DNA from: Gemmatimonadota bacterium
GTDB taxonomy: Bacteria > Gemmatimonadota > Gemmatimonadetes > Longimicrobiales > Gaopeijiaceae
Direction of reading: 5' to 3'
Assembly: GCA_029262115.1 (NCBI GenBank)
Contig: JAJCZZ010000005.1
Coordinates: 1 to 64,000, forward strand
Length of the DNA stretch: 64,000 nt
In this document: positions 1 through 64,000 of the stretch, piece after piece
How the letters are laid out: the number at the start of each line of letters is the position of its first letter
How positions within the stretch are numbered: position 1 is the first letter of the stretch
Program-made: the position numbers and the translations under genes
Notes under the pieces: generated by a model
What the model was told of the DNA's origin: nothing
The model's database searches: none
The model's input: the letters and a program-made list of their open reading frames with translations, nothing else

Positions 1-1065
1 CTCACCGTTCTCCGAAAGGGTCGCGGCGTCGACGTGCAGCACGACCTGGTAGCGCGCGGCGCGGGTGCCGCTGATGGGGGCTTCGGTCGCGTGGGCAGAG
101 CCGCCGCCTGAGCGGTCTTCACCGAGGCGGTCCTTCCCGCCGGAGCGGTCCTTGACGCTGGAGCGGACCCCGCCGCCGGAGCGGTCCTTGTCGCTGGAGC
201 GGTACCGGCCGCCGAAGCCGACCTCCATGGCCCGCTCGGCCAACAGCCCCAGAGCGTCCGCGCGCCGTTGGGCGGCTGCGCGCCGGCTGATGTCGTCGGG
301 GTGTCCGGTGGGGGCGTCTTCGCCGTCGGAGAAGGAGCTCTCGCCACCGGGCGCGCCCCGCTCGCGAAAGAGCGCGTCGCTCGCGGCTTCGACGGCGCGC
401 ATCAGCAGCGCACCCACTTCGGGATCTAGTCGACCCTTCACCACGTACATGCCGTCCTCGTCGGGGAAGACCGCCAGCGTCCGGCGCTCGTGGCGCTCGC
501 GCTCGAACTCCGCCTCGTCCGCGCGGCTCCCGCGCTTCCAGGCCCGCACGACCCTCTCGAGCTGGGCGGTCGTGCATCCATGTGCCAGCTCCAGGAGGTC
601 GGCCTCGCTCTCGGGCGTGGCCACCCGCGTCAGTGCACGCACCTGCGAGAACGAGAGCCGGCCTCTGGCCATCGACGCGCTGGTCTCGGGAAGCGCCGCG
701 AGCGCGCGCGCCGTGCGCACCTTCTCACGGGCCGCGCCGAGGTCGATGCCCGTGCGGAACGCGAGCCAGTGCGCGCACGAACGATGGCCTCCGGCCTCCC
801 AGCCGCGCAGGCGGTCGAACTCGGCGACGAGCGTGAGGAGTTGGTGGGTCGCGGCATGGATGTGCGCGGCCAGCACCGCGATCCGATCGCCGAGGTCTTC
901 GAGCGCGTCGAGGTCGACTTCACCTTCGGCGCGGTGATACTCGCTCGTGAGGTCGGGCTCACCCTCAGGCTGGTACTCGCTCGCTCGCTGGTACTCGTTT
1001 GCCGGGTCGGGCCGCTCACGCACGAGGATTAGATGGTGGGGCCGATGGGCAGAGTACGTCGCCAT
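1..1065 (-). CDS. DUF222 (13E12 repeat) protein, 3' end outside window
   Basis: The reading frame stays open to base 1, giving 355 codons and no stop, so the gene is truncated by the window edge. The ATG at 1065 follows AGGAGA at a good distance. The visible part looks like the DUF222 domain: LSFSQVRALTRVATPE near residues 150-165, AREKVRTARALAALP before it, and TTAQLERVVRAWKRG after it. In this family a C-terminal HNH nuclease domain usually follows; if present it would lie beyond the edge. Residues of about 285-325 form a low-complexity linker built from repeated KDRSGG-like units, encoded by a degenerate DNA repeat at 101-206. Family function is uncertain. Some members are selfish or recombination-linked nucleases, but nothing visible here proves activity. 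Confidence 0.85.
   Translation of the reverse strand, partial: MATYSAHRPHHLILVRERPDPANEYQRASEYQPEGEPDLTSEYHRAEGEVDLDALEDLGDRIAVLAAHIHAATHQLLTLVAEFDRLRGWEAGGHRSCAHWLAFRTGIDLGAAREKVRTARALAALPETSASMARGRLSFSQVRALTRVATPESEADLLELAHGCTTAQLERVVRAWKRGSRADEAEFERERHERRTLAVFPDEDGMYVVKGRLDPEVGALLMRAVEAASDALFRERGAPGGESSFSDGEDAPTGHPDDISRRAAAQRRADALGLLAERAMEVGFGGRYRSSDKDRSGGGVRSSVKDRSGGKDRLGEDRSGGGSAHATEAPISGTRAARYQVVLHVDAATLSENGE
101..206. repeat. Degenerate 15-20 bp tandem repeat inside the DUF222 gene
   Basis: About six imperfect units with the core ggagcggtccttg follow one another. They keep the minus-strand frame open and encode a KDRSGG/VRSSV linker. Copy number probably varies between relatives through slippage, which is inference. 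Confidence 0.7.
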
Positions 1066-1377
1066 GGGTCGGGTCTCCTGATGATTGGACACGTCCGGGC
1101 GACCCCGAACAGACACCGAAATATAGCGGAGGGTTTTTGGGCGGCTGGAGGCGTCCGGTGCGGCCTGAACGCGGACTCGGAGGTCACAGAAAGACCCGCC
1201 CGCCGCTCACGGCCGGGCAGCGAAGCCCAGGGGGCCGCAGGGACGGAATCTCAGGGCTGTCCCGGACTCGGTCGGCCGCGCCCGCCGAAATCTGTCAAGG
1301 GGCGGATGGGACAGCCTGATGTGCGGAGATGCCGCCGATCGGCATGGGGATGCGACCCGACGGACGACCAGGACGAT

Positions 1378-1507
1378 GTCGCGCTCCGGCACGCGATCCG
1401 GTCCTCCGCGTCGCGCTCCGGCACGCGATCCGGTCCTCCGCGTCGCGCTCCGGCACAACGATCCGGTCCTCCGGGTCGCGCTCCGGCACAACGATCCGGT
1501 CCTCCGG
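1378..1507. repeat. Four-copy 32/33-bp tandem repeat
   Basis: Units lie at 1378-1409, 1410-1441, 1442-1474 and 1475-1507, and a partial fifth begins at 1508. Copies 1 and 2 are identical to each other, as are copies 3 and 4. The two pairs differ by a gcg/caacg change in the middle and the last base, making 32 versus 33 bp. There are no spacers, so this is not a CRISPR array. The length change breaks any reading frame, which argues against a protein repeat. Confidence 0.9.
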
Positions 1508-1872
1508 GTCGCACTGCCTGAACCTGGATTCCTTCCCCAACGTGGTTCGTGGCCGCCAGCACATCAGCCTACAAATAGGTCCACTGCCGAGAAGTGGAGC
1601 ACCTCGCCCGCGTCCACCGCTGGCGGACCACCCGATCAGGACACCGCCTCGGCCATCCAAGTCGACGACATCCACCTCGTCGGACCCATCCTCCGTCCTC
1701 ACGCGCTGGAGGACCGAGTCGGTGAAGCACCGGCCTACGATCCGGGTCAGGTGGCGAGCTGCTCCCGTTCTGTCCTCTTGGCGGCTTGGTAATAGAGGCC
1801 GTTGACTGCGCCCGCGTGTCTCGGTCGATCATCGGGTCGGGCTTGTGCATGTCGCCTCCGGTCACCAACTAG

Positions 1873-1894
1873 TCACTAACACTGGTATTAGTAA
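1873..1894. promoter_or_regulatory. Operator-like inverted repeat
   Basis: Arms TCACTAA and TTAGTAA (one mismatch) flank an 8-base spacer in a locally AT-rich patch. It lies about 25 bases upstream of a minus-strand ATG (1850) with a GGAGG site. The shape suits a TetR/MarR/PadR-type dimer, but no regulator gene is next to it. Confidence 0.4.
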
Positions 1895-1959
1895 CACGAA
1901 CAGGAGTAACCTCTGGAGAACTATGTGCACAGCAGTGGGGTGGCCTACCCCCTCCCCCC

Positions 1960-3063
1960 TCACATCTCCAGCGGCAACGCCACCAGGTCCTCCAGGAACG
2001 CCAGCGCCCACCGCTCCTCGTTCAGCCTGCCCGGCCGTCGCAACTGTTCCGCGCGCTCGTCGTGGCCGTCGAACTGGTCGAAGAGCGTTCCCTTCATGTA
2101 CATCGGCTCGAGGTGCGGGGGCAGGTAGCTCACCCGCACGACTGCCCTGGTGTTCTTCAGCTTGTCGGCAGCCAGGTCCACGGCCGCCAGCCAATGGCTC
2201 AGCCGCTTCTTCTTCGAGTCGACGCGGCCGACGCTGCGGAGGTGACTCACCACGCGGACGGTGGCCTTCCAGGTCCTGAAGTCCTTTGCGGTGAACGGGC
2301 CCCCTGTCACCTCACGGAGATACTCGTTCACGTCCGACGATTCGACACGCCGCTTCCTTCCGGACCCATCGATGTACTGGAGGAGGTGCCAACCGGGCAT
2401 CTCCATGGCCTTCTGGAGAACCTCGATCAGAGCCTTGTCGCGCACCGTGAGTTCGATGGCCTTTCCACCCTTCCCGTCGAACGAGAGGAAGAAGACACCG
2501 TCGACGTTGCGAACATGTCGGGTACGAAGGGTCGTCAGGCCGTAGCTGTTGTTGCTCTGGGCGTACTGGTCGTTCCCCACGCGGATCGCGGTGCGGTCCA
2601 GGAGCCGGACCGCGGCGGCGAGCGCCTTCTCCCGCGTAAGCCCGTCGGTCTTGAGGTCTCGACCCACCCGCTTGCGTAAGGTGGGGAGGTCGTGCCCGAA
2701 CGCGACCAGCTTCTGGAACTTCATCCGGTCACGGGCCACCCTCCATCGGGGATGATACAGGTACTGCTTGCGGCCCCTGTCGTCCCGGCCCGTGGCCTGC
2801 AAGTGGCCGCTCTCGAACGGGCAGATCCACACGTCCTTCCAGGCCGGCGGGATGACGAGCGCTTCCAGCCGGCGCCGGACCGAGCGGTCCCGTACCGTAG
2901 CGTCGTTCTCGTCACGGTAGGAAAAGCCCTTTCCGGCCCGGACCCTCGTATAGCCGGGCCCCTCGTCACTCACATACTCCAGACCCGCGACCCTGGCCGT
3001 CCGACGCGGGTCGAGGCCCGCCTTCGCGGGAGACGCGGCCGCATCGGACGGTTCAGTAGCCAA
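1960..3063 (-). CDS. DNA topoisomerase IB (poxvirus type)
   Basis: A 367-residue type IB topoisomerase, which relaxes supercoils by a transient 3'-phosphotyrosine nick. The N-terminal domain includes YLYHPRWRVARDRMKFQKL (about 101-119). The catalytic domain shows TAIRVGN (Arg161), SYGLTTL, GKGGK (Lys201) and KDFRTW (Arg263), and the nucleophile Tyr313 sits in RVSYLPPHL. Position 304, His in the vaccinia enzyme, is Asn, as in some bacterial members such as the Deinococcus enzyme. The gene starts 25 bases after the DUF2188 gene on the same strand, so the two are probably co-transcribed. Length and motifs are complete. Confidence 0.95.
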   Translation of the reverse strand: MATEPSDAAASPAKAGLDPRRTARVAGLEYVSDEGPGYTRVRAGKGFSYRDENDATVRDRSVRRRLEALVIPPAWKDVWICPFESGHLQATGRDDRGRKQYLYHPRWRVARDRMKFQKLVAFGHDLPTLRKRVGRDLKTDGLTREKALAAAVRLLDRTAIRVGNDQYAQSNNSYGLTTLRTRHVRNVDGVFFLSFDGKGGKAIELTVRDKALIEVLQKAMEMPGWHLLQYIDGSGRKRRVESSDVNEYLREVTGGPFTAKDFRTWKATVRVVSHLRSVGRVDSKKKRLSHWLAAVDLAADKLKNTRAVVRVSYLPPHLEPMYMKGTLFDQFDGHDERAEQLRRPGRLNEERWALAFLEDLVALPLEM

Positions 3064-3088
3064 GGTCGTCAGGGTTCAAGCAGTTGCC

Positions 3089-3454
3089 TCAGTCATCCAG
3101 CCCGTAGGCGTGTTGCCGCTGGATCGTCCCGTCCGCCCTGTGGATGACGAGTCGGCTCGGTGCCTTGCCGGCGGCCACGGTGCGACCTGCCTGCAGACTC
3201 TCCTTCTTCGTGCCGTGGCGGCTGGTCGCCCGGGAGGCGCCTTCGGCTTCGAGGACCCACTCCTCTCCGTCCGGCTTGACATGGTAGACGGTCGTTTGGG
3301 CGGACGAGGCCTTGTCGGACGAGCTCTTCGCGCCCTTCTCGGACGCCTTCGTAGCAGCCTTCCGCTCGTCCATGTGCCGCTTGGCAGCCACGGCGATTCC
3401 GGTAGCGGCGGCGACACCTGCAGTGGTGGCGATGATGGTCTTCTTGCCGGCCAT
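3089..3454 (-). CDS. DUF2188 domain protein
   Basis: A 121-residue protein. The N-terminus (1-26) contains an alanine-rich hydrophobic stretch (TIIATTAGVAAATGIAVAA) that may be a membrane anchor. A charged linker follows, then a DUF2188 domain (about 54-120): VYHVKPDGEEWVLEAEGASRA and LVIHRADGTIQRQHAYG. DUF2188 is a small beta-rich domain of unknown function. The ATG has an AAGGAG site five bases upstream and a promoter-like sequence behind it (3481-3509). It leads a likely two-gene unit with topoisomerase IB. Confidence 0.85.
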   Translation of the reverse strand: MAGKKTIIATTAGVAAATGIAVAAKRHMDERKAATKASEKGAKSSSDKASSAQTTVYHVKPDGEEWVLEAEGASRATSRHGTKKESLQAGRTVAAGKAPSRLVIHRADGTIQRQHAYGLDD

Positions 3455-3480
3455 GCGTGCTCCTTGGAACGGGTGAAGCT

Positions 3481-3509
3481 TTTAAATACCCTGACTTGAG
3501 CGCTTGCAA
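3481..3509 (-). promoter_or_regulatory. Candidate sigma70-type promoter for DUF2188-topoisomerase IB
   Basis: On the minus strand TTGCAA (3509-3504) is followed by exactly 17 bases and TTTAAA (3486-3481), about 27 bases before the DUF2188 start codon. The AT-rich patch stands out from its GC-rich surroundings. The rest of the 3455-3763 gap holds no gene. Confidence 0.4.
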
Positions 3510-3763
3510 CAGGTGTGCCATGCGCAAGTGAGCGTAGCTGATAGACTACGTTTTTAGGTGAGGGCACGGGAGAATCGCTGCGGCCCAGACCGTCCCGTCG
3601 GCCGGGCCGGAGCGGCCCCGTTCGCGGAACGGGTCTTGCCCGGGAGCGCAGGATCACACCGGCGATGGCCGGCCTGCACGTCCACCCGCTTGGGGCGGCT
3701 CGGGCGGGAAGGCCCACCCTTCCTTGCCGGCTCCGCCCCACCGCAAGAACTGGAGAGGCCTCG

Positions 3764-5389
3764 ATGGCCAACTCGTTGGTCAAACCCGATAGCTGGGTGA
3801 CCGTCGCCACGATCGGAAAGATGCTGGTCAAGCACTCGAAGGCGGGCCTGTTCGACGGGATCGGTGCCGAAGTCCCCTCGGGTTCCGGCAAGCCCGACGA
3901 ACTCGCGGACGAACTGGAAGCCATGGGTCCGACGTGGGTCAAGATGGGGCAACTCCTGTCGACCCGTCCCGATTTGATCCCCGCGGCCTACATCGACGCG
4001 CTCACACGCCTCCAGGACCGTGTCGAGCCGTTTTCGGGGGAGGAGGCCCGCGCGATCATCGAGGAATCGCTCGGGGCGCCGGCCAACAAGATCTTCTCGG
4101 AATTCGAGGACGAGGCGTACGGCTCGGGTTCTCTGGCGGATGTCCACCGCGCGGCCCTGCGGGATGGCACGCCCGTGGCGGTGAAGGTGCAGCGACCCGG
4201 GGCGCGGGAGGCCGTCGAACGTGACATGGCCATTCTCGCCGACCTCGCCAAAGTGGTCGAGGAGCGGACCGAGGCGGGGCGTCGGGTAGGTGCCATCGGG
4301 ATGTGCGAGGAGATGGACCGATCCCTCATGGAGGAACTCGACTTCGGCAGGGAGGCCGACAACCTGCGGATGTTCGGCGACGGCGTACGCGAATTCAAGA
4401 ACCTTGTCGTGCCCCGCCCCTACATGGATCTGTCCGCTGACCGGGTCATCACCATGGAAATGGTTAGCGGCGTGGGGGTTGCCGATCTGAGCCCGATGGC
4501 GCGCATGGAGCTCGACTCGACCGTCCTGCTGGAGGAGCTCTTCACCGCGTACCTGGAGATGGCGTTGGTGCATGGACTCGTCCATGCAGACCCCCACCCC
4601 GGCAACGTCCTGATCACGCCCGAAGGGAAGCTCGCGCTGATCGACGCGGGCATGGTCCTACGGATCCCTGAGCACCAGCGCGACCCGATCCTCGAGCTCC
4701 TGGTCGCACTTACAGAGGGCCACGGGAAACGCGCGGCGGAAATCGTGGAAGGCCTTTCGCAGCGGTCTGAGATCTTCGAGCCGGAAGAATTCGAGGAGGC
4801 CGTCGCGCGCCTCGTGGCCGACTACCACTCCTCTGGCTATGGGAACCGACCGATCGGTCAGTTGGTGCTGGAGACCGCAAGAATTGCGATGGACTCCGGC
4901 CTGCGGGTCCCTCGCGAAGCACCGCTCCTCGGTAAGACGCTGCTCAACCTGGACGAGACCGCCCGTCAGCTCGATCCGAGCTTCCGGCCGGACGACACCG
5001 TCCGCGAGACGGCCAGCGATCTCGTTCAGCGCCGCACTCTCGAGTCGCTCGCGCCCCACCAGACGCTCCGGGCGGTGCTCGAGACCAAGGAGTTCGTCAC
5101 CGAGCTACCAGGACGCCTGAACCGTGTCCTGGACCATCTCGGAAAGGAGCGCTTCGAGCTCGACGTACACCTTCCCCAAGAGTCGCCCCTCATGAAGGCG
5201 GCTCAGAAGATGGCCAACCGGATCACGGCCGGACTCGTGATCGCCTCGCTGATCATCGGTGCGGCCATGCTCATGTCCGTGCCGAGCAACTTCCAGATCT
5301 TCGGCTACCCGGGACTGGCCATCCTCTTCTTCTTCATTGCGGCCGCCATGGGTGCCGCCCTTCTCCACAGGATCTGGAAGGACGTCTGA
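3764..5389 (+). CDS. ABC1/UbiB-family atypical protein kinase
   Basis: A 541-residue ABC1 (UbiB/COQ8) family member, linked in other organisms to quinone biosynthesis and membrane lipid homeostasis. Hallmarks are the KxGQ motif (Lys60 in VKMGQLLSTRPDLIP), an Ala/Ser-rich nucleotide loop (GSGSLADVHRA, about 120-130), VAVKVQRPG (Lys141), the catalytic loop HADPHPGN (274-281) and the metal-site DAG (Asp294). Two hydrophobic C-terminal segments (about 485-535) suggest membrane anchoring. I chose the ATG at 3764 because GGAGAGG lies just upstream and the family N-terminus aligns there. An in-frame start at 3665 would add 33 arginine/proline-rich residues. No ubi or menaquinone gene is adjacent. 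Confidence 0.92.
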   Translation: MANSLVKPDSWVTVATIGKMLVKHSKAGLFDGIGAEVPSGSGKPDELADELEAMGPTWVKMGQLLSTRPDLIPAAYIDALTRLQDRVEPFSGEEARAIIEESLGAPANKIFSEFEDEAYGSGSLADVHRAALRDGTPVAVKVQRPGAREAVERDMAILADLAKVVEERTEAGRRVGAIGMCEEMDRSLMEELDFGREADNLRMFGDGVREFKNLVVPRPYMDLSADRVITMEMVSGVGVADLSPMARMELDSTVLLEELFTAYLEMALVHGLVHADPHPGNVLITPEGKLALIDAGMVLRIPEHQRDPILELLVALTEGHGKRAAEIVEGLSQRSEIFEPEEFEEAVARLVADYHSSGYGNRPIGQLVLETARIAMDSGLRVPREAPLLGKTLLNLDETARQLDPSFRPDDTVRETASDLVQRRTLESLAPHQTLRAVLETKEFVTELPGRLNRVLDHLGKERFELDVHLPQESPLMKAAQKMANRITAGLVIASLIIGAAMLMSVPSNFQIFGYPGLAILFFFIAAAMGAALLHRIWKDV

Positions 5390-5414
5390 TTCACCCCCGC
5401 GACGGCCCCGTCTT

Positions 5415-7664
5415 CTACCAGATGAACGTGTGGTTGTACTTGAGCATCAGTGTACGACCCGCGGATAGCGGAAGCCGTGGTGAGCCGAACTCGAAACGGT
5501 CGGTGTTCAAGCCCTCGTTGTAGACCAACCAGATGTCCGTACCCTCGCGGACGTTGTAGCGGAAGCGCGCATTAACCGTCGTCAACTCGGCGGCATTGCT
5601 GTACTGGGCCAGCGCGCTGACGAACAGCTGCGTGTTGAACGCGAACTGCGCCTTGAGGCTCCCCAGGTGCGCGATGGTCGCCACGCCTCGGTCGTCGAAC
5701 TCGAGACGGTTGACCTCGTAGCCACCGGAGAGCTCGAGGTGACGGGACTGATTCCATGTCGGGTTCAGCCCCGCGCCGACACGAATCCCATCGTAAAAGG
5801 AGCCGGCCGTGACCGTGAAGTCGCCGCGGAAGAGCGAGTTCCGCGAGAGCTGGAGACGCACTTCCCCGGTGTGGAACCAGTAGTCACCAACGGGCACCTC
5901 GGCACCTGCTATCGTGAACGGCTGACGGACGCTCTCGTAGGCCGAGGTCGTCGTCAGCTTCGCCTCGGCATTGCTCTTGAATTCGAACGACAGTTCGGGT
6001 CGGATCGAACGGGACTCGGCGCTCCCGTCCAGCCCTCGGTAGTAGTGACCGGTATTTATCCGCAAAGCGATGCTGCGAAACGGCGAATCCTCGCCCCGGA
6101 ACGACTTGTACTGGCTGCTCCCGCCCCAGAACGTGAAGTCCGTTCGGTTCTGGAAGCCCAGCCGCGGCAGGTAGTCCTCACCCACCCGGATGAACTCCCC
6201 CGAATACGAGAAGCCGTCGTCCCGCTGTCGGTCCCAGCGTAGCTGCATCAGGCCGGCCTCCAACTCCGAGGCTTCGGTCACCACCTCGTCGTACGTCCGT
6301 GCCCACTTCGCGGTGACGTACTCGTCGCCCATGACCCGGATGCTCGCATCGACTCCGTACGCCACGTTGTCCTGACCGCTCCCGCCCAGCCGCGACGTGA
6401 TCATCGCTCCCACGGACGAAAAGGGATTGAAGACCTGCTGGCTGACGCGAACCACCGCGGTGTTCTCAGACGAGAGGTCGCCTGGACCCGCCGTCTGAAG
6501 ACTGAGCACGCCGAAGTCCGCCCCGCCGATCCGACCGACCGCGCGGCCGCCTCCATAGATGCGAACGATCTGACCATCGTCCAGACCGATCCGACGCGAG
6601 TGGAACAGCCGATTCGTGAATCCCCCGGTGCTGAACTGGAAGGTCGAGGAACGCTCCTGAAAGAACTGGCGCTTCTCCGGAAAGAAGAGCGGAAAGCGGG
6701 TGAGGTTGATCTGTTGATCGTCGGCCTCCACCTGAGCGAAGTCCGTGTTGACGGTGAAGTCGAGCGCGACGTTGGAGGACGGGGAGAACCGGGCGTCGAT
6801 GCCCACCTCCCGCGTGGGATCGGACGCGACGTCCCAGCGGCGCCCGTCGTCGGTGCCGGTCAACTCGGGCGTCTGCCGGACCCCGCCAAGCACGTACGGT
6901 GTCACGTACACGGGCTTGCTCTGGCGCACCCCGGCCATGACGATCCGCTGCGACTGCGACGGCTTGGCGAAGGCCAGGCCGCCCCACCGGGGATCGATGT
7001 CGGGAAAGAGCTGGCGCTCGTTCTTCCGGGCGATGAAGCGGTACGAGATCAGTCCCATGACCACCTCGTCATCTACGGTCTGAAAACCGAGGGTCGAGAA
7101 GGGAATGCGCATTTCGGCGAACCAACCTTCGTCGGTCTGGGACGTAGCCACGTCCCAGTGCGCGTTCCAGTCCGAGTTCATCGGCATGCCTCCGCCCCCG
7201 AACACCGCGTCGTTCGACACCGTCCGGTCGTTGCGTGCCCCGGCCGGATTCACCACGAACCAAACGGCCGTCTCGAAGTCGTTGTAGCTGTCGACGACGA
7301 TGGCGAGCAGGTCATCTCCCGAATACAGGTCGCGGTATAACGTGTTGGTCCGGATGCCTTCGGGCTCGGAGTCGTACATGCGCCCCGACACGTAGAGGTA
7401 GCGGTCGTCATGGGCGACCCGAACTTCCGTCGGCTCGGTGAGCGGACCGCGGAAGGTCGGAGAGAACATGGTCATCGGGAGCGGAATCACCGTCTCCCAA
7501 GCCTCTTCGTCGACGCGGCCATCGAGTACGATGGGCCCCTCCAGGCGGTGGATCGTCAGAGGCGCCGCAATATCGATCTGCCCCGCAAGGGCGGAGGGCA
7601 GTGCGACCGCGGCGAGGCCGACGACGACGAGGAGTGGCCTGATGGGGCGGAGCACGGCGGTCAC
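5415..7664 (-). CDS. DUF5916 / CBM9-like outer-membrane barrel protein (copy 1)
   Basis: A secreted protein of about 749 residues. After a signal peptide (about 1-28, ending ALPSALAGQ) comes a family-9 carbohydrate-binding-like domain (about 35-220: IVLDGRVDEEAWETV, then VRVAHDDRYLYVSGRMYD). A DUF5916 region with LDFTVNTDFAQVEADDQQINLTRF and FFPEKRQFFQERSS follows. The rest is alternating beta strand ending in an aromatic residue (LMLKYNHTFIW), as in outer-membrane barrels. The frame is open up to 7934 but that part overlaps endonuclease IV, so the GTG at 7664 (GTG at 7655 as alternative) before the signal peptide is preferred. Ligand is unknown. Two paralogues lie in this window. Confidence 0.85.
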   Translation of the reverse strand: MTAVLRPIRPLLVVVGLAAVALPSALAGQIDIAAPLTIHRLEGPIVLDGRVDEEAWETVIPLPMTMFSPTFRGPLTEPTEVRVAHDDRYLYVSGRMYDSEPEGIRTNTLYRDLYSGDDLLAIVVDSYNDFETAVWFVVNPAGARNDRTVSNDAVFGGGGMPMNSDWNAHWDVATSQTDEGWFAEMRIPFSTLGFQTVDDEVVMGLISYRFIARKNERQLFPDIDPRWGGLAFAKPSQSQRIVMAGVRQSKPVYVTPYVLGGVRQTPELTGTDDGRRWDVASDPTREVGIDARFSPSSNVALDFTVNTDFAQVEADDQQINLTRFPLFFPEKRQFFQERSSTFQFSTGGFTNRLFHSRRIGLDDGQIVRIYGGGRAVGRIGGADFGVLSLQTAGPGDLSSENTAVVRVSQQVFNPFSSVGAMITSRLGGSGQDNVAYGVDASIRVMGDEYVTAKWARTYDEVVTEASELEAGLMQLRWDRQRDDGFSYSGEFIRVGEDYLPRLGFQNRTDFTFWGGSSQYKSFRGEDSPFRSIALRINTGHYYRGLDGSAESRSIRPELSFEFKSNAEAKLTTTSAYESVRQPFTIAGAEVPVGDYWFHTGEVRLQLSRNSLFRGDFTVTAGSFYDGIRVGAGLNPTWNQSRHLELSGGYEVNRLEFDDRGVATIAHLGSLKAQFAFNTQLFVSALAQYSNAAELTTVNARFRYNVREGTDIWLVYNEGLNTDRFEFGSPRLPLSAGRTLMLKYNHTFIW

Positions 7665-7758
7665 GGCGTCCTGGCGGGGCGGTGGGTTGGGGGCATGCGG
7701 GCGTGGCGCGGCTCCAAAAGGAGCGGGAAGGCGACAGAGTTGGCAAGCGATGCGGCCA

Positions 7759-8649
7759 TCAATCGGTTCCGCCCACCCGGAAGGCTCGGAGGAACGCGAG
7801 GTTGGCGAGATCGCCCGCCGGAGGGTCCGTGCCCTTTGGGGTTTCGAGAATCTTGGGGATGGGGCGGAGCCGAGAATCGAGCATGATGCTTCGGAACGGC
7901 CCGACGCCGAGCGTTCCCTCGCCGAGCGTCTCATGTCGGTCCTTTCGCGAACCCAGCGGATGCTTCGAGTCGTTCAGATGGAGCAAGCCGAGCCGCGAGC
8001 GGTCGAGGTGCCGTTCGTACTCACTCCACACCCCCTCGTAGTCGTCGACCAGGTCGTACCCCGCCGCGTAGGCATGGCAGGTGTCGACGCATACGCCGAC
8101 CCGATCTCGAAGCGCCAGTGGCACTTCGTCGATGATGGCGGCAAGGTGTTCGAAGCGGGCTCCGACGGACGTCCCGCTGCCTGCGGTCAACTCCAGAAGA
8201 ACCCGTGTGGGCGACTCCCCGACCGCCTCCAGAGCTCGGGTGATGCCGAGCCCATTCCGCTTCAGCCCCCCATCGAGGTCGTTGTCGGTCGCATTCCCGG
8301 GATGCGTCACGAGGAAGTCCAGACCCAGGGCCGTGCAACGGTCGAGCTCGCCCTGAAAGCACGAGACGGAACGAGCCCAAAGGACCGGATCCGGGCTGGA
8401 CAGATTGATCAGGTAGGAGTCGTGCGCCCCCGCCACTTCCACGCCGTGTTCGCGACGCGCCGCTCGGAAGGCTCGAACGACTTCCTCGGAGATCCTGGGC
8501 TCCGCCCATCGGCTGGGCTGCTTCGTGAACAGTTGGAGTGCCGAAGCGCCGATGTCCCGTGCTCGACCCGGTGCGTTCTGAACCCCGCCCGCCGCCGACA
8601 CGTGGGCGCCGAGTTCGTCGACCTGAGGTGAGGGAGGTCGTGTCTGCAA
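7759..8649 (-). CDS. nfo: Deoxyribonuclease IV (AP endonuclease, Nfo family)
   Basis: Cuts DNA 5' of abasic sites in base-excision repair, using a trinuclear zinc site. Ligand-bearing motifs are present in order: GAHVSAAGG, AGAHDSYLINLSS, LLELTAGSGTSVG, CVDTCHAYAAGYD, HLNDSKHPLGSRKDRHE and ILETPKG. The TTG at 8649 (GAGG six bases upstream) gives 296 residues, the family's usual length. An in-frame ATG at 8775 would add 42 residues with no family similarity. It sits about 95 bases upstream of the DUF5916 gene on the same strand, so the two may be co-transcribed. The 8650-8859 gap would then hold divergent promoters. Confidence 0.93.
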   Translation of the reverse strand: MQTRPPSPQVDELGAHVSAAGGVQNAPGRARDIGASALQLFTKQPSRWAEPRISEEVVRAFRAARREHGVEVAGAHDSYLINLSSPDPVLWARSVSCFQGELDRCTALGLDFLVTHPGNATDNDLDGGLKRNGLGITRALEAVGESPTRVLLELTAGSGTSVGARFEHLAAIIDEVPLALRDRVGVCVDTCHAYAAGYDLVDDYEGVWSEYERHLDRSRLGLLHLNDSKHPLGSRKDRHETLGEGTLGVGPFRSIMLDSRLRPIPKILETPKGTDPPAGDLANLAFLRAFRVGGTD

Positions 8650-8859
8650 AGTTTGCCTCGTCCGGAAAGGAATAGTGGAAAAGCCTTTTGGGGGAGCGCC
8701 ACACGCGCGGAGGCGATCGCTTTCAAGTCGTTGTTCCTCAAAAGCTTGCGAGATTTCAACGACGAACGCGAACACGACAGGTCCGGCGGCATGATACTTG
8801 AACCTACTGACCTCCAGTAGCCGCCCGAAGGGGACGGCGAATCACCCACTGGAGGATTC

Positions 8860-9300
8860 ATGCGCATCTCCGCCGATGGCTTCATCGACGTTCGGGACGG
8901 TCGCCGGGTTCGAACGCCTGGAATCATGACCCGCGATGTCGCGCCCGTGCCGGAGGGAGAGGCGCTCGCGTATCTCTTGTCGCACAGCTTCCCGGGGCAC
9001 CGTCAGGTGGTTCGCGGCCTGAGCGAGACCCACCGCAAACGAATCCGCCTGGCCATGTTCGCCGACTCCGTTTCGGAGCGGATGAACCTGGTCGACCGAG
9101 TCTGGCGTGCGATCACCGCGGAAGTGCTCCCGCCCTCCTCGTGGGGCGAGCCCGAGTTGATCCAGATCGTCCAGTTCGAAGCGTGGGCGTACCCGATCTA
9201 CCTGGACGGCAGTTGTACCCGAGTGATTCCGCACGGCGGACTGTCCGTCGCCGAACTCGGCTCGGCTCCGGTCTTCGAAATGGGAGTTGCGACGGCCTGA
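8860..9300 (+). CDS. Protein of unknown function
   Basis: A 146-residue soluble protein with no signal peptide or membrane segment that I can see. The ATG has GGAGG four bases upstream. It starts MRISADGFIDVRDG, and the C-terminal half is rich in aromatic and hydrophobic residues (IQIVQFEAWAYPIYLDG). I do not recognise the family. Composition and codon use match its neighbours, and a strong terminator follows about 100 bases downstream, so it is probably a real single-gene unit. It is divergent from endonuclease IV. Confidence 0.7.
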   Translation: MRISADGFIDVRDGRRVRTPGIMTRDVAPVPEGEALAYLLSHSFPGHRQVVRGLSETHRKRIRLAMFADSVSERMNLVDRVWRAITAEVLPPSSWGEPELIQIVQFEAWAYPIYLDGSCTRVIPHGGLSVAELGSAPVFEMGVATA

Positions 9301-9380
9301 CGATCGACCCGTCCAGCAGGGCTCACCGCAGCCCGCGCTGGTCGGTACATAGTGTCCACGCCCGTTCTTGGGCTGGGCCT

Positions 9381-9400
9381 CACGCCCTGGGGGGGGCGTG
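9381..9400. other. Short GC hairpin ahead of the terminator
   Basis: CACGCCC and GGGCGTG form a perfect 7-bp stem around a six-base TGGGGG loop, directly before the terminator hairpin. Confidence 0.4.
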
Positions 9401-9404
9401 TTGT

Positions 9405-9445
9405 GAAGTGGCGGTAGGCGCCAGCCTACCGTCACTTCCTTTTTT
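9405..9445 (+). terminator. Strong intrinsic terminator
   Basis: A 14-bp stem (9405-9418 with 9425-9438, one G-U pair) closes a six-base loop CGCCAG and is followed by C and six Ts. It ends the unit containing the gene at 8860-9300. The rest of the 9301-9715 gap contains no gene that I can support. Bases 9446-9715 are probably the leader of the next gene. Confidence 0.85.
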
Positions 9446-9715
9446 GGGGCACGGCCTGTCGATCGCGTGGTCTCCGTGTCGGAGACGGGGCCGGCGATGC
9501 GTCACGGCTGTCCCCCGTGGAGGACAGGCCATCGGGTGGGGCGTCCCGTGCCGGCCACGCAGACCCCAAGCCCCGGCGCGACTCCGGGTCGACGCCGCTG
9601 TCCGCTATCCCCATGGGAAGCCATCGCTTACTACCGCTCGGTAACCCGGCGCCTCCCTCCGGCGTACTTGTTGCCCCTTGAAACAGCGGTGGCCTGAACT
9701 TCAGGGAGGTAAAGG

Positions 9716-10498
9716 ATGACGATGCACTCGGGAGCGGCAGTCTCACCCCGGGCGAGTGCGCTTTCCCGAACACTCGTCGTGTTGTTCCTGTGCGTCGCGG
9801 CCGTGGCCGTGCTCGCCATCAGCGCGCTGGCTCAGGAGGCGACCGAGGTCGAGGCGTTCGAGGCGCACGGCTTCGTGTACGGTGAGAAGGGCGAGCCGCT
9901 GGTCGGTGCCTTCGTCTCACTGACCGGATCCGACTGGGGTTCTATCACGAACCGGGCCGGACGATTCCGCCTCCCGGATATGGACCCGGGAACCACATCA
10001 TTGACCGTCGAGCAGCTCGGCTACGAGACGCTCGAATGGCGCGGCCACCTCGACCGCACCACAGGTGCCGTCGAACTCCGCATGACCGCCCGCCCGGTCC
10101 TGCTCGAAGGGTTGACCGTGGTCACCGACCGCTTCCGCGGACGCAGAAACGCGACCGCGACCTCCGTACGCGCGTTCGAACGAGAGGATCTGGTGACGGG
10201 CGCGTTCGAAGACGTGGTTCAGTTCGTCCAGGCCCGAGTTGGACTGTCCCCGGCGTACTGCCCGCCCACCGCCTTCTCGTCCATATGCTACAGGTCACGC
10301 GGTCGGGCGTTCTCGCCGGTGGTGTACGTGGACGAGATGCCCGTCATCGGCGGTATGGACTACCTGGCGTCGGTGCGTCCCCATGAGTTGTACATGGTCG
10401 AAGTGTACGCACGCGGACGTCACATCCGAGCCTACACGCACCAGTTCATGGAGCGCGCCGCGAGGGGACGCCTCCAACCCGTGACCATCATCAACTGA
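9716..10498 (+). CDS. Secreted carboxypeptidase-regulatory plus TonB-plug-like protein
   Basis: A 260-residue envelope protein. The signal peptide (about 1-39) ends ISALAQEA. A carboxypeptidase-regulatory-like beta-sandwich (about 48-125: GFVYGEKGEPLVGAFVSLTG, GRFRLPDMDPG, LTVEQLGYETLEW) and a TonB-receptor-plug-like module (about 130-255: LEGLTVVTDRF, VVYVDEMPVIGG, MVEVYARGR) follow. It stops where a TonB-dependent receptor would begin its 22-strand barrel, so it is not a transporter by itself. GGGAGG lies upstream of the ATG. The 260-residue protein at 26961-27743 has the same architecture. It may be a periplasmic or surface scaffold, which is inference. Confidence 0.8.
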   Translation: MTMHSGAAVSPRASALSRTLVVLFLCVAAVAVLAISALAQEATEVEAFEAHGFVYGEKGEPLVGAFVSLTGSDWGSITNRAGRFRLPDMDPGTTSLTVEQLGYETLEWRGHLDRTTGAVELRMTARPVLLEGLTVVTDRFRGRRNATATSVRAFEREDLVTGAFEDVVQFVQARVGLSPAYCPPTAFSSICYRSRGRAFSPVVYVDEMPVIGGMDYLASVRPHELYMVEVYARGRHIRAYTHQFMERAARGRLQPVTIIN

Positions 10499-10521
10499 CC
10501 GGAGCGGGTCCCCCGGGCGGC

Positions 10522-11913
10522 TTACTTGTCCGGGAGACCCGGCCGGGTCATGGACGACACGTTCAGCGCGTCGTCGATGTCCACGTCGTTCGGCAGGAGC
10601 CCCTCCCGGGTGACCACCTCCCGTACGCTGACCCGCTCCTTGGCCGCGGTCTTTGCGACCACCGCCGCCTTGTCGTAGCCGATGTACGGATTCAACGCGG
10701 TCGCGATCGACGGGTTGAGTTCGAGCAGCTCCTGCGCGCGCTCCTCGTCCGCTTCGATGCCCACCACGCACCTGTCCGTAAACGCTCGTGCGCAGTTCGC
10801 CAGCAGGGTGATCGACTCGAGAAGGGCCTGCGCCAGGACCGGCATCATCACGTTCAACTCGAAGTTGCCCCGTGATCCGGCTACGGTAACGGTGGTGTGA
10901 TTCCCCATCACCCGGGCCGAGACCATCATCAGGGCTTCCGACATGACCGGATTGACCTTGCCCGGCATGATGGACGACCCGGGCTGGATAGCCGGCAGGC
11001 GGATCTCGGCAAGGCCCGACGTGGGGCCACTACCCAGCCAGCGGATGTCGTCGGCGATCTTCATGAGGCTCGTTGCGACCGTGTTCAGCGCGCCCGACAC
11101 ATTGACGGCGGCATCCTTCGCGGCCTGCGCCTCGAAGTGATTCTCCGCCTCGCGGAATGGCAGCCCCGTGTCTTCGGCAATCCGAGCCGCCACACGGGCG
11201 GGGAAGTCGACGTGGGTGTTGATGCCCGTGCCCGTGGCCGTGCCCCCGAGGGGGATCTCCTCCAGTTCGGTTGCGGCCCTACGCACGCGTTCCGCGCCCT
11301 TCGAGACCTGCATCGCGTATCCGCCGAACTCCTGACCGAGGCGGACGGGGGTCGCGTCCATCAGATGGGTGCGCCCCGACTTCACGATGTGATCGAACGC
11401 CTCGGCCTTCTTCGCCAGCGCCCCGTGAAGATGCTCGAGGGCGGGGAGTAGCTCCTTCTCGATGGCCACCCGGGCGGCTACGTGGATCGCCGTCGGGATC
11501 ACGTCGTTGGACGACTGGCCGAAGTTGACGTGATCGTTGGGGTGCACCGCCGACCCGACGATCTCGGAGGCTCGGTGAGCCACCACCTCGTTCGTGTTCA
11601 TGTTGGTCGACGTGCCCGATCCGGTCTGATAGACGTCGAGGACGAACTGATCGTCCCACTTACCCTCGACGACTTCGGTCGCGGCCTCTACCACGGCCGC
11701 CGCGACCGCCTCGTCCAGAACTCCGATTTCCACGTTGGTCCGAGCCGCAGCGCGTTTGATGATGCCCAGCGCCTCGATGAAGCGTCGACCGAAGCGCTGG
11801 CCGCTGATCGGGAAATTCTCGACGGCACGCTGGGTCTGTGCCCCGTACATCGCATCCTCGGGAACACGCATCTCGCCAAGGGAATCCTTTTCGATTCGGT
11901 AACCGTCGGCCAT
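10522..11913 (-). CDS. fumC: Class II fumarate hydratase
   Basis: Interconverts fumarate and L-malate in the TCA cycle, in the cytoplasm. At 463 residues it has the usual length. The superfamily signature [13 protein letters not shown] is present (about residues 317-329), with [13 protein letters not shown] (about 135-147) and [11 protein letters not shown] (about 180-190) forming other parts of the active site. The N-terminus [14 protein letters not shown] is typical. It is transcribed alone and converges on the plug-domain gene with only 23 bases between stops. Confidence 0.97.
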
Positions 11914-12054
11914 GGAGAAACCGCCTGTTTTCGGAGAGTAGAATCCGTCGGGAGACCGGCGTCTATGGGTATCGGTCGGGCTCCCTTGAATCTACCCACG
12001 GCCTCTGGACCGTAAAGGCGGGCGCCAGGCAAACTCCTCGGAAGACCACACGCG

Positions 12055-12789
12055 TCAACGGCGGCTCCTGGCGGAATCGGGAATGGCGGGCCGCATCTCC
12101 ACGCGGCTCACATGCGCGCCCTCCGGGAACTCCATGAGCTGCATGACCGCGCGGGCACAATCGTCCGCCTCAAGCCTCCAGTCGCGCTCGTTGGCCGGTT
12201 CCCGACCGCCGAAGTAGGTGTTCACGCTCCCCGGCATGATCGCGCTCACCCGGATCCCGTACTGACGGACGTCCAACATGGTCGCCTCGGTCATGCCCAA
12301 CAGGCCGAACTTGCTCGCGTTGTACCCGGTGCCCTGGGCGAATGTGTTGCGGCTCGCGAGCGAGGCGATGTTGATGATCCAACCCCCGCCGCGCGCCTTC
12401 AGGTGCGGGACCGCGGCCTTCGAGCACGACCACACGCCCCCCAGGTTCACATCGATCTGGCCGCGCCACTCGTCCCAGGTCATGTCCTCGATCGACTTGA
12501 AGACGCCGAAGCCGGCGTTGTTCACGAGGATGTCCAGGCCACCCAACCGCTCCGCCGTTTCATCGACCAGGCGAGTGCACGCGTCGTGGTCGGCTACGCT
12601 GCACGCGATCCCGGCCACCTGCCCGTCGGTGCCCTCCGCGAGCTCCTCAGACACCCGTCGGACCTCGTCCTCGGAGCGAGCGTTGATCATGACGGAAGCC
12701 CCGGCTTCGACAAGAGATTCGGCGATGGCCAGACCGATGCCCTTGGTGCTGCCCGTGACCAGAGCCACTTTGCCTTTCAGATCCTGCAT
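12055..12789 (-). CDS. Short-chain dehydrogenase/reductase
   Basis: A 244-residue classical SDR with a Rossmann fold. It has the cofactor motif TGSTKGIG (14-21), the structural motif NNAG, a catalytic Ser (INIASLASRNTF) and the YxxxK pair in YNASKFG. Arg38 after the second strand (INARSEDE) suggests NADP(H) preference, which is inference. The substrate cannot be read from sequence. The ATG at 12789 has GGGAGG eight bases upstream. The frame is open further upstream to 13236, but that part is antisense to the neighbouring gene and is not similar to SDRs. It is divergent from the next SDR. Confidence 0.9.
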   Translation of the reverse strand: MQDLKGKVALVTGSTKGIGLAIAESLVEAGASVMINARSEDEVRRVSEELAEGTDGQVAGIACSVADHDACTRLVDETAERLGGLDILVNNAGFGVFKSIEDMTWDEWRGQIDVNLGGVWSCSKAAVPHLKARGGGWIINIASLASRNTFAQGTGYNASKFGLLGMTEATMLDVRQYGIRVSAIMPGSVNTYFGGREPANERDWRLEADDCARAVMQLMEFPEGAHVSRVEMRPAIPDSARSRR

Positions 12790-12911
12790 GTTCGATCCTC
12801 CCGAGTGTGCGAAGTGACGACCGTCCCTCGCCCTTCTTGGGCAGTCGCCACGAGAATGTCGATGTCCCGAACCGCCGCGACAGTCCGGTGCGGCAAGGTG
12901 GTACGCAGACC

Positions 12912-13646
12912 ATGACGGATGGTGCCGCAGCACCCGTCGCCCTCGTGACCGGCGGAGCGGTCCGGCTGGGCCGAGCGCTCTCCCTGGGCTTCGCGGAAGC
13001 CGGGTACGATCTCGTGATCTCGTACCATTCTTCGTCCAGGCCCGCCGACGAGGTGGCGACCGCCGTGTCGGGACTCGGGCGGTCGTGCGTGCCCGTGCAG
13101 GCGGATCTCGGTCGCCCCGACACCGCCAAAGACCTGACCGAGGCGGCGCGCAAGCGCTTCGGCCGGCTCGACGTGCTCGTGAACAGCGCGGCCAGCTTCG
13201 AGCCCACCGGTCTGCTCGACGTGGACGCCGGCGCATGGGACGCCGTCATGAACCTGAACGCCCGCGCGCCCCATCTGCTGGTACGCGCCGCCGCGTCGAT
13301 GCTGCGGGAGAGCCGCGGTTCCGTGATCAACATCACCGACCTGTCGGCATTCCAGGTCTGGACCGGCTACGCCGCCCACTCCGTGTCGAAGGCCGCCCTC
13401 GCGCATCTGACACGCATCCAGGCCCGGGCGCTGGCGCCGGACGTGCGGGTCAACGCGATCGCCCCGGGCGCCGTCCTGCCCCCCGAGGACTCTGACGCCG
13501 ACGAACTCGAACGGCTACGGAGCCGGACGCCCCTGCAGCGGATCGGAAGCCCCGACGACGTGGTGGGGGCCGCCCTCTATCTGGCCGGGGCGTCGTACGT
13601 GACCGGGCAGATTCTGGCGGTGGATGGGGGGCGGGGGCTGGGGTGA
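12912..13646 (+). CDS. SDR of the pteridine reductase (PTR1/FolM-like) type
   Basis: A 244-residue short-chain reductase. The cofactor loop reads TGGAVRLGRAL (about 13-23), matching the TGxxxRxG pattern that separates pteridine reductases from ordinary SDRs (TGxxxGxG). It also has NSAASFEPTG, ITDLSAFQVWTGYAAHSVSKAAL with the Tyr-xxx-Lys pair, and the C-terminal YVTGQILAVDGGRGLG. Family members reduce dihydropterins or dihydrofolate with NADPH. The start at 12912 puts the Rossmann strand at the N-terminus; the frame is open back to 12807. It shares a 122-base divergent promoter region with the other SDR. Confidence 0.85.
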   Translation: MTDGAAAPVALVTGGAVRLGRALSLGFAEAGYDLVISYHSSSRPADEVATAVSGLGRSCVPVQADLGRPDTAKDLTEAARKRFGRLDVLVNSAASFEPTGLLDVDAGAWDAVMNLNARAPHLLVRAAASMLRESRGSVINITDLSAFQVWTGYAAHSVSKAALAHLTRIQARALAPDVRVNAIAPGAVLPPEDSDADELERLRSRTPLQRIGSPDDVVGAALYLAGASYVTGQILAVDGGRGLG

Positions 13647-13761
13647 GCGGCGGGTGGGAATTGGGTTCGCATCGCGCAGCAACATCGGCCATCTGGCGGT
13701 CGAAGTGTGATGGGCGATACCCTGCCTGTTGAAACCCCCTTTTGCCCCATGAGCGGATGAC

Positions 13762-14166
13762 ATGCGACCTCAGCCACTGATCTGCGTGACGGACGTGCAG
13801 GCGAGCAGTGGGTGGTATCAGACCCTGCTTGGGTGCCGGAGCGGGCATGGCGGCGCTGAGTACGAGCGGCTGATGGTTCAGGACGAACTCATCCTCCAGC
13901 TTCATGCGTGGGACGTCGATCATCACCACGGGGCGATGGGGGACCCGGAGGCGAAGCCGTACGGAAACGGCGTTTTGCTGTGGTTCGAAGTGGATGACTT
14001 CGATGCTGCGATGGATCGGGTGAAGGACCTGGATCCTCCGGTGACCCTGCCGAGACATCGGAATCCTCCGGAAGGAGGCGGTGGTCCGAACCATTGGGAA
14101 TGCTGGATCAGGGACCCTGATGGCTATACCGTGGTGATCGCGAGCCCGGACGGGAGCGCAGGATGA
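13762..14166 (+). CDS. VOC-fold (glyoxalase/bleomycin-resistance-like) protein
   Basis: A 134-residue single VOC module made of two beta-alpha-beta-beta-beta repeats: PLICVTDVQASSGWYQTLLG (5-24), then VLLWFEVDDFDAAMDRVKDL and CWIRDPDGYTVVIASPD at the end. Possible metal ligands are His51 or nearby histidines in WDVDHHHG. The family includes metal-dependent lyases, dioxygenases and drug-binding proteins, so the substrate is open. It has a weak ribosome site. The C-terminus lies about 85 bases before the winged-helix gene on the same strand. Confidence 0.85.
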   Translation: MRPQPLICVTDVQASSGWYQTLLGCRSGHGGAEYERLMVQDELILQLHAWDVDHHHGAMGDPEAKPYGNGVLLWFEVDDFDAAMDRVKDLDPPVTLPRHRNPPEGGGGPNHWECWIRDPDGYTVVIASPDGSAG

Positions 14167-14251
14167 CAGGGCAAGGTCATATTTCTTCGGCAACAACCAA
14201 TTTGGCGGCGCGCGAGCAGCCGAACCGTCCACCGCCGTGGAGAGCAACTGA

Positions 14252-14689
14252 ATGGCTCGGGCCAAGAAGGGATCGATTCGTGCGAGCGCGAGTGCGCTGT
14301 CAAAGCGGATGGAGGGGCGTGTCGTGTCAGGATTCGAAGAACTCGACTCGGGATCCCTGGCAATACGATTCGCGGACGGTGCCTACCTCACGATCGAACA
14401 GGACGAGAACGGAGTCGGAGTGATCCTGCACGACGAGATCGAGTCTCCGGAACGGAAAGGCCCTCGGCCAACTCGCAGGCAACTCGAATACCTCGAGTTC
14501 ATCCGGAGGTACATGCACCGCCACGGCGTGTCGCCGGCCGAGACGGACATCCAGGTCCACTTCATGGTTTCCGCCCCTTCCGTAAATCAGATGGTCCGAA
14601 CACTGGAACGGCGAGGCTTCATCACTCGCGACCGGGACTGGTCCGGGCAGACTGTGCCGCGATCGATTCGCGTGATGTGGGAGAGCTGA
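14252..14689 (+). CDS. Winged-helix protein with LexA-like DNA-binding domain
   Basis: A 145-residue protein. Residues 1-65 form a small beta-rich domain with a basic start (MARAKKGSIRASASALSKR). Residues 72-145 resemble the LexA N-terminal winged helix: TRRQLEYLEFIRRYMHRHG, then SPAETDIQVHFMVSAPSVNQM as the helix-turn-helix, LERRGFITRDRD, and a basic wing ending VPRSIRVMW. There is no LexA peptidase domain (no Ser/Lys dyad region), so it is not a LexA repressor. It may be a local regulator or a nucleic-acid-binding accessory protein. GGAG lies nine bases before the ATG. Confidence 0.75.
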   Translation: MARAKKGSIRASASALSKRMEGRVVSGFEELDSGSLAIRFADGAYLTIEQDENGVGVILHDEIESPERKGPRPTRRQLEYLEFIRRYMHRHGVSPAETDIQVHFMVSAPSVNQMVRTLERRGFITRDRDWSGQTVPRSIRVMWES

Positions 14690-14717
14690 CGACGAGAAGT
14701 TCCCGGAAGGGGAGCGC

Positions 14718-15128
14718 ATGAACGACTTGCTACAACGCAACAAGAACACCGTCACATCGTTCTACGATCTGATGTTCAATCAATGCCGGCCTGCCGAGGC
14801 GATCCGTCTCTATGCGGGCGAGGCATACATCCAGCACAACCCCGAGGTCGCCGACGGCAAAGAAGCGTTCATCGAGTATTTCGAGCGCATGGCGGCCGAG
14901 TATCCCGGGGAAGAGCGGTCGACGTCACTCTCACCCATCGACAGCGAGAGGCAAACGCATGCAAATCCACTACCTGGAGATCGTGACCGACGAGGTCGAC
15001 GCCGTGTGCACCACGTACGCCGACGCCCACGCAGTCGACTTCGGCGATCCAGACCCGGGACTCGGCCACGCACGAACGGCCGCCCTGCCGGGAGGCGGGC
15101 TCGTGGGGGTGCGCGCGCCGATGCGTGA
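14718..15128 (+). pseudogene. SnoaL/NTF2-like gene, 3' half lost
   Basis: The first 65 or so codons match a SnoaL-like cyclase/limonene-hydrolase-fold protein (SFYDLMFNQCRPAEAIRLY, AYIQHNPEVADGKEAF, IEYFERMAAEYPG). Family members normally run to about 125-140 residues with a conserved C-terminal sheet. Here, from about 14913, the frame enters arginine-rich sequence and reads through the start of the next gene in another frame, stopping at 15128. The best explanation is a deletion that joined the 5' half of this gene to the upstream edge of the VOC gene. A GGGGAG ribosome site and ATG are intact, so a shortened product could still be made. Confidence 0.7.
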
Positions 15129-15303
15129 GACCGAGGACCCCGTGGTGCGGCCGTACTGGTTGGTGGACGACATCGAGGCGGCTGTCGCCGCGGTCGCGGA
15201 AGCCGGCGGCGAGATCGCCCATCCACCTATGGACATCCCCGGTCATGGCACGTTCGCCATCTACCTCCAGGGCGGCATCGATCACGGCCTCTGGCAGCGG
15301 TAG
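14959..15303 (+). CDS. VOC-family protein
   Basis: A 114-residue VOC module: MQIHYLEIVTDEVDAVCTTY, then LPGGGLVGVRAPM, and the second half YWLVDDIEAAVAAVAEAGGEI with a final FAIYLQGGIDHGLWQR. It resembles the small glyoxalase-like proteins often annotated as lactoylglutathione-lyase-related. Function is unassigned. It lies inside the read-through frame of the SnoaL remnant and has no clear ribosome site of its own (GAGAGGCAAACGC precedes the ATG). Its translation may depend on upstream ribosomes. Confidence 0.8.
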   Translation: MQIHYLEIVTDEVDAVCTTYADAHAVDFGDPDPGLGHARTAALPGGGLVGVRAPMRETEDPVVRPYWLVDDIEAAVAAVAEAGGEIAHPPMDIPGHGTFAIYLQGGIDHGLWQR

Positions 15304-15306
15304 GTC

Positions 15307-15917
15307 ATGGCACAGTACGGTACGCCACGTGGCGCGCGCCTTGTCCTGGGATGGATCCACGCGGCGCTCATCCTCCTCGCGCCCTCGGCACCGCCAACCC
15401 CGTGTGGGCCCAGGACGCCCCCCGGGATCTTCCTGGCCGCCTGCGCGGAGGCGCCTTCCTGGCCGGGGGATCGGGCCCCAGTCCGTCCGTCGCACTCGGC
15501 GGCCGCATCTCTTTCGAACTGGCGGGTCCCGTCGTCGCGTTCTCCGAGTACAGCTACTGGCGAACCGGAATGCTCGTCGCCTGCGCCCACTCCTGGCCCG
15601 AATCGTACCAATGCTCCATAAGCGGCCACTCGCTCCTCGGGGGTGTCCATCTGGAGTCGAACCGGCGGGCGACTCTCCGCCCGTTTGTCGAGGTGGCCGC
15701 TGGACCTTTCACACGGCCGGGAGGCGTCGTCGAAGGTGCTACCTCACTCGCCTGGCACGGAGCCGTCGGACTGCGACTCGCGGCGGAGGGGCGAACCTCA
15801 TGGAAGGTCGAGTGGCGCCACGTCCGCGCGGGTGACCGGATCTATGAGAATCTCCTGGACGAGGACCTGGCGTTTTCGGTCGTGAGCGTCGCGTTTGAGA
15901 TCCACCCGGGCGGCTGA
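15307..15917 (+). pseudogene. Secreted beta-barrel-like protein with frameshift in signal peptide
   Basis: The frame from ATG 15307 encodes a good signal-peptide start (GARLVLGWIHAALILLA), then becomes proline-rich nonsense. The other frame supplies the rest of the signal (ANPVWAQDAP) and a body of alternating beta strands (GGAFLAGGSGPSPSVALGGR, WKVEWRHVRAGDRIYENL) up to the stop at 15917. The switch lies at about 15375-15395. Joining the two gives a normal secreted protein of about 200 residues, probably a small outer-membrane barrel. Without it, the second frame could start only at ATG 15351 and would lack a signal. A real mutation or a base-calling error would explain this equally well. 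Confidence 0.6.
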
Positions 15918-15975
15918 GCGCCCCACCCTCGGGAGCCGCCTTACCTCACTCACCCGCGCCTCGCCTACCGAAGCC

Positions 15976-17061
15976 TCAGCGGACGACCCAACGGTGCAGC
16001 GCATCCGTCCCAGTTTCGGGATCACGCACCACCCCGGCGAGCATCTTCGGTCCGAGCGTGAACGCGTGGAGGCGAACCTGGAGACGGACTTCGCCCAGGA
16101 AGGCGCCGGACGGATCGAAGAGGTCGAACGTGGTGGCGGCCGGGCCGCCCCGTTCAGTCCGGACCCACATGCGGCCCCCCTCGTCGAATGCCAAGGCCCC
16201 CGGACGGAAGTGCATTCGCAGTGGGTCCACTTCCGGTGGCCGGCCCTGGCCCTCGGGGTTCCGCCCCAGACGGGCCCGCGCCTGATCCACGCGCTCTCTA
16301 ATCTCCTCCACCTCCGCCTCGGTTCGGCGCGCACGCGGGATGTCGCGCCGGATCTCGCGGAGGCGCTTCCCGGAACGGTCCAGCACGGTGATCCTGTAGA
16401 CCCCGCCATGGCCCACCGCGACCACGCCGCCGGGGCCGGGAGCGCTGCTGAACGTCCCGACACTCGCTGCCTGACCTTCTTCGTCTTCCACCACGTTCTC
16501 CGTGTCGTGGAGCACCGGTTGGGCGGAGTCGCTGCCGGGCGTCAGGAGGTATACCGCCGCGGACATGGTCGTCCATCGTGCTTCCTGGTACACGGCCCAC
16601 TTCCCGTCGGGACTTCCCTGCAGGTCGCCCACCGTCTGCTCTGCAGAAACACCCCGTACGTACCGTCCGTCGAGTGTCAGCTCGCTGAGGACAGGCCGCC
16701 GGATGTCGGCCACGACGATCCGGTCTCCGAGTACCGCCACGCCCGAGGGCGTGAGGAACTCGCCCGGTCCCTCCCCCTTCCGGCCGAAGGCCGCCCGAAC
16801 CGTGCCGTCGGGAGCGAAGATACGAACGACCGGGGGATCCCGATCCAGAGCCACCAGACCACCGTCCGGCAACGCAGCCAGCCAATCTACACGGCCGAAC
16901 GCCCGGGGACCTTCGCACACGAGGCACCCGATCGGAGGAAGCGGTTCGAGACGGACGGGAGCGATCTGCGCCTCGGCCGAGGGGACGGCGAGTGCCAGCG
17001 TGATCAAGAGCGCCGCTACGGGAAGCACGAACCCCGGACGGCGGCTCGGTGAAAAAGACAT
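15976..17061 (-). CDS. Secreted six-bladed beta-propeller (NHL-like) protein
   Basis: A 361-residue protein with a signal peptide (about 1-31, ending PSAEAQ). The body has repeated propeller strands: VDWLAALPDGGLVALDRD, PPVVRIFAPDGTVRAAFGRKGEGPGEF, LTPSGVAVLGDRIVVADI and later GALAFDEGGRMWVRTERGG. The GxxGxGPGEF signature is typical of NHL/6-bladed propellers. A charged helical insert (about 245-285) interrupts the blades. Such proteins usually bind partners or ligands in the periplasm, but none can be named here. It is the last gene of the minus-strand train, 117 bases after thioredoxin reductase. Confidence 0.8.
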   Translation of the reverse strand: MSFSPSRRPGFVLPVAALLITLALAVPSAEAQIAPVRLEPLPPIGCLVCEGPRAFGRVDWLAALPDGGLVALDRDPPVVRIFAPDGTVRAAFGRKGEGPGEFLTPSGVAVLGDRIVVADIRRPVLSELTLDGRYVRGVSAEQTVGDLQGSPDGKWAVYQEARWTTMSAAVYLLTPGSDSAQPVLHDTENVVEDEEGQAASVGTFSSAPGPGGVVAVGHGGVYRITVLDRSGKRLREIRRDIPRARRTEAEVEEIRERVDQARARLGRNPEGQGRPPEVDPLRMHFRPGALAFDEGGRMWVRTERGGPAATTFDLFDPSGAFLGEVRLQVRLHAFTLGPKMLAGVVRDPETGTDALHRWVVR

Positions 17062-17178
17062 GGGCGACGGCCAAGGCTCGAGGAACGAATCGAAGGGATC
17101 GAGTCACACTATTCGATTCGCCAACCCTGCCCGGAGTTGCTCCCCGCCAGGAGGCGGCTCGTCTGCGCTGCGCCCCCC

Positions 17179-18204
17179 CTACCCCGCGCCAACCCCCGCG
17201 CGCTCGTCCGCCTCCTCCATCATCTCTCCCCCGCCTCCATGCGCCAGCCACCGCTCGGCGTCCAGCGCGGCCATACACCCCGTCCCTGCCGCGGACACGG
17301 CCTGGCGGTAGTAGTCGTCCATGACGTCACCGGCCGCGAAGATCCCGGGCACGGATGTGTTCGTGCGCCACGGGACCGGCATCGCGACGTATCCGTTCGG
17401 CTTGAGTTCGACTCGACCCTTCAGAAATCCGGTGTTCGGATCGTGCCCGATAGCAACGAAGAGACCGCTGACCTCCAGCTTCTTCGCCTCGCCAGTCACG
17501 GTATCCTCCAGTTCGAGCGCCGTGATGACGTCGTCGCCTACGACCTCGGTGACCACGGAGTTCCACTCAACACGGATCTTCGGGTCTGCCATGGCGCGAT
17601 CGATCATGATCTGCGAGGCCCGGAATTCGTCGCGCCGGTGCACGATGACGACCTCGCGGGCGAACTTCGTGAGGTAGAGGGCGTCCTCCATGGCGGAGTC
17701 CCCACCACCGACCACCGCCAGAACCTGGTCGCGGAAGTGCGGTAGCGCTCCGTCACACACTGCGCAGGCGCTCACCCCACCACCGCTCTGTGCGAGCCGC
17801 TCCTCGTTCGGAAGCCCGAGCCAGCGCGCGTTGGCACCCGTGGCCAGGATCACGGAATCGGCCTTCACCACGGTCCCACGCGACGACGTCAGGACGAAGG
17901 GACGCTGGTCCACATCGATGTCGACAATGTCCTCAGTGACGATACGCGTGCCGAAGCGCTCGGCCTGGGCACGCATCTCCATCATCAACTCCTGACCCGT
18001 GATGCCGTCCTTGAAGCCGGGGTAGTTCTCGACTTCGGTCGTGAACATGAGCTGCCCCCCAGGGATCATGGTCCGACTCCCCGCGCCCTCGAAAACGACG
18101 GGCTCGAGCTGCGCTCGCACGGCATAGATGGCCGCGGTCCACCCTGCGGGACCCGATCCGATGATGACGACTTGCTCCCGCTCCCTCGCTGCGCTGTCGG
18201 CCAT
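17179..18204 (-). CDS. trxB: Thioredoxin-disulfide reductase
   Basis: An NADPH/FAD flavoenzyme that reduces thioredoxin in the cytoplasm, 341 residues. The FAD motif [10 protein letters not shown] is at about 16-25, with [16 protein letters not shown]. The redox-active pair is Cys147-Ala-Val-Cys150 (SACAVCDGA), the NADPH motif is [13 protein letters not shown], and FAAGDVMD lies near the end. I prefer the ATG at 18204; a GTG at 18240 would add 12 charged residues. It follows the ferredoxin-NADP reductase-like gene closely, so two related flavoproteins are adjacent. Confidence 0.95.
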
Positions 18205-18275
18205 TTTCTTTCTGTCCCTTCTTCGGTTGGCTGTGTCCACCTACCCAATACCCGACGGTTCCCGCCGCGTTGGGT

Positions 18276-19286
18276 TCAGGCGTCCTTGAACACCTTCATG
18301 TTGGTCGAATGACCGGGGTTGACCCGGGCCGTCGGATCGACGAAATGCACCGCATTGTTCACGGCGATGGCCGCTTCGGAAAAGCCGGTCGCGATCAGGT
18401 CCAGTTTCCCCTCGTAGTCGACGATGTCACCCGCGGCGTAGATGCCGGGCACGTTCGTCTCCATCAGGTTGTTGACCAGGATCCGGTTCTTCTCGACCTC
18501 GATGCCCCAACTCTTGATGGGCCCGAGGTCCGGCTTGAAGCCGAGGAACGTGAAGACCGTGTCGGCCTCGACCTCGACGGCCTCGTCCGTTCGGTTGTCG
18601 AAGATCGTGACCCCGTCTACGATGTCCGTGCCGTGGATCTGACGGACCTCGTGGAACGTCCGGAGCTCCACCTCACCGTTGGCGACGGCTTCTTCCATGA
18701 GGCGCACCGTATTCGCATGGGCTCGCCATCCGTCGCGCCGATGGACGAGCGTCGTACTCGCGGCAATGTCTTTGAGGATCAACACCCAATCCAGTGCGGA
18801 GTCTCCCCCACCTATGAGCACGACCTTCTTTCCGCGGTACACCTCGGGATCTTTGACCGCGTACTCGACGCCCTTGTGCAGGAAGGTATCGTACCCCGGA
18901 ACGTCGAGCTTCATCGGGTCGAAGGCGCCCTTTCCACCCGCGACGACCAGAGCCTTCGACAGGTAGGTGTCGCTGCGGGCGCGGATCTCGAAGTGCCCCC
19001 CCGTCCACTCGACGGAGGCGACCTGCTCGTCGAGCACGACCTCCGGATCGAACTGCCGCGCCTGGGCAATCAGGCTCCTGGCGAGGTCCTTCGCCAGGAC
19101 TCGCGGAAAGCCGCCCACATCGAAGATGTCCTTCTCCGGGTAGAGGGCCGTGAGTTGGCCCCCCAATTCCGGAAGCGAATCGATGATGCGGCAGGAGACA
19201 CCGCGCATTCCGGCATAGAAGGCGGCGAAGAGCCCGGTGGGCCCACCGCCGATAATGGTGATATCGCGTAGTTCGTCTGACATCAA
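18276..19286 (-). CDS. Ferredoxin/flavodoxin-NADP(+) reductase, TrxR-like type
   Basis: A 336-residue FAD/NADPH oxidoreductase with the thioredoxin-reductase fold but no CxxC pair, which is the feature of the YumC-type ferredoxin-NADP reductase. Motifs are IIGGGPTGLFAAFYAG (FAD, about 10-25), GGQLTALYPEKDIFDVGGFP, VLIGGGDSALDWVL (NADPH) and GIYAAGDIVDYEGKLDLIATGFSEAAIAVN (C-terminal FAD contact). It probably passes electrons between NADPH and ferredoxin. It is co-oriented with trxB, about 70 bases upstream of it. Confidence 0.9.
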   Translation of the reverse strand: MMSDELRDITIIGGGPTGLFAAFYAGMRGVSCRIIDSLPELGGQLTALYPEKDIFDVGGFPRVLAKDLARSLIAQARQFDPEVVLDEQVASVEWTGGHFEIRARSDTYLSKALVVAGGKGAFDPMKLDVPGYDTFLHKGVEYAVKDPEVYRGKKVVLIGGGDSALDWVLILKDIAASTTLVHRRDGWRAHANTVRLMEEAVANGEVELRTFHEVRQIHGTDIVDGVTIFDNRTDEAVEVEADTVFTFLGFKPDLGPIKSWGIEVEKNRILVNNLMETNVPGIYAAGDIVDYEGKLDLIATGFSEAAIAVNNAVHFVDPTARVNPGHSTNMKVFKDA

Positions 19287-19402
19287 TCGCTAGGGGAAGC
19301 TCTGCACTGGTGATGTGGGTGCGGCCACGGCCACCGTGACGCTGAATCCGAGGTCGAGCCGGAGCCTCGAAGTCTAACCCAATGCCCGTGCGCCTTGAAC
19401 GT

Positions 19403-20695
19403 CTACGAACGGTCGGCGACCGCGTCCGATCGGCGATAGAGATCCGACCGCCGATACCTCGCGAGGCCCCGGATCACGATGAGCTTCACGCCCACCGCCA
19501 ACGGCACGGCGATCAGCAGGCCGACGAAGCCGAAGAAGAAGCCACCGAGCGCGAGGGCCAGCACCACCAGAACAGGGTGCAGGCCGACCGAATCGCCCAC
19601 GATTCGTGGGCTGATGACCGCGCCCTCGAGACCCTGCGCCACGCCGTACACGACGGCCACCTTCATGAGCGAGAGTCCAACGCTGCCGCTCAACAGCGCG
19701 ATGAACAGCGCCGGGACCAGGCTCAACAACAGGCCGAGGTACGGCACCACGCTGAAGAGGGTCACGATCAGCCCGAGCGTTCCGGCGTAGGGGAAGCCTG
19801 CAACCCACAGCCCGACCGCCGTCAGCACACCGATGGCCAGCGCTACCGTCGCCTGACCCCTCAGGTACCGCGCGAGCAAGTGATCGTATTCCCGCGCGAA
19901 CCGCACCACGGAGTCCCTCCGGCCCTTCGGGATCAGATCCGCCAGCGTACCGGTCAGCCGATCCCAGTCGCGCATCAGATAGAAGGTGAGCACCGGCGTC
20001 AGCACCACATAGCCCAGCACCCCGAGCACCGCGCCCACCCCACGGCCCAGACCGAGCACTCCCGACCACAGGCTGGTCAGCATGGCTTCGCCGCGCTCGT
20101 CCATGAACGCCACGACCGCGTCTGAATCGACCGAGCGTAAGCGAGCCAAGAGCGCGTCCTCGTCCAGGAACGGGACATCGACGCGCATCAGTTGGGTCTG
20201 CAGCGCCTCCAACCAATCGGCCACTCGCACAGCGAGCTCCGGTGCGCGCCGAAAAAGCTCGGCGAGTTCTGCCAGGGCCGCCGGAATCGCCACAAACAAC
20301 AGGACCGCCAGCACAGCCACGACGGGCACGGTGAGCACCAGGATCGCGAGAACGCGTGGCAGCCGCTTGGCCTCCAGCCAGTCCAACAGAGGATCGAGGA
20401 TGTAGGAGAGGACGAGAGCGAGGACGAACGGGGCGAGAAGAGAGCCAATCGTGGCCAGAAACCAGAAGACGGTGAGGGCCGCCGCCACCAGTAGCAGCGG
20501 CGTATAGGCAGGCGTGTGCCGGAAGGGAACCAGGACGGCCCACAGTACGAAGAACAGCAGGAACGGGTTCAGGACGCCCTGGAGCGCGTAGAGGAAGAAC
20601 CCGAGCACCAGCAGCACGGCGGCGGCTTGAGCGACCTGCCACGGAGTGGCACCCGATTCGGCCGCTGAGCCGGAAACCGGACGACCACCGGTCAT
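19403..20695 (-). CDS. AI-2E family transporter (PerM/YdiK-like)
   Basis: A 430-residue inner-membrane protein with about eight hydrophobic segments: two pairs near the N-terminus (AAAVLLVLGFFLYAL, LLFFVLWAVLVPF, LLLVAAALTVFWFL, LVLSYILDPLLDWLEAKRLP), an amphipathic region, and a C-terminal group (GLIVTLFSVVPYLGLLLSLV, LVVLALALGGFFFGFVGLLIAVPLAV). The PYLG motif and the final AVPLAV are typical of the family, which includes the AI-2 exporter TqsA and Na+/H+ antiporters. Substrate is unassigned. The ATG at 20695 lies one base after the NUDIX stop, suggesting translational coupling. Confidence 0.9.
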   Translation of the reverse strand: MTGGRPVSGSAAESGATPWQVAQAAAVLLVLGFFLYALQGVLNPFLLFFVLWAVLVPFRHTPAYTPLLLVAAALTVFWFLATIGSLLAPFVLALVLSYILDPLLDWLEAKRLPRVLAILVLTVPVVAVLAVLLFVAIPAALAELAELFRRAPELAVRVADWLEALQTQLMRVDVPFLDEDALLARLRSVDSDAVVAFMDERGEAMLTSLWSGVLGLGRGVGAVLGVLGYVVLTPVLTFYLMRDWDRLTGTLADLIPKGRRDSVVRFAREYDHLLARYLRGQATVALAIGVLTAVGLWVAGFPYAGTLGLIVTLFSVVPYLGLLLSLVPALFIALLSGSVGLSLMKVAVVYGVAQGLEGAVISPRIVGDSVGLHPVLVVLALALGGFFFGFVGLLIAVPLAVGVKLIVIRGLARYRRSDLYRRSDAVADRS

Positions 20696-20696
20696 G

Positions 20697-21155
20697 TCAC
20701 AGACCCGCAGGCGAGGTGGCTGCGTCCGCAACGATGGCCCGCGCCGCGCGCACGACCTCGCGGGCGTTCTCGTAGGTGATCTTGCTGTCCGCCGCCTCCA
20801 GCGGAACCCACAAGCACTCGCTGATGCCTTCCCCCGCCTCTGGCACCGGCTCGCCTTCGAGCGAGATCATCAGGTAGAACGCGCAGAACTTGTGGACCAG
20901 CGTACCGCCGGCGCGAAAGTACCAGTCGATGGAGGTCAGTTCAGCGCCCAGTTCGAGGTCGGCCAGGCCGGTCTCCTCGGAGACCTCGCGAAGCGCGGCG
21001 TCCTCAGAGGTCTCGCCGGCCTCGAGATGCCCCTTCGGTAATCCCCAGTTCTTGTAGGGGTCCCGAATGACGAGCGCGTGCACATCGCCGTCGATCCGAC
21101 GAAGGACGACGCCCCCGGCGCTTCGCTCGATACGAGCGTTCGAACGACGGCCCAT
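20697..21155 (-). CDS. NUDIX hydrolase
   Basis: A 152-residue NUDIX enzyme. The box GHLEAGETSEDAALREVSEE runs from 42 and continues TGL to residue 64, fitting Gx5Ex7REUxEExGU exactly. The N-terminal part SAGGVVLRRIDGDVHALVIRD and a LPKGH lead-in resemble bacterial diadenosine polyphosphate hydrolases (the MutT/Ap4A type). Substrate remains open. It is coupled to the AI-2E gene downstream, and 75 bases separate it from mlaD upstream. Confidence 0.9.
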   Translation of the reverse strand: MGRRSNARIERSAGGVVLRRIDGDVHALVIRDPYKNWGLPKGHLEAGETSEDAALREVSEETGLADLELGAELTSIDWYFRAGGTLVHKFCAFYLMISLEGEPVPEAGEGISECLWVPLEAADSKITYENAREVVRAARAIVADAATSPAGL

Positions 21156-21230
21156 CAGGCGATCGGCCCTCTTTGACGGCTCGACAGCCTCACTGCCGGA
21201 GAGGTTCCTGGGAGAGGCCGGCGAACCCCA

Positions 21231-22238
21231 TCAGAAAATGGACAACCGGACGTACCGCCGCGGGTTGGCCTTGAAGTCCTGGAGGAGCAGATCGAGCGAG
21301 AGCAGGACGTCTTCCGCCCTGATCGCGAGGGTCTCGTCGGTCAAAAGGCGTCCGATCGACCCCTCGCCGTCCGCGATCCGCCGAGTGAACATGTCCAGAC
21401 GCTGAAATGCCGAGTCGGCGTTGACGAGCGCCCGGGTGAGCTCGTCCGACGAGTCCTCGAGGCCCTGGGCCAGGCCCTGCATCGAGCGGCTCGCCCCGGC
21501 CACGTACGTCATGATCGAATCGATCTGCTCATCGCTCAGCAGCCGTTCCACCCGGGCAAATGACATCCGTGCGCTCTGGGAGGCCGCCTGGATCTCCGTG
21601 AGGGCGGCCGCGGCCGTCGACGAGAGGTCGGACGCCGCGCGCGCTTCGGACTCGACGAAGGAGCGTAGGTCGCTGGTGAGCTGCTCGATGTTGCCGATGG
21701 CCACGGCCATGTTCGCGGCCGTCGTGTCATTGAATGCGATCTCGAGCCGGTCTGTCAGATTCGCCAGGTTGTCCGAGATCTCCTGGGCGGAGGCGGTCAG
21801 CCTGGACATCTCCGGGAGGGCGAATCCACCCAGCACCGGGACGTCGCGAGCGCGTTCCCGAGCGCTGGGCACATAGAAATCGTACGAGGAGTAGCTCTCC
21901 CTAGTCACGATCTCCGCCTGCCAGTCGCCGAAGAACGACTCGGGCGCCAGCAGGACCACGGCCTCGGGGGGGATCACGACTTCGCCGTCGAGACTGAGCC
22001 AGACGCGCACGGCCTCGCCGGTCGGCTCGACCTGAACGTCCGTCACTTCCCCGATCTCCACGCCGCGGAACTTGACGGAGTTGCCCGCCCGGAGCTGGGC
22101 CACATCTCGCAGCAAAACCTCGACCAGGGTCTCGCCGCGGCCCCAGTTGGTGCCCCGGAGCCACAGCGAGCCGACCACGGCCACCGCGAGCGCGGCAATG
22201 ATCACCGCGCCTACCATGAGTTCCTTGCCCCGGTTCAT
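21231..22238 (-). CDS. mlaD: MlaD/MCE-domain lipid-transport protein
   Basis: A 335-residue substrate-binding subunit of the Mla/MCE phospholipid transport system, anchored in the inner membrane and facing the periplasm. There is one N-terminal membrane helix (8-27: MVGAVIIAALAVAVVGSLWL). The MCE domain (about 38-130) begins VEVLLRDVAQLRAGNSVKFRG and has VEIGEVTDVQVEP. A long helical region follows (about 150-315) with repeated heptads, as in other MlaD-like proteins. Its start overlaps the mlaF stop by four bases. Confidence 0.92.
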   Translation of the reverse strand: MNRGKELMVGAVIIAALAVAVVGSLWLRGTNWGRGETLVEVLLRDVAQLRAGNSVKFRGVEIGEVTDVQVEPTGEAVRVWLSLDGEVVIPPEAVVLLAPESFFGDWQAEIVTRESYSSYDFYVPSARERARDVPVLGGFALPEMSRLTASAQEISDNLANLTDRLEIAFNDTTAANMAVAIGNIEQLTSDLRSFVESEARAASDLSSTAAAALTEIQAASQSARMSFARVERLLSDEQIDSIMTYVAGASRSMQGLAQGLEDSSDELTRALVNADSAFQRLDMFTRRIADGEGSIGRLLTDETLAIRAEDVLLSLDLLLQDFKANPRRYVRLSIF

Positions 22239-22984
22239 TTCGCCATCTCCAAGAGTTCCGGTCGCCCTTCGATAAATCCCTTCACAACTGGGTCTTCGGT
22301 TGCCCGCACTTCGTCCGGCGTGCCCTCGAACCGCACCGTACCATCATACAGCATGGCAATACGGTCGGAGATCCGATACGCACTGACCATGTCATGGGTG
22401 ATGACGACACCGGTGACCCCCAACCGCTCACGCATGCGGATCATGAGGTCGTCGATCACCGACGTCGTGACCGGATCGAGGCCGCTGGTCGGCTCATCGT
22501 ACAGGAGATACTTCGGCTCCGTCGCGATCGCCCGCGCCAAGCCGGCTCGCTTCCGCTGTCCGCCGGACAGATCCGAGGGGGCCCGATCGCCATACCCTTC
22601 AAGATCCACCAGCGCCAGGCACTCGCGGACGCGGTCCTGGATGGCCGCCTCGCTCATGTCGTCGATACGCCGGAGGCCCATGGCGACGTTGTCGGCGATG
22701 CTCATCGAATCGAACAGGGCGGCGAACTGAAAGACGTACCCGAGATTCCGCCGTGCGACGTAGAGCTCTTCCTGCGTGAGGCTACTGATGAGCTGCCCGT
22801 CCACCGAAATCTCGCCCGAATCGGGCTTGATCAACCCCATCATATGCTTGAGGGTGACGGACTTCCCCTGACCCGACCCACCGATGATCGACAGCGTGTC
22901 GCCCTCCCTAACCTCGAGGGAAAAGCCCTTGAGGACGTGCTTCGTCCCGAAGCTCTTGTACACATCCCGCATGACGATGCTCAA
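22235..22984 (-). CDS. mlaF: MlaF ABC-transporter ATPase
   Basis: A 249-residue ATPase that powers the MlaE permease. It has Walker A GGSGQGKS (35-42, the unusual Gln typical of Mla/MCE ATPases), a Q-loop in YVFQFAALFDSMSI, signature LSGGQ (139-143), Walker B YLLYDE (159-164) and switch His in VVITHDM. It overlaps both mlaE and mlaD by four bases (ATGA), so the three are translationally coupled. Confidence 0.95.
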   Translation of the reverse strand: MSIVMRDVYKSFGTKHVLKGFSLEVREGDTLSIIGGSGQGKSVTLKHMMGLIKPDSGEISVDGQLISSLTQEELYVARRNLGYVFQFAALFDSMSIADNVAMGLRRIDDMSEAAIQDRVRECLALVDLEGYGDRAPSDLSGGQRKRAGLARAIATEPKYLLYDEPTSGLDPVTTSVIDDLMIRMRERLGVTGVVITHDMVSAYRISDRIAMLYDGTVRFEGTPDEVRATEDPVVKGFIEGRPELLEMAK

Positions 22985-23763
22985 AGGAGCGTCGCGGCCC
23001 AGAAGGCGTCCAGAACCAGGATGATCATGCTGCTGATGACTACGGCGCGCGTCGTGGAGAACCCGACGCCCTCAGCGCCACCGGTCGTGGTGAAGCCGAA
23101 GAAGCAGCCGACCGCCGTCATCACCAATCCAAAGCTCGCCGACTTGATGGCCGCGAACTGCACGTCCCACGGGTCGAAAAACAGCGTCAAGCCCTTGAAG
23201 AACTCAGGGGACGACATGTCGAGGAGCACCAGCGACGTACCCCATCCCGCCGCGATTCCGACCGCGTTCGAGAGCGCCACGACCGCCGGAATCATGATCA
23301 GGCCCGCCAACACGCGGGGGATGATCAGGTAGGCAATGGGATCGTACGCCAGCGCTTCCAACGCATCGATCTGCTCGGTGACACGCATCGTGCCGATCTC
23401 GGCCGCAATGTTGGCGCCCACGCGGCCCGACAGGGACAGCCCCGTCAGAACCGGGCCGAGTTCCAGAATCATGGTCTTGCCGACGAGCGTGCCCACGAAG
23501 TAGAGCGGGATCGCACCCGTGAACGTGTACGACGCTTGAAGTGCCAGAACGATGCCGGTGAACGTCGCGATGAAGAGCGCAATCGGGACCGAGGCCACAC
23601 CGATCCGAAACATCTGCGTGCCGAGGTGCGGTGCCCACATGCCCACGCGCTTGAACGCCCGCATGGCCCCAGCCGCCAAATAGCCGGCACGGCCCACGGA
23701 GTCCACGGCGGCGAGTGTGCCGCGTCCGATGGCCTGGACCGGGCCGAGTGCGGTTTCCAGCAT
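22981..23763 (-). CDS. mlaE: MlaE-family permease
   Basis: The 260-residue membrane subunit of the Mla transporter. Hydrophobic segments include VASVPIALFIATFTGIVLAL and IYFVGTL-type repeats. The family core reads LELGPVLTGLSLSGRVGANI and AAEIGTMRVTEQIDALEAL, followed by RVLAGLIMIPAVVALSNAVG. The ATG at 23763 avoids overlap with the upstream gene; an in-frame start at 23841 would add 26 residues that overlap it. It acts with MlaF and MlaD. No mlaA, mlaB or mlaC is in this window. Confidence 0.92.
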   Translation of the reverse strand: MLETALGPVQAIGRGTLAAVDSVGRAGYLAAGAMRAFKRVGMWAPHLGTQMFRIGVASVPIALFIATFTGIVLALQASYTFTGAIPLYFVGTLVGKTMILELGPVLTGLSLSGRVGANIAAEIGTMRVTEQIDALEALAYDPIAYLIIPRVLAGLIMIPAVVALSNAVGIAAGWGTSLVLLDMSSPEFFKGLTLFFDPWDVQFAAIKSASFGLVMTAVGCFFGFTTTGGAEGVGFSTTRAVVISSMIILVLDAFWAATLL

Positions 23764-23810
23764 TCGAGAAGATACCAGCGGGTGAAAGCCAGGGGCACCC
23801 CCCGGACTCG

Positions 23811-24188
23811 TCAGGAATCGCCGGTGGACGTCGGGTCGCACTCCAGGGTGAATTCGACTTCCTCTTCGCGACCCGTCCCGTCGGGGAGCGTATAGCAGAC
23901 GCGGATTCTCTTCACCGCCGCCGCCGGATCGGTCAGAGCGACCTCGAAGTCGAGCCGTTGGTCGGGCGAGACGATGCGCGTCCGTACCCGTTCGCCGGGC
24001 GCCGACTCGGCCGGACCACCCGGGTTGCGAAACAGAGTCTTCGTCGACTGGCGACCCGTTTCCAGCTGTCGGGTCACCTTCACCTGCTTGAGCCAGTCCG
24101 GCTGGTAGTTCACGCCGTACCTGAAGCCACGCTGGTCGGCGCCGCTGCCTTCGCGATTGTGACGGGCCACTCGAATACGACTCCGCAC
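23811..24188 (-). CDS. Protein of unknown function upstream of mlaE
   Basis: About 125 residues from a GTG at 24188; an ATG at 24293 is in frame but would take in an AT-rich, promoter-like patch. The first part is basic (RSRIRVARHNREG, NYQPDWLKQVKVTRQLETGRQSTKTLF). The C-terminal half looks beta-rich (SPDQRLDFEVALTDP, IRVCYTLPDGTGREEEVEFTL). I recognise no family. It is the first gene of the mla train, with 47 bases to mlaE. The start codon is uncertain. Confidence 0.6.
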   Translation of the reverse strand: MRSRIRVARHNREGSGADQRGFRYGVNYQPDWLKQVKVTRQLETGRQSTKTLFRNPGGPAESAPGERVRTRIVSPDQRLDFEVALTDPAAAVKRIRVCYTLPDGTGREEEVEFTLECDPTSTGDS

Positions 24189-24212
24189 GTGGGGCAACAA
24201 ACCCGAAATTCC

Positions 24213-24247
24213 GGTAAACGAATGTTTTTTTAAATGCGATTTGTCAA
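24213..24247 (-). promoter_or_regulatory. Possible promoter of the mla gene train
   Basis: A consensus -35 TTGACA (24247-24242, minus strand) lies in the most AT-rich patch of the window (about 24205-24310). The -10 is not clear: CATTCG is at the 17-base spacing and TTTACC lies farther on. Placement upstream of the unknown gene and mlaE fits, but the call is tentative. Confidence 0.3.
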
Positions 24248-24321
24248 GTTTTTCTTTTCGGAAATATAGTAGATTCCTCTGCGTTTCTGCCACTGATGGC
24301 GCCTGCCATGGTCGAAAAATA

Positions 24322-25488
24322 TTACGAAATCAGGCGGAGCGGCAGCGGGACGAATGTAAGGAAAAAGACCACCAGTACGAGCCAGCCGAGGCGGTCCCGG
24401 CCGGCCCCTACTGGGACCTCCGGCTGCACGACGCGGGCGTGCCCGACCCGTCCTCGGTGAAGAAACGCAATCAGCCCACCCCAGGCCCACCAGCCCCACC
24501 ACAGGAGTCCCAGGGGGAGCAGGGCCAGAAGAAACAGGCGGCCGAATCGAGCTTGGCGCGGACCGAGGAGGGCGTACAGGACGTGCCCCCCGTCCAACTG
24601 CCCGATCGGAAGAAGGTTGAGCGCCGTCACGAACAGTCCCAGCCATCCCGCGAAGGCGACCGGGTGTAGCAGGATGACGCCGCCCCCCGAGGTGCTGGGT
24701 CCGAACACCGCCGTCATGGCCTCCAGAAGCAGGCCATTCCCCAACCAGACCGGGGTTCCGGCAAAGGAGACCACGAAGGGTGTCATCGCACTTGCCGTGC
24801 CGGGCACTGTCGTAGACCACTTCAGTCCCACGGCAAGCAGCGGAATCGACAGCAGGAAGCTCACCAGAGGGCCCGATGCGCCAACGTCGAACAGGTCGGA
24901 GCGGCGCAACGTCGCCCCACGCAGCCGGATGAAGGCACCCATGGTCCCGATGATGCTGAAATAGGGTGGAAACGGAATGAAGTAGGGAAGGCTCGACCGG
25001 ATACCATGGCGGCGGGCCGCCGCCCAATGCCCCATTTCGTGGCCGAGAAGTACGGTCAGCAACGGGACCGCAAATGAGGACCCGACCCACAGGGTGCTCC
25101 AGTCGACCGCCGTGGGATACGGGAGCTCGACCACTCCGCGCTCCAGAAGCCGCGTCCGAAACGGATCGACACCGGCCAGGAGTGCCCCGGCCGCGAGTGT
25201 CGTGAACAGGGTCGCCAGGAATAGCGTCGCGTGCAGCCAGAGCCGGTCCGGGACGGGTTCGCCCGGGAGGAGCACGACGACCTCGACTCGACCATCGGTC
25301 GTCTCGAACGACGCCAGATGGCCCCAAGCCCTTGCTACGGCGAGGACCTCGCTGGAATCGGCGGTCACGCCCTCCCTCAAAACGCCACGAAGGAGCATAT
25401 CCGCTGAAGCCGCGGACAGGCTGTACCTTTCAAGGAGGGGCAGCCACACCCCGAAATCGGAATTCTTGACCGTCCTCGGGGCCGTCAT
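24322..25488 (-). CDS. M50 (site-2 protease-like) membrane metallopeptidase
   Basis: A 388-residue intramembrane zinc protease homologue. HEMGH (150-154) supplies the zinc ligands and catalytic Glu, and [12 protein letters not shown] (about 292-303) carries the third ligand Asp300. About seven hydrophobic segments surround these, beginning [22 protein letters not shown] (85-106). The N-terminal 80 residues are soluble. There is no PDZ domain, which places it nearer the FtsH-associated/EGY1-like proteases than RseP. The start at 25488 follows from the family N-terminus; the frame is open further upstream but antisense to rho. It is divergent from rho. Confidence 0.88.
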
Positions 25489-25678
25489 TACAATGCGCCC
25501 ACTCCTACACATAAGTAATTGGACGCCCCAGTTCCGTCCGGTCCCGCGACGGGACCGACCCGTGGGTATCCGCTCGTGTCGCGCAGCCGCCCGTCGTCGG
25601 CCGGCCCCTCTTTGCCGCAGTGCCCCCACCCCGCCCTGGCTCCACAAGCGGCGGTCCATCCCCCACCGGAGCCACTCC

Positions 25679-26935
25679 GTGGATATCGCCGAGCTGAAAG
25701 GCAAAGACGTCGGTGACCTGCAGGATCTCGCGGACGAGTTGAACATCCCGAACTACCTGGCGCTCCGCAAGCAAGATCTGGTGTTCCAGGTCGAGCAGGC
25801 ACTCCTGGAGAAAGGTGAGGCCCTGCGCGGCGAGGGCGTGCTCGAGATCCTCACCGAGGGCTACGGATTCCTCCGCTCCCAGGACTGGAACTACCTGTAC
25901 GGTCCAGACGACATCTACGTGAGCCCGTCCCAGATCAAGCGGTTCGATCTGCGCACAGGCGACACCATCAGGGGACGAGTTCGCCCCCCCAAGGACGGGG
26001 AGCGGTACCTGGCCCTTCTGCGCGTGGAGGCCGTCAACGACCTGCCCCCGGATGAGGCACGCGAACGGGGCAGCTTCGACACCCTGAAGCCACGGTATCC
26101 GGAGGAACGCCTCCGGCTGGAGGACGAAGAGAACCCGACGCTCTCGATGCGCGTCGTGGATCTGATCGCGCCGATCGGTCTCGGCCAGAGGGGCCTGATT
26201 GTGTCGCCGCCGAAGGCGGGCAAGACGACGATCCTCCAGCAGATGGCAAACGCCATCGCGGTCAACCACCCCGATGTCCACCTCATCGTACTCCTGATCG
26301 ACGAGCGGCCGGAAGAGGTGACGGACATGCGCGAGCACGTCGCCGCGGAGGTCATCTCCTCCACGTTCGACGAGCCGGCTGCCCGGCACACGCAGGTGGC
26401 GGAGATGGTCATGGAGAAGGCCAAGCGCCTGGTGGAGCACGGAAAAGACGTGGTGATCCTCTTGGACTCGATCACCCGCCTCGCTCGGGCCTACAACTCG
26501 ACGGTCCCCCACTCCGGAAAGATCCTGTCCGGGGGCGTCGACGCGAACGCGCTACACAAGCCGAAACGTTTCTTCGGAGGGGCGCGCAACATCGATGACG
26601 GCGGCTCGCTCACGATCATTGCCACGGCGCTGGTCGATACGGGGAGCCGGATGGACGAGGTCATCTTCGAGGAGTTCAAGGGCACCGGGAACATGGAGCT
26701 GGTTCTCGACCGCCAGATCTCCGATCGGCGCATCTTCCCCGCCATCGACCTCAACCTGTCGAGCACGCGGAAGGAGGAGCTGCTCCTGAGCGACATCGAG
26801 TTGAACCGCGTGTTCTTGCTTCGGAACTTCCTCGGAGACATGCCGTCGTCCGAGGCAATCGAGTTCCTCTTGTCGCGTATGAAACGCACAGCGAACAACT
26901 CGGAGTTCCTGGATGCGATGGCGCGAGGGGTGTAG
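25679..26935 (+). CDS. rho: Transcription termination factor Rho
   Basis: A hexameric RNA-dependent ATPase/translocase that ends transcription, 418 residues. The N-terminal Rho domain spans 1-45 ([19 protein letters not shown]). The cold-shock-like RNA-binding domain has GYGFLR (61-66). Walker A is SPPKAGKTT (about 176-184) and Walker B is VVILLDS (about 257-263), followed by ITRLARAYN. The Q-loop/R-loop region reads [18 protein letters not shown]. The GTG at 25679 (GGAG upstream) fits the family N-terminus; earlier in-frame starts add about 195 non-homologous residues. The 190-base gap to the M50 gene holds the leader. Confidence 0.96.
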
Positions 26936-26960
26936 GGGCTCCTCGGAAAGGAGGTCGGCG

Positions 26961-27743
26961 TTGGAGAGGGCGTGGAATGGCACAACGCTCACGGGGCTTG
27001 CGCTGGCTATCGGCGTCGGCCTTGCTTCAGGGGCGACGGCTGCGGGCGCCCAGACCGTGTCCGGTCGTGTGCTGGACGAAGCCCTCGAGGTGCCGGTTCC
27101 GGCCGCGGTCGTGCGGCTCGTCGATGTCGACGGAGAGGAGCACGCACGGGTCGCGGCGGACGAACTCGGTCGGTTCTCCATTGCGCCCCCCTTCGAGGGC
27201 GAGTTCGTGATCGCGGCCGAGCGTCTTGGATATGAGCCGTTCCGATCTCCCTTGTTCGGAATGGCGATCGAGGGGTCGGTGCGCTTCGACCTCCTCATGC
27301 GTGCCCGGCCGATTGGACTGGAGGGATTCTCGGTCGCGGTCGAGGCCGGTGCCGAGAGGGACGCCCGTCTTCTGGCCTTCGTAGGGCATACTCCCGAAAC
27401 TCTGGGCGCACGCTGGATCGACAGCCTCACCATCGCCGGCCGCCCCGCCTCGCTCACGCCAGCCAGCCTGATACGGAATCAGGGAATCCCGGGGATCTGG
27501 GCCGTCGTGGGCACCTCGCCCCTGACCGAACCTCTGTGCGTCGTGACGCCGAGAGCGCGGACCATGGACGGAAGAGCACCGTGTGCCCTGACCGTTGTGG
27601 ACGGAGTCGTGGTCAACCCCGTGGAAGCGAACCAGATCGACCCCCTAACAATCAAGGGCATCGCCATACTCCGTGGCCCGGACGCGACCACGTTCTACGG
27701 AGGTGCCGCAGCCGGTGGCGCCGTCTTGATCTTCACGCGCTGA
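26961..27743 (+). CDS. Secreted carboxypeptidase-regulatory plus TonB-plug-like protein (second)
   Basis: 260 residues from TTG 26961, chosen because AAGGAGG stands six bases upstream. Signal peptide: about 1-31 (LALAIGVGLASGATAAGAQ). A carboxypeptidase-regulatory-like domain (about 33-115: VSGRVLDEALEVPVPAAVVRL, GRFSIAPPFEG, AERLGYEPF) precedes a plug-like domain (about 180-260: CALTVVDGVVVNP, IKGIAILRGPDATTFYG, AGGAVLIFTR). The last motif matches the end of a receptor plug, after which a barrel would normally follow. There is none. It begins 25 bases after rho and may share its transcript. Confidence 0.8.
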   Translation: MERAWNGTTLTGLALAIGVGLASGATAAGAQTVSGRVLDEALEVPVPAAVVRLVDVDGEEHARVAADELGRFSIAPPFEGEFVIAAERLGYEPFRSPLFGMAIEGSVRFDLLMRARPIGLEGFSVAVEAGAERDARLLAFVGHTPETLGARWIDSLTIAGRPASLTPASLIRNQGIPGIWAVVGTSPLTEPLCVVTPRARTMDGRAPCALTVVDGVVVNPVEANQIDPLTIKGIAILRGPDATTFYGGAAAGGAVLIFTR

Positions 27744-27802
27744 CGCCAGCCGCCTGCCGCGGCGGCGGACGCCCTGGACGAGCCCCCCTGACGCCAGCCG
27801 CC
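27740..27802. repeat. Two direct copies of a 15-bp sequence
   Basis: ctgacgccagccgcc occurs at 27740-27754 and again at 27788-27802, between two convergent genes. The first copy overlaps the stop of the plug gene. Confidence 0.6.
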
Positions 27803-27803
27803 G

Positions 27804-29222
27804 CTAACGCGCGCCGCCGCTCGCCGTGGCGGGCTCGCCTTCGCGCACTGCGATGTATGAGAAGTTGAAGCACATCTCGTCGTCGGACCCATACCCGCCG
27901 TACACGGCCTTCTCGGTGGGATTTTCGAACGTGCACTCGACGCTGATGCTCGTTCTACGCAGTTCGTCGCGGGAGAACACCTTTGGCTCGGAGAACGTGA
28001 AGTCGCGCTGCCAGCGGAGGTCCCAGCGGGGCACGGACAGGAGCGTCTCCTGCCGACCGTCAGGGTCGTTCAGCGTTATGCGCCCGGAGTGCCCGTAGGA
28101 GTGCATGTGCAGATTCGCCGAGTGCACTTCGAGCTGCTGGATACGCGGCTCTTCCACCCCGGTCAACGCAGCGATGTAGCCGAGTAGCTGCCCGAGATTG
28201 TCGGTATACTCGTAAGTCGGCAACTCGCCGGGTTCGATGACCATCGACCCGGTGCGCTCGCCCACGAGCCACCGACCATTCGTCTGCGAGAGGTGGAACG
28301 CAGGGCGCTCCACGGAGGAGGCCACCTGGAAGTCCAGCCGGGTGTTCTGGTCGGGCGTGTCCGGAGCTTCCTTGGTGTAGTAGTGCATCTGCACGACGAT
28401 GAGCGCGCCCGGCTTCATCCGGATACCGGTACCCGCGGGGAACACATGGCCATCCATCCCCGGCGCCCAATGGGCGAGCCACCAGTTGGCTCGGTTCAGC
28501 TCCCGGAGACCATCGGGATATCGTGCCTCGTAGGCCGTGCGCTCCGCCCGATTCCCGAGCCGGTCGGGAGTCGCCCCGCCGAAGCACCGGTAGCCAGCGC
28601 CCTCCTCCTCGTCTTCCAATTCGCGATACCGGTCCGCCATCTCCGGCTCGACACCGTACACAACGACGTGATGTGCGACATCGAGGTTGCCGGGCACGGC
28701 CCGAAAGCCGGTCACGTACGATTCCTCCGCCCCGGTCCAGTCGACCAGGAAGCAGCGGTACTCGTCGGTCGAGCCAGGGTCTGGCAGGTAGGACCCGCCG
28801 GGGATCACATCGAGGAACAGGTCAGGCTGAAACCGGGCGTGCCCCGCCATACGGGCCACGCGGGGGGCTGGATCGGGCTTCGGATCCCCCTTCAGAAAGC
28901 CGCCCTCGGCCCATCGCTCGATGACGGCCAGGGTCGCGGGGTCCAGGGAGATGTCGGCGAGGTAGTCCTGATGTCCCCGTTCCGCCAACCACGGGGGCAT
29001 GCGCCGCTCAAGCAATGCCGATGCGATGCGGCGACGACGCGCAAACGTCCTCTCGGCATTCTCCATCGAGAAGGCAATCCCGTCCTCGGCGTGGCACTGA
29101 AGGCAATTCTCGGCCAGGATCGGACGAATGTCGGAGTAATAGTCCTGTCCGACAGCGTCCGTCGGTGCGAGGGCCACAACCGCCAGGGTCGAGGCCACGA
29201 GCAATGAAATGGATCTGCGCAT
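27804..29222 (-). CDS. Secreted haem-c plus copper type II monooxygenase-like protein
   Basis: A 472-residue exported protein with a signal peptide (about 1-25, DAVGQ). The N-terminal domain has one c-type haem site, CLQCH (40-44), in the arrangement of planctomycete-type cytochromes. The rest resembles copper type II ascorbate-dependent monooxygenases (DBH/PHM family). A CuH-like site has His184-His185 (DVAHHVVVYG) and His280 (QMHYY). A CuM-like site has His372 and His374 (NLHMHSYGHS) and Met450 (DEMCFNF). All expected metal ligands are visible, so catalysis is plausible; the substrate is unknown. The haem could feed electrons in place of ascorbate, which is inference. It lies 8 bases after the phosphoribosyltransferase gene. 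Confidence 0.85.
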   Translation of the reverse strand: MRRSISLLVASTLAVVALAPTDAVGQDYYSDIRPILAENCLQCHAEDGIAFSMENAERTFARRRRIASALLERRMPPWLAERGHQDYLADISLDPATLAVIERWAEGGFLKGDPKPDPAPRVARMAGHARFQPDLFLDVIPGGSYLPDPGSTDEYRCFLVDWTGAEESYVTGFRAVPGNLDVAHHVVVYGVEPEMADRYRELEDEEEGAGYRCFGGATPDRLGNRAERTAYEARYPDGLRELNRANWWLAHWAPGMDGHVFPAGTGIRMKPGALIVVQMHYYTKEAPDTPDQNTRLDFQVASSVERPAFHLSQTNGRWLVGERTGSMVIEPGELPTYEYTDNLGQLLGYIAALTGVEEPRIQQLEVHSANLHMHSYGHSGRITLNDPDGRQETLLSVPRWDLRWQRDFTFSEPKVFSRDELRRTSISVECTFENPTEKAVYGGYGSDDEMCFNFSYIAVREGEPATASGGAR

Positions 29223-29230
29223 CGGCTGTC

Positions 29231-29776
29231 CTATTCGTCCAGAATGTCTTCGTAGAGGGGATTGACGACGAGCTCATCGCCCTCGAACACCTTGCGATCC
29301 CACGGGAAGATGACGGTCGCGTCCGTCTCGAGCGCAACATAGTCCGGGGCGTACCCCCGTCCACGGGCGAAGCTCGTAGCCGTACGAACGTCCGCCGGCC
29401 CCACGTCCCGGATGGCGGCAAGCCCCAGCCTGAGCGTGTCACCGGACGTGGCGATTTCGTCCACGAGCAGCACGCGCTTGCCTGACGCGGCACCGGGGGC
29501 CGCTGACAGGACGGCCGGCCTCTCGCGGACGACCGAATCGCCCTCCTTTCGGGAGATCTTCATCGAGTAGAAATCGATCCGCAGGATCGATGCGACGACC
29601 GCAGCCGGGATGACCCCGGCGCGCGCGATGCCTACGACCAACTCCGGTTGGTAGTCATCGGCCACCTTGAGCGCCAGAGCGCGGCAGAGTTCGCCGAACA
29701 TCTCCCAGGTAACCTCGAAAAATTCGTTCGGATTGGGTGCGCTGGGTCGACCGAAATGCTTCGTGAAGGGGTCCAT
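29231..29776 (-). CDS. Phosphoribosyltransferase
   Basis: A 181-residue type I PRTase-fold protein. The PRPP loop is VLLVDEIATSGDTL (102-115), and there is a typical early segment LVVGIARAGVIPAAVVA. It resembles archaeal-type xanthine/hypoxanthine-guanine phosphoribosyltransferases, which salvage purine bases with PRPP. The exact base is not readable. It is followed directly by the haem/copper gene; the pairing suggests shared transcription rather than shared pathway. Confidence 0.85.
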   Translation of the reverse strand: MDPFTKHFGRPSAPNPNEFFEVTWEMFGELCRALALKVADDYQPELVVGIARAGVIPAAVVASILRIDFYSMKISRKEGDSVVRERPAVLSAAPGAASGKRVLLVDEIATSGDTLRLGLAAIRDVGPADVRTATSFARGRGYAPDYVALETDATVIFPWDRKVFEGDELVVNPLYEDILDE

Positions 29777-29903
29777 GGAGGGAAGCTACCGGATCGCCCA
29801 GGACACATCCACGGTGGCGCAGTCCCGAAGCTCTCTGGGTGCGCAAAACCGCAGCCCCGCGTGCACGCGTTGACCGGCGCGAGCGCCCTGACGAACGTTG
29901 GCC

Positions 29904-30341
29904 ATGTCAGATATGGATGAAGCCGACCGGCGACTCGAAGAGGCTCTGCGAGCCTCTGGCGCTCGTGATCCGAGAGAGTTCTATCGTGAACGGCTCCGAG
30001 AACTCAAGGAGTCGAACCCCGACGGCTACCGAGCGGCGGTCACCTACTACCGGGAAACGCTGATCCCAACGGTCGCGGGCGGAAGCGAACCACCGCTCCA
30101 GGCGTGGACCGAGTATGGGCGGCAGTTGGCCGAGGCGGCAGCCCCCGGTCGGACGGTGGCCATCGACGCGACGGGTCGCGCACGGGCGTACACTGGACCC
30201 GCCGACCCGGACGCTCTCGTCCTCCACCTTCCCCGGCAGCCGGGCCGGGCACTGCTCGTCGGGCTGCCGGCCGCGCTGACCTCAGCCCAGCGGGCTACGT
30301 TCGATGTTCTCGTACAGGGGAAGCAGAAGCTGGCGGAGTGA
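29904..30341 (+). CDS. Protein of unknown function
   Basis: 145 residues from ATG 29904 (a TTG at 29898 is also possible). The N-terminal half is helical and charged (DEADRRLEEALRASGARDPREFYRERLRELK). The middle is Ala-rich and contains WTEYGRQLAEAAAPGRTVAIDATGRARAY. The end LLVGLPAALTSAQRATFDVLVQGKQKLAE is amphipathic. No signal peptide or membrane segment is present. I do not recognise the family. It is divergent from the phosphoribosyltransferase and converges on the second DUF5916 gene. Confidence 0.65.
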   Translation: MSDMDEADRRLEEALRASGARDPREFYRERLRELKESNPDGYRAAVTYYRETLIPTVAGGSEPPLQAWTEYGRQLAEAAAPGRTVAIDATGRARAYTGPADPDALVLHLPRQPGRALLVGLPAALTSAQRATFDVLVQGKQKLAE

Positions 30342-30367
30342 TCGCTGGCGACGGCGAGAGCGCTGCC

Positions 30368-32578
30368 TCACCACCGCACGACGTTGAAGAGCTTCGTGTA
30401 CTTGATCGTGAGCGACCGGTTCAGCGGAGTGTCAAGCGCCAGCGTGTCGAAGCCGTTCGCTTCGTTGTAGACGATGAACAGCCCGGTGCCCGCCGTGTCG
30501 AGCCAGCCGATTCGGACGTTCGTCGACCAGGAATCGGCGCGATCGGCGTACTGGGTCAACGACTGCAGGTAGAGCCGGGGGGTGATGAAGTAGGCGAGCC
30601 GGAGCCCCGCCAACGTCGCCGTGAAGTCTCCTTCCGGCAGTGACACGTCGTTGTAGTCGAGCCGGAACGACGCGCTGAGGGAAGAGCCGCGGCGGGCCGT
30701 GATCGTGCCATACGGGTTGATCCGGTCACCCGTCAGGAAGCCGCCCCAGTTCATTCCGCCATTGAACGACAAGGCAGCGCTCTCGTCGGTGAAGAACACC
30801 CACGCGAGTTCCGCGGCGTCGTACGTTCCCGGCGCCACGGTGACGCCTTCCGAGACAGTGAACGGGCGCTCGATTCCTTCCCGCACCCAGTTCACGGCAG
30901 GATGGAGTTCCATGCCGTCTTCCCACTCGATGTGAGAGTCCAGGTGGAGCCTGGAGGTCTGCTCGAATCCGGTGGTCAGGTCCCGGTAGGTGAAGAACGA
31001 GACGTGCGGTCGGAGTTCGCGGATCCCCCACCGACCCGGACGGAAGTACACCATCCCGAACGCCTGGCCGTAGCGGTATCCGCTGCGCGGAAGAAAGCCC
31101 AGTTCCGGGTTGAAGTCCGCTCCCACCTCCCGGTAGTTCACGGTTCCGCGGAACCGGCGAGCGGTGTAGCCGCCCTGTACGTCGAAGGAGTGGTCCTGGC
31201 CACCCAGCCCTGGCGTCTCCGTGCGCGCCAGGAACGAACTGAACGTCCATGCCTCGCCCACACCCAACTGCCCGTCGATGGCCATCGTGTGGTTCCAGTC
31301 GCCGTCGACCCCCGACGCCCGGCGCAGGAAGCCCCCCCCTACCCGGGAGCGGTTGGGCAGCTCACGAGCGAGCCGCACGACGGAATAGTCCGTCTCGGGC
31401 GAGAGGCCGAGGTCGTCGGTGCGAATCTGGAGGAGTCCGACGTTGAGGCCGCCGACCTTACCCGAGAGGCGCCCTCCGCCCACGATCGGAACGGGCGTGC
31501 CCGCGTGCCCGATCCCGATCCGTCGACTGAAGAACAGGTCGGCGCCCCCGGCGCCCACATTGAAGTAACCGGCATTCTCGAGGAAGAACGGCCGCTTCTC
31601 GGGAAACTGGATCGAGAACCGCGTAAGGTTCGTCTGCGCCTCGTCCACCTCCACCTGCGCGAAGTCGGTGTTGTAGGTGAGGTCGAACGTAAGACCCTGG
31701 GTGACCTGCACTTTGGCGTCGGCACCGAACTCCGTGGGGTACCCGAAGTCCAACTCCCCCGCCTGGTAGTCCCGAACGGCCTTCTGAAGCACATAGGGGG
31801 TGACCGTGGCAAGGCGCTGCGCGGGCGGCACCAACCCCGAAAGACGGCCCGCATAGTTGAGCCGGTACTGGTCGAATTGCCGGGGTACCGGCGCCCAGAA
31901 CGACTGTTCGTTCAGGCGCCGAATGCGACGCGCCACGTTGAGCCCCCAGATCTGCTCGGACCCGGCCCCGTAGCGGAGCGTGGAAAACGGGATGCGGAAC
32001 TCGGCGTTCCAGCCGCGGCTGTCGACGCTCGTGGCGACCCGCCAACTACCATCCCAGTTCAGGTTGAAGCCACCTCCGGATCCCGACTGCTGTCGTCGGT
32101 TGTTGGTACCCCCACCGCCGAAGAAGCGGCCTCCTCCCGATCCCTCGTTGGAGACCTGGCCGTCGTATTCGATGCCCGCCGGGTTGGTCCCGAAAACGAA
32201 GGCGTTCTGCTGATCGTTGAACGTGTCGAAGATCAGGAGTACAGCATCGCTCTGCTCCAGATCGTAGTCGCGAATGGCCTCCCCCGTGACGATGCCGGCG
32301 GGCCGCGAGTCGAGGAGCGTGACACCGACGTAGATTGCCGCGTCGTCGACGAGTACCCGCACGAGCGTCGGCTCGCTGGCCGGTTGCCCGTCGAGTGGCT
32401 CCCGCTGAACGAAGCCCTCCAGAACCGAAGCACCCTCCCACACGCCTTCACTCAACACACCGTCGATGACAGGCGCGAAGGTGATCCGGGTCGCCCTCGC
32501 GGACGGAGGGGCCTGTTGGGAGGAGAGCGGTGTTGCACCGAGGAGCAGTAGTAAAAGCAGATGTCCAGCTGGGCGCAT
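30368..32578 (-). CDS. DUF5916 / CBM9-like outer-membrane barrel protein (copy 2)
   Basis: 736 residues from ATG 32578, placed directly before the signal peptide MRPAGHLLLLLLLGATPLSSQQ. A CBM9-like domain follows (about 30-230: APVIDGVLSEGVWEGASVLEGF, LVRVLVDDAAIYVGVTLLDS), with an unusual glycine-rich insert (SNEGSGGGRFFGGGG and GSGGGFN). The DUF5916 signature (TYNTDFAQVEVDEAQTNLTRF, FPEKRPFFLENAGYFNVG) leads into a barrel-like region ending LTIKYTKLFNVVRW. It lies 67 bases after the histidine kinase gene on the same strand. Confidence 0.85.
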   Translation of the reverse strand: MRPAGHLLLLLLLGATPLSSQQAPPSARATRITFAPVIDGVLSEGVWEGASVLEGFVQREPLDGQPASEPTLVRVLVDDAAIYVGVTLLDSRPAGIVTGEAIRDYDLEQSDAVLLIFDTFNDQQNAFVFGTNPAGIEYDGQVSNEGSGGGRFFGGGGTNNRRQQSGSGGGFNLNWDGSWRVATSVDSRGWNAEFRIPFSTLRYGAGSEQIWGLNVARRIRRLNEQSFWAPVPRQFDQYRLNYAGRLSGLVPPAQRLATVTPYVLQKAVRDYQAGELDFGYPTEFGADAKVQVTQGLTFDLTYNTDFAQVEVDEAQTNLTRFSIQFPEKRPFFLENAGYFNVGAGGADLFFSRRIGIGHAGTPVPIVGGGRLSGKVGGLNVGLLQIRTDDLGLSPETDYSVVRLARELPNRSRVGGGFLRRASGVDGDWNHTMAIDGQLGVGEAWTFSSFLARTETPGLGGQDHSFDVQGGYTARRFRGTVNYREVGADFNPELGFLPRSGYRYGQAFGMVYFRPGRWGIRELRPHVSFFTYRDLTTGFEQTSRLHLDSHIEWEDGMELHPAVNWVREGIERPFTVSEGVTVAPGTYDAAELAWVFFTDESAALSFNGGMNWGGFLTGDRINPYGTITARRGSSLSASFRLDYNDVSLPEGDFTATLAGLRLAYFITPRLYLQSLTQYADRADSWSTNVRIGWLDTAGTGLFIVYNEANGFDTLALDTPLNRSLTIKYTKLFNVVRW

Positions 32579-32645
32579 GGTGGAAGTAGCTCGAGAAACG
32601 GGACTTGGGCGGCCATTATGGCTCGAACCAGGTGGTCCGGACAGG

Positions 32646-34070
32646 TCAGCCTGGATGGGGCAGGAGGACGGTGACGGTCGTGCCCTTTCCCTCTTCACTT
32701 TCGACCAGAATGCGTCCACGCGCGTCCTCGACCACCCCGTACACCGTGGCCAGCCCGAGCCCGGTTCCTTGCTCCCGCGTCTTTGTCGAGAAGAACGGAT
32801 CGAAGATCCGGCCACGGACGTCCTCCGGAATCCCCCGACCGTCGTCCTCTACGGTCAGCGCGGCCCAACGACCGGGTGGGACCACCACTCCAGCCACGAC
32901 CAGCGGCTCCCGGACCCTCACGACCCCCGTACGTATCCGGACCCGGCCCCGGTCCCCGACCGCGTCACGCGCGTTCAATACGAGGTTCATGATGACCCGC
33001 TCGAGCTGTTCTCCGGCCATTCGCACGGGCAGGTCTTCCGCCGCATGGTCGATGTCGAGGTCCGTCCGATCACCGATCAACGGGCGCAACAGCGACTCGA
33101 GCCGGTCCACTTCCTCCGGCAGGCTCAGCCGGACCGGCTCGAGCGGGCGGCGCCGCGCGAACGTGAGCAGACGTTGGACGAGGGATGCTCCCCGGCGCTT
33201 GGCTTCGGAGATCTCCTTCGCCGACGCTGCTACGGAGTCACCCCGGGGGTCCATCTCGATCATCTCTGCGTGCGCGCCGACCACGGTTAGCAAGTTGTTG
33301 AAGTCGTGGGCGATGCCTGCCGCCAACTGCCCCAGGGCTTCGAGCCGCTGACTCTGGCCCAGTCGCTCCTGGACGGAGCGCTCCCGCGCCTGCGACAGTC
33401 GGAGTGCCGCCCGCTCCTCCTCGAGGAACCAGAGGGGAACCGCGAAGGCCACCGGCAACATGACCAGGAGTCGAGTGAACACCAAGAACGCGGTGGGCAC
33501 CTCGACGTACCCGGCACTGATCAGTCCCGAGAAAAGGGCCTGGACTCCGAAGAGCACCAGGACGACGGGAAGGAGCTGGCGCCCGAGCCCCCCGGCGCCG
33601 GTAACCCGCTCCACGTACCATCCGGACAGGATGAACGCGATTCCGAGAGCGAGGTGAGGAATCACGAGCCGAAACAGCAGCCGCGTGCCACTCGTCCATG
33701 CGTCGGGCGTGAGGAAGACGGCGCCAACGGCGTAGGTCAGGACGAGGCCCATGACGACCGCGCACTGCCGGCGCGTCAACGGCCCCCAGCGAAGGCGCCG
33801 GACTCCCTCGAGCTGGAGGACACCGTGGGTCAGCGTCCCCGCGACGAACAGTCCGGTCGCCAGACCTCGCGGAAACGTGGTCGACCCTGTAACCGCGAGA
33901 AGTGATAAGATCGCGGCCGCGGAAGCGATGGCGGAAACGACCCAACCGATCGACCAGTAGCGTAGGACCGGCGACGGGTACCACTTCCGTAGGCCAGCGA
34001 GGCTGGCGCCCACAAAGAGCGCGGCCACCGCTTCCGCGCCCATGCTGACCAGTACACTCTCTAATTCCAT
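32646..34070 (-). CDS. Membrane-bound sensor histidine kinase
   Basis: 474 residues. The first 220 form about seven hydrophobic segments with short loops (AVAALFVGASLAGL to LLVMLPVAFAVPLWFL), a 7TM-type sensor without a large periplasmic domain. A HisKA-like helix carries His255 (AAGIAHDFNNLL), the FNNL variety seen in hybrid and NtrB-like kinases. The ATPase domain shows NLVLNARDAV, DDGRGIPEDV, FDPFFSTK and GTGLGLATVYG. There is no receiver and no response regulator next to it; the nearest lone receiver lies at 51826. Signal unknown. Confidence 0.9.
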   Translation of the reverse strand: MELESVLVSMGAEAVAALFVGASLAGLRKWYPSPVLRYWSIGWVVSAIASAAAILSLLAVTGSTTFPRGLATGLFVAGTLTHGVLQLEGVRRLRWGPLTRRQCAVVMGLVLTYAVGAVFLTPDAWTSGTRLLFRLVIPHLALGIAFILSGWYVERVTGAGGLGRQLLPVVLVLFGVQALFSGLISAGYVEVPTAFLVFTRLLVMLPVAFAVPLWFLEEERAALRLSQARERSVQERLGQSQRLEALGQLAAGIAHDFNNLLTVVGAHAEMIEMDPRGDSVAASAKEISEAKRRGASLVQRLLTFARRRPLEPVRLSLPEEVDRLESLLRPLIGDRTDLDIDHAAEDLPVRMAGEQLERVIMNLVLNARDAVGDRGRVRIRTGVVRVREPLVVAGVVVPPGRWAALTVEDDGRGIPEDVRGRIFDPFFSTKTREQGTGLGLATVYGVVEDARGRILVESEEGKGTTVTVLLPHPG

Positions 34071-34133
34071 GAAACCACCGTCACACCGCTCCGCCCAGCG
34101 GCCGCACCAGGAATCGTGACGGTCCCCAACACA

Positions 34134-35945
34134 TCAGTCTTCGACGATGTATGCGATGCCCCAGGCGCCCGTTCCCAGATGCGTGCTGATGACGGGCGCG
34201 GCGGGTGCCGTCAGGATCTCGACGTCCGAGCCCCACCGCCTCTGGAGCTCCGCCCGGATCGGCTCGATCACCTCCGGATACGCCACATGAACGATGCCGA
34301 AGCGCACCTTCTTCGCACCGGCCGGCATACGTGCTGCCATCGCGTCGATCAGAGCGCCCCGCGCTCGGATCCGTCCTAAGGCCTTGCCCATCGGAACGAC
34401 CGAGCCGTCCGGCGTCATGCCCAGAATCGGCTTGACGCTCAGGACGGACCCCAGGATGGCTCGCCCCCGGCTGACACGGCCAGAAGCGAGCAAGCGGTCG
34501 AAGGTGTCCACCGTAAAAAGGATGCCCGACTGTTCGCGAATCCGCTTCAGCTCAGCCACGATCTCCTCGGGCGGCACCGCCCGTTCCGCCATCTCCGTCG
34601 CCTTCAGAGTCAGTAGCCCCTGCAGTAGAGACGCCCCGAGGCTGTCGAACAGGTGGACCGGCACTCCGTGGAAGCGACGGGCCGCGGCCTCGGCCGACGC
34701 AAACGCTCCGGAGAGCGTCGACGACAGAATGACGGCGAGCACGGCCTCGCCGTCTTCGGCGGCCCGCTCGAACGACTCCATGTAGTCCGCGGGCGAGGGC
34801 TGACTCGTGGTCGGCACCGGCCCATCGTCGTCAAGCCGCGCGTGGAACTCCTCCGCTGTGATGTCGATCCCGTCCCGGTACGATCGGTCGCCATCGACCA
34901 ACGCCATGGGGGTCACATGGATCCCGTGCGCGCGCACGATCTCCTCCGACAGGTCCGATGAGGAGTCGGTGACGATGGACAGCGCTCGTCTCGCGAGAGT
35001 GATATGGCCACCGGCCCCTCCAGCGGTCTCATGCTGTGCCTGCATGTCCTCGGCCTTGTGCGTGACGAGGGAGCCAACGGTCTTCAGGTAGGCGAAGACC
35101 TTCTCGGGTTCGTCCGTGTGGATGTGGACCTTCAGGACGTCCTGCGACCGGATGACGATGAGCGAGTCGCCGTGAGAACGCAGTTCGTCACGGACCACAT
35201 CCTGCTCGGGGAGCGTGTCGCCCCGGACGAGGGCCTCCGTGCAGAATCGGAACGTCTCCTCGGCGTACTCCACCTTCGAGAGGGCCGTGGCCCCGTCCAC
35301 GGAGCCCTCGCCCGGCTCGACCGCGACGATCGGGTCGCCGTGGATGAACAGCAGGACGCCCTCCAACATGCTCACGAAGCCCATGGCGCCTGCGTCCACG
35401 ACCCCCGCGGTCCGCAGAACCGGAAGCAAATCCGGAGTGCGTCGCAGCGACTCGCGTGCTTCGTCCACGAGGTGCTGAACGAGGGGCACGAAGTCCGGAA
35501 GGCCCGAGTGCCGGGCGGCCTCGGCCGTGTCGCGCATGACCGTCAGGATGGTGCCCTCCACGGGCCGCTCGATGGCGCTGACCAGGTTGTCCACACCCGC
35601 GTTGAGCGCTGTGCCGAAGTCGTCCGCGGTGATGCGCTCACGCGCGCCGATGTTGTGCGCGAAGCCCAACAGGAAGTGCGACAGCATCATCCCACAGTTG
35701 CCCCGCGCTCCCAGAACCGCCGCCTGGGCGGCATCCTCGGCAACCTTTCCGGCGCTCCGCTCCTTCGAACCCTTGAGCTCGTCGGCGATGGCCCGAACCG
35801 TAAGCGCCAGATTGGTTCCGGTGTCTCCGTCAGGGACCGGAAATACGTTGATCCGGTTCAACTCGGCGCGCTGTTTCTGGGCGTAGTCGCACGCCGCGAT
35901 CAGCGACCGGCGCAGGCGCCGCCCATCTATGTATTCGATCTGCAT
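34134..35945 (-). CDS. Fused fatty-acid-kinase-like protein (DhaL/FakA + DegV/FakB)
   Basis: 603 residues from ATG 35945. Residues 1-200 are a DhaL/DAK2 ATP-binding domain (FPVPDGDTGTNLAL at 35-48, then GARGNCGMMLSHFL). Residues of about 225-300 match the FakA middle domain (FCTEALVRGD, GDSLIVIRSQDVLKVHIHTDEP). From about 320 to the end is a DegV/FakB lipid-binding fold (LSIVTDSSSDL, TSQPSP at 380-385, final HLGTGAWGIAY). In Firmicutes, FakA (kinase) and FakB (acyl-carrier) are separate and together phosphorylate fatty acids. Here one chain carries both. Activity is inferred from domains. It is divergent from the third DUF5916 gene. Confidence 0.88.
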   Translation of the reverse strand: MQIEYIDGRRLRRSLIAACDYAQKQRAELNRINVFPVPDGDTGTNLALTVRAIADELKGSKERSAGKVAEDAAQAAVLGARGNCGMMLSHFLLGFAHNIGARERITADDFGTALNAGVDNLVSAIERPVEGTILTVMRDTAEAARHSGLPDFVPLVQHLVDEARESLRRTPDLLPVLRTAGVVDAGAMGFVSMLEGVLLFIHGDPIVAVEPGEGSVDGATALSKVEYAEETFRFCTEALVRGDTLPEQDVVRDELRSHGDSLIVIRSQDVLKVHIHTDEPEKVFAYLKTVGSLVTHKAEDMQAQHETAGGAGGHITLARRALSIVTDSSSDLSEEIVRAHGIHVTPMALVDGDRSYRDGIDITAEEFHARLDDDGPVPTTSQPSPADYMESFERAAEDGEAVLAVILSSTLSGAFASAEAAARRFHGVPVHLFDSLGASLLQGLLTLKATEMAERAVPPEEIVAELKRIREQSGILFTVDTFDRLLASGRVSRGRAILGSVLSVKPILGMTPDGSVVPMGKALGRIRARGALIDAMAARMPAGAKKVRFGIVHVAYPEVIEPIRAELQRRWGSDVEILTAPAAPVISTHLGTGAWGIAYIVED

Positions 35946-36182
35946 GCAGTCTGAGGTCTGAGGGTTGGACAAGGTCGGGGTGGCGAGCCCGCTTCGCCAG
36001 CGTCAGTATTGGCCGCCCGGTCGACTGTGCGGCGCCGCACCGGCACGTTTTCGCTCCTCGCCCCGATAGTACATGGAACAAGGCCGTGCTCCGGCGGCTG
36101 GATCCAGCGATCCTGGATGGACTGATCTGACCAATCGGGCGGGCGTTTCCAACTTTCGAAGACTTGAAGAGATGAGGTGAGG

Positions 36183-38360
36183 ATGGCGGGATGGGGAGAT
36201 GTGCGGCCACGCCCGGCACTCGCAATGCTCGTCACGAGCATGCTGTTGTGCCCTTCGCTGTCCGAGGCGCAGGACATGGCGGCACGGGCCACGCGGGTCC
36301 CAACCCGCCCCACGATCGACGGCGTTTTGGACGAACCTTTCTGGGCCACGATCGAACCCGTGAGCGCCTTCCGCCAACGAACTCCCGTGGACGGCGCCGA
36401 GGCGTCCGAGAGGACCGAGGTACGGATCGGGTACGACGAGAACGCCCTGTACTTTGCCATGACGATGTTCGACCGCGATCCGTCGGCCATCCGTAGGAGC
36501 ATCCTCCAGCGCGAGGGCCGGATCGACAAGGACGACCGTGTCATCATCGCGCTGGATACGTACCACGACCGTCGCAACGCCTACATCTTCGAACTGAACC
36601 CGTTCGGAACCCAGGGAGACGCCCTGATCAGCGACGAGTCGATGACCCTCTCCGACTGGAATTGGGAAGGGGTCTACGAGAGCGAGGGCCGGATCACAGA
36701 GGACGGATGGGTTCTCGAAGTGGCCATCCCCTTCACGACCATCCGGTTCAGCGACGACGAGGCACCCGAGATGGGCATCGCCTTCTACCGCTCGATCCGG
36801 AGGAAGAACGAGGACGTGTTCTGGCCTCACATCGGCCAACGATACTCCTCGGGCATCTCGCAGGTGTCCCAGTACGCGACGCTGACCGGCCTGCAGAATC
36901 TTCGGCAGGGTCGGCATCTGGAGGTCAAACCCTTCGCGATCGCGGGCGCCCAGAAGATCGGAGGGCAGGAGGACACGGACATCCTCGAGGATGTCGGGCT
37001 CGACCTGAAGTACGCGGTCACGTCCAACCTGACGCTGGACGCCACCCTCAACACCGACTTCGCCCAGGTGGAGGCCGACAACGTCGAGATCAATCTGACC
37101 CGCTTCAACCTGTTCTTCCCGGAGAAGCGGGAGTTCTTTCTGGAGCGCGCCGGACTCTTCACGTTCGGGGCCGCGAGAGAGACGGAGGTCTTCTTCAGCC
37201 GCCGGATCGGACTGGCCAATGAGATCCGAGGCGGAGCACGTCTGACGGGACAGGTTGGGCCGATTTCCGTCGGACTCCTGAGTCTTCGTACAGGCGATGC
37301 CGGGTTGCCGGAGTCGCGCGTACCGGGCGCCTGGAACTCGGTGGTGAGAGCGCGGGCGGACGTGTTGCCGCGAACCACGGTCGGCGGGATCGTGACAAGC
37401 TTCGACCAGGATGGTAGAACGGATCGTGTGGCCGGAGCCGATTTTCTTACTCGTTTCTGGGGAAGCAGCTCGCTGTTCGTATGGGGCGCGAAACGGTGGG
37501 ACTCGAACCTCGACGACGGCGAGGAGGGAACGGCGTCCGGCCAAGCGGAATTGAACCTTCGCAACGACCTCTTCACAGGCGAGATCACGCATACGCGTAT
37601 CGGGTCGAACTTCACCCCGGTTCTCGGCTTCGTGCCCCGCCCCGACCAGGTTCGGTGGGGCGGCCAGGTAGGGGTGATCCCACGCTTCGAGTCGAGTCCG
37701 TGGGCCCGGCAGCTCGTCTCCGTTGCCCAGGCGAATCGGATCGAGGACACGAGCGGGGCCAAGGAGTCGCACCTCCGCCGGTGGCACAACATGCTGACCT
37801 TCGAGTCGGGCGACTGGGTCATGATCAACGTGACCGAACAGTTCGAGGGGCTGACGACGCCCGCGTCCATCCAGCGGCGGACGCTCCCGGTGGGTGACTA
37901 CACTTTCCGCTATGTGGACGGAGGGTTCCGCACGAACGAGAGCCGTACGTTCGCGGTCGGTGGGAATCTCCAGGCCGGCGACTTCTGGTCGGGGACGCGT
38001 ACGCGCTATCGGGGCCGGTTCGTCTGGAAGCCAAACCAGTTCTTCACGATCGAGCCGGTGTTCGACCACAACCGGATCCGCATGCCGGTCGAGGACGGCA
38101 ACTTCAACACCAATCTGGTGTCTGTGACCATGCTGGCTGCGGTCAGCCGGGACCTGTTCGCCAACGCGTTGGTGCAGTGGGACGACATTTCCGAAACGGT
38201 GCAGGCCAACATCCGCATCGACTGGATCCACACGCCGGGAAGCGACTTGTTTCTCGTTCTCGACACCGGATATCTGACCCGGGACCTGTTCGACCCACGT
38301 GAGTCACGGTGGGAGAAACGGACCGGCATCATCAAGCTGACGTACCTCAAGGCGTTCTGA
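36183..38360 (+). CDS. DUF5916 / CBM9-like outer-membrane barrel protein (copy 3)
   Basis: 725 residues from ATG 36183 (GAGG five bases upstream; a GTG at 36177 is possible). The signal peptide ends LCPSLSEAQ. The CBM9-like domain starts RPTIDGVLDEPFWATIEPV and has VRIGYDENALYFAMTMFD. The core has TLNTDFAQVEADNVEINLTRF and LFFPEKREFFLERAGLFTFG, followed by a barrel-like stretch of strands ending IIKLTYLKAF. A further gene starts 15 bases after its stop, so this copy is in an operon, unlike the other two. Confidence 0.87.
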   Translation: MAGWGDVRPRPALAMLVTSMLLCPSLSEAQDMAARATRVPTRPTIDGVLDEPFWATIEPVSAFRQRTPVDGAEASERTEVRIGYDENALYFAMTMFDRDPSAIRRSILQREGRIDKDDRVIIALDTYHDRRNAYIFELNPFGTQGDALISDESMTLSDWNWEGVYESEGRITEDGWVLEVAIPFTTIRFSDDEAPEMGIAFYRSIRRKNEDVFWPHIGQRYSSGISQVSQYATLTGLQNLRQGRHLEVKPFAIAGAQKIGGQEDTDILEDVGLDLKYAVTSNLTLDATLNTDFAQVEADNVEINLTRFNLFFPEKREFFLERAGLFTFGAARETEVFFSRRIGLANEIRGGARLTGQVGPISVGLLSLRTGDAGLPESRVPGAWNSVVRARADVLPRTTVGGIVTSFDQDGRTDRVAGADFLTRFWGSSSLFVWGAKRWDSNLDDGEEGTASGQAELNLRNDLFTGEITHTRIGSNFTPVLGFVPRPDQVRWGGQVGVIPRFESSPWARQLVSVAQANRIEDTSGAKESHLRRWHNMLTFESGDWVMINVTEQFEGLTTPASIQRRTLPVGDYTFRYVDGGFRTNESRTFAVGGNLQAGDFWSGTRTRYRGRFVWKPNQFFTIEPVFDHNRIRMPVEDGNFNTNLVSVTMLAAVSRDLFANALVQWDDISETVQANIRIDWIHTPGSDLFLVLDTGYLTRDLFDPRESRWEKRTGIIKLTYLKAF

Positions 38361-38375
38361 GACGCGGAACACGAC

Positions 38376-40331
38376 ATGAACTCGCCCGACAACCCCACCG
38401 CCTTCGGTCGTTTCGTGGCCGAAATGAAGCGACGCCACGTCGTTCGCTTCGCGATCGGGTACGCCGCGGCCGCGTTCGTCGTTCTGCAGTTGGGCGAGAT
38501 CGTCTTTCCCGCCTTCGGGCTCGGCGAGCAGTGGCTCCGGGTCCTGGTCATTGCCGTCACGATCGGATTTCCTCCCGCACTCATCCTCGCGTGGGTCTTC
38601 GACATCACGCCAGAGGGACTCCAGCGCACGGCCGACCTCCCGAGCGGGGAGGCGGGCACGGCCCTCCTGCCTCGGCTGGCGCTGATGGGCTTCACGGTCG
38701 TGGTCGTCGGGGGCCTGGCCGTCTGGCTGGGCGGCTCGGTGGATCCGGCCTCGCGAGGGGGAGGCACAGCCGACGCGCTCGACCTCGCCGCCTATGACCC
38801 CTCGCAGCCCATCCGGTCGTTGGCGGTCCTGCCGCTGCGCAACGAATCGGAGGGAGCGGACGGGCCGGACTACTTCACGGCCGGCCTGCAGGAGGAGTTG
38901 CTCACGCGGCTCGGGCAGATCCCGGGCCTCAGGGTGGCCTCACGGACCTCGACGGAGCGCTTCGCCTCCGCGTCGTCGGACCTCCCGACGCTCGGGCAGG
39001 AGTTGAATGTCGACGCGATCATCGAGGGAGCGGTCCTCCGAGTGGGTGATCAGGTCCGTATCAACGTCACTCTATACCACGCGGCGAGCGAGACGCGGCG
39101 CTGGGGAGACAGCTTCACAGGTTCGATCGACGACGTCTTCGCGCTTCAAGCCGAGGTGGCCCTGGAGATCGCGCGCGCGGTCCAGACCCAGGTGAGCGCG
39201 GAGGACGAGTCGATGCTGCAGCGGACAGCGGCACGCGACGTCGACCCGGATGCCACTGAAGCGTATCTGCGGGGACGGTTCGAAGCAGACAAGGGCACGG
39301 CGGAGGGGTACAGGGCTGCAGTCGCGCTCTTCCAACGAGCCGTGGCGGAGGACCGAGACTTCGCCCCCGCGCTGGCCGGACTGGCGGGAAGTCGGTTCCT
39401 CCTCAGCCTGGAAGCGCCGGACCTGCCCGGCGCCGATGTGGAGCAGGCGCACGCGGAAGCCCGAATGGCACTGGAGATGGACTCAAGCTCCTGGGAGGCG
39501 CGCGAGGTCCTCGGGTACATCGAGCGGTCGATGCCCGCTCGGCCCCTCGGCGCGCCCGAAGTCGGTACCCCGAGGTCGGAGGCGGGCGCCCGTCGAGGGG
39601 GCGCGCGCACGACGGTCATCAGCGTGCCGGGAATCCAGGACAGCATCGTCATCGACGTTGGAGGAATGGACTCGACGTGGGTCGCCTCCATGTCGAGGAT
39701 GGGGCAGCGGATCGAAGAACAGATGCTGCGGCACGTCACCGCACGTGGGGGAGCCGTTGGGCAGCGCGTCGGCGCCGCCCAACAGCTGATGCATGCCGGT
39801 CTGTTCGACGCCGCGGTCGACGTGCTCGAAGGCGTGGTGCGCGAGCACCCCGAAGACGTGCGGGCGTGGACGCTGCTGGCGCACGCGACGGTCTCGGATG
39901 GTGATGCGGACGATGCGGTCGACATCCTGCGGGACTGGGCCGCGTCCGGTGCGGCGGGCGCGCCCACCGGGGCGGAGGTGGCCCGCTTGGCCGATGCGGT
40001 CGACGAAGACGGCGACACCGCCTATTGGCGATGGCTGGAAGCGCGGCTCAGCGCGGACCAGCGGGCGGGCCGCCTGGTGTCGATGACCGATCTGGCGACC
40101 GCGCTGGCCGGCGCGGGGCGTACCGACCAGGCGCTCGATGCGCTGATGGCCGCCCTGAAAGGTGGTGAGCCGGGCGTGCACGGTGTGCGTAACGATCCTG
40201 CCTGGGACGACCTGCGCGACGACCGTCGCCTCGTGGAAATCATGCGGGAGACGCAGAAGCTTCGCCGGGCGCGTCCGCCGACGCCCCCCTCCGGGGCCGC
40301 ACGCCCGAGGGGCGGGGACCGCCGGGAGTGA
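38376..40331 (+). CDS. Membrane FlgO/TolB-like TPR protein
   Basis: 651 residues. The N-terminus FGRFVAEMKRRHVVRFAIGYAAAAFVVLQLGEIV, with two more hydrophobic stretches (about 52-72 and 97-119), anchors it in the membrane. A FlgO/TolB-like domain follows (about 143-265: IRSLAVLPLRNES, GLQEELLTRLGQIPGLRVASRTS, LNVDAIIEGAVLRVGDQVRINVTL). The rest is helical repeats of the TPR kind (DATEAYLRGRFEAD, YRAAVALFQRAVAEDRDFAPALAG, AVDVLEGVVREHPEDVRAWTLLAH). This layout is often called adenylate-cyclase-like, but there is no cyclase domain. It is probably a scaffold. It is co-transcribed with the DUF5916 gene before it. Confidence 0.82.
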   Translation: MNSPDNPTAFGRFVAEMKRRHVVRFAIGYAAAAFVVLQLGEIVFPAFGLGEQWLRVLVIAVTIGFPPALILAWVFDITPEGLQRTADLPSGEAGTALLPRLALMGFTVVVVGGLAVWLGGSVDPASRGGGTADALDLAAYDPSQPIRSLAVLPLRNESEGADGPDYFTAGLQEELLTRLGQIPGLRVASRTSTERFASASSDLPTLGQELNVDAIIEGAVLRVGDQVRINVTLYHAASETRRWGDSFTGSIDDVFALQAEVALEIARAVQTQVSAEDESMLQRTAARDVDPDATEAYLRGRFEADKGTAEGYRAAVALFQRAVAEDRDFAPALAGLAGSRFLLSLEAPDLPGADVEQAHAEARMALEMDSSSWEAREVLGYIERSMPARPLGAPEVGTPRSEAGARRGGARTTVISVPGIQDSIVIDVGGMDSTWVASMSRMGQRIEEQMLRHVTARGGAVGQRVGAAQQLMHAGLFDAAVDVLEGVVREHPEDVRAWTLLAHATVSDGDADDAVDILRDWAASGAAGAPTGAEVARLADAVDEDGDTAYWRWLEARLSADQRAGRLVSMTDLATALAGAGRTDQALDALMAALKGGEPGVHGVRNDPAWDDLRDDRRLVEIMRETQKLRRARPPTPPSGAARPRGGDRRE

Positions 40332-40342
40332 GGAGGGGTCGG

Positions 40343-42997
40343 TCAGTCCCCTCGTAGTGAGATGACGGGGTCGACCGATGCGGCTCGCCGGGCCGGTAGG
40401 GCCGAGGCCGCCGCCGCGAGCGCTCCCAGTCCGACCGCTACGGAGAGGTAGACCCACGGGGACGTCGCGCTCACTCCGAACAGCATGCCCTCCAGGATTC
40501 CGGAGGCGGCGACGGCCCCACCGACACCGAGTGCGACGCCAAGCAGGGCCATCCCCGCGCCCTGTCGGACGATCTGACGGACCACGTCCCCCCTCGTCGC
40601 ACCCAGCGCCATCCGGACGCCGACCTCGTGGGACCGCTGAGCCACCAGATACGAGAGCACTCCGTGGACGCCAAGGACGGCCAAGAAGACCGCGAGGGAC
40701 GCGAAGAACGTCAGCACCGACGTGATGAAACGCTCGCGACCGACGGCCTCCCTGATGGTCTCGGTCATCGTGGCCGCACCGTAGACAGGGATCTCGGGGT
40801 CGACGCCCACGATCGCCTCGCGAAGCGCGGATACCAGCGTCAGCGGCGGGACCTCGGTCCTCAGGATCAGGGACAGTTCCCCACCCCTCTGTGGGTTCTG
40901 CAACAGCGAGACGTACATCGCCGGAGGTGGATCCGCAGCCAAACCGTGGATCCGTTCGTTGTCCACCACTCCGACGACCGTACGGTAGGTGGGGCCCCAG
41001 AAGGCGATCCGTCGACCGAGCGCACCGCCACCCGGGAAGTACCGCTCGACCGCCTCCCGGTTGAGCACGACCACCAGCTCCGATTCCGTGTCGTCGGACG
41101 GGCTCAGGAACCGTCCCTCCACGACCCTCAGTCCAGCGGCGTCCACATACTCCGGCGTGACCATCCGGGTGGATATCTCGCCCTGTGCGGGGTCGTACTC
41201 CCGCCCTTCCACCCGGAACGAGTTGGTGAAGCCGCGCTCCAGCGGGTGACTGAATCCGATGGCCGCACTCCGCACCCCCGGTAGGCCCTCCGCCGCCTCG
41301 ACAATACGCCGGTTGAGCGCGATGACCTCCGGCCAGTGCGGGTAGGTGTCGAAGCTGCGTGGATAGCGAGCCTGCGGCACCGTGAAGTGGGCACGGAGCA
41401 CGTTCTCGGCTTCGAAGCCCAGGTCGACCGACTGGAGGTTCCGGACCGAACTGATGAGCAACGACGCCGTGATCAGCAAAACGACGGCAGCGGCGAGTTG
41501 GGTAGCCACCAGAAACCGGCGCACCGGCAATCGAGTGGAACCCACCGAGCCGCGCCCGTCGCGTAGCTCCAGCTGGAGGTCCCCCCGGCGATTCTGAACG
41601 GCCGGGAGGACGGAGAACCCAAGTCCCACCATCAGGGCCAGGGTCAGCGCGAATCCGAGGACGGACCCGTTGAGGGCCGGGTCACCGAGCCGGGCGATCT
41701 CAGGAGGCACGAAGGTCGTGAGCACGCCCAACCCAAGACGGGCCACGAGAAGTCCCCCCAAGCCCGAAACCAAGGCAACGATCAGACCTTCCGCGAGGAA
41801 TCGCCTCAGCAGTTGCGACCCTGTCGCACCGACGGCGCGTAGCACCGCGATCTCCCGTCGGCGCGCCGAGCCACGCGCGAGGAGCAGGTTGGCGACATTC
41901 ACGCACGCGACCAGAAGGACCGCAAGTACCGAGCTGAACAGAATCCACAAGGGGGCCCGAACGTCGCCCCGCCCGACCTCCGCCAACGGTTCCACGAACG
42001 CCCCGCGATTCACGTTACCGGGGCGCTCCACCTCGAGGTCCGCCATGATGCTCGCCATCTCGGCCTGGGCGTCCTCGACACGTCGACCGGGCGCCATCCG
42101 TCCCAGGACCATCGCCCAATGGCTGTTGTAGTTCTGATTGGCCGGGTCGATGCGCACGGGAAGCCACACGTCGATGTCGGGTTCGGGGAACCGGAGGTCC
42201 GGTTCGAGGACCCCGACGACTTCGAACGGACTCCCGTCGACCGTGACGATCCGACCGACGACATCGGCGTCAGCCCCGAACTCGTTCCTCCAGAATCCGT
42301 CGGTCAAGACGACCACGTTCGCGCCCCCCGGCCGGTCTTCCTCGGCCAGAATGCCTCGCCCACGCTGGACCCCGACCCCGAGAACGTCATCGATATTTTC
42401 GCTCACGTAGGCCATCGAAAGGAGGTGAGCCGGCCCATCGGGGCGGCTGAAAACGCCCGTGCCCACATAGTAGGCGCCCAGTTCCGTGAACGACCGTGAT
42501 CGCTCGCGGTAGGCGTCGAAGTCGGCGGGCGACGCGGGTTCCCGGACCGTGCCCGTGGCCCGGTCGTTCTGCCACACGACGGCCAATTCGTCCGCGTCGC
42601 GGAAGGGCAAAGGCCGCAACAAGACGCTTTCCACCACGCTGAAGACGGCGGTGCTCGCACCGATTCCCAGCGCCAGCGTCAGCACGACCACCGCAGTGAA
42701 GCCAGGCGCGCGCCGCAGCGCGCGACCGGCGAGCCGAAGGTCCTGCACCCATCTCTCCATCATCATCCTCCCCCTGTTCGCGGCCATCCGTTGCCCGTCG
42801 TATTCGAGACACGCTTGCTCCACGTCGTCCACGTTTCCGAAGCGTGCAAGGACGTGCTTACGCGCCTCGTATTCGCCCCACCCCTGCGTCACCAGTTCCC
42901 GGATCCGTTCTTCGATGTGGAACGAGATCTCGTCACTCACGTCCGGCCGGAGCATCCGCCTCGGAAACAGGCCTCTCCACACCCCCCGCCAGTCCAT
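40343..42997 (-). CDS. ADOP-type ABC transporter permease
   Basis: 884 residues with two MacB-periplasmic/FtsX units, the Acidobacterial Duplicated Orphan Permease layout. Residues 1-75 are the permease prefix domain (DVSDEISFHIEERIRELV, EARKHVLARFGNVDDVE). The first unit starts RALRRAPGFTAVVVLTLALGIGASTAVFS, and FtsX segments include LWILFSSVLAVLLVACVNVANLL and a repeated LGVHGVLSYLVAQRSHEVGVRMALGA near the C-terminus. No ATPase is adjacent to this copy, as is usual for these orphans. It follows the PadR gene by seven bases, so PadR very likely controls it. Confidence 0.93.
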   Translation of the reverse strand: MDWRGVWRGLFPRRMLRPDVSDEISFHIEERIRELVTQGWGEYEARKHVLARFGNVDDVEQACLEYDGQRMAANRGRMMMERWVQDLRLAGRALRRAPGFTAVVVLTLALGIGASTAVFSVVESVLLRPLPFRDADELAVVWQNDRATGTVREPASPADFDAYRERSRSFTELGAYYVGTGVFSRPDGPAHLLSMAYVSENIDDVLGVGVQRGRGILAEEDRPGGANVVVLTDGFWRNEFGADADVVGRIVTVDGSPFEVVGVLEPDLRFPEPDIDVWLPVRIDPANQNYNSHWAMVLGRMAPGRRVEDAQAEMASIMADLEVERPGNVNRGAFVEPLAEVGRGDVRAPLWILFSSVLAVLLVACVNVANLLLARGSARRREIAVLRAVGATGSQLLRRFLAEGLIVALVSGLGGLLVARLGLGVLTTFVPPEIARLGDPALNGSVLGFALTLALMVGLGFSVLPAVQNRRGDLQLELRDGRGSVGSTRLPVRRFLVATQLAAAVVLLITASLLISSVRNLQSVDLGFEAENVLRAHFTVPQARYPRSFDTYPHWPEVIALNRRIVEAAEGLPGVRSAAIGFSHPLERGFTNSFRVEGREYDPAQGEISTRMVTPEYVDAAGLRVVEGRFLSPSDDTESELVVVLNREAVERYFPGGGALGRRIAFWGPTYRTVVGVVDNERIHGLAADPPPAMYVSLLQNPQRGGELSLILRTEVPPLTLVSALREAIVGVDPEIPVYGAATMTETIREAVGRERFITSVLTFFASLAVFLAVLGVHGVLSYLVAQRSHEVGVRMALGATRGDVVRQIVRQGAGMALLGVALGVGGAVAASGILEGMLFGVSATSPWVYLSVAVGLGALAAAASALPARRAASVDPVISLRGD

Positions 42998-43004
42998 GAC
43001 GACG

Positions 43005-43349
43005 TCAGTCCGTCGCCGGGGCGGCGATCTGGAGCACCCGCGCGACGGCCTGAGCGTGTCGGGCCCACCGCTGCGTGTCCCTGTTCAACTGACGTTTCCC
43101 CTTCCGCGTGAGCCGGTAGAACTTGGCTCGACGGTTCTCGTCTGTCCGGCCCCACTCGCCGTCGATGAGGCCGTCCCGCTCGAGCCGGTGAAGTGCCGGA
43201 TACAGGGCGCCTTCCTCGATTCGAAGGAGCCCGTCCCCCCGCCGCTCGATGAATCGGCTGACGGCCACGCCGTGCAGCGGCCCGTCGTTCAGCGACTGGA
43301 GAACCAGGAGATTCAGTGTGCCATATAGCGTATTCGCGTCGACTGCCAT
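43005..43349 (-). CDS. PadR-family transcriptional regulator
   Basis: A 114-residue winged-helix repressor: LYGTLNLLVLQSLNDGPLHG (8-27), SRFIERRGDGLLRIEEGALYPALHRLERDGLID (recognition helix and wing, about 30-62) and a C-terminal dimer helix. PadR proteins bind palindromes with ATGT/ACAT arms and usually repress a neighbouring transporter. It is the first gene of a pair with the ADOP permease. An AACATAA-gccgt-TTATGTT palindrome lies about 70 bases upstream and is a likely autoregulatory site. Confidence 0.93.
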   Translation of the reverse strand: MAVDANTLYGTLNLLVLQSLNDGPLHGVAVSRFIERRGDGLLRIEEGALYPALHRLERDGLIDGEWGRTDENRRAKFYRLTRKGKRQLNRDTQRWARHAQAVARVLQIAAPATD

Positions 43350-43418
43350 CCGGCTCTCCGAAAACGGTTCACATCCGCCCCGCGGGGTCCCCTACGGCGC
43401 ACGTTCCGTGATGTCCGT

Positions 43419-43437
43419 AACATAAGCCGTTTATGTT
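43419..43437. promoter_or_regulatory. Candidate PadR operator
   Basis: Perfect 7-base arms AACATAA and TTATGTT flank GCCGT. A second, overlapping palindrome (ATGT-ccgta-ACAT, 43411-43423) shares one half. The site is in the gap between padR and the permease/peptidase gene, so it could serve either direction. The remainder of 43350-43689 holds no gene. Confidence 0.5.
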
Positions 43438-43609
43438 TGATGCGCTAGATTGATAGAGAACATGTGGTTACGGGCTGTACGCCGACCTTAGCAGTCTAGG
43501 TAGCGAAGCTCTCCGCCAAGGCACCGGCGCGGGGAGGGGAGTGGGGCGCCTGGTGTGCCGCTCGACCCACCAGGGAGGAGGCGGGATTTGCATATCCTCA
43601 TTCCCAAAG

Positions 43610-43628
43610 TACTTTCTCTTGTAAAGTA
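43610..43628. promoter_or_regulatory. Second operator-like inverted repeat (TACTTT/AAAGTA)
   Basis: Perfect arms TACTTT and AAAGTA flank a 7-base spacer, and the left arm is also part of the 10-base palindrome AAAGTACTTT (43606-43615). It lies 60 bases before the GTG of the permease/peptidase gene. It differs in sequence from the 43419 site, so a different regulator or a -35/-10 region may be involved. Confidence 0.45.
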
Positions 43629-43689
43629 TCGTGGCGCGCGGCGCACAGAAGCGCGTCCGACGGGGCCAACTCAACCGAGGAAGGCACCA

Positions 43690-46600
43690 GTGACAGAACC
43701 GGGGTGGCGGTCACAACCGATGAAGTGGCTAGAGATGGTTCGCTTCGAGCTCGCGCATCAGCTTCGCCGCAAATCCACATGGCTGCTCTTCGGACTGTTT
43801 CTCTTTCCCTTGGTGGGGGTGACGAACGAGCGTCTCATCACCGCTCGGAACGGCGAGATCTTGTACAACGCGCCCCTGCTCATTGCCGAGTCGGGCATCT
43901 TCATGGGCGTCGTCGCCCTCCTGATCGTCGCGCTGATGGCGGGGGACGCTGCAACGCGCGACGTGCAGACGCGGATGGAGCCCATGATGCACGCCGCACC
44001 CGTGGGGCGAGCGGCCTATCTCGGGGGGCGCTTCGCGGGGGTGTTGATCCTGGCAGCCCTGCTCTCGTCCGCCGTGCCTCTCACGCACGTTCTGGTTCCG
44101 CTCCTCCAGCCGGAAGCTGCGGAGGGCGTGGTCGGGCCCCTCCAGACGATGGCATATCTGCAGTCCTACTTGATGCTCATGCTGCCGAACGCCTTCATCG
44201 GAACGGCGCTGCTTTTCTGTTTCGCGGCAATCGTCAGACACCCGATGGCGAGTTGGGTCGGGGTCGCAGTCTTGTTCCTCGCCACGCAACTGACTGGGGT
44301 CTACGTCGGCGGGATCCTGGGGCGATGGGAGCTGGCGGCGCTGATCGACCCACTGGGCTGGATTCCCGTCGATCTCATGGGGCGGACATGGGCGCCCCCG
44401 GAATTCAACCAGCGCCTCATCGGATGGGACGCCGGCCTCTTGGCGAATCGGGTGCTGTGGATTACGATGGCCTGCGTCCTCCTCTTTCTGACGCTCAGAC
44501 GGTTCGATTTCGGAGGGGGCGCGCCCGCCATCCGTTGGTGGCAGCGCAATCGCCTCCGTCCAGCGGGTTTGGGTGGAGCCACCGCCCTCCCGGTTGATGG
44601 CCCGGCAGACGTGCACCGCACGCCGGGCATCGTCCCCGTCGCACGTCGCGTCCACGGGCCTCTCGGTCGTCTGAGTCAGACCCTGTCTGTCGTGCGAGAT
44701 TCGGTCCGGGAGATCGCACCCCGCTGGACCTGGCTCGGCGCGCCCTTCCTCGTGTTGATGCAGGCCGTGATCACGCTGGAAGGGCTGGCACGCGCGGGGG
44801 GCGGTGCGCCAGTCCTTCCCACGACGGGGCTCGTGGTCCAGACCCTCGGGCCCGTGGCCGGCAATGCTCCGCCCCCGGTAGTCCTGGTGGCCATCCTGCT
44901 CCCCATCGTTCTCGCCGGAGAACTGGTCTGGCGGGAGCGCGACAATCGTACGGCCGGACTGGTCCATAGTGCCCCGGTGCCGGACGGGGTGCTGTGGTTC
45001 GGGAAGCTCTTGGGGTTGTGGCTGGTGATAGCCGGGCTGCACCTGCTCCTCGCGATGGGAGGCATGCTCGCCCAGGTCTGGCTCGGCTGGTACGACCTCG
45101 ATCCGATGCTGTACGCGCGCCTGCTCGCGCTCCGGTTGGTGACCCCCTTGTTGTTCTCGCTATTCGCGCTGTCGATCCACGTGATCGTCAACCACAAGGT
45201 CGTTGGTCACGCGCTGGTCCTGGCTCTGGCCCTCGGGCCCCTCATTCTGGCCGAGTCGTTCGGCATCGAGCATCCAATGCTCGTCTTGGGCTCCACACCC
45301 GACTGGCACTACTCGGACATCAGCGGCTTCGAGCCGTTTCTGGGAGCCGTGCTGTGGTTCGATCTGTACTGGACTGCGTGGGCACTCCTACTCGCGTCCG
45401 TGGCGTGGCTCTTCTGGGTGAGGGGCGAGGAGCGAGGGACGGGTGGACGCCTCCGGCTCGTCCGGGCCCGATGCGAGGGCGCGCGGGCTGCGGCGGTGGG
45501 CGTGTCGGCCACACTCGTCCTCCTCATCGGTGGCGTCGTCTTCTACAACACCAACGGGCTCAATGAGTACCGGTCGGGCGACGAGCAGGCCGACGCGTTT
45601 GCCGAGTACGAACGCCGTTACGGGCAGTTCGACGACGTACCTCAGCCGGTTCTGGTCGCGACAGAGTTGGCGGTCGAGGTCTACGCGGGGCGGGGCGAGG
45701 GGGAGATCAGAGGTGTCCATCATCTGGTGAATGACTCCAATCTGCCCATCGACACGCTCCATGTGGCGACCTCACTACAGGTGGAGACCCGCGCGGTCGA
45801 ACTGGACAGGTCCGCGACGGCCGCGGTCGTGGACGGCACGCTGGGCCACCACATCTACGTGCTCGCCGAACCTCTCCTACCGGGTGATTCGCTCAAACTG
45901 ACGTGGGAGGTACACCACGCGCGCCACGGTTTTCCGACCCGATCGATCACTACCTCCATCGTCGGAAACGGGAGCTTCTTCGTCGTTGCGGATTGGATAC
46001 CGCTCATCGGCTATCAACCGGGCCGGGAGTTGCTCGGTCGGGCCCAGCGGTCTGAGCGGGACTTGCCGGAGCGACGGGTTATTCCGCCGCTAATGGACCC
46101 TGACGCGCCATACGATCGTCACGCGATGGACTACCTCGACCTGGCGGTGACCGTGGGTACCACCGCAGGGCAGATCGCCGTCGCCCCCGGGGAACTGGTC
46201 CAGAGCTGGACCGAGGAGGGCCGAAGCTACTTCCGATACGAGACGACAGCACCGATCGGACCCGGCTACGCCATCTTCTCCGCAGACTACGAGGTGAGCC
46301 GTGAGCGATGGGGGAGCGTGGATATCGAAGTGCTCCACGATCCGGCGCACACGGCCAACGTGCCGACGATGATCCGCAGCATGAAGGCGTCGCTCAAGCA
46401 ACTTACGGAGCGATTCGGACCGTTCCCGTACGAGGTGATCCGGATGGTAGAGTACCCGGCGGAGGGGGGCTCCCTACACTCGGCGTCCGCGACCATTTGG
46501 TACAGGGAGCTGTTCTCGCTGTTCGACCCCGAGCGGGACCCGCGTCGGATCGACATGCCGTTCGCCGTCGTCGCCCACGAAGTCGCACACCAGTTTCAGC

Positions 46601-47352
46601 CCGTGCCAGCCCGGATGGAGGGACGGGTCCTGCTCTCCGAGAGCTTCGCATGGTACGCCGCGATGGGCGTCATCGAAGAGGAGTTCGGCCCCGAGCACCT
46701 GGGACGCTTTCTCGACTTCATGAGAACATCTTATCTCCGGCCGAGGTCACGGGCCGACGTTGCGCTCCTACGTGCGAACGACGCGTTCCTGGGCTATCGG
46801 AAGGGTCCGTTCGCCATGTACGCACTACGCGAGTACGTAGGGGAGGAGCGCGTGGACCTCGCATGGCGGCGGCTCCGTGAACGGCACGCGTCGCACGAGC
46901 CTCCCTTCGCGACGTCGCTCGACCTCTATCGGGAGTTGCAGGAAGTGACACCGGACTCCTTGCGACCGCTGCTGGGCGATCTCCTCGAGCGAAACACTTT
47001 CTGGGAGTTGTCCGCCGAAGAGGCGACGGTCGCGGCCACCGAGGACGGCCAGTGGCGAGTCACCTTGGAGATCCGGGCGCGCAAGATCGTGGTGGACACC
47101 CTTGGCACCGAAACCGGCATGCCCATGGACGACCCCGTGGAAGTCGGTGTCTTCGCAGCGGGCGCCGCCGGAGTCGAGGGCCCGACCCTTTACCTCCGTG
47201 TGCATCGCCTCCAAACCGGTCCGCAAACTGTCACGATCACGGTTCCCCGCCGACCAGCACGAGCCGGCATCGACCCGCGCCATCTGCTCATCGACGTGCG
47301 ACCCGGCGACAACGTGGTGGACATCCTCGACTCATCCTCTGCAAGCAAATGA
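43690..47352 (+). CDS. ABC-2-type permease fused to an M1-family metallopeptidase
   Basis: 1220 residues from GTG 43690 (AAGG six bases upstream); ATG 43720 is an alternative. The first ~630 residues are membrane, in two sets of hydrophobic segments: one begins LRRKSTWLLFGLFLFPLVGV, and the second follows LVWRERDNRTAGLVHSAPVPDGVLWFGKLLGLWLV. The C-terminal ~600 form a gluzincin peptidase: HEVAH (963-967) is followed about 17 residues later by Glu in LLSESFAWY, and a GAMEN-like segment is replaced by VEYPAEGGSLHS. A substrate-docking domain (about 690-840) precedes it. It is known as a fused permease/M1 family. Its stop overlaps the ATPase start (ATGA). Substrate unknown. Confidence 0.88.
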   Translation: MTEPGWRSQPMKWLEMVRFELAHQLRRKSTWLLFGLFLFPLVGVTNERLITARNGEILYNAPLLIAESGIFMGVVALLIVALMAGDAATRDVQTRMEPMMHAAPVGRAAYLGGRFAGVLILAALLSSAVPLTHVLVPLLQPEAAEGVVGPLQTMAYLQSYLMLMLPNAFIGTALLFCFAAIVRHPMASWVGVAVLFLATQLTGVYVGGILGRWELAALIDPLGWIPVDLMGRTWAPPEFNQRLIGWDAGLLANRVLWITMACVLLFLTLRRFDFGGGAPAIRWWQRNRLRPAGLGGATALPVDGPADVHRTPGIVPVARRVHGPLGRLSQTLSVVRDSVREIAPRWTWLGAPFLVLMQAVITLEGLARAGGGAPVLPTTGLVVQTLGPVAGNAPPPVVLVAILLPIVLAGELVWRERDNRTAGLVHSAPVPDGVLWFGKLLGLWLVIAGLHLLLAMGGMLAQVWLGWYDLDPMLYARLLALRLVTPLLFSLFALSIHVIVNHKVVGHALVLALALGPLILAESFGIEHPMLVLGSTPDWHYSDISGFEPFLGAVLWFDLYWTAWALLLASVAWLFWVRGEERGTGGRLRLVRARCEGARAAAVGVSATLVLLIGGVVFYNTNGLNEYRSGDEQADAFAEYERRYGQFDDVPQPVLVATELAVEVYAGRGEGEIRGVHHLVNDSNLPIDTLHVATSLQVETRAVELDRSATAAVVDGTLGHHIYVLAEPLLPGDSLKLTWEVHHARHGFPTRSITTSIVGNGSFFVVADWIPLIGYQPGRELLGRAQRSERDLPERRVIPPLMDPDAPYDRHAMDYLDLAVTVGTTAGQIAVAPGELVQSWTEEGRSYFRYETTAPIGPGYAIFSADYEVSRERWGSVDIEVLHDPAHTANVPTMIRSMKASLKQLTERFGPFPYEVIRMVEYPAEGGSLHSASATIWYRELFSLFDPERDPRRIDMPFAVVAHEVAHQFQPVPARMEGRVLLSESFAWYAAMGVIEEEFGPEHLGRFLDFMRTSYLRPRSRADVALLRANDAFLGYRKGPFAMYALREYVGEERVDLAWRRLRERHASHEPPFATSLDLYRELQEVTPDSLRPLLGDLLERNTFWELSAEEATVAATEDGQWRVTLEIRARKIVVDTLGTETGMPMDDPVEVGVFAAGAAGVEGPTLYLRVHRLQTGPQTVTITVPRRPARAGIDPRHLLIDVRPGDNVVDILDSSSASK

Positions 47353-48263
47353 GAATGGAGCTACAGATCCGCGGCGTCTCGAAAACCTACTCCAACGGTG
47401 TTCGCGCCCTTGACGACGTATCGCTCACGATCGCTCCCGGCATGTACGGTCTTCTCGGACCCAACGGCGCCGGCAAGTCGACTCTGATGCGCATCCTGGC
47501 CACGCTGCAGGATCCCGATGAGGGGACGGTTCGTCTGGGAGACATCGATGTGCTGTCTGAAAAGGAGCGGACCCGCGAGGTGCTGGGCTACCTGCCGCAG
47601 GATTTCGGGCTGTATCCCGGGGTCACTGCTGAGTCGTTGCTGACCCACTTCGCGGTGCTCGAAGGCATTTCCCATCGCACCGATCGGAAGGAGACGGTCG
47701 AGGCCTTGCTCCGCCGCACCAACCTCTGGGACGTGCGCAGCGAGAAGCTCGGGACGTACTCCGGCGGCATGAAGCAGCGCTTCGGTGTCGCGGTCGCGCT
47801 ACTCGGCGACCCGAGGTTGCTCATCGTGGACGAGCCCACTGCCGGCCTCGATCCCGTCGAACGGGTCCGCTTCCTCAACCTGCTGAGCGAGCTCGGGGAA
47901 CGCAGCGTCGTGCTCCTGTCCACCCACATCGTGGAGGACGTGTCTGAGCTCTGCAGTCACATGGCGGTTATTGATAGGGGCCGCATCCTCTTGGAGGAGG
48001 AGCCGTTTCGAGCGATCGAACAGATCCGGGGGCGGATCTGGCGACGAGTGGTCACGACGGGCGAGTTGGGCCGGCTGGAGCGCGAGCACAAGGTCATCTC
48101 CACCCGGCTGCTGGCTGGCCGCAAGATCGCGCACGTGTTCGCGGACGCCCGACCCGGTCCCGCGTTCGAGCCGGTCCAGCCCGACCTGAAGGACGTCTAC
48201 TTCAGCGTGATGGCGGACGAGAACGGGCGTTCGGTAGATCTGCCCGCCGAATCCCAGCCGTAA
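47349..48263 (+). CDS. ABC transporter ATP-binding protein
   Basis: 304 residues: Walker A GPNGAGKS (37-44), Q-loop LGYLPQDFGLYPG, signature YSGGM (137-141), Walker B LLIVDE (157-162) and switch His in LLSTHIVEDV. It is of the CcmA/drug-exporter type with an extra C-terminal segment of about 80 residues. The start at 47349 overlaps the stop of the permease/peptidase gene by four bases, so the two make one transporter. It is the only ATPase near that permease, and the ADOP permease has none. Confidence 0.94.
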   Translation: MRMELQIRGVSKTYSNGVRALDDVSLTIAPGMYGLLGPNGAGKSTLMRILATLQDPDEGTVRLGDIDVLSEKERTREVLGYLPQDFGLYPGVTAESLLTHFAVLEGISHRTDRKETVEALLRRTNLWDVRSEKLGTYSGGMKQRFGVAVALLGDPRLLIVDEPTAGLDPVERVRFLNLLSELGERSVVLLSTHIVEDVSELCSHMAVIDRGRILLEEEPFRAIEQIRGRIWRRVVTTGELGRLEREHKVISTRLLAGRKIAHVFADARPGPAFEPVQPDLKDVYFSVMADENGRSVDLPAESQP

Positions 48264-48353
48264 CGGGGTCGCCCCCCCGAGACGGTCGACCCTTCTCGAT
48301 CAGTTGTGAGCGTGTGCCCAAACGGTAGCCTCGACCTCTCGTAAAGCGCAGGA

Positions 48354-48386
48354 GGGCGAGGGTGCGACAAATCAGCACCCTCGCCC
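48354..48386. terminator. Hairpin between convergent genes
   Basis: A perfect 12-bp stem (GGGCGAGGGTGC with GCACCCTCGCCC) encloses a 9-base loop, between the ATPase gene and the convergent BtrH-like gene. No T-run follows on either strand, so it could be a weak bidirectional or Rho-assisted terminator or an mRNA 3'-end stabiliser. Confidence 0.55.
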
Positions 48387-48402
48387 GGTACCGGCCGGAC
48401 AG

Positions 48403-49701
48403 CTACGCGATCAGGTCCCCCAGAGCCCGAGCCGCATCGACCTCAGCGGCGTGGATGGCGCGGACCGCTGCGGCCAGTTGGTGGCGGAGTCCCTCACTCT
48501 GCTCCTCGTCCAGGGGGAGCGAGTCCGCCGCCTCCCGTCCGAGCTCGGAGTACCGCTCCCACAGCTGTCTCAACTGCTCCGTCCCGTTTGCGCCCTCAGA
48601 CAGGTAGACCTCGGCCTTCTGGTCGAGGAGCGCGCGTGCCTCCCGAAACAGGGGCTCGCCGTCGGGAAGAGCCGCTCGGGCCAGTTCGGTCCACTGCCTG
48701 CCCAGCTCCGCGTAGCGCTCAGACACTTCCTGGGCGCCGTCCAGAATCCCTGCCCGAGACACTTCCGCCAGGAAGTCGGCGAAGAGCGAGCGGCACAGCC
48801 CGCCTCCGGTACCGTAGTGCTCGATGCAGTCGTACGTCCAGGTCAACGCCGTCCAGAGGTGCCGGCCGGACGGGAAGATCGACGCCCACGCGTGCTTCCC
48901 GCTCGACGCCTCCAACCGGTCCGCCCACGTCGCGAAACCGTCCACCGTGTGGTTCGCCCGCCCGTTCCGAAGCCCATCCGCACAGGCCGCGATACCCGAG
49001 CGCACGGCTCGGTCCAGTTCGAACCCCTCCCCGGAGGGCGCCACGCCAAGAAGGCGATTCTTGAACTTCCGGATGCGACCCCGCGCCGCTTCGAACTCAG
49101 CGCGCGGGACCCGGATCGGATCGTCGGCCAGGTCCACGATCAGCGCGCTGTCCTCGTCCGCCTCGTGGACGGCGACGACGTGATACCCGCTGCCCACTCG
49201 ATTGGCGGGAAGGGCGCGATGCGGGAGAGACGCCATGTCGACCCACGCGATGACCGGACCTGGCTCCAGGGCTCTGTCCAGGTTCTTGCGGGCGGCCTTG
49301 GCTCCGGCCGTCTCGGAAACGACGGCCTTCAGGCCGAGTCGCTCGACCGCCGCACGCAAGTACGCTTCGTCGTCCTCCCAGAGGTGGCGGCCCGCGAGGA
49401 AAAAGCTCGACTGATCGTCGGCCTCGTATCGAAAGGAATAGACGCCCACCCCGATCCCACCTGCGATACCCATCAACAGGGCCTCGGACGTCCCAACCGA
49501 CTCGGGCAGTGCGGCCGAGGAGTGCACCAGGAGGGTTCGGAGGGCCGCTACGGCCGGGATCTGCCCGGCCACCGTCTCCGGGGCCGCGTCATGAGAGCCG
49601 AGAGCCTGCGCCAGGACGTGGCGGCGGGCGGTGGTGTAGTGCTCGCCCGTGCGGGCCATGCGGGCCCGGACGCGATCCTTCAACTTCTTCTGCTTCGTCA
49701 T
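48403..49701 (-). CDS. BtrH-N / DUF4872 domain protein
   Basis: A 432-residue soluble protein. Residues 1-30 are basic (MTKQKKLKDRVRARMARTGE). Residues of about 55-210 resemble BtrH_N (SEALLMGIAGGIGVGVYSF, FFLAGRHLW, VIAWVDMASLPHRAL, GYHVVAVHEAD), a papain-like fold found in the butirosin acyltransferase BtrH. The remainder matches DUF4872 (FPSGRHLWTALTWTYDCIEHYGTGGGLCRSLFADFL). In BtrH the domain moves an acyl group from a carrier protein to an aminoglycoside. No carrier or antibiotic genes are here, so the acceptor is unknown. The 49702-49952 gap upstream has no gene. Confidence 0.8.
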   Translation of the reverse strand: MTKQKKLKDRVRARMARTGEHYTTARRHVLAQALGSHDAAPETVAGQIPAVAALRTLLVHSSAALPESVGTSEALLMGIAGGIGVGVYSFRYEADDQSSFFLAGRHLWEDDEAYLRAAVERLGLKAVVSETAGAKAARKNLDRALEPGPVIAWVDMASLPHRALPANRVGSGYHVVAVHEADEDSALIVDLADDPIRVPRAEFEAARGRIRKFKNRLLGVAPSGEGFELDRAVRSGIAACADGLRNGRANHTVDGFATWADRLEASSGKHAWASIFPSGRHLWTALTWTYDCIEHYGTGGGLCRSLFADFLAEVSRAGILDGAQEVSERYAELGRQWTELARAALPDGEPLFREARALLDQKAEVYLSEGANGTEQLRQLWERYSELGREAADSLPLDEEQSEGLRHQLAAAVRAIHAAEVDAARALGDLIA

Positions 49702-49952
49702 CGTCGGAATCTCCTTCGCGCGGCATGTCCCGGGACCCTGCGCACCCAGGACGCCACACGATCAGCGTCTGGAGAGTCGAGCGATGAAAATCGCGGCACC
49801 ACATCCGATCCGAGGATAAAGGATCCCCTTCGCTCCTGCCAGTCGAAGGGCGCAGGCCTTCGATCAAGGAGTCAGGCGCGGTCGAGCGCCGAGGAGTAAG
49901 GGTATTTCGGGAGGCGGGTCGGGTCAACGGTCGAGTGTGTCGCGACCGGCCC

Positions 49953-51665
49953 TCAGCCGCCCTGGTAGCCCGGCCCCTTCACGAAACGCCCCGGCATGGC
50001 CCCGGTGTGCTCCCCATCTCGCAGCACCTGACCCCCGTTCACGAACACATGCACCACACCGGTCGCGTACTGGTGCGGCTCCTCGAACGTGGCGTGGTCC
50101 TGGATGTTCACGGCGTCGAACACCACGACATCGGCGAAGTACCCGGGCGCGAGCCGTCCCCTGTCGGCAATCCCCAGATTCCGTGTCGGAAATGAGGTCA
50201 GCCTGCGCACTGCTTCCTGTAAGGGGATGATCTGACGGTCCCGCACATAGTGGCCGAGGAGGCGTGCGAAGTTGCCGTAGGCGCGCGGGTGCGGGTTCGA
50301 GAGCGTGAAGGGCTCCTCGGTCGCGAGCGCCTCCGCGTCCGAATCGAACGCCATCCATGGCAGGGCGATCTGCTTCTCGACGTTGTCTTCGCTCATCATG
50401 AAGTACACCGTCGACACCCGGCTGCCGTCCTTCACCACCAGGTCCATCGCGGTCGTCTGCCACGGCGTACCGTAGAGCTCCGCTACCTCGGCGAGCGTGC
50501 GGCCGGTGAGGTGCTTCAACGAGTCGGCTCGAAAGCCTACCAGCAGCACTCGTTCGGGCGATCCGGCCGCCAGCGCGAGGTTCTCCCATTCGTCGGTGGG
50601 CGTCGTCATCTCCCGAGCCACGCGGGCCCGTACCGACGGGTCGCGAAGGCGCGCCGCCCACGCATCGTAGCCGCCCTCCTGCACCCACGGGGGCATCGCA
50701 GCGTCGAGTCCGGTCGCTCCCGCCGTATACGTATACATATCTGCGGTAATCCGTAGTCCCTCCCCCCGGGCCGCCTCCACCCGCTCGATGACCTGGTCGA
50801 GTTTGCCCCAGTTGTCCTGACCGGCCGCCTTGAGGTGGTAGATCTCCGCTGGGGCCCCCGTAGCCCGTGCGATCCCGATGAGCTCATCCACGGACTCGAG
50901 CAGACGGTTCCCCTCGGAGCGCATGTGGCTGATGTACATCCCGCCGTACTCGGCCGCCGCCTCCACCAGCGCGGTCAACTCGTCCGTGTCCGCGTAGAAG
51001 GCCGGGGCATAGATGAGCGAGGAGCCGACACCGAGCGCCCCTGCCCGCATCTCAGCGCGGACCAACTCCTTCATTCGCTCCAACTCGTCGGGCGTGGGAG
51101 CCCGGTCCTCGTAGCCGAGTTCGTGGACACGGACGGTCGTGGCCCCCACGAACGACGCGACGTTGACGCTGGACCCGCGGTCCTCCACGTGCTGGAGGTA
51201 CTCCGCCAGGGTCGTCCAGGGCACCTCGTGCTTCAAGTCTCCCTGGAAGCGGATCATGTCCTCGCGCATGGCGCCGGTGATCGGTCCCATCGATTCGCCC
51301 TCGCCCATGACCTCGAGCGTTACGCCCTGCCGAACGTCGGATTGGGCGGCGCCGTCCACGAGGAGAGAGGATGTCGCCCAGGAAAGCATGTTCACGAACC
51401 CGGGGGAGACCGCGAGGCCGGTCACATCGAACTCCGTGCGGCCGATCAGATCCCCGACGTCTCCGACGGCCACAATGGTATCGCCGTCGATCGCGACATC
51501 TCCATCGAAGCCGGGCTGACCGCTCCCATCGAAGATCGTCCCACCTCGCAGGACGACATCCACGTTCGGCTCCGGGGCGCACGCGGACGCGAGGACGAGC
51601 GGCGCGGCCAGTAGAAGGACCAGAGCGGGCAGGCAGAACCTTGGGGCGGCAGGGCGGCTGAGCAT
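49953..51665 (-). CDS. Lipoprotein D-aminoacylase-like amidohydrolase, HxH motif missing
   Basis: 570 residues from ATG 51665 (GGAG upstream). The signal ends LASAC, a lipobox, so it is probably a lipoprotein. The family fold is clear: VDVVLRGGTIFDGSG, VSPGFVNMLSWATSSLLVDG, SDVRQGVTLEVMGEGES, MYISHMRSEGNRLLESVDE, IYHLKAAGQDNWG and HPRAYGNFARLLGHYV. In canonical N-acyl-D-amino-acid deacylases the PGF stretch carries the HxH zinc ligands and the GNCG loop a ligand Cys. Here these read NMLSW and GEGES. The downstream His residues remain. It may bind one metal, use another chemistry or be non-catalytic. A subgroup with this change exists, as I recall. Confidence 0.85.
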   Translation of the reverse strand: MLSRPAAPRFCLPALVLLLAAPLVLASACAPEPNVDVVLRGGTIFDGSGQPGFDGDVAIDGDTIVAVGDVGDLIGRTEFDVTGLAVSPGFVNMLSWATSSLLVDGAAQSDVRQGVTLEVMGEGESMGPITGAMREDMIRFQGDLKHEVPWTTLAEYLQHVEDRGSSVNVASFVGATTVRVHELGYEDRAPTPDELERMKELVRAEMRAGALGVGSSLIYAPAFYADTDELTALVEAAAEYGGMYISHMRSEGNRLLESVDELIGIARATGAPAEIYHLKAAGQDNWGKLDQVIERVEAARGEGLRITADMYTYTAGATGLDAAMPPWVQEGGYDAWAARLRDPSVRARVAREMTTPTDEWENLALAAGSPERVLLVGFRADSLKHLTGRTLAEVAELYGTPWQTTAMDLVVKDGSRVSTVYFMMSEDNVEKQIALPWMAFDSDAEALATEEPFTLSNPHPRAYGNFARLLGHYVRDRQIIPLQEAVRRLTSFPTRNLGIADRGRLAPGYFADVVVFDAVNIQDHATFEEPHQYATGVVHVFVNGGQVLRDGEHTGAMPGRFVKGPGYQGG

Positions 51666-51825
51666 GATATCTCCGGATTCAGGATGGTCACAGAAGACGT
51701 TCCCGGCAGGGGTCGGGCAAGGGAACCGGCGCCGATCACGCGACCGTACATCCCGATATTCCCTGCGAATTACTACCTTCCTCCCAAGGAGTACACATCT
51801 GTCGTGCCCCCTTGTCAGGTGAACC

Positions 51826-52191
51826 ATGGCTTCCATCGTTCTGATCGACGACGACCCCGACGTGCGCCGCGCCATCCGGAGGGTCCTCGAACAAGCCGGT
51901 CACAGCGTCCTCGCACTGGACAACGGCAAGGCGGCACTCGCCTCGATCGAAGCCGAGCCGCCCGACCTGGTCATCACGGACATGCTGATGCCCGACATGG
52001 ACGGGGTCGAGGTTATCGGCGAGGTCGGATCGGCCGCCCCGGGCCTTCCGATCATTGCCGTGAGCGGAGGCGGGCGCGTGCCGATCTCCCTGCTTCTCGA
52101 CACCGCCGGGGGGCTCGGAGCCGTGCACACGCTAGCGAAGCCCTTCGAAATGCAGGAGCTGCTGGACATGGTGGCGGGCGTCCTCAAGTAG
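51826..52191 (+). CDS. Stand-alone response-regulator receiver
   Basis: A 121-residue CheY-like domain only. It has the acidic pocket Asp8-Asp10 (LIDDDPDVRR), phospho-acceptor Asp52 (LVITDMLMPDMDG) and conserved Lys in TLAKPFEM (about 105). The Ser in IIAVSGGG takes the Thr/Ser switch position. No output domain and no adjacent kinase. Orphan receivers of this kind serve as phosphorelay intermediates or bind effectors directly. It is divergent from the amidohydrolase. Confidence 0.93.
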   Translation: MASIVLIDDDPDVRRAIRRVLEQAGHSVLALDNGKAALASIEAEPPDLVITDMLMPDMDGVEVIGEVGSAAPGLPIIAVSGGGRVPISLLLDTAGGLGAVHTLAKPFEMQELLDMVAGVLK

Positions 52192-52294
52192 GACGCGCAG
52201 ACGGAAGGGGCATGGCGCATCGGGGGTTTCCACCCTAATTCTGCAGGCGGGCGACGCTTCCGACTCGCCCGCACCACGACCCTCGGGAGAACCC

Positions 52295-53971
52295 ATGCCG
52301 TCGCTACCTCGCGATCTTCTCGCGCATCGATATCGGTCCGTATCGGCCCGCTTCGCACGACTTGCCCTCGTAGCTGTCGCCGCGACGGGACTCCCCGGGC
52401 TGGGAAGCGCACAGCAGATCCCGTCCCTCTTCCTCGAGGAGCTGACCTGGACAGAGGTGCGCTCAGCCATTGATGGCGGTCGGACGACGGTCATTATCCC
52501 GTCGGCCGGAACGGAGCAGAACGGGCCGCACATGGTGCTCGGAAAGCACCGCTACATCGTGACACACGCGGCGGGACGGATCGCCGAAGAGCTCGGAAAT
52601 GCACTCGTCGCCCCCACCATGGTGTACGTGCCGGAAGGCAACGTGGACCCGCCGTCGGGGCACATGCGCTATGCCGGGACGATCACGCTTCCCAACGAGT
52701 ATTTCATGAAGACGGTCGAGTACGCAGCGCGCAGTCTGGCGGCTCACGGCTTCACCGACATCGTCCTGATCGGGGACAGCGGCGGCAACCAGCGCGGCAT
52801 GAGCGCCGTCGCGGACATGCTCAACGCCGAGTGGGGAGACGCCGGCGCCCGAGTCCGCTTCGTCGGCGACTACTACTCGAGCAACGAGCAGTTCGTCGCC
52901 TGGCTGGGAACCCAGGGCGTCACGGCGGACGAAGTGGGGAGCCACGCCGGCGTTTCCGACTCCTCGCAGCTCCTGTACGTGGCCCCCGAGCACATCCGAG
53001 GTGAGGCCCGAGCGCCGGGCGGCGGCTACGAGGGCAGCGGCGTGTCTGGAAATCCGACCCTGGCCAACGCGGACTTCGGGCGGATGGGCATCAAGTTCAA
53101 GGTCGACGCCGCGGTGGCGCAGGTTCATGACCTCATGGGCAGCCAGCCCCGCATGGACCCAGACGCAGCGGCCCGCGCCCAGCGCCTGGCCGAGGCCGAT
53201 GCGGCCTACCGAGCGGAGATGGCGGCCCCGCGCGAAATCGAGGCCCTCAACTCCGTGTGGATCGAGGAGCTGACCTGGATGGAGGTCCGGGACGCGATCC
53301 GCGAGGGAAAAACCACCGCGATCATCCCGACGGGCGGCATTGAACCGAACGGACCGTGGGTGGCCACCGGCAAGCACAATTACGTGCTCCAGAGCGCCTG
53401 CGACATGCTCGCGCGTGAGTTGGGCGACGCGCTGTGCGCGCCGATCGTGAAGCTGGTCCCCGAGGGTGGTATGGATCCACCGACGGGACACATGCGCTAC
53501 CCCGGAACGCTCTCGGTCCGCATGGAGACCTTCGAGGCCATGCTCACGGATCTGGCGACCAGCCTTCGGGCTCACGGATTCACGGATATCGTCTTCATCG
53601 GCGACAGCGGGTCGAACCAGCGTGGGCAGGCCACCGTGGCCAGCCGGCTGTCCGCGGCGTGGCCGGAAACCGGCGTTCACCACATCGGCGAGTTCTACAA
53701 CTACGGCGACGTGTTGGCGTACATGGAGAACGACCTCGGCTTCAAGCAGCCGGTCGACGACGGACTGCACGACAACTTCTACATCACATCGATCATGATG
53801 GTCACGGACCCGACGGTGGTGCGGTACGACCAACGCGTGGCGGCAGGCAAAACCCTCATCAACGGACTCGACATCGCGCCGAAGGAGCGCGCGATCGAAC
53901 TGGGGCGGAAGCTCCTCCGTTTCCGCATCGACGTGACCGCAGCGGCGATCCGCGACGCCCGGGACCGCTGA
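52295..53971 (+). CDS. Secreted tandem creatininase-like protein
   Basis: 558 residues: signal peptide (about 1-40, ending LGSAQ), then two homologous creatininase-fold domains (about 45-290 and 320-558), each beginning with LEELTWTEVR or IEELTWMEVR. The first keeps part of the metal site (SAGTEQNGPHMVLGKH; GSHAGVSDSS), while the second reads GGIEPNGPWVATGKH, losing the GPH histidine, and lacks the HAG motif. Both have GDSGxNQRG where catalytic enzymes have GNGHGGN, and KH where an aspartate ligand is usual. The fold is of amidohydrolases for cyclic amides. The first half may be active and the second structural, which is inference. Confidence 0.82.
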   Translation: MPSLPRDLLAHRYRSVSARFARLALVAVAATGLPGLGSAQQIPSLFLEELTWTEVRSAIDGGRTTVIIPSAGTEQNGPHMVLGKHRYIVTHAAGRIAEELGNALVAPTMVYVPEGNVDPPSGHMRYAGTITLPNEYFMKTVEYAARSLAAHGFTDIVLIGDSGGNQRGMSAVADMLNAEWGDAGARVRFVGDYYSSNEQFVAWLGTQGVTADEVGSHAGVSDSSQLLYVAPEHIRGEARAPGGGYEGSGVSGNPTLANADFGRMGIKFKVDAAVAQVHDLMGSQPRMDPDAAARAQRLAEADAAYRAEMAAPREIEALNSVWIEELTWMEVRDAIREGKTTAIIPTGGIEPNGPWVATGKHNYVLQSACDMLARELGDALCAPIVKLVPEGGMDPPTGHMRYPGTLSVRMETFEAMLTDLATSLRAHGFTDIVFIGDSGSNQRGQATVASRLSAAWPETGVHHIGEFYNYGDVLAYMENDLGFKQPVDDGLHDNFYITSIMMVTDPTVVRYDQRVAAGKTLINGLDIAPKERAIELGRKLLRFRIDVTAAAIRDARDR

Positions 53972-54026
53972 ACGAATCCGGGCACTCGCGGGTCAAGTAA
54001 CTGACTCCACGCTTTTCGAGGCACGT

Positions 54027-56483
54027 ATGAACAACCTGACTCCGGCCCTCCTGGTCGCGGGACTGCTCGTCGCGGTCCTGGCGCCCGAAGTTGCGCCACC
54101 GATAGAGGAGGCTCCGCCCGTCGGACCGACAGGCCTCGCGACGGCCGCGCACGAGACGATGGTGCCCGTGGGGCTCGAGGGTCCCGACGACGTGATCGAG
54201 CAGTACTGCGTCCGCTGCCATAGCGATCGGCGGATGACGGGGAACATGTCACTCGAGAGCTTCGATGCGGACGCGCCTGAAGAAGACGGTGAACTGGCCG
54301 AGCGGGTGATCCGGAAGCTCCGGGCGGGCATGATGCCCCCCGCGGGAGCCCGCCGTCCGCCGCCGGACACGCTCCGGATGCTGGCCGCGGCCCTGGAAAC
54401 CAAGCTGGACGACTACGGCGCTCGTCATCCCAACCCCGGCACGCGCTCGTTTCAGCGCCTGACCCGAATCGAGTACGCGCGTGCCATCTGGGATCTGCTG
54501 GGCCTCCAGGTCGATGTGGACGGGTGGCTCCCGCCGGAAACGATGAGTGGCGGCTTCGACAACATGGCCGACGCGCAGCGCCTGTCGCCCACCCTGTTGG
54601 ACGGCTATCTGACGGCGGCGTCGGAGATCACACGCCTGGCGCTCGGAGATCCGGACGCGACCGCCTCGGAGACGACCTACAAGGTGTCGCGCTACGCGGA
54701 GCAGAGGGAGCGCGTGGCTGGAGCGCCGTTCGGCACGCGCGGCGGCGTTTCGGTCGTCCACACGTTCCCGGCCGACGGTGAATACGTCTTCCGGATGTCG
54801 TTCCAAACGGAGTCCACCGGAAACTTCTTCGGGCAGACGTCTCCCTTCGACGAGAAGATCGAGATCAGCATCGACGGCGCCCGCATGGCGCTGCTCGACG
54901 TCGACCGCTGGATGCACATGCAGGATCCGGACGGTCCGACGCTGAAGAGCGACCCGATCTCCATTCCGGCGGGACCGCACCGGGTGTCCGTGACGTTCCT
55001 CAACCGCCAGGAGGGTCCCGTCGAGGACCTCCTGTCTCCGCACGAGTGGAGCCTGGCGGACAAGAAGATCGGCTATTCGTACGGGATCACGGCGCTGCCG
55101 CACCTGCAAGACGCGGCCATCAGCGGCCCGTGGAACGTCACGGGGATCTCCGATCACCCCGTTCGGGACCGTGTGCTCTCGTGCCGACCGCAAGGTGCGA
55201 GACAGGAGCGCACGTGCGCCGAATCGATCGCACGGGAGATGGGCTCAAAGGCGTTCCGGCGCCCGCTGAAGCAGAGCGACGTGGACGTCCTGATGAAGTT
55301 GTACGAGGACGGCACCTCGGAGGGTGGCTTCGAAGGCGGAGTCCGGCTCCTTCTTCAGGGGATCCTTTCCAGTCCGGACTTCGTGTTCCGTATCGAGGAG
55401 GCGGGTCCGGCCACGGCCGGTGGCGTCGAGACGTTGGGCGACCTGAACGTGGCATCCCGGCTGTCGTTCTTCCTGTGGGGATCGCCCCCGGACGACGAGT
55501 TGCTGTCCGTGGCCGCCGCGGGGCGTTTGACCGCCGACGGCGAGTTGGAGAGGCAGGTCGACCGGATGCTGGACGACCCCCGCTCCGACGCGATGGGCAC
55601 ACGATTCGCCTCGATGTGGCTGCGCCTCCAGGACCTCGACAAGGTCCACCCTGACGCGCTCGCCTTCCCGGACTTCTATCAGCAGCTCGCCGACGACATG
55701 CGGCGCGAGACCGAGCTGTTCTTCATCGACCTCGTTCGGGAGGACCGAAGCTTCTTCGAGGTCCTCACGGCGGACTACACGTTCCTCAACGAGCGCCTGG
55801 CCCGGCACTACGATGTCGACGGGGTCACCGGTCCCGCGTTCCGCCGGGTCGCCTACCCGACGGAGAACCGCCGAGGGATCCTGGGACACGGCAGCGTCCT
55901 GACGCTGACATCACACGCCAATCGCACATCTCCGGTACTCCGTGGGAAGTGGATCATGGACGTGATGCTCGGCACGCCACCGCCACCGCCCCCGCCGGAC
56001 GTTCCGGAACTGGACGCGGTCGGTGAGGCTGTGGACGGCCGGTTCCTGACGGTCCGCGAGCAGATGGAGCAGCACCGCAGCAATCCCACCTGCAATTCGT
56101 GCCATCGGATGATGGACCCGCTCGGCCTGGCGCTCGAGAACTTCGACGTCACGGGCGCCTGGCGGATCCGCGACAGCGGTCGGCCGGTGGACGTACAGGG
56201 TGAGATGTACGACGGCACCCAGCTCACGGGACCGAAGGACCTGAGGCTCGCCCTGCTCGACAAGGACGAGGCGCTCGCGCGCACCTTCACGGAGAACCTT
56301 CTCTCCTACGCGATCGGCCGGCGGATCGAATGGTTCGACATGCCGACCGTCCGATCAATCGTGGAAGGTGCCTCGGAAGACGGGTATGGCATGCGCCGCT
56401 TCATCATGGGCGTGGTCGAGAGCCCGGCCTTCCTGATGCGCGGCTCCGAGCATGCCACGACGTTCGAAGACGGCACCAACTGA
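54027..56483 (+). CDS. Secreted DUF1587/1592/1595/1588/1585 haem-c protein
   Basis: 818 residues, hydrophobic N-terminal signal. A c-type haem site, Cys61-Val-Arg-Cys64-His65 (YCVRCHSDRRM), starts the protein, followed by regions matching the planctomycete-type set. These are DUF1587 (FQRLTRIEYARAIWDLLGL, about 150-170), a carbohydrate-binding-like beta part (FRMSFQTESTGNFFGQ), DUF1595/1592 (AFRRPLKQSDVDVLMKLY, LSFFLWGSPPDDELL), DUF1588 (RGILGHGSVLTLTSHANRTSPV, then GKWIMDVMLGTPPPPPPPDVP) and DUF1585 at the end with CNSCHRMMDPLGLALENFD, a second CxxCH. So two haem sites are likely. It heads the cluster and lies 35 bases before the DUF1552 gene. Confidence 0.93.
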   Translation: MNNLTPALLVAGLLVAVLAPEVAPPIEEAPPVGPTGLATAAHETMVPVGLEGPDDVIEQYCVRCHSDRRMTGNMSLESFDADAPEEDGELAERVIRKLRAGMMPPAGARRPPPDTLRMLAAALETKLDDYGARHPNPGTRSFQRLTRIEYARAIWDLLGLQVDVDGWLPPETMSGGFDNMADAQRLSPTLLDGYLTAASEITRLALGDPDATASETTYKVSRYAEQRERVAGAPFGTRGGVSVVHTFPADGEYVFRMSFQTESTGNFFGQTSPFDEKIEISIDGARMALLDVDRWMHMQDPDGPTLKSDPISIPAGPHRVSVTFLNRQEGPVEDLLSPHEWSLADKKIGYSYGITALPHLQDAAISGPWNVTGISDHPVRDRVLSCRPQGARQERTCAESIAREMGSKAFRRPLKQSDVDVLMKLYEDGTSEGGFEGGVRLLLQGILSSPDFVFRIEEAGPATAGGVETLGDLNVASRLSFFLWGSPPDDELLSVAAAGRLTADGELERQVDRMLDDPRSDAMGTRFASMWLRLQDLDKVHPDALAFPDFYQQLADDMRRETELFFIDLVREDRSFFEVLTADYTFLNERLARHYDVDGVTGPAFRRVAYPTENRRGILGHGSVLTLTSHANRTSPVLRGKWIMDVMLGTPPPPPPPDVPELDAVGEAVDGRFLTVREQMEQHRSNPTCNSCHRMMDPLGLALENFDVTGAWRIRDSGRPVDVQGEMYDGTQLTGPKDLRLALLDKDEALARTFTENLLSYAIGRRIEWFDMPTVRSIVEGASEDGYGMRRFIMGVVESPAFLMRGSEHATTFEDGTN

Positions 56484-56517
56484 CCATTTTTCTTCGCCAG
56501 ACCCGGAGATCCGGACC

Positions 56518-57894
56518 ATGTACCTGACCGGCAAGCACCTCCCTCGCCGCACCTTCCTGAAGGGGATGGGCGCAACCGTTGCGCTGCCGTTCCTGGACTC
56601 CATGGTGCCGATCGGTCGACGCTTCGGCATGATCGAGGAACCCACCCGCCTGGTCGCCATCGAAATGGTGCACGGGGCGGCGGGCAGCAGTCCGTATGGC
56701 CTGGCCAACAACCTGTGGTCGCCGTCAGGCACGGGCCGGGACTTCGATCTGTCGAGCACGTCGCTGTCGCCCCTCGACGCGTACCGCGACTACCTGACGA
56801 TCATCAGCAACACGGATGTTCAGGAGGCGGAGGCGGAGGAGCCCATGGAGATCGGCGGCGACCACTTCCGCTCCAGCGCGACGTTCCTTACACAGTCGCA
56901 CCCACGCCAGACCGAGGGCTCGGACATCTGGGTCGGCACCTCCATGGATCAGCTCTACGCTCGGCGCTTCGGTCAGGACACGCCGATTCCCTCGATGCAG
57001 CTCTGCATCGAGAACGTCGATCAAGCCGGCGGCTGTGCATACGGGTACGCCTGTGTGTACACCGACACCATTTCGTGGGCGGCACCCGACACTCCGCTCC
57101 CCATGGTGCGGGATCCGCGGGCCGCGTTCGACCAGCTCTTCGGCGCGGGCGGCACCCCGGAGGCACGGGCCGCTCGGCGGCGGGCCAAAGCCAGCGTTCT
57201 CGACTTCATCACGGGTCGGGTCTCCACGCTGAAGACGCAGCTCGGCTCTGCGGATACGGCCCGCCTCGATCGCTATCTCGATAACATCCGCGAGGTCGAG
57301 CGTCGCATCCAGCGCATCGAAGCCCGCAATTCGAGTGGCGAAGAGCGTGAGTTGCCTGAGGCGCCCGCGGGCGTCCCCGACGACTTCGAGGAGCATGCCC
57401 GCCTCATGTTCGACCTCCAGGCATTGGCCTTCGCGTCGGACATCACCCGGGTGTTCTCGTTCAAGATGGGTCGGGACTCCTCCGCGCGGATCTTCCCGAA
57501 GAGCGGGGTCGACCGTCCCTTCCACCCGACCTCGCACCACGGCAACAACGAGGAGAACGTCCTCGACTTCGCCGCGATCAACCGGTACCACGTCGGACAG
57601 CTTCCGTACTTCCTCGACCGTCTGAAGGAGACCGTCGAAGGCGATAGCACGCTCCTGGACAAGACCCTGATCGTGTACGGTTCGCCGATGGGTGACCCCA
57701 ACGTGCACAACCACAAGCGCTGTCCGCTGATCGTGCTGGGCGGTGCCAACGGAAAGCTCGCGGGCAACACACACATCAAGGCCGAGGCGGAGACGCCCAT
57801 GGCCAACGCCATGCTCTCGATGTTGCACAAGCTGGGCGCGGACGACATCGACTCGTTCGGTGACAGCACCGCGCCCATGTCGCTGGAGGTGTAA
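56518..57894 (+). CDS. DUF1552 protein with Tat-like signal
   Basis: 458 residues from ATG 56518 (GGAG upstream). The N-terminus KHLPRRTFLKGMGATVALPFL has a twin-arginine-type motif, suggesting folded export. The DUF1552 body includes FDLSSTSLSPLDAYRDYLTII, SIDQLYAR-like STSMDQLYARRF, CAYGYACVYTDTISW, LDRYLDNIREVERRIQRIE and ITRVFSFKMGRDSSARIF, with the C-terminal HGNNEENVLDFAAINRYHVGQ. This resembles alkaline-phosphatase/sulfatase-like folds distantly, but no function is established. DUF1552 genes regularly follow DUF1592-type genes, and here they are 34 bases apart. Confidence 0.93.
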   Translation: MYLTGKHLPRRTFLKGMGATVALPFLDSMVPIGRRFGMIEEPTRLVAIEMVHGAAGSSPYGLANNLWSPSGTGRDFDLSSTSLSPLDAYRDYLTIISNTDVQEAEAEEPMEIGGDHFRSSATFLTQSHPRQTEGSDIWVGTSMDQLYARRFGQDTPIPSMQLCIENVDQAGGCAYGYACVYTDTISWAAPDTPLPMVRDPRAAFDQLFGAGGTPEARAARRRAKASVLDFITGRVSTLKTQLGSADTARLDRYLDNIREVERRIQRIEARNSSGEERELPEAPAGVPDDFEEHARLMFDLQALAFASDITRVFSFKMGRDSSARIFPKSGVDRPFHPTSHHGNNEENVLDFAAINRYHVGQLPYFLDRLKETVEGDSTLLDKTLIVYGSPMGDPNVHNHKRCPLIVLGGANGKLAGNTHIKAEAETPMANAMLSMLHKLGADDIDSFGDSTAPMSLEV

Positions 57895-57898
57895 GGCG

Positions 57899-59731
57899 AT
57901 GGAGGATCGGACGGTACCCGCACGAGGCCGCGGGAGGGGTGGTCGGGCTCTGCTGATCGGCGCCGTGGGCGTTGTCATGACCGGTGCGGTTCCGACCGGG
58001 TCGTACACCGACGGTGGCGACGCCGCGCTCACCGCGTTGGTCGTGCCCTCCCCGATCGTGGCGGACGCAGCCGAGCGAAACGACCTCGAAGCCGTCCGGG
58101 CCCGTCTCCGCGGGGGCGCCGATCCGAACGAGGCGCACGGCGACGGGATGACGGCGCTGCACTGGGCGGCTTTCCACAGCAACGCCGAGATGGCCGAACT
58201 GCTTCTCCGCGAGGGCGCCCGAGTCGACCCGACGACGCGAATCGGGGCGTATACACCGCTCCATCTGGCCGCTCGACATGGTGCACCGCGAGTCGTCGCG
58301 ATTCTCCTGGGCGCCGGAGCCGACGCCGACGCGGCCAGTGAGGACGTCGGCGGTGCCACCCCCCTCCACTTCGCGGCTGCCGCCGGAACGGAGGAGGCCA
58401 TCCGGGCCCTCGTACGCCAGGGTGCCCCGGTCGATGGGCGGGACGACGCATGGTCGCAGACTCCTCTCATGTTCGCGGCAAGCGCCGGCCGGACCGGCGC
58501 GGTGCGGACCCTTCTGGAGCTCGGAGCCGACCCTGCGGCGCACAGCCGCGTCGTGGATATGAACGAGCGGGCGGCAGCGGACCAACTGGACCGGCAGCGC
58601 CGGGACGAGATCATGAAGGCGCGCAAGGAAGGCCGTGAACCCGTTCTTCCTGAGCCGGAGACCGAGGCTGCCCGGGAGGCGGTGGAAGCACGCCAGAACT
58701 ACGACGATGCGAATCGGCCGATCGAAGAGCCAGAACCGCTCTCGTACGCGGACCTGGTACGTGCTCAGGGCGGCCTGACGGCGCTACTCCACGCGGTGCG
58801 TGAGGGCCACACCGAAACTGCGCATGCGGTCCTGGAAGCCGGAGCCGACATCAATCAGGTCAGCGCGGGAGATCACACCTCGCCCATCCTGATGGCCGCC
58901 ATCAACGGGCACTTCGACCTCTTGCTCGACCTTCTGGCGAGAGGCGCGGACCCGTTGCTCGCGAGCGACGCCGGCACCACGCCGCTCTATGCGGTGATCA
59001 ACACGCACTGGGCGCCGAAGTCGCGGTACCCGCAGCAGCACGCATACAAGCGTCAGGACGCGACGTATCTTGACGTCATGAAGTCGCTGCTCGACGCGGG
59101 CGCGGGTCCCAACGCTCGCCTCACGAAGCATCTCTGGTATATGGGCTTCAACTTCGACCTTCTCCAGGTCGACACGCAGGGTGCGACGCCCTTCTGGCGC
59201 GCCGCGTACGGACTGGACGTCGAGGCCATGCGGCTCCTGCTCGATCACGGTGCCGACTCGAACGTTCCCACGGCGAAGGTGCCGCCGCGCAGGAGGAGGG
59301 AACCCGCCGAAGAGGCGCCGGATCCCTCTGGCGTACCCCCCGTTCCGATCGGTGGACCCGCGGTCTACCCGATCCACGCAGCGTCTGGTGTCGGATACGG
59401 ACAGGGCTTTGCCGCGAACGCGCACCGGCATGTGCCCGACGGGTGGATGCCCGCCCTCCGCTTTCTGGTCGAAGAGCAGGGAGCCGACGTCAACTCTCGT
59501 GATCACGAGGGCTACACGCCGCTGCACCATGCCGCGGCCCGCGGCGACATCGAGATGATCGAGTACCTCGTGGAGCACGGCGCGGATCCGACCGTGGTGA
59601 GCCGCCACGGCCAGACGACGGCGGACATGGCGAACGGCCCGTATCAGCGGACGCAGCCGTACCCGAAGGCCGTGGCGCTGCTGGAACGCCTCGGGTCCCT
59701 CAACAGTGGGAAGTGCGTGAGCTGCGAGTAG
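57899..59731 (+). CDS. Exported ankyrin-repeat protein ending CVSCE
   Basis: 610 residues from ATG 57899 (GGAGG upstream), four bases after the DUF1552 stop. An N-terminal hydrophobic stretch (about 16-32, RALLIGAVGVVMTGAVP) suggests export. Ankyrin repeats are plain: DGMTALHWAAFHSNAEMAEL, GAYTPLHLAARHGAPRVVAIL, GATPLHFAAAAGTEEAIRAL, GLTALLHAVREGHTETAHAV and GYTPLHHAAARGDIEMIEYL, with charged linkers (about 220-275 and 455-490) between groups. It ends GSLNSGKCVSCE, a lone CxxC without His. The paired cysteines could bind metal, make a disulfide or receive electrons. Third gene of the secreted cluster. Confidence 0.9.
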   Translation: MEDRTVPARGRGRGGRALLIGAVGVVMTGAVPTGSYTDGGDAALTALVVPSPIVADAAERNDLEAVRARLRGGADPNEAHGDGMTALHWAAFHSNAEMAELLLREGARVDPTTRIGAYTPLHLAARHGAPRVVAILLGAGADADAASEDVGGATPLHFAAAAGTEEAIRALVRQGAPVDGRDDAWSQTPLMFAASAGRTGAVRTLLELGADPAAHSRVVDMNERAAADQLDRQRRDEIMKARKEGREPVLPEPETEAAREAVEARQNYDDANRPIEEPEPLSYADLVRAQGGLTALLHAVREGHTETAHAVLEAGADINQVSAGDHTSPILMAAINGHFDLLLDLLARGADPLLASDAGTTPLYAVINTHWAPKSRYPQQHAYKRQDATYLDVMKSLLDAGAGPNARLTKHLWYMGFNFDLLQVDTQGATPFWRAAYGLDVEAMRLLLDHGADSNVPTAKVPPRRRREPAEEAPDPSGVPPVPIGGPAVYPIHAASGVGYGQGFAANAHRHVPDGWMPALRFLVEEQGADVNSRDHEGYTPLHHAAARGDIEMIEYLVEHGADPTVVSRHGQTTADMANGPYQRTQPYPKAVALLERLGSLNSGKCVSCE

Positions 59732-59768
59732 AAGCTTCGTTCCACGACCCACCACGCGGTCCGGAAGG

Positions 59769-60626
59769 ATGAGTCCGATCAAGGCTTCTCGGTGGCAGAC
59801 CGACATCGACACTGTCCTCGGCCACCGCTTCGACAACGGTGGGGACTTCTGGGCGAGTACCGACGGTCGGATCTACGTCGGGAATCCCTTCAGCACGATC
59901 TCTTCCTTGGGGATTCTTCACGAACTCGGAGTGCCGGCCGACCATGAGGCCGTGGCCGGCGCGCTCGAGAGGGTCCTCGAAGCTTGTCGGAAAGACGGGC
60001 GGATCCGGGTGGCGCCCAAGGCACCCATGTATCCTTGCTACACTGCGGAGGCGGCGAGGATGCTGTGCCGCTTCGGACTCGAGAATTCCGAGCCAGTCAG
60101 AAGTACGATCACCTATTTTCTCGAGGGCGGGCACGAGGGCGGCGGGTGGCGTTGCAACTTCAGCCGGTTCGGCAAAGGTCCGGAGACCGAGTGTGCGAAC
60201 CCCGGAGCGACGCTCTACGCTCTGGACGTCGTTCGCCACGATCCGCGCCTCCGTCACGGCACGTCGGTGGTCGACTCCGCGGTCGAGTTCCTTCTCGGAC
60301 ACTGGGTCACTCGACAGCCTCTCGGCCCGTGCCACTGGGGCATCGGCACCACCTTCATGCAGGTCGAGTACCCGTTTTTCCGATACAACCTCTTCTACTA
60401 CGTCTACGTCCTCTCCTTCTTCCCGGTGGCGAGGCAGGACGATCGGTACCGAGAAGCGCTGAGGGCACTCCAAGCCAAGCTCGATCCGGAGAAGCGCATC
60501 GTGGTCGAGCGGCCCCATCGAGGCTTGCGGCGACTGAGTTTCTGCCAGAAGGGCTCTCCGTCGGACCTCGCGACGGTCCGCTACGAGGAGATCATGGAGA
60601 ACTCTCGGGGAGATACTCTCCAATAA
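59769..60626 (+). CDS. Alpha/alpha-toroid (prenyltransferase/squalene-cyclase-repeat-like) protein
   Basis: 285 residues. Segments such as DPHWASTDGRIYV-like WASTDGRIYVGNPF, CYTAEAARMLCRFGL, GWRCNFSRFGKGPETECANPGATLYALDVVRH and GHWVTRQPLGPCHWGIGTTFMQVEYP resemble repeats of the terpene cyclase/prenyltransferase alpha-alpha barrel, with Cys and Trp/His that could hold a metal. No signal peptide is visible, and the DxDD motif of squalene cyclases is absent. It may be a carbohydrate- or isoprenoid-acting enzyme, which is weak inference. The start is 37 bases after the ankyrin gene, so it may belong to the cluster. Its 3' end overlaps the next gene by 35 bases on the other strand. Confidence 0.7.
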   Translation: MSPIKASRWQTDIDTVLGHRFDNGGDFWASTDGRIYVGNPFSTISSLGILHELGVPADHEAVAGALERVLEACRKDGRIRVAPKAPMYPCYTAEAARMLCRFGLENSEPVRSTITYFLEGGHEGGGWRCNFSRFGKGPETECANPGATLYALDVVRHDPRLRHGTSVVDSAVEFLLGHWVTRQPLGPCHWGIGTTFMQVEYPFFRYNLFYYVYVLSFFPVARQDDRYREALRALQAKLDPEKRIVVERPHRGLRRLSFCQKGSPSDLATVRYEEIMENSRGDTLQ

Positions 60627-61329
60627 GCTTCCAGTCCATTCCGTGCCCGAAGCCGGCTCCGTGATCACTCGTGATGCGCGCACGGGAGAACGCCCCGATT
60701 CGATGTTCGCCGAACGATAGCGCAGCCAGGATGGAGCCGGGACGAAGGTGCTGACTCGCCCAGGACAGAGGCGAGTCCCCGTGCGCGTCTCGCGCTTCCC
60801 GGTCGGCACCCGCCTCGATCAAGTACTCCACAGTCTCCACGCTCGCGTATGCGGCGGCGCGGTGTAGAGGAGTCTCTCCCTTTGTCCGGACGTCCCGCAT
60901 GAACGCCCCGGTTTCCATTCCCGGGATCGTCCGCGCGTTCACATCGGCGCCGCGCTCCACCAAAAGGCGCACCACGTATAGATGGTGCGGGCGCCCGGCC
61001 TTGGCCAGCGCGTTGTGGAGAGGCGTCTCACCCGTTTGGGGGTCGCTTGCCCGCGGGTCGGCGCCGTGAAGCAGCAGAAAGTCGGACATACGCCAATGGC
61101 CGAAAAACGCCGCGTTGCCAAGCTCCTGGTCCAGATCGATACTGTCGAGGTCAGCTCCCGCCGACAGGACGGCCTTCATGGCCGTCACGTCGTCGTAGTA
61201 GACGAACCACCGTAGCGGGCGGATCGGGCCGGACAGGAGAAGGTCACGCCAGTCGGGCAGTCGCAGTAGGTTGTGCACCTCGTCAGTCCGTCCTCGACTG
61301 ATGCGATCGAGTATCTGCGAACTGTCCAT
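60592..61329 (-). CDS. Cytosolic ankyrin-repeat protein
   Basis: 245 residues from ATG 61329 (GAGG five bases upstream). Four to five ankyrin repeats: RPLRWFVYYDDVTAMKAVLSAGAD, LGNAAFFGHWRMSDFLLLHGADP, GETPLHNALAKAGRPHHLYVVRLL and KGETPLHRAAAYASVETVEYLI, closed by GDSPLSWASQHLRPGSILAAL and a C-terminal cap. No signal peptide, so it is probably cytoplasmic and a protein-binding module. It is transcribed convergently with the toroid gene, and their last 35 bases overlap. Confidence 0.85.
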   Translation of the reverse strand: MDSSQILDRISRGRTDEVHNLLRLPDWRDLLLSGPIRPLRWFVYYDDVTAMKAVLSAGADLDSIDLDQELGNAAFFGHWRMSDFLLLHGADPRASDPQTGETPLHNALAKAGRPHHLYVVRLLVERGADVNARTIPGMETGAFMRDVRTKGETPLHRAAAYASVETVEYLIEAGADREARDAHGDSPLSWASQHLRPGSILAALSFGEHRIGAFSRARITSDHGAGFGHGMDWKLIGEYLPESSP

Positions 61330-61361
61330 GGGAACCTCATGCGGCTGGAGGAGCGGAGTCG

Positions 61362-61574
61362 ATGTGGCGACCTCCAATTCCTATCGACCCAGGGGACCGG
61401 GTCACAAGTCCGGAGGGCAACCCACCTGTTCAGGGATGGGTCCCCGCCGTTGTCACGTCCCTGATCCACCTGGCCGCGGTAGCACTCATGTGGGCGGGCC
61501 CGGGCCTTCCGATCCTTCCGATGGTCGTCGAAGGCGACGGTGGCCCCGGTGGAGTCCCTGTGGCGCCTCCACTG
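61362..61574 (+). pseudogene. Possible N-terminal remnant of a TonB-like protein
   Basis: A good ribosome site (GGAG close to the ATG) starts a frame that reads RPPIPIDPGDRVTSPEGNP, then one membrane-like segment (WVPAVVTSLIHLAAVALMWAG), then LPILPMVVEGDGGPGGVPV. The layout (short soluble start, single anchor, Gly/Pro-rich linker) resembles TonB/energy-transducer N-termini. From about 61575 the frame continues only antisense to the kinase gene and loses coding character. Suggested: gene remnant truncated by the neighbour. Low certainty. Confidence 0.3.
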
Positions 61575-64000
61575 TCAGGGTTCGCCGTCACTTGCCGCGG
61601 GGTCCGTCGTCGTGGCGCCCACCTGGAGGAAGCGGGCGAGCGTGGCGAGGACATCCGCCTCCGAGGCTCTCGACTTGAGGAGTGCCGCCTCGACCTCGCG
61701 GGCCTCCTTTCCCCCGACCGGCGTGGCAGAAAAGACCACCACCGGCGGGCGACGCGCCAGGCGTTGCAACCAGGGGAGGATCTCCCAGCCCGATCCGTCA
61801 GGGAGCTGAAGGTCGAGGAGGACGAGTTGGAAGCTGTCTTCCGCGAGCGCCTTGCGGGCCTCCGCGAGGGTCGAAGCGAAACGGAAGCGCGCGACATCGC
61901 GACCCAGCTCCGCCACTGTCCGACGTAGATCGGGGTCGTCCTCGACGTGGAGAATGCGAGGCAGGTTGCTGTCCGCCCGGGCCTCCAGGGTGTCGAGCAT
62001 GCGCAGCAGCGCCCCGGTGTCGACGGGTTTTTGAAGAAAGTGCGCGAGTCGAACATGGCCGTCGATCGCGAGACGGTCGTCGTCCACCCGGGCCGACACG
62101 GCCACGATCGGACGCTCTTCGGTGGCCGGATCCGCGCGCAGCGACCGGACGAGATCGACGCCCCCGTCGTCCGGGAGCGAAAGATCGACGATCGACGCCT
62201 CCCATGTCGCTCCTTCGCGCACGCGAGCCTCGACGGCAGCGGGATCGACGACGACCTCCGGTCGATACCCGGCCTCGCGCAGAACGTCCGCCATCGCGGT
62301 GGCGGCCGCCTCGTCCTGCATGCACACGAGGATTCGCGCGCCCTCGGCGCCGTCGTCCACGCGGTCCGCGTCCTGGGTGGCGAGCGGGAAGTCCACCCAG
62401 AACGTGGTTCCCGATCCTTCCTCGCTGTCGAAGCCGATCGTCCCCCCCATTTCCATGACCAGCGCGCGCGTGATGCTGAGACCGAGGCCCGTTCCCCCGA
62501 TCGCGCGCCGGTCGGAGGCGTCGGCCTGGGAGAACTTCTCGAAGATGCGGGAGCGGAACTCGTCGGCGATGCCCGGGCCCCGGTCCGCGACCCGGATGCG
62601 TGCGACGCCGTCGTCAGCCGACATGTCGACGCGTACGGTCTCGCCCGATGGGGAGAACTTGCACGCGTTCGAGATGAGGTTGGTGAGCACCTGGATCACT
62701 CGGTTCTCGTCGATCACCAGGTGATGACTGCCGTCGCCGACGTCGCCTTCGATGGTGACCCCGTGTGATTCCGCGAACGCCTGATTCGCTTCGACCGACT
62801 GCTCGACGAGCGATTCGAGGAGGTGGAGACGGTAGCTGAACTCCATCTTGCCGGACTCGATCTTCTCTATGTCGAGGATGTCGTTGATCAGCAGGATCAG
62901 TCGCTCGCTGTTGCGCGCGGCGATCGACACGAGTCCCTGGGCGCGGGCGGGGAGCGCCCCGGCGGCTCCGCTCGCCACGAGCCCGAGCGAGCCTCGGATG
63001 GAGGTGAGCGGTGTCCGCAGTTCGTGGCTCACGGTCGAGACGAACTCGCTCTTGAGGCGGTCGACCCGTTTGCGCTCGGTGAGATCGGCCGCGATGCCCA
63101 GGTAGCCGAGGAGTTCGTCGCTCTCGTTGCGCAGCGCGGTGACGGAGAGGAGCACGGGTAGCCGGCTTCCGTCCTTGCGCACGTAGGTCCACTCGTTCTC
63201 GTCCGCGCCGCGCGTTTCGCGTGCGAGCGCGACGAACGCCTCGAAGCCCGGTTCGACCCCCCGACCCAGCTCCTCGGTGAGTTCCGCGGCTCGCCGGACG
63301 ACCTCGTCCACATCGTGGAATTCCGCGGGGGTCAGCCCGATGATCTCAGGAGCCGTGTAGCCGAGCATGCGCTCCGCCCCCCGGCTGAACGTATGGATGA
63401 CGCCGTCCACGTCGGTGGCGATGATGGAGTAGTTCGCCGAGTCGAGAATGGCGCTCTGGAAGGCGAGGGTCGAGGTGAGGCGGCGTTCGTATTCCTTCCT
63501 TTCCGTGATGTCTCGAAAGGTCAGGACCGCCCCGACGATGCGGCCGTCCTTGCGTATCGGCACGCTCGTGAGGTCCGTCGGCACCGGCGAGCCGTCGGCG
63601 CGCCACAGTACCTCCGAGGAGCGGTGCGTGGTCCCTTCCTGAAGGGTCGAACACACGGGGCAGTCCGCGAACGGGTAGGCGCTCCCGTCCGGGTAGGAGT
63701 GGTGGACTCGCTCGTGCAGGGGCGCGCCCGTGAGATCGTCGGCGTCGTATCCGAGGGTGGCGAGAGCCGCCGGATTCGCGAAGGTGGTTCGCCCCTCCAG
63801 GTCGACGCCGCACACGCCGTCACCGGCCGATTCGAGGAGCAGCCGCACGCGCTCCTCGCTCTCGGCCAAGCGAGACAACACGCGCTCGCGCGAAAGCTCG
63901 AATCCCACCCACTCGGCGAAGACCCGGATCAGCGCATGGTCGGCCTCGGTGAAGGGATGCTCGCGCGCGTCCGGCGAGGAGAAGTTGAGCACGCCGTAGC
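61575..64000 (-). CDS. Hybrid sensor histidine kinase, 5' end outside window
   Basis: The frame is open to the right edge (YGV before LNFSSPDA), so the N-terminus is missing. Residue numbers below count from the first GTG at 63992. The visible part begins in the end of a GAF domain (about 1-40), then PAS 1 (about 45-170), PAS 2 (about 175-310), HisKA with His323 (FVSTVSHELRTPLTS), HATPase_c (NLISNACKFSPSG, DRGPGIADEF, GGTGLGLSITRALV), and two receivers (about 560-665 with Asp in SIVDLSLPDDGG; about 680-795 with LVLLDLQLPDGSG and HVEDD). Two receivers suggest a multi-step phosphorelay or a feedback module. Cytoplasmic sensing through GAF/PAS is likely; signal unknown. Confidence 0.94.
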   Translation of the reverse strand, partial: YGVLNFSSPDAREHPFTEADHALIRVFAEWVGFELSRERVLSRLAESEERVRLLLESAGDGVCGVDLEGRTTFANPAALATLGYDADDLTGAPLHERVHHSYPDGSAYPFADCPVCSTLQEGTTHRSSEVLWRADGSPVPTDLTSVPIRKDGRIVGAVLTFRDITERKEYERRLTSTLAFQSAILDSANYSIIATDVDGVIHTFSRGAERMLGYTAPEIIGLTPAEFHDVDEVVRRAAELTEELGRGVEPGFEAFVALARETRGADENEWTYVRKDGSRLPVLLSVTALRNESDELLGYLGIAADLTERKRVDRLKSEFVSTVSHELRTPLTSIRGSLGLVASGAAGALPARAQGLVSIAARNSERLILLINDILDIEKIESGKMEFSYRLHLLESLVEQSVEANQAFAESHGVTIEGDVGDGSHHLVIDENRVIQVLTNLISNACKFSPSGETVRVDMSADDGVARIRVADRGPGIADEFRSRIFEKFSQADASDRRAIGGTGLGLSITRALVMEMGGTIGFDSEEGSGTTFWVDFPLATQDADRVDDGAEGARILVCMQDEAAATAMADVLREAGYRPEVVVDPAAVEARVREGATWEASIVDLSLPDDGGVDLVRSLRADPATEERPIVAVSARVDDDRLAIDGHVRLAHFLQKPVDTGALLRMLDTLEARADSNLPRILHVEDDPDLRRTVAELGRDVARFRFASTLAEARKALAEDSFQLVLLDLQLPDGSGWEILPWLQRLARRPPVVVFSATPVGGKEAREVEAALLKSRASEADVLATLARFLQVGATTTDPAASDGEP

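Follow-up and report, generated by a model that had tools for sequence, protein, structure and literature searches.

Two back-to-back units with distinct likely operators between a PadR/ADOP pair and a permease-M1 peptidase transporter in a Gemmatimonadota bacterium

Do two permease-encoding units that diverge from one short intergenic gap also share a regulator and a function? We addressed this question for a 64,000-nucleotide stretch of contig JAJCZZ010000005.1 from a Gemmatimonadota bacterium (hereafter, the window), in which four genes at 40343-48263 diverge from a 340-bp gap. To the left lies the gene for an 884-residue ADOP family duplicated permease (40343..42997, minus strand; NCBIfam TIGR03434, 809.8 bits against a cut-off of 622.3) and, upstream of it and co-directional, the gene for a PadR family regulator of the acidobacterial type (43005..43349, minus strand; TIGR03433, 131.5 bits against 101.8; PF03551). 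Both models score above cut-off and the genes are adjacent, placing the pair among PadR-ADOP units. To the right lie a gene encoding a permease-M1 peptidase fusion (43690-47352, plus strand) and one encoding its ABC ATPase partner (47349..48263, plus strand; PF00005, 108 bits). The fusion begins with a GTG at 43690, preceded by GAGGAAGG, and its stop codon overlaps the ATPase start in an ATGA at 47349-47352, which makes translational coupling of the ATPase to the fusion probable. A protein with BtrH_N and DUF4872 domains, with weak likeness to the acyltransferase DarH, is encoded convergently with the ATPase gene (48403-49701, minus strand).

The gap contains two inverted repeats with perfect arms: repeat 1 (AACATAAGCCGTTTATGTT, 43419-43437; 7-nt arms around a 5-nt centre) and repeat 2 (TACTTTCTCTTGTAAAGTA, 43610-43628; 6-nt arms around a 7-nt centre). 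A third palindrome, AAAGTACTTT at 43606-43615, overlaps the 19-mer core of repeat 2, and the two together make up AAAGTACTTTCTCTTGTAAAGTA at 43606..43628. Our analysis recovered every gene and palindrome that the initial annotation, made from the DNA letters alone, had described here. That annotation had also let its reading hinge on conservation of the palindromes in close relatives, and we found both repeats conserved.

An ABC-2 permease fused to an M1-fold domain

The permease part of the fusion (43690..45594, plus strand) matches PF12730 (30.2 against 27 bits), and a predicted model of the N-terminal 660 residues (pLDDT 73) shows 13 long helices, arranged as two six-helix ABC-2 modules plus a 13th helix. 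With a Pfam match above cut-off and six-helix modules, it groups with ABC-2 exporter permeases; its fold matches, NosY and a mycobacterial efflux pump, were weak. The M1 part (45595..47352, plus strand), supported by family alignment and structure prediction, falls below the Pfam cut-off by sequence (17.2 against 27.7 bits), and searching the PDB by sequence with the fusion gave no match, only the fold comparison doing so. An AlphaFold2 prediction for the C-terminal 585 residues (pLDDT 81.9, pTM 0.85) matches M1 aminopeptidases in Foldseek (ERAP1/IRAP at E about 2e-25, and also PepN), and the predicted model contains the beta saddle, thermolysin-like domain and beta sandwich of the M1 fold.

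The zinc site is that of a gluzincin. HEVAH at 46576-46590 supplies ligands H963 and H967 and the general base E964, the downstream glutamate E984 (46639-46641) is the third ligand, and the catalytic-type Tyr1036 (46795-46797) stands before a KG pair. All five residues are invariant in 11 members of the clade described below, and the zinc-site residues are also kept in the wider family alignment, except in L069, which is masked there. The GAMEN motif, which binds the N-terminal amine, is absent from the alignment, where the corresponding region reads VEYPAEGGSLHSASATIWYRE; we therefore file the domain as an M1-fold peptidase domain, not a proven aminopeptidase. Given the odd helix count, a cytoplasmic N-terminus and basic loops at residues 266-356 and 569-603, we predict that the M1 domain sits on the outside of the cytoplasmic membrane. 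Fusion and ATPase would form an ABC-2 type transporter with an M1 zinc peptidase domain mounted on the inner membrane's outer face; the domain's probable role there is to cleave peptides that are exported or received by the transporter.

The initial annotation had thus been right to see a transporter carrying its own peptidase, and the family is a known and widespread one, not new. In a first survey we found homologues of the fusion in 32 of 98 relatives, and three in this genome, and a scan of named genomes returned 517 relatives across Gemmatimonadota, Bacteroidota, Acidobacteriota and a few MAGs with other labels. We take 'ABC transporter permease/M1 family aminopeptidase' to be the name that such fusions carry in public annotation. 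Our literature search found no experimental study specific to the fusion, and none giving a substrate or trigger for M1-peptidase ABC transporters. The window's fusion is 34-57% identical to those in named genomes. The ATPase gene comes first in 73 of 79 named loci; the reversed order, fusion then ATPase, was seen only in the window, L200 (57%) and L201 (56%), the last two being its nearest relatives.

Two repeats and their candidate regulators

The nearest PadR orthologues (in genomes G294, G323 and G284; 68-72% identical) each have an ADOP gene behind them, and no fusion lies in front of any of the three within 1.5-kb flanks. We scored 19-mers position by position in the 200 bp upstream of these genes and, with significance from Markov shuffling, detected repeat-1 matches of 14/19 at -53 in G294 (p = 0.0005), 15/19 at -31 in G323 (p = 0 of 2000) and 14/19 at -38 in G284 (p = 0.001); upstream of two more distant PadRs, no match was seen. 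The suggestion that one of the repeats suits PadR is supported for 43419-43437. We infer PadR binding from this conservation: repeat 1 is likely a PadR operator, through which PadR would repress its own PadR-ADOP operon.

We also considered AACATAAN5TTATGTT as a class-wide PadR motif and rejected it for its rarity, with only 4 of 295 genomes carrying it. Of the 11 loci with a related core, CATAAGCNGCTTATG, 9 have AbiEii-like genes next to it, and only in G294 does it lie beside a PadR orthologue. Near the AbiEii-like nucleotidyltransferase genes (loci L282, L283 and L285-L291, in G108, G238 and other genomes of the class), it is probably a toxin-antitoxin operator. The core of repeat 1 resembles these palindromes, and is therefore not exclusive to PadR.

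Of 295 genomes in the class, 74 contain an exact copy of the repeat-2 pattern TACTTTN7AAAGTA; a reversed control pattern hits about 12, as counted from the match table. Its inner bases share a G/A-C/T symmetry that gives the consensus TACTTTGYNNNRCAAAGTA, often followed by CTT; the window site at 43606-43628 is an instance of TACTTTGYNNNRCAAAGTA(CTT) with two mismatches to the strict consensus. In many loci the motif stands just ahead of an operon with genes for a membrane protein of ~200 residues, an HTH_34 regulator (PF13601, 94 bits) and UppS, which is its commonest downstream context. Further sites precede ATPase-fusion operons and small membrane proteins of one family ('RRIRGAxGMGLTWA'). 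These small proteins, which have no Pfam match, stand behind the operator in L102, L103, L106, L116, L117, L090, L091, L098 and L099. At least 10 of the listed motif sites are flanked by CTTGAC, similar to how a -35 box begins; on our reading of the sequences, this flank fits what a repressor would show, and we infer repression over activation.

We built a weight matrix from 16 HTH_34-operon sites from outside the window's order and scanned the 250 bp upstream of fusion operons. Twelve fusion operons, the window's among them, scored at p about 0.008 or better and were used as labels; the window operator scored 29.0 (p about 0.001) and the weakest labelled operon, L046, 7.7, while L071, at 11.5, was left out of the tree. 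A maximum-likelihood tree placed all 12 labelled fusions in a single 15-member clade (support 100/99) whose deepest branch is the window, and none of 500 label shuffles was as clustered as observed. Of the three unlabelled members, L036 ends at a contig edge and L033 and L045 have no site. The named genomes gave 31 sites at a score of at least 15, against 0.8 per shuffle, and 14 of the 31 lie upstream of ATPase or fusion starts. Because the matrix was trained on sites from a search seeded by the window motif, this test is partly circular; the class-wide count against the control and the gene linkage are free of that circularity.

HTH_34 is single-copy in this genome and in most relatives that have it. 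Its gene here (G000:C79:18110-18493; PF13601, 87.5 against 27 bits) lies elsewhere than in the window, and its operon carries only a degenerate site, CGCTTTGCAGCACAAAGAA, with three mismatches. Other sites found by pattern search in this genome adjoin a fusion paralogue on contig C16, a small membrane protein (C51) and an M14 carboxypeptidase (C50), and two tandem HTH_34-type sites (G000:C45:64508-64544, L134) lie between divergent genes for a PF00144 serine hydrolase and a metallo-beta-lactamase-fold protein.

In Bacteroidota and Acidobacteriota, and in Candidatus Kutchimonas, the regulator and the transporter are found side by side. Pontibacter, Larkinella and Cesiribacter (Bacteroidota; L233, L251, L261, L270) have the HTH_34 gene no more than about 3 kb from the transporter, and the same layout is seen in L248, a MAG labelled Williamsia sp.; these loci have one operator before the HTH_34 unit and, in most, a second between that unit and the transporter. 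A membrane protein-HTH_34 pair stands upstream of the ATPase-fusion operon in Candidatus Kutchimonas (L207) and Luteitalea (L255), and the operator precedes the HTH_34 unit in all seven loci. As judged from these sequences, the operator travels with HTH_34 and the peptidase-transporter fusion across Gemmatimonadota, Bacteroidota and Acidobacteriota, and repeat 2 is likely an HTH_34 operator. The initial annotation had noted that the second repeat lies close to the fusion start; its position stands, as a conserved operator, but its regulator points to HTH_34 (PF13601), not PadR.

One regulator or two

The initial annotation had taken the shared control region as a sign of linked function, with PadR controlling both units and the ADOP permease and peptidase transporter working in one peptide-handling pathway. 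Both operators do lie within one 340-bp gap, and PadR-ADOP pairs of a different type recur, directly divergent from the fusion in L201, which is among the two closest relatives, and in its vicinity in L269. However, a survey of 121 fusion operons turned up a divergent PadR within 1 kb upstream at only three of them, in the window, L201 and L269; the types in L201 and L269 are not orthologous to the window pair, and none of the three PadR/ADOP orthologues has a fusion within its 1.5-kb flanks. Repeat 1 is kept by PadR orthologues with no fusion nearby, whereas repeat 2 is conserved before fusion operons with no adjoining PadR and is tied to HTH_34. ADOP-like sequence is also frequent, with 187 first-look candidates in this 5.45-Mb genome (G000), so that an occasional chance neighbour is expected; two of the three reversed-order operons have a divergent PadR-ADOP pair, for which chance may not account entirely. 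Since the sites differ and are conserved separately, we rejected a single PadR regulon over both units and regard shared control by PadR as unlikely; the PadR/ADOP pair beside the fusion looks like local placement, not a functional link. For reference, the pair in L201 (PadR 4495-4896, ADOP 1856-4498) diverges from the fusion and occupies the side that the pair has in the window, and first-look PadR-like candidates in G000 number 119.

A second possibility is that another winged-helix regulator, such as an unlinked PadR or MarR, binds repeat 2, and that the linkage to HTH_34 reflects genome neighbourhood only. The HTH_34 fold is common to PadR, MarR and HxlR, which give weak cross-matches, and HTH_34 binding to repeat 2 is itself a prediction. 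Against this, several families and three phyla have the site ahead of the HTH_34 operon itself, and the gene found repeatedly next to both operator and transporter is HTH_34; we judge a different binder to be improbable.

Short palindromes occur in any intergenic gap, and by shuffling a 64-kb window is expected to hold 0.10 matches to AAAGTACTTT with up to one mismatch, 0.06 to TACTTTN7AAAGTA with up to two and 0.04 to AACATAAN5TTATGTT with up to three, each of which was found once with no mismatch. The palindromes were chosen post hoc, so conservation in relatives is stronger evidence than these expectations. That the repeats are chance palindromes with no regulatory function is scarcely credible, as AAAGTACTTT occurs once in the 5.45-Mb genome and both repeats are kept at the expected place in relatives, which rejects this reading.

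We consider it very probable that the locus consists of two independently regulated, back-to-back units, with PadR/ADOP controlled through repeat 1 and the fusion-ATPase operon by HTH_34 at repeat 2, and with an extracytoplasmic M1 domain on an ABC-2 transporter. In this genome HTH_34 would act on the window from its locus elsewhere, and would also control its own operon (membrane protein, HTH_34 and UppS) together with a few genes for envelope functions and secreted hydrolases. Counting against independent regulation of this kind are the degenerate site at the genome's own HTH_34 operon, the two clade members with no site, and the failure of our search to find a sigma-70 promoter in the gap. 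That search found no terminator there either.

A broader proposal is more tentative, and we hold it as possible, somewhat short of an even chance: that HTH_34, with a co-encoded polytopic membrane protein as possible sensor, uses a single 19-bp operator to repress M1-peptidase ABC transporters as well as small membrane proteins, UppS and secreted hydrolases, forming an undescribed envelope regulon across Gemmatimonadota, Bacteroidota and Acidobacteriota that answers peptide or cell-wall stress. The predicted regulon content (M14 carboxypeptidase, beta-lactamase-fold hydrolases, small membrane proteins and UppS) points to the envelope. Our literature search found no published regulon or operator for the HTH_34 group, and an HTH_34 operator linking the fusion to other envelope genes seems previously undescribed. 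An operator shared with a single-copy regulator offers a handle on M1-peptidase ABC transporters, which are common in soil bacteria. Cultured Bacteroidota (Pontibacter, Larkinella and Dyadobacter) carry the site, and in several of them the regulator adjoins the transporter, making the prediction testable in the laboratory.

Each part of the locus has known counterparts. The PadR-ADOP pair has the same order as the PadR-ADOP units of Acidobacteria (TIGR03433/TIGR03434), with PadR upstream and both models passing. The canonical PadR operator is ATGT-N8-10-ACAT (PMC3506622), whereas repeat 1 has the opposite polarity, ACAT-N9-ATGT, so the type of site differs; an ATGT-N5-ACAT overlaps repeat 1. 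Among HTH_34 (PF13601) winged-helix regulators, the nearest solved relative of this genome's protein is PH1061 (1ub9). Like the ABC-2 permease/M1 fusions of Bacteroidota, Gemmatimonadota and Acidobacteriota with a separate DrrA/GldA-like ATPase, the window's fusion has the same domain order, a length of ~1,200 residues, an ATPase partner and the HEXXH...E plus Tyr site, and it differs from them in its fusion-ATPase gene order, shared with L200 and L201. With the M1 aminopeptidases ERAP1, IRAP and PepN it shares the predicted fold (TM-score 0.6-0.66 over the query), the zinc ligands and the catalytic tyrosine; unlike them, it lacks GAMEN, has a shorter HEXXH-to-Glu spacing (16 residues) and is fused to a transporter.
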